From an uncultured bacterium (lineage in GTDB: Bacteria; Bacteroidota; Bacteroidia; Chitinophagales; Chitinophagaceae): a DNA stretch of 33,843 nt. The DNA is taken from positions 1 to 33,843 of the forward strand of contig CAJBBV010000051.1 of NCBI GenBank assembly GCA_903951405.1, in the 5' to 3' direction. Positions 1-33,843 of this stretch are shown piece by piece. The notes under the pieces are model-generated. The model worked only from the letters and a program-made list of their open reading frames with translations. It was not told where the DNA came from and did no database searches. The position numbers and the translations under genes are program-made. How positions within the stretch are numbered: the first letter of the stretch is position 1; every line of letters begins with the position of its first letter.

Positions 1-648
1 ATTCAGCTCGTATCCTTCTGGGTGTGTAATCACAAAATCGGCTTGACCCCATTTATTCACCCATTGAGCAAAGCTATTTGCAACGCATTGCGGTAATGCC
101 TTTACATGTGGGGCCCAAGTAAGGACGACTTTTATTTTTTTATTTTCTAGGTTTTGTTCAGCGACTGACTCTTGTATTGTTATTAAGTCCGTAAAACTTT
201 GAAGTGGGTGCATAGTAGCGCTTTCAAGGCTAATTACTGGTATGCCTGCATATTTGATAAATTGATTTATAATTAATTCACTGTTATCTTCTTCTCTATT
301 TTGTAGGCTTGGAAATGTTCTTACCGCCAAGATGTCGAAGTAATTGCCTAGAATAGGAGCAGCATCTTTTACATGTTCTACCGAAGTACCATTCATGATT
401 GCCCCATCTTCAAATTCTAATGCCCATCCTTCCTGACTCAGGTTAAAAATAACAGAGTCCATCCCAAGCTGTTTTGCTGCTACTTGTGTACTCAGTCTGG
501 TCCGCATGCTTGGATTTAAAAACAGGCATCCAATTCGTTTGTGTTTACCTAAGGTTTCGTCCTTCCAAGGATTTGCTTTGTAGTCAAGTGCTTTTTGAAT
601 GAGTGCCGGAATATCCGGGACATCATTGGCTGAAATGAATTGTTTCAT
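1..648 (-). CDS. argF': N-succinyl/N-acetylornithine carbamoyltransferase, C-terminus cut by window edge
   Basis: The frame is open from an ATG at 648 to base 1, giving the first 216 codons. The protein transfers the carbamoyl group of carbamoyl phosphate to an N-acylated ornithine in the cytoplasm. Visible motifs are the carbamoyl-phosphate loop SMRTR (about residues 45-50), the 80s loop MNGTSVEHV (about 85-93), and HPLQSFTDL with the carbamoyl-phosphate histidine. The THPEGYEL segment near the cut resembles the Bacteroides fragilis succinylornithine enzyme as I remember it. Residue 90 is Val. This position is Pro in the B. fragilis succinylornithine enzyme and Glu in the Xanthomonas acetylornithine enzyme, so a succinyl substrate is favoured (inference). 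It is the last visible gene of the arginine operon, 7 nt after argD. The family is about 315-340 residues, so roughly a third is missing. Confidence 0.93.
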   Translation of the reverse strand, partial: MKQFISANDVPDIPALIQKALDYKANPWKDETLGKHKRIGCLFLNPSMRTRLSTQVAAKQLGMDSVIFNLSQEGWALEFEDGAIMNGTSVEHVKDAAPILGNYFDILAVRTFPSLQNREEDNSELIINQFIKYAGIPVISLESATMHPLQSFTDLITIQESVAEQNLENKKIKVVLTWAPHVKALPQCVANSFAQWVNKWGQADFVITHPEGYELN

Positions 649-655
649 GATAGCG

Positions 656-1798
656 TTATGGTTGATATTCTGCAATTGCTTGTTTCAATGTTGAAATAAA
701 TAATGAGGCATCCTCTAACGATAATCCAAGAGAAGGGAGCAATCTGATTACATTTGGTTTGGCCTCACCAGTAAAAATTCGGTATTTAAAAAGAAGGTCT
801 TTTTTTAAGTTTTTGTGCGATTCTGGAACATCAAATCCTATCATCAATCCTCGGCCTCTTGTTCCACTTAAGGTTGAAATGGATTTCAATTCATCTTGAA
901 GGTAGTTTCCAGTCATTTCAGCATTCTGCATCAACGATTCAGATTCGATAATTTCTAACACAGCAAGTGCGGCAGCGCAGGCAAGGTGATTCCCCCCGAA
1001 TGTTGTACCCAACATGGAATGTTTTGCTTTAAATATTGGAGAGATGATAATGCCGCCTATAGGAAATCCATTTCCCATCCCTTTGGCCATAGAGTATATG
1101 TCGGCATCTACTCCAGCGTAATCATGGCTAAAAAATTTACCTGAGCGTCCATAACCACATTGAACACTGTCTGCTATATATACTGCGCCGTATTGATTAC
1201 ATAAATTTCTTATGGTGAGGAGAAACTCATTGCTCGCTACATTGATGCCTCCAACGCCCTGAATCCCTTCTACAATGACTGCTGCTATTTCATTACCATG
1301 TAGTTTGAAATAATCGGTGAGGGAATCGGAGTCATTAAATGGGAGGAATGCGATATTATTTGTTTCATTTACCGGTGCAACAATAGATGGATTGTCTGTA
1401 GCGGCTACAGCAAGCGATGTTCTGCCGTGGAATCCTTTTTTGAAGGCAATAATTTTCTTTCTATTGGTGTGAAATGATGCGAGCTTAAGTGCATTTTCGT
1501 TTGCTTCTGCTCCAGAGTTGCAAAGAAACAAATCGAAGTTTTTTTTGCCGGATACTTCCCCCAGTTTTGATGCGAGCTCTTCTTGGATAGGTATCTTAAT
1601 CGAATTTGAGTAAAAAGTAATTTTGTTTAGTTGTGTTTCGATTCTATTTACCCAATGTGGATGCGTATGGCCTATGCTGATGACTGCGTGTCCGCCATAG
1701 AGGTCCATATATTCATTGTCATTATCGTCCCAAACTCTTGATCCTTTCGCTTTGGAAATAATGATGTCGTTAATTGGATATACGTCGAATAGTTTCAT
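656..1798 (-). CDS. argD: acetylornithine/succinylornithine aminotransferase
   Basis: A 380-residue class III PLP-dependent aminotransferase. It converts N-acyl-glutamate semialdehyde to N-acylornithine with glutamate as amino donor. The N-terminal part has the GGHAVISIGHTHP segment. The cofactor phosphate loop NSGAEANE lies at 94-101, the FHGRT motif at 123-127, and VEGIQGVGG at 176-184. The Schiff-base lysine is K239 in SMAKGMGNGFPIGG. The usual DEVQ motif reads DSVQ (210-213), with Ser for Glu; the PLP-ring aspartate D210 is kept. Its ATG overlaps the last base of the proC stop codon (TAATG), which suggests translational coupling. Whether the acyl group is acetyl or succinyl cannot be read from this protein. 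The operon context settles the arginine role over other class III aminotransferases. Confidence 0.94.
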   Translation of the reverse strand: MKLFDVYPINDIIISKAKGSRVWDDNDNEYMDLYGGHAVISIGHTHPHWVNRIETQLNKITFYSNSIKIPIQEELASKLGEVSGKKNFDLFLCNSGAEANENALKLASFHTNRKKIIAFKKGFHGRTSLAVAATDNPSIVAPVNETNNIAFLPFNDSDSLTDYFKLHGNEIAAVIVEGIQGVGGINVASNEFLLTIRNLCNQYGAVYIADSVQCGYGRSGKFFSHDYAGVDADIYSMAKGMGNGFPIGGIIISPIFKAKHSMLGTTFGGNHLACAAALAVLEIIESESLMQNAEMTGNYLQDELKSISTLSGTRGRGLMIGFDVPESHKNLKKDLLFKYRIFTGEAKPNVIRLLPSLGLSLEDASLFISTLKQAIAEYQP

Positions 1799-2598
1799 TA
1801 TGACTTATAAAGATTGTTTGCAATATCTGCAGATAATTTTATGCCTTTTATCATAGCAGAACTTAAGCCTTGGTGTTCCATTTCGTTTAATCCTGCAATG
1901 GTACATCCCTTAGGAGAGGTTACTTTATCAATTTCTTGCTCAGGATGACTCTTGTTTTCAGTAAGTAATTTTGCTGCACCAAGTGCAGTTTGTGAAGCGA
2001 TGCGTAATGCGTCGCCTGCATGAAATCCAATTTCAACACCACCTTGTGATGCTGCTCTTATTATTCTTAAGAAAAACGCAATACCACATGCACATAACGC
2101 TGTTGCGGCACTCATCATTCCCTCTTCAATGATGATGCTTTGGCCCATTGTATTGAACAGTTCTTGCACCATGCTCATGTCTTTTTGTGTTGCATTTGCA
2201 GACGACAAACAAGTCATACTCTCTCTTACTTTCATGGCTGTATTGGGCATGGCTCGTATGATACGAATACGATCCCCAAGAATCTCTTTAAATACACTTG
2301 TATGTGCACCAGTAACTACGGAAACTATAAGTTGTTTTTTAGCGTCAATTGCAGGTTGTATCTCCTCTAACAACTCATTAAGTTGTTGTGGAAGTACACA
2401 TACAAAAATGGTATCAGCATCTTTTATAGCTTCAATATTTGATTGATTTGTTTTGAATCCTTTTTTCTGTAATTCAATCAACGATTTCAGATTTCGTTTA
2501 GTAAGGGTAACCTCTTGTTTTTTGCATGTTCCACTTTGTACGAGCCCTTCTGCAAGTGCCATGCCGATATTTCCAGCGCCGAGTATTGTTGCTTTCAT
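1798..2598 (-). CDS. proC: pyrroline-5-carboxylate reductase
   Basis: A 266-residue NAD(P)H-dependent reductase for the last step of proline synthesis, pyrroline-5-carboxylate to proline. The N-terminus has the Rossmann loop GAGNIG (7-12). The dimerisation domain carries the family signature near the C-terminus as VTSPKGCTIAGLNEMEHQG. The usual PGG is PKG here, which I believe is common in Bacteroidota versions. Length fits the family (about 260-280). The gene sits between argC (10 nt upstream) and argD (1-nt overlap). Proline synthesis is therefore co-transcribed with arginine synthesis, and both pathways pass through glutamate-semialdehyde chemistry. No defect is visible. Confidence 0.94.
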   Translation of the reverse strand: MKATILGAGNIGMALAEGLVQSGTCKKQEVTLTKRNLKSLIELQKKGFKTNQSNIEAIKDADTIFVCVLPQQLNELLEEIQPAIDAKKQLIVSVVTGAHTSVFKEILGDRIRIIRAMPNTAMKVRESMTCLSSANATQKDMSMVQELFNTMGQSIIIEEGMMSAATALCACGIAFFLRIIRAASQGGVEIGFHAGDALRIASQTALGAAKLLTENKSHPEQEIDKVTSPKGCTIAGLNEMEHQGLSSAMIKGIKLSADIANNLYKS

Positions 2599-2608
2599 TT
2601 TTTTTATT

Positions 2609-3592
2609 TTAGAATGCTTGTGGTTTTAAGTGTAGTCCAGTTTTTTCATCCAACCCAAACATGATGTTCATATTTTGAATTGCTTGACCACTGGCTCCTT
2701 TCAATAAGTTATCTATTGCTGTGTGAATTACAATTGTATTGTCTAATTTCTCTATGTTAATCACACACTTGTTGGTGTTGACTACTTGCTTCAATGAGAT
2801 AGCGGAGGTTGAAACATGTACAAAAGGGTGATCCTTATAAAAGGAAGCAAATAATAAATTTAATGCTTCAAGGTCTAGATCGCATTTCAGTGTGGAGGAA
2901 GCAAAAATGCCCCGAGCAAAATCTCCTCTCCAAGGAACGAAATGTAGTGCATGATTCTCAGTGGGTTGCAGTTGGTTGATTGATTGATTTATTTCTGAAA
3001 GATGCTGATGTGTTAACGTTTTGTATGCTTGAATATTATTCACTCTCCAGCTAAAATGGCTAGTACTAGAAAGGGATTGTCCAGCACCAGTTGAACCAGT
3101 GATTCCTGTGGTATAAATTTCACTTAGTATGTTCTGTTGCGCAAGAGGTAGTAGTCCAAGTTGAATCGCGGTAGCAAAGCATCCTGGGTTAGCAACATTC
3201 TGTGCTTCCTTGATTTGTTGCTTATTTAATTCAGGAAGGCCATAAATAAATTCTCTTCCTTGAAAGAGTGCATTCTTCTTGATTCTGAAATCATTAGCTA
3301 AGTCAATGATTTTGATACGTGAATCGATTTCATTGCTTTCAAGAAACTTAGTAGACTCTCCATGGCCGAGGCAGAGGAATAGTACATCTATCTGTTGATT
3401 TATTTCACCTGAAAAAAGCAACTCAGTTTCACCAATGAGGTCTTGATGAACCTTGGATAAGTGGTTGCCTGCATTACTTTTGCTATGAACAAATTTTATG
3501 TCAACATTGGGATGGTTGAGTATTAAGCGTATTAGCTCTCCCCCAGTATACCCTGCGCCTCCAATGATTCCAATGTTAATTTTATTGTTCAT
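2609..3592 (-). CDS. argC: N-acetyl-gamma-glutamyl-phosphate reductase
   Basis: A 327-residue NADP-dependent reductase converting N-acyl-glutamyl phosphate to N-acyl-glutamate semialdehyde, the third arginine step. The N-terminal nucleotide-binding loop is GGAGYTGGEL (11-20). The catalytic cysteine is C138 in NVANPGCFATA. It is followed by GITGSTGAG and the substrate-domain segment HFVPWRGDFARGI. Length is usual for the short ArgC class. It lies 15 nt after argG and 10 nt before proC in the operon. The N-acyl specificity (acetyl or succinyl) cannot be decided from the sequence. Confidence 0.95.
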   Translation of the reverse strand: MNNKINIGIIGGAGYTGGELIRLILNHPNVDIKFVHSKSNAGNHLSKVHQDLIGETELLFSGEINQQIDVLFLCLGHGESTKFLESNEIDSRIKIIDLANDFRIKKNALFQGREFIYGLPELNKQQIKEAQNVANPGCFATAIQLGLLPLAQQNILSEIYTTGITGSTGAGQSLSSTSHFSWRVNNIQAYKTLTHQHLSEINQSINQLQPTENHALHFVPWRGDFARGIFASSTLKCDLDLEALNLLFASFYKDHPFVHVSTSAISLKQVVNTNKCVINIEKLDNTIVIHTAIDNLLKGASGQAIQNMNIMFGLDEKTGLHLKPQAF

Positions 3593-3607
3593 ACAGGAAG
3601 GTTTACT

Positions 3608-4807
3608 TTATTCTTTATTTTCATTTTGTACTGCATTCCAAATGATGGTTTGGTTGCCAAATATCTTACTGAATCCTCTCACATCATCTCCGGTAAAGCC
3701 GGCATTCATTTCACCATATTTTCCGAATTTACTGTTCATTAAATCATATGAAGATTCAATTCCCGTAACCTGAAAGCGGTATGGCATTAATTGAACGAAT
3801 ACTTTACCGGTAACTGTTTCTTGTGCATGTTCTAAATAAGCTTCAATATCACGCATTACAGGATCTAGTATTTGACCTTCGTGCAACCAGTTACCGTAGA
3901 ATTGCGACAAGGTGTCTTTCCATTGTAACTGCCATTTAGTAAGTACATGTTTCTCTAGTGCATGGTGTGCTTTAATGATTACCATAGGAGCAGCAGCTTC
4001 AAAGCCTACACGGCCTTTGATGCCTATGATGGTATCGCCAACATGAATATCTCTGCCAATGCCAAAGGGACCTGCTAAGCTCTGTAAATATTGAATTGCT
4101 TTAGACGGATGATCAAAATGGGTGTTATTTACAGTACTCAGTTCTCCCTTTTTGAATTCAAGTATTACCTCTTCATGGACGTTTTTTGTGACTTGGGTAG
4201 GCCAGGCTGATTCTGGTAACATCCCGTTTGACGAAAGCGTTTCCTTTCCTCCAACACTTGTCCCCCAAAGTCCTTTATTAATTGAGTACAATGCCTTTTC
4301 GGCATTCATTTGTACGCCTTTGCTTTGTAAATATGTTATTTCTTGTTCGCGACTTAGTTTTAAATCGCGGATTGGGGTGATGATTTCAACTCCGGGTATC
4401 ATGATGTGAAATACCATATCAAATCTTACCTGATCATTGCCAGCACCTGTACTGCCGTGTGCTACAGCATCGGCTCCTAGGTGTTTCACATGTTCTGCTA
4501 TATGTATCGCTTGGCTTAAGCGTTCTGCACTTACGCTTAGAGGATAGGTATTGTTTTTGAGGATATTTCCATACACTAAAAAGCGAATGATTTTATCATA
4601 GTAGCTTTCTACGGCATTGATAGAGGTATGTGATGCAACGCCCAATTTTAGTGCATGTTGTTCAATTTGCTTTAGCTCATCTTCGGAGAAGCCACCTGTA
4701 TTGACAATTATGCTGTGCACTTCGTATCCTTTTTCTTCAGAAAGGTATTTTACGCAATATGTGGTATCTAAACCACCACTAAATCCTAGGACAACTTTTT
4801 TTGACAT
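3608..4807 (-). CDS. argG: argininosuccinate synthase
   Basis: A 399-residue enzyme joining citrulline and aspartate with ATP to give argininosuccinate. The N-terminal PP-loop is GFSGGLDTTYCVKYL (8-22). The HGSTGAGNDQVRF segment, which is typical of the citrulline/aspartate site, follows. Length is normal (about 400). It is second in the operon, 15 nt after the GNAT gene and 15 nt before argC. argH (argininosuccinate lyase) is not in the window. argB and the deacylase are also absent and may lie beyond base 1. Confidence 0.96.
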   Translation of the reverse strand: MSKKVVLGFSGGLDTTYCVKYLSEEKGYEVHSIIVNTGGFSEDELKQIEQHALKLGVASHTSINAVESYYDKIIRFLVYGNILKNNTYPLSVSAERLSQAIHIAEHVKHLGADAVAHGSTGAGNDQVRFDMVFHIMIPGVEIITPIRDLKLSREQEITYLQSKGVQMNAEKALYSINKGLWGTSVGGKETLSSNGMLPESAWPTQVTKNVHEEVILEFKKGELSTVNNTHFDHPSKAIQYLQSLAGPFGIGRDIHVGDTIIGIKGRVGFEAAAPMVIIKAHHALEKHVLTKWQLQWKDTLSQFYGNWLHEGQILDPVMRDIEAYLEHAQETVTGKVFVQLMPYRFQVTGIESSYDLMNSKFGKYGEMNAGFTGDDVRGFSKIFGNQTIIWNAVQNENKE

Positions 4808-4822
4808 GATTTATGCTTGTCT

Positions 4823-5533
4823 TTAGAAGTTAAAAAAGAAGGATAAAAAACTTTTAAGGGATTTATCCGAGCCTGTTTCTTTCTTTAAGAATGGCTTTAG
4901 CAGTTTCCATTGTTTAAATCGATTGAATCGTTCAAGAGACTTTGATTTCGTCTCGAAAAGTTCTTTGGTTTCCTGAGGCTCATAATGATCAGCTGGATCA
5001 TAAAGCATCGCTGTGCACATACAATTTTTCCTGTCTTTGCTCATTAAAATCTCGTAGTTGACGCAACTCTTACAGCCTGCCCAGAAGGCTTCATCTTGAG
5101 AAAGTTCTGAGTAAGTTACAGGTTCGTAGCCTAGTTCAGAATTAATTTTCATAACTGCTAGGCCCGTTGTAAGTCCAAATATTTTTGCATTAGGGTATTT
5201 AATTCTACTAAGTTGAAATATTTTATGTTTGATTTGTTTTGCCAATCCGCTTTTCCTAAGGTCTGGTTTTACGATTAGACCTGAGTTGGCAACGTATTCT
5301 CCATGGCTCCATGTTTCAATATAGCAGAAGCCAGCCCATTCGTTTGTGGTGGTGAGTGCAATTACCGCTTTACCTTCTTGCATTTTCTGCCTTATGTAGT
5401 CAGGGCTTCGTTTAGCGATTCCTGTTCCTCTGGCTTTAGCTGATTCTTCCATTTCATCACAGATTTGCTCTGCGAAGCTAAAGTGTTCGCTACTTGCTAT
5501 ATAAATGTTGAATTGTTGTGTTTTTTGCTCCAT
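4823..5533 (-). CDS. GNAT acyltransferase, probable N-acyl-glutamate synthase of the arginine pathway
   Basis: I chose the ATG at 5533 (236 residues, MEQKTQQFN). The frame extends 15 codons further upstream, but that stretch does not look like coding sequence. The protein has a GNAT fold with the acyl-CoA loop VKPDLRKSGLAKQIK (about 88-102). After the GNAT core it carries four cysteines in two pairs, C154xxC157 and C171xC173, which could bind a metal (inference). It is the first gene of the arginine operon, immediately upstream of argG. No classical ArgA or ArgJ is in view, so this is the natural candidate for acylating glutamate. I recall that the Bacteroides homologue beside argG has been assigned this role genetically. 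The residues after about 190 are basic and poorly conserved-looking. Confidence 0.8.
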   Translation of the reverse strand: MEQKTQQFNIYIASSEHFSFAEQICDEMEESAKARGTGIAKRSPDYIRQKMQEGKAVIALTTTNEWAGFCYIETWSHGEYVANSGLIVKPDLRKSGLAKQIKHKIFQLSRIKYPNAKIFGLTTGLAVMKINSELGYEPVTYSELSQDEAFWAGCKSCVNYEILMSKDRKNCMCTAMLYDPADHYEPQETKELFETKSKSLERFNRFKQWKLLKPFLKKETGSDKSLKSFLSFFFNF

Positions 5534-5843
5534 TATTACGAATTGAAAAAGTCGACAGGACAAAATATTGGCCTGCAAAATGAACTGAATTGTTTACCGC
5601 AATGGTTCTGGGGTGGTATCTATCAACGTCGTACCAAAAATGGAATCGGTCGACTTAAAAAAACTGTTCCAGCTGGTACAGCAAAAACCCAACGCATGGA
5701 AACGACAGGCGTCGCTTCTGCTATTGTTAAAGAGGTCAGGTTTTTTTTCATTTTTCTTGATCTAGGTCTTGAGGAAATAAGTTAAGGATGTAAAGAAACA
5801 ATTTTTTTTCTATTTGTGAAAAAAATCTCCCTAAAGATATGGA
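5534..5843. other. 310-nt intergenic leader of the arginine operon
   Basis: No convincing conserved gene is visible here. On the minus strand there is a 42-codon ATG frame (5751 down to 5623) with an A-rich upstream stretch, four arginine codons and a final Arg-Arg. It runs through the hairpin at 5664-5681. It could be a leader peptide or chance. A plus-strand frame across the region overlaps the GNAT 5' end and has no family resemblance. I find no perfect TAnnTTTG element on the minus strand. Confidence 0.45.
5657..5681 (-). terminator. hairpin plus T7, candidate attenuator in the arg leader
   Basis: Read on the minus strand, CTGTACC-AGCT-GGAACAG forms a stem of six pairs with one A-A mismatch, and seven Ts follow directly. 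It lies about 125 nt upstream of the first arg gene, on the operon's own strand. That position suits a premature terminator rather than the end of pcrB, whose stop is 163 nt further upstream. Its role is inferred. Confidence 0.45.
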
Positions 5844-6608
5844 TTAAACTGTGGTTTGAGCAGTTTGGGATGCATGAATTGCTGCGCTTATTTCTTGTAT
5901 CAGTTTGGGGTCTTTTTCAATGGCATTGCCTACAACGATTAAATCGGCACCTGCTTTACAGTTCCTATAGGCTTTTTCAGGGTCGGTTATACCTCCGCCT
6001 ATGATTAAAGGGATAGAAATTTTAGCGGAAACGGCGCTAATCATTGTTTCTGTAATGGGTGTCTTGGCGCCACTTCCAGCATCCATATAGATTAGTTTCA
6101 TGCCAAGCATTTCTCCGGCCATGGCGGTGCAGACTGCGATTTCACTTTTATCGGCAGGGATGGGGCTAGCATTACTAATGTATGAAACGGTGGTAGGGGC
6201 GCCGCCGTCTATCACCATATAGCCTGTTGAAATGACTTCTAAGCCACTTTTTTTCACCAGAGGAGCTGAAATAACATGTTGCCCTATCAGTAATTCTGGG
6301 TTCCTTCCTGAGATTAGTGAAAGGTAGAGTAATGCATCAGCATAACTTGATACTTGAGACGGACTTCCAGGAAATAGAATTACGGGGATATTACTTTCTC
6401 TTTTGATGTGTTGCAGCAGCTCATCTATGTGATCAGAAACAACTAAACTACCACCCACAAAAAGAAAATCCACTTTTGCGCTTGCGCACTGTTGCAGCAA
6501 GGTATCGGCATTTTTTAAGGAAGTTTTATCTGGGTCGATAAGGACTACAAAGGACTTCCTTTTTTGAGCTTTTTTTTCAGATATTTTATGGTAAATAGCG
6601 TTATTCAT
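5844..6608 (-). CDS. pcrB: PcrB/GGGPS-family geranylgeranylglyceryl phosphate synthase
   Basis: A 254-residue TIM barrel of the GGGPS/PcrB family. It forms an ether bond between a polyprenyl diphosphate and sn-glycerol-1-phosphate, chemistry best known from archaeal lipids. Visible motifs are LIDPDKT (23-29), LSLISGRNPELLIGQH (96-111) in the prenyl cavity, YMDAGSGAKTP (174-184) and the phosphate-binding IIGGGI (202-207) and VVGNAIE. These fit the Bacteroidota group II type, typified as I recall by the Chitinophaga and Flavobacterium enzymes. Chain length (C20 or longer) cannot be read off safely. It stands alone between the arg leader and the DUF2490 gene. No glycerol-1-phosphate dehydrogenase is in the window. 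Confidence 0.88.
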   Translation of the reverse strand: MNNAIYHKISEKKAQKRKSFVVLIDPDKTSLKNADTLLQQCASAKVDFLFVGGSLVVSDHIDELLQHIKRESNIPVILFPGSPSQVSSYADALLYLSLISGRNPELLIGQHVISAPLVKKSGLEVISTGYMVIDGGAPTTVSYISNASPIPADKSEIAVCTAMAGEMLGMKLIYMDAGSGAKTPITETMISAVSAKISIPLIIGGGITDPEKAYRNCKAGADLIVVGNAIEKDPKLIQEISAAIHASQTAQTTV

Positions 6609-6703
6609 TAGATTTCACAAAGACTTATGTTGCAAATGTGCGAAAAACTTTTCGAATTGAGTGGAATTGAGCATTGCTTGTTTTGATATTACTCATTTTC
6701 TCG

Positions 6704-7432
6704 TTACCATCTTAAGAATGCGGAGAGCATAACTACATTAGTTATGAAGTTTTCCGTATTTCTTCCTTTTGAGAACACGAATTGGTGGCCTAATTCTATG
6801 TCAGCAAGGTGGCTGAGTCTGTATCCAACTCCATTAAATGTGCGTGATTGATCGAAAAATTTGTTGTTGGTGTTCTTAGCTCCAATTAGATTAAACATGA
6901 CTTCTTCCTGAGATACTCCATATATTCCTTTTTTAAAATGTGACATACCGGAGAATGGAATGATTGCCTTTGCCCAATAACGAAATCTGGCATTGAATTT
7001 TTCCCCCTCTTTAATAAATTTTTTATTTTGAATGCCAACTATAGGCATCCATCTTTCTTCTGTTCTGATTCTATCTTGAAAGATGAATTGATGGTATTCT
7101 TTTTGGTGAAAAATTTGTTGAAACATACGGTGTTCTGCAATATGGCTATGCACATCATTGATTGTTTTCCAGTTATTCACAAAAATATAACCTGTAGATA
7201 GTGAATACCCTTTTTTTAACCCGAGGGCAATACCAGCACGCATTATATAGGTTTCAGTATTTTTCCAATCATCCCCTGTTCTATAGCTATTTTCGACCTG
7301 AAGGCTAATTTTTTTATTTAATTTAATTTGTTGTTGTATTAATCCCCATCCTGCAAATTTATTTTTTTGCGCATAGGAATTCGAGGATGTAAATATTAGT
7401 ATGATAACAGAGAATAGGGTAGCAGTGCGCAT
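6704..7432 (-). CDS. DUF2490 outer-membrane beta-barrel protein
   Basis: I place the start at the ATG at 7432 (242 residues). It begins directly with a signal peptide ending SNSYAQ, and a -7 promoter box lies inside the longer frame that starts at 7483. The mature protein has alternating aromatic/polar strands and ends in LSAFLRW with a C-terminal aromatic residue, as expected of an outer-membrane barrel. The segments EHRMFQQ and RIRTEERW match what I know of the DUF2490 family, whose function is unknown. No neighbour explains its job; the divergent gene is nrdJ. Confidence 0.7.
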   Translation of the reverse strand: MRTATLFSVIILIFTSSNSYAQKNKFAGWGLIQQQIKLNKKISLQVENSYRTGDDWKNTETYIMRAGIALGLKKGYSLSTGYIFVNNWKTINDVHSHIAEHRMFQQIFHQKEYHQFIFQDRIRTEERWMPIVGIQNKKFIKEGEKFNARFRYWAKAIIPFSGMSHFKKGIYGVSQEEVMFNLIGAKNTNNKFFDQSRTFNGVGYRLSHLADIELGHQFVFSKGRNTENFITNVVMLSAFLRW

Positions 7433-7458
7433 AAATACTTTTTCTGTGGAAATGTGTG

Positions 7459-7466
7459 CAAATATA
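7459..7466 (-). promoter_or_regulatory. -7 box for the DUF2490 gene
   Basis: The minus strand reads TATATTTG, an exact match to the Bacteroidota -7 consensus TAnnTTTG, 26 nt upstream of the ATG at 7432. No good -33 TTTG sits at the usual spacing, so this is a partial match. It favours the 7432 start. Confidence 0.45.
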
Positions 7467-7601
7467 TCGATTGAATAATGCAATGAGGTGACCTAAGTCA
7501 GTTTTTTTGATATTGGATATACTGATATTAGTATTTAGCTTTTTTTGGGAACAAAACCAAAAAATATTTTACAAAAAGAGTGAACAAAATTCGAAACCCT
7601 C

Positions 7602-7614
7602 ATCCAATATGGAT
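7602..7614. repeat. small inverted repeat upstream of nrdJ
   Basis: ATCCA-ATA-TGGAT has perfect 5-bp arms. It lies just upstream of the second inverted repeat and the nrdJ promoter. It may be part of an operator, but arms this short also occur by chance. Confidence 0.25.
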
Positions 7615-7623
7615 TGCTGCAGT

Positions 7624-7642
7624 TATCAACAGGGTGTTGATA
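7624..7642. promoter_or_regulatory. perfect 8-bp inverted repeat, candidate operator of nrdJ
   Basis: TATCAACA-GGG-TGTTGATA is perfectly symmetric and ends 8 nt before the -33 element of the nrdJ promoter. Each arm resembles a DnaA-box-like TTATCAACA/ATATCAACA sequence, in opposed orientation. It does not match the NrdR-box pattern as I know it. A regulator site is likely, but the regulator is unknown. Confidence 0.4.
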
Positions 7643-7650
7643 TTTAGGCG

Positions 7651-7681
7651 TTTGAAAAGAGTGGAAGGAAAGATATTTTCG
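7651..7681 (+). promoter_or_regulatory. nrdJ promoter (TTTG-N19-TATTTTCG)
   Basis: The -33 TTTG is at 7651-7654 and the -7 box TATTTTCG at 7674-7681, with one mismatch to TAnnTTTG. The 19-nt spacing is that reported for Bacteroidota promoters. The start codon is 55 nt downstream, giving a leader of about 50 nt. Confidence 0.6.
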
Positions 7682-7736
7682 TACTCTGCTCTGTCTAAAA
7701 AGAGTAGTTTTTACAATAAATTAACTTTTCATCAAT

Positions 7737-10700
7737 ATGTCTACTACTAAATCCAAATCAATGTCTAGTAATCAGGGATTAGCATTTGCGCGACATTTCA
7801 CTTCAGACAAAGTGAATGTATATGATATGTTTGAATACGACTATCGCACTTCGGTAATTAGAAATCCGAGTGGTGAAGTGGTGTTTGAAATGACCAATGT
7901 AGAGGTTCCAAAACAATGGAGCCAAATTGCTACAGATATTATTGCTCAAAAATATTTCCGTAAAGCGGGTGTTCCTCAACAAGACGGAACATTAGGCCGT
8001 GAAACTTCAGCAAAACAAGTTGCGCATCGTATGGCTCATTGCTGGAGAGTATGGGGTGAGCGTTATGGCTATTTTGCCTCAACTGAAGATGCTACTGTGT
8101 TTTATGAAGAATTGGTCTATTCTATTTTAAATCAAGCTTGTGTTCCAAATTCACCTCAGTGGTTTAATACAGGATTACATGAGTGTTATGGTATTAAAGG
8201 AAAACCTCAAGGGCACTATTATGTTGATCAAAATGATGGACAACTCAAAAAATCAACCTCAGCCTATGAGCGTCCACAACCACATGCATGTTTTATTCTA
8301 AGTGTAGATGATGATTTGGTTAATGAAGGTGGTATCATGGACTTATGGGTTCGTGAAGCAAGAATTTTCAAGTATGGCTCAGGTGTTGGAACAAACTTTT
8401 CAAACTTACGTGGTGAAGGAGAAAAATTAAGTGGTGGTGGTACTTCCTCTGGTTTGATGAGTTTCTTGAAAATTGGTGATCGTGCTGCTGGTGCTATCAA
8501 AAGCGGTGGAACAACACGTCGTGCTGCTAAAATGGTTTGTTTGGATTTAGATCATCCAGAGATTGAAACTTTTATTGATTGGAAGGTTGAAGAAGAGAAG
8601 AAGGTGGCTGCCTTAATTGCTGCAGGTTATGCAAGTGATTACGAGGGGGAAGCTTATAAAACAGTAAGTGGTCAGAATTCAAATAATTCTGTTCGTATAC
8701 CCAATGCATTTTTTGAAAAACTAGCTAAAGGAGAAGATTGGGAATTGACAGGCCGTATGGATGGCAGAGTTATGAAGAAAGTCCCTTCTAAAGCATTGTG
8801 GGATAAAATAGCTTATGCCGCTTGGCGTTGTGCTGATCCAGGTACTCAATATGATACTACAATTAATGAGTGGCATACATGTCCAAAGGGCGGTCCAATC
8901 CGTGCTTCTAACCCTTGTAGCGAATACATGTTCCTTGATAATACAGCATGTAACCTTGCCTCAGCAAACTTGCGTAAGTTCTTCAACGAAGACGATAATT
9001 CATTTAACGTAGTTGGATTTGAATATTCAGTAAGGTTGTGGACTACTGTTTTGGAGATTTCTGTTTTAATGGCACAATTTCCAAGTAAAGAAGTTGCTCA
9101 ACTTAGTTATGATTACCGTACGCTTGGACTTGGTTATGCTAATTTAGGAAGTATGTTGATGGTAAGTGGTATTCCTTACGACAGTGATGAAGCAAGGGGT
9201 ATTGCAGGTGCTATTACTGCGATCATGACTGGTATTTCGTACAAGACCTCTGCCGAAATTGCTAAAATTCATGGGCCGTTCCCTAGATACAGTGAGAATA
9301 GAGAAGATATGCTTAAGGTGATGAGAAACCATCGTGCTGCCTCATATGATGCAGACGGTGCTTATGTTGGATTAAGCATCAAACCTCAGGGTATTAAAGC
9401 AAAAGATTGTCCTGATTACCTTCTTAAAGCAGCTTGTAGAGCATGGGATGATGCTGTAGAGCTTGGTGAAAAGTATGGCTATAGAAATGCACAAACAACT
9501 GTAATTGCACCAACTGGAACAATTGGACTAGTTATGGATTGTGATACAACAGGAGTTGAGCCTGATTTCGCTTTAGTTAAGTTTAAGAAACTTTCTGGTG
9601 GTGGCTATTTCAAAATTATTAACCAGTCTGTTCCTCAAGCGTTGAATAACCTGAAGTACAATGCATCAGAGATAGATTCGATTATTAAATATGCAGTTGG
9701 TTCTGCAAGCTTCTCTGGGGCACCTTTCATTAACCACCAGACATTGAGTGAGAAAGGGTTTATTGCAGAAGAAATTAAAAAATTGGATGATGCTTCATTA
9801 GCTGCATTTGAAGTAGGATTTGTATTCAATGTATACACACTTGGTGAAGAGTGTTTACAGCGTCTAGGGTTCAAGGCTGAACAGTATTTCAACTTTGATT
9901 GGAATATGCTTCAAGCATTAGGTTTTACTGGAGCTCAGATAGATGCTGCAAATGATTATGTATGTGGTGCCATGACGATTGAAGGTGCACCACATTTGAA
10001 AAAAGAACATTATCCAGTATTTGATTGTGCTAATAAGTGTGGAAAGAAAGGAGAGCGATATATTCATGCACATGGTCATATTCGCATGATGGCAGCAACG
10101 CAACCATTCATAAGTGGTGCGATTTCAAAAACAATCAATCTTCCAAACGAAGCAAATATTGAAGAAATTGCTGATTGCTATTTGTTAAGTTGGAAATTAG
10201 CGCTTAAAGCTTGCGCGCTTTATCGTGATGGATCCAAGCTTAGTCAGCCACTTAGTAACAAAAGTGAAAGTAAGGCAACAGAAGACGAAGGAGCAGAGGC
10301 ACAGGAAAGCACCATGCTTGATGTTAGCAAACTTTCTGTAGATGAGTTGCTTGATGAATTACAAAAGAGGATGCAGGCAGCACCAGATACTAAATTGAAG
10401 AGACAGCTTTCTAGAATTGTTGAGCGTAAAACACTTCCAGCTAAAAGGCGTGGGTATACTCAAAAAGCAAAAATCAACGGACAAGCTATTTTCCTTAGAA
10501 CAGGAGAATACAATGATAATACATTGGGAGAAATCTTTATCGATCTCGCTAAGGAAGGATCAACGTTGCGTAGCTTGATGAACTGTTTTGCAATTGCGGT
10601 TTCAGTGGGTCTTCAGTATGGTGTTCCATTGGAAGAGTTCGTAGAAAAGTTTGTTTTCACTAAGTTTGAGCCTTCAGGAATGGTGGATCATCCGAATATT

Positions 10701-11087
10701 AAATCAACTACTTCTATTGTAGACTTCATCTTCCGTTGCCTTGCATATGAATATTTAGATCGTTCTGATCTTGTTCATATCAAAGACAAGCCAGAAGTTA
10801 TGAATACAGGAAATGATGATTGGGATGTTGTGCCAGAAAATAAATATGAGATAAGTTCAAAGCCTGAATTGTCTGATGTAAGAGTAGTTGCTCCTTCCGG
10901 TAATGCATCTACTGCCCCAAAGCAACAGAAAGCACCATTAGCAGTTAAATCCGAAAATGGAACTCAGGAGTATATGAAGAGCATGCAAAGTGATGCACCA
11001 GCTTGTAATACATGTGGACATATCACAGTAAGAAGCGGCACTTGCTATAAATGCTTGAATTGTGGAAATAGCATGGGTTGTAGCTAG
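7737..11087 (+). CDS. nrdJ: class II (adenosylcobalamin-dependent) ribonucleotide reductase
   Basis: A 1116-residue enzyme that reduces ribonucleotides to deoxyribonucleotides using a B12-derived thiyl radical, so no oxygen is needed. The catalytic set is visible: C185 (PHACFIL) and C405 (NTACNLA) form the redox pair, C394 in NPCSE carries the thiyl radical, and N392 and E396 flank it. The spacing C394-C405 equals that of the Thermotoga NrdJ as I recall it. Substrate loops include [13 protein letters not shown] and [14 protein letters not shown]-type domain covers about 902-1010. The last 27 residues form a zinc-ribbon tail ([13 protein letters not shown]) that probably passes electrons to the active site. 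It is monocistronic, with its own promoter and terminator. No cobalamin riboswitch is seen upstream. Confidence 0.95.
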
Positions 11088-11108
11088 TCTATTCATTTAA
11101 TACATTTT

Positions 11109-11140
11109 AAGGCCGACCACTTTTTGGTTGGCCTTTTTTT
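11109..11140 (+). terminator. Rho-independent terminator of nrdJ
   Basis: AAGGCCGACCA and TGGTTGGCCTT form an 11-bp stem (one G-U pair) around a CTTTT loop, and the 3' arm runs into a T-tract that ends at 11140. It lies 22 nt after the nrdJ stop codon. Confidence 0.92.
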
Positions 11141-11268
11141 ATGATCCAAGATTGGTTTATTGTGCAAAATAGCTTGAATAGAAAGGGGTTAATGTTTAAT
11201 TTGCATCATTAATTATAAAAGTAATGGCCTTCAATAAAGTGTAGTTGACACATTTAAAAAAGAACCTG

Positions 11269-11748
11269 ATGGAATTGAATATAAAATATGAAAAGTCGAA
11301 AGTGTTGCAGGCGTTGCGGTATCATTTTATTTCCCGCAGGGAGATAAAGATCATGATGATTCTTGTGAATGTGTTTGCCTTATTTGCTGCTGTATTATAT
11401 GCTTTTAAGCTTATCTCACCACTGCCTTTTTTGATGAGTTCTGTATTGTGGATTTCAATGATGGGGGCATTTTGGATTTGGTTGCCGGCTTTAATTTATA
11501 GAAAGAGTAAAACGTTTAAAGATCAATTTGATGTCTTTATTGAAGAGCAACATTTTTTTATACAAACCTTTTCAGGTAAGAGAACGTGGGCCTGGAGGGA
11601 GTTTCAGCGCTATTACGAAACGCCTGGTTTTTTTCATTTATACTTTGATGATAAGACTTTCTTTTTGATTCCTAAGAATGCATTCACCGATTCATCAGCG
11701 CTTGATGAAGCGAGGCGTATATTCAAGACAGGCATTAAAAATAAATAA
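11269..11748 (+). CDS. YcxB-like two-helix membrane protein
   Basis: A 159-residue protein starting at the ATG at 11269. The frame can be extended to a TTG at 11245, but the ATG start gives MELNIKYEKSK, usual for this family. Two hydrophobic helices are visible (about 30-50 and 56-78). A cytosolic C-terminal beta domain follows, with FWIWLPALIYRKSKTF, FIQTFSGKRTWAWREFQRY and FFLIPKNAF. This resembles the YcxB-like C-terminal domain (function unknown). It converges on the GNAT gene with only 3 nt between stops. A weak -7-like TTAATTTG lies at 11196-11203. Confidence 0.65.
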   Translation: MELNIKYEKSKVLQALRYHFISRREIKIMMILVNVFALFAAVLYAFKLISPLPFLMSSVLWISMMGAFWIWLPALIYRKSKTFKDQFDVFIEEQHFFIQTFSGKRTWAWREFQRYYETPGFFHLYFDDKTFFLIPKNAFTDSSALDEARRIFKTGIKNK

Positions 11749-11751
11749 AAC

Positions 11752-12183
11752 TCAACTAAGTTTTTTCCTCATTTCATAATGGGGTATGGATACTTCCAAG
11801 AATTCATCTCCGTGAATTTCGTATCCTTGTTTTTCGTAAAAGCCTACAGCAGTTTTTCTAGCATGCATTATGAGAATACGAAATCCTGCGTCTCGAGCTA
11901 TATTTTCTGCGAAGGCTAAAATTGATGCACCCAATCCATTTCTCTCCATTTTTGGATGAACGGCCATTTGGCGTAACTGAATTATACTAGAATCGATTTT
12001 AGTTAAAATGCAACATGCTGTAATTTTTTCATCGTCAAATGCTCCAATCAAGATGTCTTCCTTTTCTTTCTCGAGCGTTTCGGGGGTAAAACTAAGGCCA
12101 AGTGGCTTTCTTAGGATTTCCATCCTAAGATTAATCATTTCTCGGTATTCTATTGAATTATAGTCTATTATCTTTATTGGCAT
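11752..12183 (-). CDS. GNAT-family N-acetyltransferase
   Basis: A 143-residue single-domain GNAT enzyme. The acetyl-CoA loop is QMAVHPKMERNGLGASIL (about 74-91), with the R/QxxGxG/A pattern as ERNGLGA. The motif B region has GFYEKQGYEIHGDEFLEVSIPHYEM, which resembles the ElaA-type branch. The substrate is unknown. It stands alone on the minus strand between two plus-strand genes. The upstream 220 nt are shared with the acpP promoter, and I find no strong promoter for it. Confidence 0.75.
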   Translation of the reverse strand: MPIKIIDYNSIEYREMINLRMEILRKPLGLSFTPETLEKEKEDILIGAFDDEKITACCILTKIDSSIIQLRQMAVHPKMERNGLGASILAFAENIARDAGFRILIMHARKTAVGFYEKQGYEIHGDEFLEVSIPHYEMRKKLS

Positions 12184-12349
12184 ACCACAAATTAATTCAA
12201 AATGGGTGGAAGCTAGACGCTAAAAAGCATTTTTTGTAAAAATGGTCTATCTGGGACAAAATTGGACCTTTATTGTGCTTAATTTTCGTTCATTTTATGT
12301 TGGATGGCATTGTTCATAAAAATAAATCCATAGAAGTGTGTCTGAAAAA

Positions 12350-12378
12350 TTGTTTTTGTTCCAAATAGTTTATTTTTG
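12350..12378 (+). promoter_or_regulatory. acpP promoter
   Basis: The -7 box TATTTTTG (12371-12378) matches TAnnTTTG exactly. A TTG at 12350-12352 is 18 nt upstream as a -33 element. The acpP start is 26 nt downstream, so the leader is short. Confidence 0.65.
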
Positions 12379-12404
12379 CCCTCATTAAACCAAACTTAAC
12401 AATC

Positions 12405-12641
12405 ATGTCAGACATTGCAACAAGAGTAAAGAAAATTATTGTTGACAAACTGGGTGTTGACGAGGCAGAGGTAACCCCTGAGGCTTCATTCACAAACGAT
12501 CTAGGAGCCGATTCACTTGATACAGTAGAGTTAATCATGGAGTTCGAAAAAGAATTCAACATCTCTATCCCAGATGAGCAAGCTGAAACCATCACCACTG
12601 TTGGTCAAGCTGTAACTTATCTTGAAGAGCATGCTAAGTAA
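12405..12641 (+). CDS. acpP: acyl carrier protein
   Basis: A 78-residue acidic four-helix carrier of fatty-acid intermediates. The phosphopantetheine attachment serine is S37 in [15 protein letters not shown]. Length and composition are standard. It is followed after 32 nt by fabF and then rnc, an arrangement common in Bacteroidota. A perfect 9-bp inverted repeat overlaps its stop codon and may set its mRNA level relative to fabF. Confidence 0.97.
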
Positions 12642-12658
12642 ATAGGGATTCCCTATTT
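12640..12658 (+). promoter_or_regulatory. perfect hairpin in the acpP-fabF gap
   Basis: AAATAGGGA-T-TCCCTATTT has perfect 9-bp arms and starts inside the acpP stop codon. No long T-tract follows (only CTTATCTC). It is more likely a 3' stabilising or processing hairpin, or a leaky terminator, than a full stop. Confidence 0.5.
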
Positions 12659-12673
12659 CTTATCTCATCACAT

Positions 12674-13924
12674 ATGGAATTAAAACGAGTTGTTGTTACA
12701 GGCATTGGTGCCATTACGCCTATTGGCAATACTGCTCCAGATTATTGGAGTGGTTTATTGAATGGCGTTTCTGGTGCCGATGGAATAACTCTTTTTGATG
12801 CATCAAAATTTAAGACACGATTTGCTTGTGAGGTAAAAGGATTTGATCCTGTCGCTTATCTTGATAGAAAAGAAGCGCGTAAGATCGATCGTTTTGCTCA
12901 ATTGGCTATCGTAGCTAGTGATGAGGCCATCAAACAAGCTGGAATTAGTAAGGATACTGTCAACCCAGATCGGACAGGTGTGATTTTTTCCAGTGGAATT
13001 GGCGGATTGCTTACTTTTCAAGAAGAAGTAATGGCTTATGCAAAAGGTGATGGAACCCCTCGGTTCAATCCTTTTTTCATTCCAAAAATGGTCCTTGATA
13101 TTGCTGCCGGGCACATATCAATGCGGCATGGTTTTCGTGGTCCGAACTTCGCCGTTGTTAGCGCATGCGCTTCCTCTACTCATGCTTTAATTGAAGCCAC
13201 ACATTATATTCAACTTGGAAAAGCTGATGTTATGATTGCCGGTGGAAGTGAGGCAGTGGTATGTGATGCGGGCGTCGCAGGATTCAATGCTATGAAAGCA
13301 CTAAGTGAACGCAATGATGATCCAAAAACCGCTTCAAGGCCTTTCGACAAAGACCGTGATGGATTTGTTATGGGTGAAGGAAGTGGGGCATTAGTGCTTG
13401 AAGAATATGAGCATGCTGTTAGAAGGGGTGCAACCATTTATGCTGAGATAGCTGGTGGCGGCGCAACCGCTGATGCACATCATATTACTGCTCCACATCC
13501 TGAAGGATTAGGTGCATTAAACGTTATGCGTGCTTCCCTTCAAGATGCTAAAATGAACCCAGAAGATATTGATTACATCAATGTACATGGAACTTCAACA
13601 CCATTAGGTGATATAGCAGAAACAAAAGCAATTTTGGGTGTATTTGGAGATCATGCGTACAAACTAAGTATAAGTTCTACCAAATCAATGACAGGTCATT
13701 TGCTCGGTGCAGCGGGGGTTATTGAAGTTATCGCTTCTATTTACGCCGTGATGCACGATATTGTCCCTCCAACCATCAATCACTTTACAGATGATGATGC
13801 TTTAGACCCTAAATTAGACCTCACTTTTTGGAAACCCAAAAAGAAAATTATTAGAGCAGCCCTTAGTAACACATTTGGGTTTGGCGGCCATAATGCTTCT
13901 CTCATTGTAAAGAAGTATCTTTAA
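12674..13924 (+). CDS. fabF: beta-ketoacyl-ACP synthase II
   Basis: A 416-residue condensing enzyme that elongates acyl-ACP with malonyl-ACP. The thiolase-fold Cys-His-His triad is complete: C165 in VVSACASSTH, H305 in VHGTSTPLGD and H342 in MTGHLLGAAG. The C-terminal FGFGGHNASL glycine-rich loop is present. Length is typical of FabF (about 412-420). It is co-directional with acpP upstream and rnc downstream (67 nt). Confidence 0.97.
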   Translation: MELKRVVVTGIGAITPIGNTAPDYWSGLLNGVSGADGITLFDASKFKTRFACEVKGFDPVAYLDRKEARKIDRFAQLAIVASDEAIKQAGISKDTVNPDRTGVIFSSGIGGLLTFQEEVMAYAKGDGTPRFNPFFIPKMVLDIAAGHISMRHGFRGPNFAVVSACASSTHALIEATHYIQLGKADVMIAGGSEAVVCDAGVAGFNAMKALSERNDDPKTASRPFDKDRDGFVMGEGSGALVLEEYEHAVRRGATIYAEIAGGGATADAHHITAPHPEGLGALNVMRASLQDAKMNPEDIDYINVHGTSTPLGDIAETKAILGVFGDHAYKLSISSTKSMTGHLLGAAGVIEVIASIYAVMHDIVPPTINHFTDDDALDPKLDLTFWKPKKKIIRAALSNTFGFGGHNASLIVKKYL

Positions 13925-13991
13925 TTATCTGAGCGTCTTTCCCTAAGTTATTGGTAGGACAATCAGTCCAAATAAAGTAATTCTTCGCAGG

Positions 13992-14708
13992 GTGTTTTAT
14001 AGAATACAATATTTTTTTAGTGCTAAAAGCAAGCAGGCGTTTCTTCGTCAGTTATGCAATCTACTTGGTTTTATGCCAGGCAGAATTTCTTTATATTCTT
14101 CTGCACTTTCTCACCGGTCAATAAAAGAAAAAGCTACAGATAACAATGAGCGACTTGAATACTTAGGTGATGCTATTTTAGGTGGAATTATTGCAGACTA
14201 TCTCTTTAGAAAATATCCATACAAGGGAGAAGGTTTTCTTACTGAAATGAGAAGTAAGATGGTGAATAGGCAAACATTAAATGAAATTGCATTAAAGATG
14301 GGGCTAAAGAAACTCACTTCGTTTAACAAGAGTGATAGCTCATTGAAATCCAGTCAAATCTTTGGCAACGCATTAGAAGCCTTGATAGGAGCCGTATACA
14401 TGGATAAAGGCTATAAGGCAACAAAGACCTGGGTATTAAAAAAAATCATCATTCCTCACCTAGTGGCAGAAGACTTGGAATTACTAGAAATCAATCAAAA
14501 AAACAAATTATACAGTTGGGCTAATCGTAATGGAAAACTGTTAGAGTTTGAAACCCTTGAGGAAAAAATGGAAAATGGGCGCAGGTTGTTTAAAGTTGGG
14601 GCTATGTTAGATGGGCAAGTGATTGCAGAAGGGAAGGCCTTTAATAAGAAAGACGCAAGTCAACTAGCTGCTCAAAGTGCAGTGGATAAATTGAATATTA
14701 CTGCTTAA
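13992..14708 (+). CDS. rnc: ribonuclease III (GTG start)
   Basis: A 238-residue double-strand-specific endoribonuclease for rRNA and mRNA processing. The signature NERLEYLGDAIL spans 52-63, with metal ligands E56 and D60. The second acidic site E129 is in NALEALIGAVYMDKG; the position three before it is Asn126, where the E. coli enzyme has Asp. A double-stranded RNA-binding domain occupies about 167-236, ending KKDASQLAAQSAVDKL. I kept the GTG at 13992 because FYRIQYFFSAKSKQ resembles the usual Bacteroidota N-terminus; the next ATG (codon 28) would cut this off. It ends overlapping the convergent mce gene by 4 nt. Confidence 0.93.
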   Translation: MFYRIQYFFSAKSKQAFLRQLCNLLGFMPGRISLYSSALSHRSIKEKATDNNERLEYLGDAILGGIIADYLFRKYPYKGEGFLTEMRSKMVNRQTLNEIALKMGLKKLTSFNKSDSSLKSSQIFGNALEALIGAVYMDKGYKATKTWVLKKIIIPHLVAEDLELLEINQKNKLYSWANRNGKLLEFETLEEKMENGRRLFKVGAMLDGQVIAEGKAFNKKDASQLAAQSAVDKLNITA

Positions 14709-15115
14709 CCTTCGTTAGGAATTTCTTGGCAAAGTTCAACGAGGATTCCATTTGTGCATTTCGGTTTTAGAAAACAAATGAGTTTATTGTCTGCCCCTTT
14801 TTTGGGAACATCATGAATAAATTCAAATCCCAGTGATTTAAGTCGTTCAATTTCTGATTCTATATCATCAGTAGAAAAGGCAATATGATGTATTCCTTCC
14901 CCCCTTTTTTCAATAAATTGTTGGATTACATTTCCTTCAACCATGCCCTCAATAAGTTCAATTTTACTTTCTCCTGTTTTGAAGAAAGCAGTATTCACAT
15001 TTTCTGATGTTACGCATTCTGTTTTATAGCAAAGCGTTCCTAGCAACTGCTCAAACAGGGGGATTGATTTCTCTAAAGAGTTGACTGCTATGCCTATATG
15101 TTCGATTTTTTGCAT
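14705..15115 (-). CDS. mce: methylmalonyl-CoA epimerase
   Basis: A 136-residue VOC-superfamily enzyme interconverting (R)- and (S)-methylmalonyl-CoA. It works with the B12-dependent methylmalonyl-CoA mutase in propionate or succinate metabolism. The two beta-alpha-beta-beta-beta repeats are visible. Likely metal ligands are H6 (IEHIGIAV), H76 or H77 (GIHHIAF) and E128 (GILVELCQE). IELIEG (52-57) in the first repeat may give the fourth. The mutase genes are not in the window. Its end overlaps the end of rnc by 4 nt on the opposite strand. Confidence 0.9.
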   Translation of the reverse strand: MQKIEHIGIAVNSLEKSIPLFEQLLGTLCYKTECVTSENVNTAFFKTGESKIELIEGMVEGNVIQQFIEKRGEGIHHIAFSTDDIESEIERLKSLGFEFIHDVPKKGADNKLICFLKPKCTNGILVELCQEIPNEG

Positions 15116-15207
15116 AATTCTATTCCTGAATTGGGGAAATACTTCATCTACAACTTATATAAATGTACAATTCATTTGACAATCATGATTGGATAAGCGG
15201 GAATGTG

Positions 15208-15215
15208 TAATTTTG
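15208..15215 (+). promoter_or_regulatory. -7 box for the IscA-like gene
   Basis: TAATTTTG is an exact match to TAnnTTTG, 19 nt upstream of the ATG at 15235. No TTTG at the standard spacing; a TTG at 15189-15191 is 16 nt upstream. Confidence 0.5.
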
Positions 15216-15234
15216 TAGGGTAAACGAATAAAGT

Positions 15235-15582
15235 ATGGAAACGACCATGATGAATGGGATTTATATAAGTGAACGTGCAAAAGAAAAAGTACTTGAATTA
15301 TTGACTACCGAAGGGAAGGGAGATGATTATTTTGTCCGTGTCAGTGTTGTAAGTGGGGGATGTTCTGGTCTTACCTATAAAATGGATTTTGATAATGAGG
15401 TGAAAGCCGGAGATCAAATTTTTGAAGACAAAGGCATGAAGCTTGTTACAGATCGAAAAAGTGTTCTTTATTTATTCAGCACTATACTTGAGTATTCAGA
15501 CGGATTAGAAGGCAAGGGGTTTCATTTTATGAATCCGAATGCTAGTAGAACCTGTGCATGTGGAGAAAGCTTCTCAGTTTAA
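15235..15582 (+). CDS. HesB/IscA-family iron-sulfur assembly protein
   Basis: A 115-residue A-type carrier that receives Fe-S clusters from a scaffold and hands them to client enzymes. The three conserved cysteines are C43 (GGCSGLTY) and C107 and C109 (RTCACGESFSV). In-frame ATGs at 15247 and 15250 are alternative starts. The family usually begins close to the GIYISERAKEK segment, so the first five residues may not be translated. It is monocistronic, with no suf or isc partner nearby, and converges on the T9SS cargo gene. Confidence 0.9.
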   Translation: METTMMNGIYISERAKEKVLELLTTEGKGDDYFVRVSVVSGGCSGLTYKMDFDNEVKAGDQIFEDKGMKLVTDRKSVLYLFSTILEYSDGLEGKGFHFMNPNASRTCACGESFSV

Positions 15583-15604
15583 TTCCATGCACATATAGGC
15601 CCTT

Positions 15605-17926
15605 TTATTCTTTAATAAATTGTTTCTGTTCAACTAGTGCATCCTTCCTGCATAACAGAATAGTATATACTCCTTTCGTAATATTCACTATATCAATTTC
15701 ATAAGTCCCATTATTATTTTTCCATCTTGGCTGAATTAGTTGCCCTTGTTGAGTAACAATGTAAATATGTGTTAATGGCTCTGTTTTTTTAGTTGCGTTG
15801 ATAAATAATGTTGTTAAAGCAGGATTCGGATAAAGTATTGTTTCGACAAATTGGCTACCTATGTGAATGATATTCGACTGCGTTATTTTCGTTTGATTTC
15901 TAAATGCACTCACCAGAAAGTACTTGTCATATAATTTATCGGGAATAAATTCATAATGGTAGGATGTCATATTTAATGTATTTCCTGATTCTTTAACATA
16001 AACGGGTTTAAATGTTTTTCCATCTAAGCTTTCTTCAACTTGGTAAAAATCCACTTCCTTGTCATTGTTGTAATGCCATATTAAATCAGTCTGCCTGTTT
16101 CGTTTAGAATAGCTAAGGGTTAAGTCGTTAAAAGGTAGTGCAATCGTTTTGACTTCACCAAATGTGCATTCACCGCTTTTTATCGTAAACGATGTTCCCG
16201 TAATTGATGTTGAAGTAAATCCATTTGATTTGGGATTTATGGCAGTCCATATTCTTGTATCGTTCGTGTACCAAGCTATAACTGGAAATTGAGTGAGCTC
16301 GGATAAACTAGTTGGATGTTTGTATAGCGATATTTTTTCAGTTGCTGATTGTTCTGCTAGAGAAGTGTTTTTATCTATTCCCCAATACTCTTTTTTTGAA
16401 ATACGCTGAAGTGGATAACTCTTCGTGCTGTCAACCCTTTCAGAAGGGCCTTCAAAATACTCAACTGTATATGAAGCAGGAAAATTTGAATCTCTTGTTA
16501 TTCGTAATGGTGAGAATTGATTGTTTTTGCCAGTAGGGAACTCTAATTCGTTCAATGTATCTGAAATATAACTCAATGGACCACAAATAAAGCTATTTTC
16601 ATTTCCAGCCTTCCAGTCACTTGGGTTTTGCGATGACTGTGTAAAATTTCCATTTAATGTTATTATGAATTCTTTTGTGCTTATAATTTTCCCTTTAATG
16701 AGTGAGATGCTATCCGATACAAGAATGGGTTTAGTTAATATTAGATTTCCAACAGGTTTATTCATCTTGACATAAGCACATTTTTCCGGGAAAGCGTTTC
16801 CGCATTTTTGATCACCACTTGATTCAAATAAAAAGCGTGATTTTGGGTGAAATTCCATCGAGTTGGATTGTATGTTTCCAAGTCCATTCTCATGTGAAAT
16901 GCCATCCGCAGAGCCTATAGTTAACACAGCAGAGCTATCAGCTATGAAGGAGCCGCCGAGTACACAGGTAGTATCTGGGTTGAACAGTCCATTTGGACTT
17001 ATTTCAAACTTCGTGGAGGCATTGCTTATGCTCATGGGTGAAAATAATCTTAGCGAAGCATTGTAGTCGATGAGTATTTTTTTAAAATTGTTATTTTGTT
17101 GAAATATTCCAGTTGAAAAAAAATAAGAGCTATCGCCTTTGAAAAGAAGTGCTCTGCCATTGGCCCCACTTGATGTAGGATTTAGGAAAAGGCTACCGTT
17201 ATTTATTATATTCCCTTTCACGTGAATATTGCTAGTTAGTGAAGATATAAGGGTCGCACCTTTTTCGGTTTGAAGGTCCCCGTTAATTATTAAGTCACCA
17301 CTACCGCTTGCGGAATATGATTTTTTGCCGCCAGCCTTTTCGGAATTTAATACGAGGCATCCAAATTCCTTTCCTGAAAGGGATAAGGTATACCCAGCAT
17401 TACCTGGTACATCAAATTCAACTATTCCTTTTTCGCAGCCGGATGACATAAGTAATTTTGATATTAAATAGGCATTGCCACGAAGGGTTTTATGAATGTA
17501 CTTTCCGCCGTCTTCAATTTTTATAAATCCCGATAGTGAAAACGTATTTCCTGCGGGAGCCCCAGAGCTGTTGACTATAAGTCCATTTTTCCCAATAGTG
17601 ATGTTTTGGGTGATGATAGCAGGAGAGGCTGTGCTCCCGTCAGGTATTTCTAAAGAGACTAATTGCTGGGGTGAACCATTGATTTGTAGAGAAAAAAATT
17701 CTACAACAGTATTTGAGAAAGGTAACGTTACGTGATAAGATGATGGGATGAGATCATTATTTAATATCACTGCCTCGTTATATAATGGAACTCCATCCGG
17801 TAACCAATTCCGGGCGGAGTTCCATTGTCCATCACCCTCTTCTCCATCCCAACGCTTTTGAGCATAGTTGCTCAGTGAAATTCCAATTAGTAAAGTTGAT
17901 AAGGTTAGGCATACAGCACTTTTCAT
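15605..17926 (-). CDS. secreted cell-surface protein with T9SS C-terminal sorting domain
   Basis: A 773-residue exported protein. A signal peptide covers about 1-22, ending SNYAQ. Next comes a W-D-G...W-N-x-x-x-N-W...D-G-V-P segment (about 26-47), which I associate with large surface proteins of Bacteroidota. The long middle part is rich in beta-strand-like Gly/Ser/Asn sequence (about 48-590). A fibronectin-like module follows (DLTYSYSKRN...FYQVEESLDGKTF). The last roughly 80 residues form a type A T9SS sorting domain, starting at YPNPALTTLFI and ending KQFIKE. It should cross the outer membrane by T9SS and be anchored or released. No catalytic motif is seen; the ligand is unknown. Confidence 0.85.
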   Translation of the reverse strand: MKSAVCLTLSTLLIGISLSNYAQKRWDGEEGDGQWNSARNWLPDGVPLYNEAVILNNDLIPSSYHVTLPFSNTVVEFFSLQINGSPQQLVSLEIPDGSTASPAIITQNITIGKNGLIVNSSGAPAGNTFSLSGFIKIEDGGKYIHKTLRGNAYLISKLLMSSGCEKGIVEFDVPGNAGYTLSLSGKEFGCLVLNSEKAGGKKSYSASGSGDLIINGDLQTEKGATLISSLTSNIHVKGNIINNGSLFLNPTSSGANGRALLFKGDSSYFFSTGIFQQNNNFKKILIDYNASLRLFSPMSISNASTKFEISPNGLFNPDTTCVLGGSFIADSSAVLTIGSADGISHENGLGNIQSNSMEFHPKSRFLFESSGDQKCGNAFPEKCAYVKMNKPVGNLILTKPILVSDSISLIKGKIISTKEFIITLNGNFTQSSQNPSDWKAGNENSFICGPLSYISDTLNELEFPTGKNNQFSPLRITRDSNFPASYTVEYFEGPSERVDSTKSYPLQRISKKEYWGIDKNTSLAEQSATEKISLYKHPTSLSELTQFPVIAWYTNDTRIWTAINPKSNGFTSTSITGTSFTIKSGECTFGEVKTIALPFNDLTLSYSKRNRQTDLIWHYNNDKEVDFYQVEESLDGKTFKPVYVKESGNTLNMTSYHYEFIPDKLYDKYFLVSAFRNQTKITQSNIIHIGSQFVETILYPNPALTTLFINATKKTEPLTHIYIVTQQGQLIQPRWKNNNGTYEIDIVNITKGVYTILLCRKDALVEQKQFIKE

Positions 17927-17979
17927 TTTTCACATTTTTCTACTGCCTGCAAATTATTTATCTTCCATTCTGTTAAAAT

Positions 17980-17999
17980 GGGGTTTAAACCCTTTTTTT
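17980..17999 (+). promoter_or_regulatory. 12-bp palindrome plus T7 between divergent genes
   Basis: GGGTTTAAACCC (17981-17992) is a perfect palindrome, followed by seven Ts. It lies in the 113-nt gap between the divergent T9SS cargo gene and gldFG. It could be an operator or a small plus-strand terminator; its stem is too short to decide. No exact TAnnTTTG box is present in this gap. Confidence 0.3.
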
Positions 18000-18039
18000 C
18001 AGTTATTTTCACAAGTTGTATTCATCCTCTAGCTTGTAT

Positions 18040-20478
18040 ATGTTCACATTGATTAAAAAAGAATTACGGCAATATTTCAGTGGGTTGTTGGGTTATATCA
18101 CCATTGGAGTTTTTTTATTGGCAAGTAGCATTTACCTTTTTTTTCTACCAGGGTCTAATATCCTTGATGCTGGTTATGCTTCGATAGACTCTTTCTTTGA
18201 ATTTGCCCCCTTGTTGCTTCTTTTTTTAATTCCGGCAATCACAATGAGAAGTTTAAGTGAGGAATACCGTAATGGCACATTTGAAGTGCTAAGCGTGAGT
18301 CCTATCAGAAAATTTGAACTGATTTTTTCTAAATTTATTTCAAGCCTACTTGTTGCTATCCTATCAATTCTGTTTACAGCAGTTTATATTATTTCTATTT
18401 CATCACTTTCAACGGGTGGAATTGATTTTGGGGCTATAGTCGGCTCTTATTTTGGTTTATTTTTGTTGTGCGCTGTTTACAGTGCCATTGGCATTTTTAC
18501 CAGCAGTATGCAGGAGAATTCTGTCATATCTTTTCTGTTGAGCGCCTTGCTTTGTTATATAGCATATAGCTTTTTCGGTTCCCTGGCTGATTTGTCTTTT
18601 TTACAATCGGGCTTAGGGTATTATATTTCATTGATAGGCATTCAGATTCATTATAAAAATATAAGTAAGGGGTTTATTGATTTACGGGATGTAGTTTACT
18701 TTTTAACTGTCGTATTGTTTTTCTTATTACTTGCCATCGAAAAAGTAAAAAGCAAGTATCATAAAAAGCAGTCTACTTCAACGAACAGCATCAAACTCTT
18801 CGCCTTCGTAGTATTTCTTCTGCTAATTAATGTTCCAGTTAATTATTTTCATCTTGGTTTAGATTTAACGAAGGAAAAGCGATTTACCATTTCTGATCAA
18901 ACCAAGAAGCTTATTAGCTCTATCGATGAGTCTATGACGTTGACGGTTTACTTGAAGGGGGATATGCCTGCTGGTTTCAAACGCCTTGGTAATTCCGTTG
19001 AAGATATTGCTAATGCATTCAAGTCGTTTAGTGGGGGAAAATTCAACGTTGTATTTGAGAAGCCTGGTGAAGGATTAGCTGATACGACAAAAGCGATTCT
19101 CTTTGATTCCTTACAAGCTATCGGTATAAACCCAACCAATGTTAAGGCACAAATAAAAAAAGGGGAACAGTCTCAGGAAACGCTTGTTTTCCCTGGAGCA
19201 ATATTGTCGAGTAATGGAAAGCAAATTGGCATTGATTTCCTTGAAGGACAAAGTAATTTGAATGGATTGGCCTCCTTGAATAACGCTGAAGCGTTGTTAG
19301 AATTTAAGATTGCCAAAGCTATTGTAAAAATTAATCAAGAGAAGCTCCAACAGATTGGTTATTTGATTGGCAATGGAGAGCCAGTCGATATGCATATTTA
19401 TGATTTAGTAGAGCGAATTTTGAGGAAAGATTATTCATTTAAGATAGTGCCAATAGATAGCGTTGAATTTATTCCTACTTCATTTGATGCTCTTATCGTT
19501 GCGCGACCAACTCAATCATTTTCAGTTGAACAAAAATTGAAGCTTGATCAGTATGTAATGCATGGAGGGAAAATGTTGTGGGCAATAGACAATCTTTATG
19601 CCAGTATGGATAGTTTGCAACGAAGTAGTGGGTCTTTTGTGGCATTCGACATGAATCTTGATTTAGAGGATCAATTTTTCAGATATGGCGTTCGAATCAA
19701 CAAGGATTTAGTACAGGATCTAGAATGTGATAAGGTTCCCTCGGTAATTGGGAGTATAGGTGACAAGCCACAAATTGAGTTGTTGCCATGGCCTTATGCA
19801 CCCTTATTGCGTAATAATGTTGGGCATCCTATCTCAAAAAATTTAGATTACGTTCTATCGGCATTTCCCCAATCAATCGATACTATTTCGACGAATGGTA
19901 TAACGCATCAATTATTGCTTTCAACATCCGACTTCTCTCGTTCATTACAAACCCCTGCTATTGTGGAGTGGAAGAGTATTAAAACTGAAGAAGATCTAAA
20001 TTATTTTACAAAAAAGCAAATCCCTGTAGCTGTCCTAGTGGAAGGGAAATTTAATTCCTTATTCTCTAATCGATTAACAGCTGCTCAATTGATTGAGCTT
20101 CAGGATAATCAAGGTGGCGGATTTGTTAGTTCTTGTCAACTGCCGAATAGTATGATTTTCATTTCTGATGCCGATATATTGTTAAATACAGTCAGTGAAA
20201 GCGACGGACCATTGCCCATGGGAATTAATTCGTATACGCGCGAGCAATTTGCTAACAAGGATTTTATAAGTAACTCCCTTTTTTATTTAACAGGGGGAGC
20301 TGGTATTATGAGTACTCGCTCAAAAGCCTATCAGCTGAGATTACTTGATAAGGAGCTGTTAGAGAGAGATAGATTATTCTGGCAGTTATTGAACATACTC
20401 TTACCCTTGGTTTTTCCTTTGCTTCTCTCAATAGGGTATCCATTTTTGCGAAAAAGAAGATTTGCCCATCAGGCCTAG
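18040..20478 (+). CDS. gldFG: GldF-GldG fusion, gliding-associated ABC transporter permease plus substrate-binding-like protein
   Basis: An 812-residue fusion from the ATG at 18040; a TTG at 18016 would add eight residues. The first part (about 1-237) is a six-helix ABC-2 permease like GldF: FTLIKKELRQYFSGLLGYI, then RSLSEEYRNGTFEVLSVSP. A basic linker (KSKYHKKQSTSTNS) follows. The second part (about 250-812) is GldG-like: a helix, then DLTKEKRFTISDQTKKL, a large periplasmic domain, and a C-terminal helix (NILLPLVFPLLLSIGYPFL). In model gliders gldF and gldG are separate adjacent genes working with the GldA ATPase, which is not in the window. The frame is continuous, with no sign of frameshift. 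Expected length of the two parts together is about 800. Confidence 0.85.
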   Translation: MFTLIKKELRQYFSGLLGYITIGVFLLASSIYLFFLPGSNILDAGYASIDSFFEFAPLLLLFLIPAITMRSLSEEYRNGTFEVLSVSPIRKFELIFSKFISSLLVAILSILFTAVYIISISSLSTGGIDFGAIVGSYFGLFLLCAVYSAIGIFTSSMQENSVISFLLSALLCYIAYSFFGSLADLSFLQSGLGYYISLIGIQIHYKNISKGFIDLRDVVYFLTVVLFFLLLAIEKVKSKYHKKQSTSTNSIKLFAFVVFLLLINVPVNYFHLGLDLTKEKRFTISDQTKKLISSIDESMTLTVYLKGDMPAGFKRLGNSVEDIANAFKSFSGGKFNVVFEKPGEGLADTTKAILFDSLQAIGINPTNVKAQIKKGEQSQETLVFPGAILSSNGKQIGIDFLEGQSNLNGLASLNNAEALLEFKIAKAIVKINQEKLQQIGYLIGNGEPVDMHIYDLVERILRKDYSFKIVPIDSVEFIPTSFDALIVARPTQSFSVEQKLKLDQYVMHGGKMLWAIDNLYASMDSLQRSSGSFVAFDMNLDLEDQFFRYGVRINKDLVQDLECDKVPSVIGSIGDKPQIELLPWPYAPLLRNNVGHPISKNLDYVLSAFPQSIDTISTNGITHQLLLSTSDFSRSLQTPAIVEWKSIKTEEDLNYFTKKQIPVAVLVEGKFNSLFSNRLTAAQLIELQDNQGGGFVSSCQLPNSMIFISDADILLNTVSESDGPLPMGINSYTREQFANKDFISNSLFYLTGGAGIMSTRSKAYQLRLLDKELLERDRLFWQLLNILLPLVFPLLLSIGYPFLRKRRFAHQA

Positions 20479-20529
20479 CCAAGACCCCTTAGGAATGATT
20501 ACCTTTGAGAGCATTGTATTAAAATTTAT

Positions 20530-21495
20530 ATGACAATAGATCAAGTTACATATTTAACGTTTGGCTTATTGCTTGTTGGGGCATTGATATTCGATCTTGG
20601 CTTAATGAGTAAGAAGAATCAAGTTATTAGTATAAAAAAAGCATTGATTCAAACTCTTTTTTGGGTAAGTCTTTCTATTGCATTTTGTATTTTTTTGTGG
20701 GTTGAAAAATCAACCATTTTGTCTACCAAGTATTTTGCTGCATACCTCATGGAGTGGTCGTTGAGTATTGATAATATTTTTGTATTTATATTAATCTTTA
20801 CTTATTTCAAAATCAAGCCATCAGATTCTGGTCGAGTTCTGTTAATCGGAATTCTTCTAGCCATTGTATTTCGAATCGTGTTCATTGCTTTAGGTATTGA
20901 GTTGATTAATCGCTTCCACTGGATATTGTATTTATTTGGCTTTTTCCTTTTGTATACGGGATATCATCTTTTCAATAAAAAAGATGAAGCTGAATTTGAT
21001 CCAGGGAGTACACGTATTTATAAATTAATTACTCGTTTTTTTAGGGTGACACTTGCCGATCCTGAAGGGAAATATTTTATAAATCAAAAGGGTAAGGTGT
21101 ATTTCACTACTTTATCTGTTGTCGTTTTGATGTTAGCCGCAGTAGATATAGCTTTCGCGTTAGATTCAATACCTACAGTAGTTTCATTGGTTCGCGAAAA
21201 AGCAAATGTAGGGTTTAGTGCTGACGATATTCTTGTTATTTATTCATCTAACATTTTTGCCGTGTTAGGTTTGCGATCTCTATTCTTTTTGTTACGAGGT
21301 GCAATCGATCAATTTGATTACCTGCAGCAAGGTATTGCTATCGTGCTTATTTTTATCGGTATTAAAATGTTGATTGAATTTTTTGGAATCCACATCTCTA
21401 TTTTTGTATCATTGTGCGTTATCATGCTTTGTTTGTCAGGATCTATTTTGTATTCAATCGAAGCCAAAAGACAGAGGGCTATAAAAAAGGATTAG
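20530..21495 (+). CDS. TerC/Alx-family membrane protein
   Basis: A 321-residue integral membrane protein with about eight or nine helices. The family acidic sites are visible in EWSLSIDNIFVF (N-terminal half) and AAVDIAFALDSIPTV (C-terminal half), which repeat each other. Alx/TerC proteins are linked to manganese export or metal loading of secreted proteins; the substrate here is not proven. It follows gldFG by 51 nt and precedes murF-alr by 1 nt, so it is probably in the same transcript. I see no yybP-ykoY manganese riboswitch in the short upstream gap. Confidence 0.88.
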   Translation: MTIDQVTYLTFGLLLVGALIFDLGLMSKKNQVISIKKALIQTLFWVSLSIAFCIFLWVEKSTILSTKYFAAYLMEWSLSIDNIFVFILIFTYFKIKPSDSGRVLLIGILLAIVFRIVFIALGIELINRFHWILYLFGFFLLYTGYHLFNKKDEAEFDPGSTRIYKLITRFFRVTLADPEGKYFINQKGKVYFTTLSVVVLMLAAVDIAFALDSIPTVVSLVREKANVGFSADDILVIYSSNIFAVLGLRSLFFLLRGAIDQFDYLQQGIAIVLIFIGIKMLIEFFGIHISIFVSLCVIMLCLSGSILYSIEAKRQRAIKKD

Positions 21496-21496
21496 T

Positions 21497-23965
21497 ATGA
21501 TTGCTTATCACTCTAATGATATTTTACTGATCATTCGGGCAAAACTGAATGGAAGAGCTGATTCGGGGGATATTCAACACCTTTCAATCGATAGTAGAAA
21601 AATTGTCTTTCCAGAGTCTACTTTGTTTTTTGCGATTACCACTTCAAAGCGAGATGGGCATGATTATATCAAGGACTTATACAGTCGAGGAGTTCGGCAT
21701 TTTGTAATCAGTAAATCAATCGATTATCGTTTATACTCTGCTGCACAATTTATGCTTGTAAAGGATGTTGTGGAGTCTTTACATTTTTTGGTTGCTACAC
21801 ACCGAAAGCAGTTTGATTATCCAGTTATTGGGATAACTGGCAGTAATGGAAAGACTATTGTAAAAGAATGGCTATTTCATGTACTGCAAAATGAATTCAA
21901 TATTGTACGAAGCCCACGTAGTTATAATTCTCAACTTGGCGTTCCACTGAGTGTTTGGCAAATGGATTCGGTTCATAATTTGGGAATATTTGAAGCTGGT
22001 ATCTCAACGGATGGGGAAATGCAAAATCTTCAGCATGTGATTCATCCTGATATAGGAGTCATCACCAATATTGGAGAAGCACACAATGATGGTTTTGAGA
22101 CGATGTTGGCTAAGCTTGAAGAGAAATTAGTCCTTTTTCAAGAATCCAAGCTGCTTGTTTACTGCAAGGACCATACTATGATTGATAAGGTTATTCATCA
22201 GTTAAAATTTAATTCTCTTCTAAGTTGGGGTAAAACTGAATTAGCTGATGTGAGGATTACTAACCAAGTAGTAGTAGACGGCAAGACATCTCTTTGGCTT
22301 ATTTTTAGTGACCAGCACTATTCTTTATCTATTCCCTTTTCAGATCCTGCGGCGATTGAAAACGCAATGCATGTTTTTACAGTTGCGCTATATTTAGGCG
22401 TAGCAAAAAAAGTAATCGATAGGCTGAATGATCTTCCGCCGCTTGCTATGCGCCTAGAAAAGAAAGAGGGCCAAAATCAGTGTACATTAATAAATGATAG
22501 CTACAATGCTGACCTAAATGGTTTATTCAGCGCGATTGAGTTTATGTCGATACAAGGTTCTAAACAAGATAAAACAGTTATACTTTCAGATATTACAGGC
22601 ATTGTAGAACATGAGGAAAAAACCTATAGCGATATTGCAGAACATCTTGCACAAAAAAAAGTGCAGAGGTTAATTGGAATCGGGCCAAATTTTCAACGTT
22701 TTAGTTCATTATTTACGCTTAAGGAGATTAGAACCGAAGTTTATTTAGATCCTGAAGAATTTCTATCCCAGTTTCAACTTAGTGCCTTTCGAAATGAATT
22801 AATCTTAATTAAAGGATCTAGGGCTTCTAGGTTAGAGCGTATTAGTCATTTGTTAGAACGGAAGATTCACCAAACTAGGTTAGAAATAGACTTGCCTGCC
22901 ATTACTCATAATTTGATGGAGTATCGAAATGCTGTGAAAGGGGGTACTGGTTTAATGGCCATGGTGAAAGCCTTTTCATATGGTTCTGGTAGTTATGAAA
23001 TTGCTAATTTATTACAGTTTCATCAAGTAGAATATCTTGCCGTAGCCTATGTAGATGAGGGTGTGGAATTGAGAAAAGCAGGGATTAATCTGCCTATAAT
23101 GGTCATGAATACAGAGCCTCAGGCATTTCCTGAGTTATTGGAATTCAATTTGGAGCCTGAACTTTTTTCCATCGATATTGCAAAGCAGTTTGATCATTTT
23201 TTACAACAAGAGGGAATCAGCTTTTCTCCTGTGCATATCAAAGTAGATACCGGTATGCATAGGTTGGGTTTTGACCTGGACACCTTGAATGAATTGATAT
23301 CATTGATTCAAAGCAAAAATTCCTTTAAAATTCAATCTGTTTTTACACATCTTGTTGCATCAGAAAATGAGCAAGAGGATGATTTTACTAAACAGCAGAT
23401 CATCGAATTTGATAAAGGGTGCGCTATTTTTAAAGAGGCGCTAGGGTATTCATTTTTGACGCATGCAGCCAATACAGCTGCAATAACTAGGCACCCTAAT
23501 ATTCCATATTCTTTGGTGAGGTTAGGTATTGGGTTATATGGAATCGATCCTGGTAATACTCAGGTTAATTTAATCGAGTCTAGTTCATTGAAGACTACAA
23601 TATCTCAGATAAAACTAGTTTCAAAGGGTGAGTCGGTTGGATATGGTCGAAAGACAATTCTTCAACGCAATTCTATTATTGCAACAATACGAATAGGTTA
23701 TGCAGATGGTTATCCAAGAAGTTTGGGTAATGGGATAGGTTCAGTTCTGATAAAAGGTAAGCAGGTAAAAACGATTGGGAATGTTTGTATGGATATGACC
23801 ATGGTGGATATCACGGATTATTCAGATATAACTATAGAAGATGAAGTATTGGTTTTTGGGAAGGGCAATTCAATAAGGGTTGTTGCCGAGGCTGCGGGTA
23901 CTATTCCATATGAAATCATGACAGGCATTTCTCAGCGTGTTCAACGGGTTTATTTCCATGAATAG
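21497..23965 (+). CDS. murF-alr: bifunctional MurF ligase / alanine racemase
   Basis: An 822-residue fusion known in Bacteroidota. Residues about 1-450 are MurF, which adds D-Ala-D-Ala to UDP-MurNAc-tripeptide: the P-loop GITGSNGKT (112-120), YNSQLGVPLSVW, FEAGISTDGEM and INDSYNADL are all present. Residues about 455-822 are alanine racemase, which makes the D-alanine. The PLP lysine is K491 (MAMVKAFSYGSG) and the opposing catalytic tyrosine is Y716 (GESVGYGRKT). Both halves look intact. So one chain supplies D-alanine and consumes the D-Ala-D-Ala made from it by a separate Ddl. It follows terC after a single base. Confidence 0.95.
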   Translation: MIAYHSNDILLIIRAKLNGRADSGDIQHLSIDSRKIVFPESTLFFAITTSKRDGHDYIKDLYSRGVRHFVISKSIDYRLYSAAQFMLVKDVVESLHFLVATHRKQFDYPVIGITGSNGKTIVKEWLFHVLQNEFNIVRSPRSYNSQLGVPLSVWQMDSVHNLGIFEAGISTDGEMQNLQHVIHPDIGVITNIGEAHNDGFETMLAKLEEKLVLFQESKLLVYCKDHTMIDKVIHQLKFNSLLSWGKTELADVRITNQVVVDGKTSLWLIFSDQHYSLSIPFSDPAAIENAMHVFTVALYLGVAKKVIDRLNDLPPLAMRLEKKEGQNQCTLINDSYNADLNGLFSAIEFMSIQGSKQDKTVILSDITGIVEHEEKTYSDIAEHLAQKKVQRLIGIGPNFQRFSSLFTLKEIRTEVYLDPEEFLSQFQLSAFRNELILIKGSRASRLERISHLLERKIHQTRLEIDLPAITHNLMEYRNAVKGGTGLMAMVKAFSYGSGSYEIANLLQFHQVEYLAVAYVDEGVELRKAGINLPIMVMNTEPQAFPELLEFNLEPELFSIDIAKQFDHFLQQEGISFSPVHIKVDTGMHRLGFDLDTLNELISLIQSKNSFKIQSVFTHLVASENEQEDDFTKQQIIEFDKGCAIFKEALGYSFLTHAANTAAITRHPNIPYSLVRLGIGLYGIDPGNTQVNLIESSSLKTTISQIKLVSKGESVGYGRKTILQRNSIIATIRIGYADGYPRSLGNGIGSVLIKGKQVKTIGNVCMDMTMVDITDYSDITIEDEVLVFGKGNSIRVVAEAAGTIPYEIMTGISQRVQRVYFHE

Positions 23966-24003
23966 TTTTTCGATAACTTATTCAAGGCTTCACGCTCTTG
24001 TCT

Positions 24004-24011
24004 TATATTTG
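24004..24011 (+). promoter_or_regulatory. -7 box for lspA
   Basis: TATATTTG matches TAnnTTTG exactly. It lies within the 59 nt between murF-alr and lspA, 13 nt before the GTG at 24025. No clear -33 element. If active, it rules out the upstream TTG start. Confidence 0.45.
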
Positions 24012-24024
24012 CAAAAACAAATCA

Positions 24025-24705
24025 GTGAAGCTTAAACACGTTTTTCTTTTTACTATACTAATTTTAATTGTAGATCAATTTGTAAAAATCTACATTAAGA
24101 CTCATTATTATATTGGGCAAGAGACTATTTTGATTAATGCTATTCCATGGATGAGAATTCATTTCATCGAGAATGAGGGGATGGCTTATGGTTGGAAGTT
24201 GTCTGGCGGATGGGGTAAAATCGCCCTTACTGTTTTTCGATTGATTGCTGTTGTATTGGGTACATTTTATATTAAGGGTGTAATAGCCAAGAAGTATCAT
24301 CCTGGTTATATTATTTGTGTCACATTTATTTATGCAGGTGCTATTGGCAACTTAATTGATAGTTTATTTTACGGAATGATATTTGAATTCAGTGATCCGT
24401 ATAGCCAAAATCTATCTTATGCCATCTGGCAAGATGGTTTTCAGGGAGGCTATGCTGGAATGCTACATGGTAGGGTTGTTGATATGCTATACTTTCCAAT
24501 CATACAAGACGCTACTTTTCCAAGCTGGGTTCCTGTATGGGGTGGAGAATCGTTTGAGTTCTTTAGGCCTGTTTTTAATATTGCGGATGCAGCCATTTCT
24601 GGCGGCGTTATTGCAATCCTAGTCTTTCAAAGTAAGTTTTTCCCTTCTGGTTCTTCAGATACTGATGGTTCAAGTCAGACTGAAACTCCTTCTGAAAATA
24701 GCTAG
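24025..24705 (+). CDS. lspA: lipoprotein signal peptidase (signal peptidase II)
   Basis: A 226-residue inner-membrane aspartyl protease that cleaves prolipoprotein signal peptides. I chose the GTG at 24025. It gives VKLKHVFLFTILILIVDQ, as in other family members, while the frame's TTG at 23998 lies upstream of a -7 box. Four helices are visible. The catalytic pair is D112 in GAIGNLIDSLFYG and D188 in FNIADAAISGG. The stretch between them (EFSDPYSQ...MLHGRVVDMLYFP) is the longer loop I associate with Bacteroidota. A short Ser/Thr/Glu-rich tail ends the protein. It ends 11 nt from the convergent yifB stop. Confidence 0.92.
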   Translation: MKLKHVFLFTILILIVDQFVKIYIKTHYYIGQETILINAIPWMRIHFIENEGMAYGWKLSGGWGKIALTVFRLIAVVLGTFYIKGVIAKKYHPGYIICVTFIYAGAIGNLIDSLFYGMIFEFSDPYSQNLSYAIWQDGFQGGYAGMLHGRVVDMLYFPIIQDATFPSWVPVWGGESFEFFRPVFNIADAAISGGVIAILVFQSKFFPSGSSDTDGSSQTETPSENS

Positions 24706-24716
24706 GAAGCATTATC

Positions 24717-26264
24717 TCACCCTCCCCAACCTTCCCGATCAAGGTTTCTATATTGAATAGCTTCAGCTATATGTTCAGTCATGATGTGTTGATCATTTCC
24801 TAAGTCGGCAATCGTTCTAGCTACTTTTAATATTCTATCGTAAGCGCGAGCAGATAGGTTGAGACGCTCCATTGCTTTTTTCAGCAAAATCTGTGCTGGC
24901 TCATCTAGTTGACAAATTATTTTTAGTTCTCTCGAACCCATCTGGGCATTTGAATAAATGCCTGGATTTTCTGCATATCGTTGAGTCTGAATTTTTCGTG
25001 CTGCGATTACACGTTCTCTGATTGCTTCAGATTTTTCAGTGATTTGCTGAGATGCCAGTTGAGAAAATGCTACCGGAGTAACTTCTACGTGCAGGTCAAT
25101 TCTATCCAGCAGTGGACCCGAAATTTTATTTAAGTATTTAGTCACTAGGCCTGGCGGGCAGGTGCATTTTTTTTCTGGGTGATTATAGAAACCACAGGGG
25201 CATGGATTCATGGAGGCAACGAGCATAAAGGAAGTAGGAAAATCGATGGCAATGCGAGCGCGAGATATAGTTACTTTTCTTTCTTCGATGGGTTGTCTCA
25301 TAACTTCTAAGACAGTTCTTTTAAATTCAGGGAGTTCATCAAGAAATAGAACACCATTGTGTGCCAGTGATATTTCTCCTGGTTGTGGTGTAGAGCCGCC
25401 TCCTACGAGTGCAACATCACTGATGGTATGATGAGGGCTTCGAAATGGTCTTTTTGTTATAAGACTGGTATGTTCTGGAAGTTTACCCGCAACGCTATGG
25501 ATTTTTGTGCTTTCGAGTGATTCTTCTATAGATAGTGGGGGAAGAATAGAGGGCAATCTTTTTGCAAGCATGGTTTTCCCGGCGCCGGGCGGACCGATGA
25601 GAATTACATTATGTCCGCCCGCCGCCGCGATTTCCATTGCCCTCTTAATATTTTCTTGTCCTTTAACTTCTGAAAAATCAGTTTCAAATTTAATTTGAGA
25701 TTGGTAAAATTCTTTTTCAACATCTATTTTAATGGGTGTTGTATTATTCCCATCATTTCGGATAAAGTCTACTACTTCCTTTAGCGACCGAAGTCCATAC
25801 ACATTAAGTCCATTAACCATTGCTGCTTCTTTAGCATTTGTGTCCGGCACAATCAGTCCTTTGAATCCTTCCTTTCTTCCTTGTATGGCAATGGGCAATG
25901 CGCCTCTAATTGATCTTAGTTCACCATCAAGACTGAGTTCGCCCATTAAAATATGATCTGAAAGTCGTGGAGAAAATTTTAGTTGTTCCGATGCAGCCAA
26001 TACACCTATGGCAATTGGAAGATCAAATGCAGTACCACTTTTTTTTAGGTCTGCAGGAGCTAGATTTACTACAATGCGTGTTCTTGGCATTTCGAATCCA
26101 TTTGACTTGATAGCACTCTCAACGCGTTGCATACTCTCTTTAATGGAGTTGTCTGGTAGACCAACGATGCAATAATCCTTTCCTTGTGCAGTCCAATTTA
26201 CTTCAATGGTAATGGTGATTGCTTCAACACCATAAACGGCACTTCCAAACGTCTTGATAAACAT
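24717..26264 (-). CDS. YifB/ComM-family Mg-chelatase-like AAA+ ATPase
   Basis: A 515-residue protein. The N-terminal Lon-protease-like domain (about 1-170) has TIEVNWTAQGKDYCIVGLPD. The AAA+ core has Walker A GPPGAGKT (224-231) and Walker B LFLDELPEF. A cysteine group (NPCPCGFYNHPEKKCTCPPG) lies after the core, and a Mg-chelatase C-terminal domain ends the protein. ComM, the studied member, is a helicase that aids branch migration during natural transformation. The role here is inferred from family only. An 84-nt gap separates it from the MutS-like gene upstream, so it may be in the same transcript. Confidence 0.92.
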   Translation of the reverse strand: MFIKTFGSAVYGVEAITITIEVNWTAQGKDYCIVGLPDNSIKESMQRVESAIKSNGFEMPRTRIVVNLAPADLKKSGTAFDLPIAIGVLAASEQLKFSPRLSDHILMGELSLDGELRSIRGALPIAIQGRKEGFKGLIVPDTNAKEAAMVNGLNVYGLRSLKEVVDFIRNDGNNTTPIKIDVEKEFYQSQIKFETDFSEVKGQENIKRAMEIAAAGGHNVILIGPPGAGKTMLAKRLPSILPPLSIEESLESTKIHSVAGKLPEHTSLITKRPFRSPHHTISDVALVGGGSTPQPGEISLAHNGVLFLDELPEFKRTVLEVMRQPIEERKVTISRARIAIDFPTSFMLVASMNPCPCGFYNHPEKKCTCPPGLVTKYLNKISGPLLDRIDLHVEVTPVAFSQLASQQITEKSEAIRERVIAARKIQTQRYAENPGIYSNAQMGSRELKIICQLDEPAQILLKKAMERLNLSARAYDRILKVARTIADLGNDQHIMTEHIAEAIQYRNLDREGWGG

Positions 26265-26348
26265 GACGTGAAGATATCTTGTCTTCGATGTTTAGCTTTG
26301 GTGTAAAGCCCACATAGAAATGTTTATTCCGGTTGGGAAGCGTTTAAA

Positions 26349-27689
26349 TTATCGCTTTTCTTCGGTGTTTCCACTGAGCTGATTTAAAAGGGATAGTACC
26401 CCTTCTTTTTTTAAAATCAAGAACCCCATTCTGTCGTTGCTTATACCTTCTTTTAGTTGATAGCTAAAATGCAGTTCATCTTTATGGAGTGTTGTTTCGA
26501 AATACTTAAAGCTAATCGAAGGGTATTGTTTTAAGTCTTCGCCTATTTCATAGAGGTGAGTAGATAAAATGAATAATACATTTTTAAACTTTACTAGTCC
26601 ACTTATTACTGCCTCCGAACATTTCATAGCATCTTGAATATTTGTCCCCTTAAATAATTCATCAATCAATACGAGCCAACTCTTGCCATCGCTAATGCGC
26701 AATAATGTTTCGCGAATGCGTTTGACTTCATTGAAAAAATAACTTTCACCTTTGATGATATTATCTTCTACGTTGATATTGCTTAATATACCATCAAATA
26801 AAGTGAGTTCCATTTTTTCTGCTGGTACTCCCATTCCAATATGCGCTAGATATACTGAGAGGCCTAGGCCTTTGATTAATGTACTCTTTCCCGCCATATT
26901 TGCTCCAGTAAGGAAGATGAAGTTTTTGTCTTTGTTTAGCGTAATGTTATAGCTTACTGGTTTTGTGAGCATGAGGTGACGAAGATTGACAGCGTCTATG
27001 GAAGGGGATTCTCGTTCAACAAAAAAGGGTTCGTTGAGCTGAAGTGATTTGTTGGCAACTGCCATGGAATACCAAGCGTCTAGGGTTCCGTAGCAAAGGA
27101 TTAAGCTTCTTATTTGTGTATGAAATTCAACATGAAAAAACCGACCATATCGAAGAACTTCTTGTGTTGTTAAATCTGAGAATTCTTTTTTCTGTTTCAA
27201 CTCAAGTAGGCCATGGTGATTCACGATACGCTCAACCTGATTTAATATTTTCTCGACATTAGCTGGTCTTTTTTCGCCACTAAAAAGAGAAATTAATTCA
27301 TTGTATCCTTGAATGAATTCAAACAATTGTTTCACTGAAAATAAAATCATAGAGTAGCTCGCTCTATGTAGCCATTTGTAGAGATAAGAATCAATAGAGC
27401 TAGCATGTTGTGGAATATTAACCGGGGAGTCGTCAAGAAATTTATCGATTATAAGAAGTGTACCGTTGGTTATTTGCTTTGGCCATACCTCTAATTTCCT
27501 GCTAATTATTTTTAAGGTTTCTTGAACTTGTTTTATTTCATTTAATGAGCCAAGCGGTTGAGAAAAAAACTGATGGAGTACTTGTTTTCCTGCTTGTGTT
27601 TTTGTGTTATCTATGCGTTTGAATAAAGAGTATTCTTCTTCCTTGTGAAATACAGAAAGATCATAGAGCGTGGTTTTGTCTACAAGCAT
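26349..27689 (-). CDS. MutS-like ATPase lacking the mismatch-recognition domain
   Basis: A 446-residue protein with a MutS lever/core domain (about 1-225) and the MutS ATPase (about 226-430). Walker A is TGANMAGKST (261-270) and Walker B is WLVLIDELFKGTN (338-350). GESYFFNEVKRI (314-325) stands where MutS has its composite-site signature, and STHLYEI follows. The domain I Phe-x-Glu mismatch reader is absent, and there is no Smr nuclease tail as in MutS2. It is not the replicative mismatch sensor; it belongs to a MutS-related family of unknown function. Its start is 10 nt after the dihydroorotase stop, so the two are co-transcribed. Confidence 0.87.
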   Translation of the reverse strand: MLVDKTTLYDLSVFHKEEEYSLFKRIDNTKTQAGKQVLHQFFSQPLGSLNEIKQVQETLKIISRKLEVWPKQITNGTLLIIDKFLDDSPVNIPQHASSIDSYLYKWLHRASYSMILFSVKQLFEFIQGYNELISLFSGEKRPANVEKILNQVERIVNHHGLLELKQKKEFSDLTTQEVLRYGRFFHVEFHTQIRSLILCYGTLDAWYSMAVANKSLQLNEPFFVERESPSIDAVNLRHLMLTKPVSYNITLNKDKNFIFLTGANMAGKSTLIKGLGLSVYLAHIGMGVPAEKMELTLFDGILSNINVEDNIIKGESYFFNEVKRIRETLLRISDGKSWLVLIDELFKGTNIQDAMKCSEAVISGLVKFKNVLFILSTHLYEIGEDLKQYPSISFKYFETTLHKDELHFSYQLKEGISNDRMGFLILKKEGVLSLLNQLSGNTEEKR

Positions 27690-27699
27690 TTTATCCAGA

Positions 27700-29043
27700 T
27701 TATTTTCGGTCGAATGCTAATCGCATGCCTCGATAGCTAGTATCAACTATGTTATTTTCGTATACAGGAAAGCCATTTACAATTGTTTTTTCAATCGTTG
27801 CGGGCATTGTAAATCCTTCTAACGGGCTCCATCCACATTTGTATAAAATATTTTCCTTAGCTATGGTCATCTCTTTATTTAAGTCTACTAACACTAGATC
27901 AGCGTAATACCCTTCGCGTATAAATCCTCTCTCTTTGATATTGAAGCATGTGGCCACACTATGACTCGTTTTTTGTACAATTTTTTTAAGTGATATTTTC
28001 CCTTGTTTATGATAATGTAACATCAGCTGGAGGCTATGTTGCACTAAGGGTAAGCCTGCATGCGAGTTTGTATAACTGCCGAATTTTTCTTCCATCGTAT
28101 GTGGTGCATGATCAGTTGCTATCACATCAAGCCGATCATCTAGCAATGCTTCCCAAAGCGCTTCTTTATTCTCTTTTGATTTTATGGCGGGATTACATTT
28201 TATTTTATTGCCAAGTAATGCGTAATCATCTGCCGTAAAGTGAAGATGATGAACACATACTTCACTAGTGATGCGCTTGTCTTCCAATGGAATCATATTG
28301 CTGAATAGCTGAAGTTCTTTTGCTGTTGAAATATGCAAAATGTGCAGTCGGGTATTGTTTCTTTTAGCAAGTTGTACTGCCATCAAGGATGATTCAAAGC
28401 AACCTTCTACATCCCTGATTCGCGGATGATCTGATGCTTCAAGAATTTCTTTCTCTGACTGAATTCGTGCAAGGTTTGATTTAATGATTCGTTCGTCTTC
28501 ACAATGGGTTGCTATAAGCAATTCACTTTTTCTAAAAATGGTATCAAGTGTTAAGTGGTTGTCTACAAGCATATTTCCCGTAGATGATCCCATAAAAATT
28601 TTTATACCGCATACCTGTTCTTTTTTATCATTTGTTTTAAGTACCTCTTCCTCATTGTCGTTTGAGGTACCCATGAAAAAAGAATAATTGGCAGGAGATG
28701 AATTAGCTGCAATGGTATATTTTTCCTCAAGCAATTCTTGGGTGAGGGCAGCTGGTTTGGTATTCGGCATTTCCATAAAGCTTGTTGTTCCGCCGGCAAT
28801 GGCTGCAATAGACTCGGTATGTATGGTGGCCTTATGGGTGAGCCCTGGTTCCCTGAAATGCACTTGGTCGTCGATTAGTCCGGGTAATAGGTATTTGTTT
28901 TCCCCATTAATCTCCCTGGCGTTATATTTATTATCGATTACAGGATCTATTTTTAAAATTCGCTGATCGCCAATAAGGACATCTGCATTATAAATTCGAC
29001 CTTCGTTTACAATCTGGGTATTTTTAATGATTATTTTCGACAT
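27700..29043 (-). CDS. pyrC: dihydroorotase, class I-like, with Gln in the first metal-ligand position
   Basis: A 447-residue amidohydrolase cyclising carbamoyl-aspartate to dihydroorotate in pyrimidine synthesis. The motif after strand 1 reads IDDQVHFREPG, so Q60 replaces the first His of the usual D-x-H-x-H; H62 remains. Other sites are present: K148 (GIKIFMGSS), a candidate carbamylated lysine, H180 (IATHCED), the LHILHIST histidine and ATDHAPH. I recall the DDQVHF form from other Bacteroidota, so it is probably lineage-typical and active rather than decayed. Allantoinase or hydantoinase is the alternative reading. The start is 22 nt from the divergent RemB-like gene. Confidence 0.85.
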   Translation of the reverse strand: MSKIIIKNTQIVNEGRIYNADVLIGDQRILKIDPVIDNKYNAREINGENKYLLPGLIDDQVHFREPGLTHKATIHTESIAAIAGGTTSFMEMPNTKPAALTQELLEEKYTIAANSSPANYSFFMGTSNDNEEEVLKTNDKKEQVCGIKIFMGSSTGNMLVDNHLTLDTIFRKSELLIATHCEDERIIKSNLARIQSEKEILEASDHPRIRDVEGCFESSLMAVQLAKRNNTRLHILHISTAKELQLFSNMIPLEDKRITSEVCVHHLHFTADDYALLGNKIKCNPAIKSKENKEALWEALLDDRLDVIATDHAPHTMEEKFGSYTNSHAGLPLVQHSLQLMLHYHKQGKISLKKIVQKTSHSVATCFNIKERGFIREGYYADLVLVDLNKEMTIAKENILYKCGWSPLEGFTMPATIEKTIVNGFPVYENNIVDTSYRGMRLAFDRK

Positions 29044-29065
29044 GACTGATAATATTAGATATTGT

Positions 29066-30730
29066 ATGCAAATTATTAAATCCTTTTTAGTCGCCTTTAT
29101 TTTTATTTTCCCCCTTGTTGCTACTAGTCAATCTACACTTCTTCCACAGGGGTCAAAGGAGAATATATTGATGGATAGACTGGAAATAAAAATGCAAACT
29201 GATCCTTCCCTCAATTTTTCCTTTTTGAAGCCATTTAGTCGAAAGTCTTGGGTTGCTTCGCTCCAACGAGCACAGGATAGCGGTGAGCACATTTCGTTAA
29301 CCCCAGTTGATCGGTATAACATGTCACGTTCTATGTTAAACAATATGGAATGGGCTACGCATGATTCCAGCACATTCAAAAGTAAGCAGCCCATGCTGAA
29401 ATCATTTTTTAGAGACCCCGCTAATCTATTATTAATTGATCAAAAGGATTTTTTTCTAGCCTTGAATCCCGTTCTTCAATTACAGGCGATATATGATGAT
29501 TTCTCCGACAAGTTCCTTTATATGAATACACGAGGAGCCGTGGTGAGGTCGCTTATAGCAGGTAAAATCGGCTTTCATGCCTATTTAACGGAGACCCAAG
29601 AGAAGCCACCCATGTTTGTACGAGATCGTGTTGAAGAATTTCGTGCAGTCCCTGGGGCTGGTTTATATAAGCGCTTTAAACAAACCGGGTATGATTATTT
29701 TGATGCAAGAGGCTCAGTGTTTTTTAATGCCGCAAAATTTATTGATGTTCAATTTGGGTATGACAAGTTATTCATGGGCAGTGGATACCGAAGTTTATTC
29801 GTAAGTGATTATTCAAATAGTCATCTGTTTTTGAATCTCAATCTTCATGCAGGACGATTCAATTATATGAGTCGAATTATGGAATTAACCTCTCAGTATA
29901 CAAGAAGGGTAGATAAGGACACATTATTCCCCAAAAAATATGCAGTTATTCATCATATGAGTTTCAATGCTCCAAAATGGTTAACCATTGGACTTTTTGA
30001 GAGTATTGTTTTTGGCAGACAAGACCATTTTGAATTTAGCTACTTGAATCCTGTGATGTTTTTACGTGTTGCTGAATTGCAAGTGGGTAGTCCAGATAAT
30101 TCATTTGTAGGATTTGATGCCAAAGCAAATATAAATAAGCGTGTTCAGCTATATGGCCAAGTATTGATTGATGAATTTAATATGAAATACATCAGGCAAC
30201 GTAATGGTTGGTGGGGTAATAAATGGGCATTTCAGGGTGGGCTGAAGTATATAGACGCATTAGGGATTAAAAATTTAGACTTTCAATTGGAAGCCAATTG
30301 GATAAGACCATTTACGTATTCGCATTTTGATACCATTGCTAATTATACCCATTACAATCAACCTATAGCGCACCCATTGATGTCTAATATCCGCGAGTAT
30401 ATTGCTATTATGCGTTTGCAACCTCTTCCTAAATGGACTTTGCAAGCCAAGGCAATTTACTGGCAGAATGGGGTAGATACCGCTGGTAAAAATTTCGGAA
30501 ACAATATCTTTTTATCAAATGAAACACGCGCGACCTTTGATGGATATCAATATGGGTCACCTGTAAGTGTTAAGAACCTGAATGTAAATTTGTGGATGGC
30601 CTATGAAGTGAAAGAGAATTTTTTTGTAGAAGGAAATTTGTATTTACGTAGGGCTGGTCAGTTAGCCAATAATGTATTTGGTTCAGTTGGCATACGATGG
30701 AACATGCAACGAAGGGAGTATGATTATTAA
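29066..30730 (+). CDS. outer-membrane protein, RemB-like (gliding-associated)
   Basis: I chose the ATG at 29066 (554 residues), which starts a clean signal peptide ending VATSQS. Two upstream ATGs in frame (29027 and 29042) would overlap the divergent dihydroorotase gene. The mature protein is rich in aromatic beta-strands. Recognisable stretches are VQFGYDKLFMGSGYRSLFVSDYSNSHLF split by turns, FEFSYLNPVMFLR, and the C-terminal strand FGSVGIRWNMQ. They resemble RemB of Flavobacterium gliding motility as I remember it, and more loosely Wzi-like barrels. No lipobox is visible. The stop codon directly abuts the heptad repeat array. Confidence 0.6.
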   Translation: MQIIKSFLVAFIFIFPLVATSQSTLLPQGSKENILMDRLEIKMQTDPSLNFSFLKPFSRKSWVASLQRAQDSGEHISLTPVDRYNMSRSMLNNMEWATHDSSTFKSKQPMLKSFFRDPANLLLIDQKDFFLALNPVLQLQAIYDDFSDKFLYMNTRGAVVRSLIAGKIGFHAYLTETQEKPPMFVRDRVEEFRAVPGAGLYKRFKQTGYDYFDARGSVFFNAAKFIDVQFGYDKLFMGSGYRSLFVSDYSNSHLFLNLNLHAGRFNYMSRIMELTSQYTRRVDKDTLFPKKYAVIHHMSFNAPKWLTIGLFESIVFGRQDHFEFSYLNPVMFLRVAELQVGSPDNSFVGFDAKANINKRVQLYGQVLIDEFNMKYIRQRNGWWGNKWAFQGGLKYIDALGIKNLDFQLEANWIRPFTYSHFDTIANYTHYNQPIAHPLMSNIREYIAIMRLQPLPKWTLQAKAIYWQNGVDTAGKNFGNNIFLSNETRATFDGYQYGSPVSVKNLNVNLWMAYEVKENFFVEGNLYLRRAGQLANNVFGSVGIRWNMQRREYDY

Positions 30731-31014
30731 ACGCTTTACGCTGAGCGTTTTGGGTTGGGAGTTGGGGGTTGGGGGTTATCGCTTTACGCTTAGCGCTTAA
30801 CGCTTTACGCTTATCGCTTTACGCTTTTTATGAAATAACCCCTAACATTTAACGTCTAACATCTAACGTCTAACTTCTAACATCTAACATCTAACATCTA
30901 ACGTCTAACCCCTAACCCCTAACATCTAACCCCTAACATCTAACATCTAACGTCTAACGTCTAACATCTACCCCCTAACATCTAACGTCTAACATCTAAC
31001 GTCTAACATCTAAC
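30731..31014. repeat. heptanucleotide-phased repeat array filling a convergent stop-to-stop gap
   Basis: All 284 bases divide into 40 consecutive 7-mers plus 4 bases with no phase slip. Block A (30731-30751) has ACGCTTT-like units. Block B (30752-30779) is GGGTTGG, GAGTTGG, GGGTTGG, GGGTTAT. Block C (30780-30828) is seven CGCTTNN units. One irregular 7-mer (30829-30835) follows. Block D (30836-31010) is 25 units of TAACNNC type: 11 TAACATC, 7 TAACGTC, 4 TAACCCC, and single TAACATT, TAACTTC and TACCCCC units. A last TAAC (31011-31014) touches the porT stop codon. The G-rich block B is the inverted complement type of the TAACCCC units. The array begins directly after the RemB-like stop codon. 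It has no spacers, so it is not CRISPR. Confidence 0.95.
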
Positions 31015-31749
31015 TCATTTCCCCCCTCCTTCAAAATGCAAGGAGAAGAGAATCATTCGGCTGTTCATCTTATCAATAACATTGGAGTAGATTAATTTTT
31101 CATCTCGGCTATGTACATTGGAAAGTCCATAGCTGAATTTTATCTCTGGAGATAAGATGAAGTAGGGGAAGAAAAATTGGAAGCCAATCCCTCCTTCAAT
31201 ACCATAGTCTGTTTTATTTACCTTGACGATGTTATCTGAATTTCGTGCACCTGAATTGCTTGCTAGGTCAAAATCGTATTTCATTCCAGCCAGGGTATAC
31301 ACTCGAAAATTATTTATTCGGTCGCTTTTTAACCTCACTTGCAACGGGAAGCTCATTACGATGGATTCTACGTTTTGCTTTTCATATGTTGTGCTTTGGT
31401 CATTTGGATAGCGTAGGGTGTATCCAAATTTCTTTTCACTAAATATGAGGTTCAATGGGTAGAATCGGAAATCGAGGTGTTTTGAGACCTGGTAAGTGGC
31501 CATGATGCCTAAATGTATGCGGCCACTATTTTTAGAATTAACTGTCTGAACAGTATCTCGATTAAGAAAATAGGGATGATGCGTAATGTTATAATGAGAA
31601 GTGTTATAGCCTAACACAATGCCGAAATAATATTTCTTTTCATCATGGTCGGGTAGATTCAATTCTATCCCATGCTGAGCATAGGATGACAGCATGATGA
31701 AAAGACATATAGTTAATGATATTATTTTTCGCCTATGTAGATGCTGCAT
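31015..31749 (-). CDS. porT: PorT/SprT-like outer-membrane beta-barrel, T9SS component
   Basis: A 244-residue barrel with a signal peptide (about 1-24, ending SSYAQ). The body shows FGIVLGYNTSHYNI, HLDFRFYPLNLIFSEKKFGY, MSFPLQVRLKSDRINNFRVY and a final MILFSLHFEG strand. The run from RFYPLNL to the SDRINNFR motif and then GIGFQFFFPYFILSPEIKFS follows PorT/SprT as I remember it. PorT is required for secretion by T9SS. Its first 28 nt overlap the end of ubiE, and the ubiE-porT pairing is frequent in Bacteroidota. Generic PorT-fold porin is the alternative. The stop codon is the first base after the heptad array. Confidence 0.75.
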   Translation of the reverse strand: MQHLHRRKIISLTICLFIMLSSYAQHGIELNLPDHDEKKYYFGIVLGYNTSHYNITHHPYFLNRDTVQTVNSKNSGRIHLGIMATYQVSKHLDFRFYPLNLIFSEKKFGYTLRYPNDQSTTYEKQNVESIVMSFPLQVRLKSDRINNFRVYTLAGMKYDFDLASNSGARNSDNIVKVNKTDYGIEGGIGFQFFFPYFILSPEIKFSYGLSNVHSRDEKLIYSNVIDKMNSRMILFSLHFEGGGK

Positions 31750-32465
31750 ATTCCTAAGCTAAGTCTGTTGAATGAGGTATTGCTATATCCGGTGGATGAA
31801 AGAATTTGGATGAATTCTTTTCCTTCCGGAAATTTTTGAACTGAATCGTTTAGGTATTGATAAGCGTCTCTGTTTTTTGAAAATAGTCGTCCCATTCCTG
31901 GGGCTACAATTGACATATAGAGGTTGTAAATTTGTTGGATAACAGGAAGGGAAGGACGAGAAAATTCCAACACGACCAGTTTGCCGCCGGGCTTTAGTAC
32001 CCTGTTTATTTCAGAAAGACCTTTTTCAAGATGTTGAAAATTTCTCACACCAAATGAAACGGTGACCGCATCGAATGAATTATCAGCAAAATTCAGGGCC
32101 TCACTGTCTCCCAATTGGAGTTCGATGGTATTTTCCAGTTGAGCTTCTCTGATTTTTTTTCTTCCTAGGTCAAGCATGCCTTCGGAGATGTCAATTCCGA
32201 TGATTTTTTTAGGACCAAGTAGTTTGGTTGCAAGGATTGCCACGTCTGCAGTGCCGGTTGCTACATCCAAAATCACCTGTGGATTAATGCTTTTGAGTGC
32301 CCCTAATGCCTTTTTTCTCCAACTAATGTCAATGCCAGCAGATAAAAACCGGTTAAGAAAGTCGTATTGCGGAGCAATTCTGTTGAACATGAGTGCCACC
32401 TGCTCTTTTTTCGATAAATTTGATGCAATATCAGGAACGACAGTATCGTGAGCGAATTTCCCCAT
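31722..32465 (-). CDS. ubiE: demethylmenaquinone / ubiquinone methyltransferase
   Basis: A 247-residue SAM-dependent methyltransferase; in Bacteroidota it makes menaquinone from demethylmenaquinone (MenG function). I chose the ATG at 32465 (MGKFAHDTVVPD). The longer frame to 32558 lies over the engB start region and lacks family resemblance. Motifs are MFNRIAPQYDFLNRFLSAGID (about 26-46, read in two parts), VILDVATGTADVAIL (64-78) for SAM, the DNSFDAVTVSFGVRNF region, and RVLKPGGKLVVLEFS. Its 3' end overlaps porT by 28 nt. Confidence 0.93.
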   Translation of the reverse strand: MGKFAHDTVVPDIASNLSKKEQVALMFNRIAPQYDFLNRFLSAGIDISWRKKALGALKSINPQVILDVATGTADVAILATKLLGPKKIIGIDISEGMLDLGRKKIREAQLENTIELQLGDSEALNFADNSFDAVTVSFGVRNFQHLEKGLSEINRVLKPGGKLVVLEFSRPSLPVIQQIYNLYMSIVAPGMGRLFSKNRDAYQYLNDSVQKFPEGKEFIQILSSTGYSNTSFNRLSLGICSIYIGEK

Positions 32466-32470
32466 GGCTA

Positions 32471-32478
32471 CAAAAATA
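32471..32478 (-). promoter_or_regulatory. possible -7 box of ubiE-porT
   Basis: The minus strand reads TATTTTTG, an exact TAnnTTTG match, but only 5 nt separate it from the ubiE ATG. The transcript would be leaderless or nearly so. It may be chance. Confidence 0.3.
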
Positions 32479-32529
32479 GTCAAATTAGCCACTTTAGGTC
32501 TTAAAGCTTTTATAAATCTCAACCAATCC

Positions 32530-33180
32530 ATGATCTTTACCAAGGCGACATACATCATCAGTAATCCAGATCATACAGCTTGTCCTAAGCCAGATCGACC
32601 AGAATATGCATTTATCGGTCGCAGTAACGTGGGCAAATCCTCGTTGATTAATATGATTACCGGGATTAAAAATTTAGCGAAGACTTCCGGCACACCGGGG
32701 AAGACTCAATTGATCAATCATTTTTTTATAGAGAGTAAGGCGAAAGAGCTTGCTCCATTACAGCAATGGTATTTGGTTGATCTTCCAGGATATGGTTTTG
32801 CTAAAGTTTCTGCATCGAAGCGAAAGAGTTGGGAGAAGATGATTGGAGAATATGTTCGTTCTAGGGAAAATCTGATTAATCTTTTTGTATTGGTTGATTC
32901 AAGGCATACTCCTCAGCAGCTTGACCTTGATTTTGTAAATAAGATGGGTGAGTGGAAGGTTCCATTTGCTATCGTATTCACAAAATCGGATAAAGAAACT
33001 CAAAAGGTTGTAAGTGCCCACGTGCGTCAATTTGCAGAAGCCATGAAAAAAACATGGGTAGAACTCCCGCCCATATTTGTTACAAGTGCTGAGAAAAAAA
33101 CAGGGAAAGCAGATTTAGTGACTTTGATTGAGGAAATGAATAAGGAGGCTTTTGAGAAATTTAAAAATAAGGATGCATGA
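32530..33180 (+). CDS. engB: ribosome biogenesis GTPase EngB (YsxC/YihA)
   Basis: A 216-residue small GTPase needed for large-subunit assembly. I chose the ATG at 32530 (MIFTKATYIISNPDHTACP), not the one at 32464, which adds 22 atypical residues and overlaps the ubiE start. G-motifs: G1 GRSNVGKSS, G2/switch GTPGKTQ, G3 DLPGYG, G4 TKSD, and the G5-like TSAEKKTG. It is divergent from ubiE and overlaps the next gene by 4 nt (ATGA). Confidence 0.95.
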   Translation: MIFTKATYIISNPDHTACPKPDRPEYAFIGRSNVGKSSLINMITGIKNLAKTSGTPGKTQLINHFFIESKAKELAPLQQWYLVDLPGYGFAKVSASKRKSWEKMIGEYVRSRENLINLFVLVDSRHTPQQLDLDFVNKMGEWKVPFAIVFTKSDKETQKVVSAHVRQFAEAMKKTWVELPPIFVTSAEKKTGKADLVTLIEEMNKEAFEKFKNKDA

Positions 33181-33797
33181 TCATCCCCGCTCGGGTTCCA
33201 CGATTTATTCAGAAACTCTATCCAGGAAGGGTTTGGCGAATTGAATCTCCCTCTAACGAGTTGTTTTTGACTTTTGATGATGGGCCTCATCCTGATATTA
33301 CCCCCCGTGTATTGGATTTATTGAATGAGTATAATGCAAAGGCCACCTTCTTTTGCATAGGAGATCGGGTGAAGCAATATCCTACTGTTCTTGAACAAAT
33401 TTTAGCGGCTGGCCACACCGTTGGCAATCATACTCAACATCATTTGAATGGATGGAAGACTCCTGCCCATGAATATCTGAATGATGTAGCAGAAGCTCAA
33501 GGACTGATTAAAACAACGTTGTTTCGACCACCTTATGGGCGCATGACGGGCTATCAAGCCCGTGCTATTCGTGCGCTGGGTTTGAAAATCATTATGTGGA
33601 ACATTTTGAGCGCTGATTACGACCAGGATATCAGTCCTGAGGATATTTCCAAACGTGTAACTGAAAGTATTGAGAATGGGTCAATTGTTGTGTTTCACGA
33701 CTCTGAAAAGGCAGAGGTGAATATGTTTTTTGCTTTAACAGAGCTGTTAAAAAAAGGAAGCAGACAGGGGTTCAAATTCAGGGCATTAGAGTATTGA
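33177..33797 (+). CDS. polysaccharide deacetylase (NodB homology) family protein
   Basis: A 206-residue carbohydrate esterase family 4 protein. The metal and catalytic motifs are intact: TFDDGPHP with D34 and D35, HTQHH with H85 and H89, RPPYGR (117-122), and a C-terminal FHDSEK with the catalytic-histidine segment. It removes acetyl groups from amino sugars, most likely on peptidoglycan or a surface polysaccharide. No signal peptide or membrane anchor is visible, which is odd for a wall enzyme; a cytosolic substrate such as a lipid-linked sugar is possible. It is coupled to engB by an ATGA overlap. Confidence 0.92.
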   Translation: MIIPARVPRFIQKLYPGRVWRIESPSNELFLTFDDGPHPDITPRVLDLLNEYNAKATFFCIGDRVKQYPTVLEQILAAGHTVGNHTQHHLNGWKTPAHEYLNDVAEAQGLIKTTLFRPPYGRMTGYQARAIRALGLKIIMWNILSADYDQDISPEDISKRVTESIENGSIVVFHDSEKAEVNMFFALTELLKKGSRQGFKFRALEY

Positions 33798-33815
33798 ATA
33801 AATCGCGGTTTATTC
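33796..33815 (+). terminator. weak hairpin at the deacetylase stop codon
   Basis: GAATAAA-TCGCGG-TTTATTC has perfect 7-bp AT-rich arms that start in the stop codon. No T-tract follows (CTAAAAAG), so termination is doubtful. The rest of the window (33816-33843) shows nothing recognisable. Confidence 0.3.
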
Positions 33816-33843
33816 TAAAAAGAGAGGGCCTGGGTGGAAACCC

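Follow-up and report, generated by a model that had tools for sequence, protein, structure and literature searches.

A two-armed heptanucleotide repeat array between convergent genes of a Chitinophagaceae bacterium and the polarity of similar arrays beside genes

Results

A heptad array occupies the gap between two convergent genes

The window, i.e. the whole stretch of 33,843 nt that was analysed, carries two convergent genes whose stop codons enclose a repeat array. The features of this locus are as follows.

29027..30730, + strand: left flanking gene, an ORF of 567 aa with its stop TAA at 30728-30730
30731..30828, + strand: left arm of the array, 14 GYTNNNN heptads directed away from the left gene, with a 1-nt slip at 30775-30781
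30829..30835, no strand: TATGAAA, the centre of the array; the stretch TTTTATGAAATAAC that spans it recurs in the sister species G421 and G424
30836..31014, - strand: right arm of the array, 25 units plus TAAC, with GTTAG-type heptads on the - strand reading away from porT
31015..31749, - strand: porT/sprT, type IX secretion protein of 244 aa, convergent with the left gene (NF052311, E 1.7e-57)

The gap between the genes (30731-31014) measures 284 nt, that is 40 x 7 + 4 nt, and is bounded exactly by the two convergent stop codons, the TAA at 30728-30730 on the left and the porT stop, complement of 31015-31017, on the right. The coordinates thus confirm the extent given by an earlier sequence-only reading, which had counted 40 units plus TAAC from stop to stop. 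The same reading had named the right gene porT, in agreement with the NF052311 match, and the left gene RemB-like; the latter name was not borne out, as the 567-aa ORF gave no Pfam or NCBIfam match at E 0.001. A homologue of the left gene adjoins porT in 17 of 29 other loci of the genus. The porT ORF and a same-strand ORF at 31722-32558 overlap by 28 nt (31722-31749). Rfam at gathering scores gave no match in the window.

The identity of the array with itself at lag 7 was 0.75, as against 0.265 +/- 0.027 in 2000 dinucleotide-preserving shuffles, whose highest identity at any lag up to 30 was 0.39. Tandem Repeats Finder (TRF) returned three rows for the window, all of period 7 or 21 and all inside the array. 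The register is nearly constant. The GYT triplets stand at offset 2 (mod 7) in 30733-30775 and at offset 1 in 30781-30823, so that the phase, which had been said never to slip, shifts by one base between 30775 and 30781.

Opening with the units GCTTTAC, GCTGAGC, GTTTTGG, GTTGGGA and GTTGGGG, the left arm consists of GCTTTAC, GTTGGGG and GCTTAAC types. It holds four G-tracts at 30752-30775 (GGGTTGGGAGTTGGGGGTTGGGGG), which are separated by short loops and would together form a putative G-quadruplex. Read on the + strand, 23 of the 25 units of the right arm are TAACNNC, the exceptions being TAACATT and TACCCCC. The block TATGAAA between the arms matches none of the unit families of the sequence-only reading. 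That reading had distinguished three families; the units do vary, but a GYT start is common to the families, which make up two arms of opposite orientation. From their letters they therefore seem better read as dialects within two facing GYTNNNN arms, 14 units on the + strand and 25 on the - strand, across TATGAAA. GYT heptads made up at least 60% of the arm in 32 of 66 arms of the same genome, compared with 2/66 when the letters were reversed and 2/66 on the C strand; arms below this share use other dialects, e.g. GGCAATA.

Similar arrays in the same genome and in other taxa

As the sequence-only reading had proposed, runs of TAACNNC and CGCTTNN were searched for genome-wide. Three successive units of TAACNNC gave 152 matches in the genome that carries the window (G000) and three of CGCTTNN gave 13, with no match for either reversed-letter control; BLAST with the array as query gave 71 matches. 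Over the targeted loci, the window and a single sampled contig, 44 distinct 7-periodic regions were found, one of them within a called ORF. The array in the window thus has some forty heptanucleotide simple-repeat arrays for company in this genome, itself counted in, and most of them lie outside called ORFs.

In three loci of this genome (L040, L030 and L044) a second dialect, GGCAATA / TATTGCC, forms pairs with arms of the GCT and GTT kinds, and blocks of several heptads are repeated in L040 when inspected by eye. At L212:3633-4213, G-rich and C-rich heptad arms alternate within one intergenic region (+ - + - + - by eye) with changing dialects. At the first bases of contigs C3, C62, C64, C79 and C155 of G000, the contig end falls within or next to a heptad array; these arrays are probably points at which the assembly breaks.

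Among 394 genomes of the family, the own one included, the threefold TAACNNC pattern was present in 70. The reversed-letter control was not clean across the family, with many matches in G183, G317 and G342 that are perhaps another heptad dialect. A scan of named genomes found at least 114 stretches with the pattern; among the 80 matches listed, 65 were Bacteroidota by title, and the others include Vibrio, Shewanella, Pseudoalteromonas, Chamaesiphon and Acidobacteria. Since many of these matches are metagenome bins, some taxon placements may reflect contamination.

Period 7 was the commonest in all four sets of loci. It accounted for 2 of 3 single-period tandem runs in a sample drawn by contig number together with the window (164 kb without N), 6 of 8 tandem runs at 27 porT loci of the family, 8 of 10 at porT loci of the genus, with 5 of the 8 located in the gap studied here, and 72 of 126 at the scan-derived loci away from the scanned pattern, where period 6 came second with 14. 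Together with the varying gap lengths of the sister species described below, this upholds the earlier view of a near-constant period with changing units.

The same gap in related species

The gap beside porT was compared over 30 loci of the genus including the own one. Of these 18 were readable; in the other 12 the neighbouring gene was absent from the fetched stretch or the contig ended. Lengths run from the end of one protein match to the end of the other and thus include the stop codons. Measured in this way, the gap is 290 nt in G000, 108 nt in G421 (porT identity 96%) and 231 nt in G424 (95%), and all three are heptad arrays with a common centre. Multi-heptad blocks are repeated in the G424 gap by eye. 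Between G000 and G421 the flanking DNA is 95% identical and the gap lengths are 182 nt (26 x 7) apart. In G414 (84%) the gap is 159 nt long and its arms are of GAATGAA and TTCTTCAT type. A gap of 16-18 nt and no array were seen in six congeners with 77-82% porT identity, while at 81% the gap is 58 nt in G053 and 575 nt in G139, the latter with a short TTCTCTT run beside porT. The six loci at 67-71% identity have gaps of 20, 25, 50, 60, 103 and 1131 nt with no lag-7 signal. Compared across these sequences, the array looks like a recent expansion.

The sequence-only reading had itself raised an assembly artefact as grounds for discarding the array, and several array loci do lie at contig ends. 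Arrays with a common centre in the same gap of three separate assemblies (G000, G421 and G424) make such an artefact very unlikely, and similar arrays occur in named isolate genomes; we give this explanation a next to negligible probability.

Length change and the growth of the arrays

Gap lengths were compared between species in 24 hand-picked pairs, one of which had no array at the threshold; four further cases had no usable anchors. In 21 of 21 comparisons of array gaps the lengths differed, several of these being the same locus in different pairs. The whole-gap difference was a multiple of 7 in 5 of the 21, with about 3 expected. A mechanism that measures length, as suggested in the sequence-only reading, is therefore not supported by these differences, and indels of other kinds must act too.

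The homogeneity of units along the arms was considered as a sign of a growth end. A gradient first seen in the own genome (28 positive and 6 negative), but not in other taxa (29 and 21), vanished when contiguous runs were used with the spacer left out (16 and 10 own, 23 and 30 in other taxa), and the reading was dropped. With no homogeneity gradient along contiguous runs, no growth end is identifiable.

We consider it probable that the array consists of slippage-grown heptanucleotide repeats with polarised placement, and slippage would be the likeliest mechanism of growth. A short gap, such as the 16-18 nt of the six congeners, would have grown in 7-nt steps by strand slippage and unequal exchange. 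Point mutation would make the units drift while multi-heptad blocks are re-copied, and drift together with re-copying could give several unit families in nearly one register. Selection against growth into coding sequence may be why the array ends at the stop codons. Against this account stand the small number of whole-gap differences that are multiples of 7 and the GYT share, which reaches 60% in fewer than half of the own-genome arms (the 32 of 66 above).

As another possible route of growth, the sequence-only reading had listed a 7-nt templating step. In such a model a telomerase-like or other reverse transcriptase with a 7-nt template would extend broken ends by heptads, and the ends would then be rejoined head to head. 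The heptads GTTAGGG and GTTGGGG do occur, and in their G-strand polarity the arms are like a pair of fused telomeres. The search, made with the RVT_1 model, gave no match in the own genome (an assembly 91% complete) or in the array-bearing G139 and G286, and a match in 4 of the 31 genus genomes searched, so the suggestion gained no support. The many different unit dialects also speak against it, as does a unique palindrome between the arms of L009 and L022, by eye the original gap. Templated addition is thus extremely improbable.

The G-rich strand mostly reads away from the nearest gene boundary

Twenty-one of the 44 regions of the own genome are two-armed with a G-skewed arm followed by a C-skewed one, and none shows the reverse order; 21 are one-armed and 2 unclear. 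The 172 regions of other taxa include 23 in G-then-C order and 2 reversed (23/25 oriented). When arms within 40 nt of a gene boundary were counted, the G-rich strand read away from the nearest boundary in 41 of 43 own arms and 101 of 114 arms elsewhere. This count leaves out ORF-overlapping arrays, arms of weak skew, arms more than 40 nt away and 6 arms equidistant from two genes; its genes are simple ORF calls with uncertain start positions, and the two arms of one locus, as well as loci cut by contig ends (e.g. L009 and L013), are non-independent.

The same direction was seen in one-armed arrays alone, which read away rather than toward at stops by 10 to 1 in the own genome and 45 to 4 in others, and at starts by 4 to 0 and 23 to 6, respectively. 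Array-free sequence beyond stops had no such skew (G 21 and C 32 own; 141 and 152 others), and that beyond starts was weakly skewed (63 to 28 own; 202 to 133 others), which makes the start-codon half of the rule the weaker one. Arrays away from the scanned pattern gave 20 to 5 and porT loci 11 to 2. Arrays of periods other than 7 gave 8 to 0 in the same direction, so the polarity may extend beyond period 7, although the number is small.

Polarity was also scored by motif instead of skew. Chains of GYT heptads gave 35 to 3 in the own genome, 31 to 2 in sisters and 37 to 11 in others, and the order of facing pairs by the same motif was 16 to 2, 14 to 1 and 2 to 0, respectively. GCTTAAC is ambiguous in this count because its complement also begins with GYT.

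Arms without four G3 tracts, which are 32 of the 43 own arms, kept the polarity (31 to 1 own, 24 to 1 in sisters, 95 to 13 in others). Judging from these letters, the direction rule that Rehm et al. (2015) reported for G-quadruplex (G4) repeats seems to extend to the present arrays, most of which lack the capacity to form quadruplexes. A further candidate cause, the presence of stops in every reading frame, is frequent on either strand (55 and 41 of the 66 own arms) and therefore does not explain the polarity. Among the papers listed by searches of one open literature library, none dealt with this polarity in Bacteroidota.

Discussion

What the polarity may reflect

The polarity is outside what plain slippage predicts. 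Our working guess is that it comes from selection or mutational bias on strand composition beside gene ends.

It is unlikely, in our estimate, that the arrays act as two-way transcription insulators, halting readthrough and antisense transcription before the neighbour. Outgoing transcripts would read the G-rich strand, prone to G4 and R-loop formation, and incoming ones would read C-rich, G-poor heptads, an RNA that might load Rho. The polarity at both gene ends, set against the unskewed array-free background at stops, would fit such a role. Rho is encoded in the own genome, and a simple scan of 30600-31150 found no intrinsic terminator. Transcript starts and stops are more frequent at the G4-type repeats of Xanthomonas (Rehm et al. 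2015, PMC4692102). However, arms also adjoin called start codons, where they would become part of the leader of that gene, the G/C skew of GCT-type heptads is close to nil, and most congeners with a readable porT gap have no array there.

Retention of the facing arms because they pair as a long RNA or cruciform hairpin is highly unlikely. The array of the window folds at -61.6 kcal/mol (z -4.8), and the arms are strongly complementary in some loci (L022, L031 and L045). Over 18 of the 21 two-armed regions, with separate periodic runs as arms and hand-set arms for the window, pairing was -25.6 within loci and -23.1 across loci, a weak and non-significant trend (530 of 5000 permutations as good; 442 of 5000 at the second of two lengths). 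An earlier version (19 loci, 911/5000) had split the arms by GC skew, which fell inside the left arm of the window and probably of L030. In the 11 loci with both arms GTTAG-type, same-locus and cross-locus pairing were equal (-42.5 each; 2412/5000), and several loci pair non-complementary dialects. Pairing would also leave the missing reverse arm order unexplained.

Quite unlikely, too, is an undescribed directional process, replicative or transcriptional, that counts seven bases and recognises coding boundaries and that gives the intergenic heptad arrays of Bacteroidota, Xanthomonas and Cyanobacteria a single polarity, the G-strand leading away from the closest gene boundary irrespective of the gene's direction. 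If it were true, the G-quadruplex explanation would be a special case and not the cause. The question of why these repeats point away from genes can be put to the test in sister species, where versions of a single gap measure 108, 231 and 290 nt.

Comparison with known heptamer repeats

The sequence-only reading did not recognise the array as a named element; the class is already in print as heptamer repeats (MacGregor 2015; Rehm et al. 2015). The array is of a known kind, heptanucleotide simple repeats, and differs as a two-armed mosaic. The tandem 7-nt period beyond chance that marks such repeats is present here (0.75 against the shuffles). The heptanucleotide repeats of cyanobacteria go by the name STRR and, likened by description and not by sequence comparison, are also tandem heptanucleotides; three tandem heptanucleotides of Calothrix are mentioned by Rehm et al. 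(2015, PMC4692102). Heptanucleotides are the commonest long simple sequence repeats in most prokaryote genomes according to Mrazek et al. (2007), as cited in PMC4692102 and PMC4679880. The array shares with them period 7 and the proposed polymerase slippage, but its units are degenerate and stand in facing arms.

MacGregor (2015, PMC4679880) describes direct repeats of TAACTGA in Beggiatoaceae, Cyanobacteria and five Bacteroidetes; two Cyanothece strains differ there by indels that are mostly steps of 7 nt. Like these, the array has TAAC-type heptads with other heptamers mixed in, is an intergenic expansion absent from close relatives and carries stop codons in all three frames. Unlike them, its unit is TAACNNC, with no exact TAACTGA among the units at 30836-31014. 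The TAACTGA repeats lie mainly forward ahead of start codons, whereas both flanks here are stop codons; eight Microcystis sets do lie between stop codons, all in one chromosomal orientation, whereas the arms here face each other.

The closest likeness is to the heptameric G4 repeats GGGNATC and GGGGA(C/T)T of Xanthomonas and Nostoc (Rehm et al. 2015, PMC4692102). As reported there, these sit closest to the 5' neighbouring ORF in any ORF orientation, with the G-rich strand at most 50 bp past stops (sense) or ahead of starts (antisense); facing pairs number 70 in Xcc and 75 in Xac and are few in Nostoc, and the distribution is unchanged when shorter and mutated repeats are counted in. The passages on placement discuss it in light of G-quadruplexes and identify no role. 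Both kinds of repeat are seven-base, mostly intergenic, under-represented between divergent genes and of different length among related species, and the G-rich strand is placed alike, at stops in sense and at starts in antisense (the 41/43 and 101/114 arms above). In contrast to the G4-type heptamers, units here are mostly GTTAGNN, GCTNNNN and GGCAATA, the 32 of 43 own arms noted above lack four G3 tracts (the left arm of the window does hold four G-tracts), and the arms can be long and mix unit families; G4-type heptamers prefer four units, and the arms at this one locus have 14 and 25. As far as these sequences indicate, the present arrays differ in that they extend the polarity of Rehm et al. 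to units that mostly have no G4 potential and mostly belong to another phylum. Because arms lacking four G-tracts are placed alike, for the most part in a different phylum and with a control for background, G4 formation is weakened as the general explanation of the placement.
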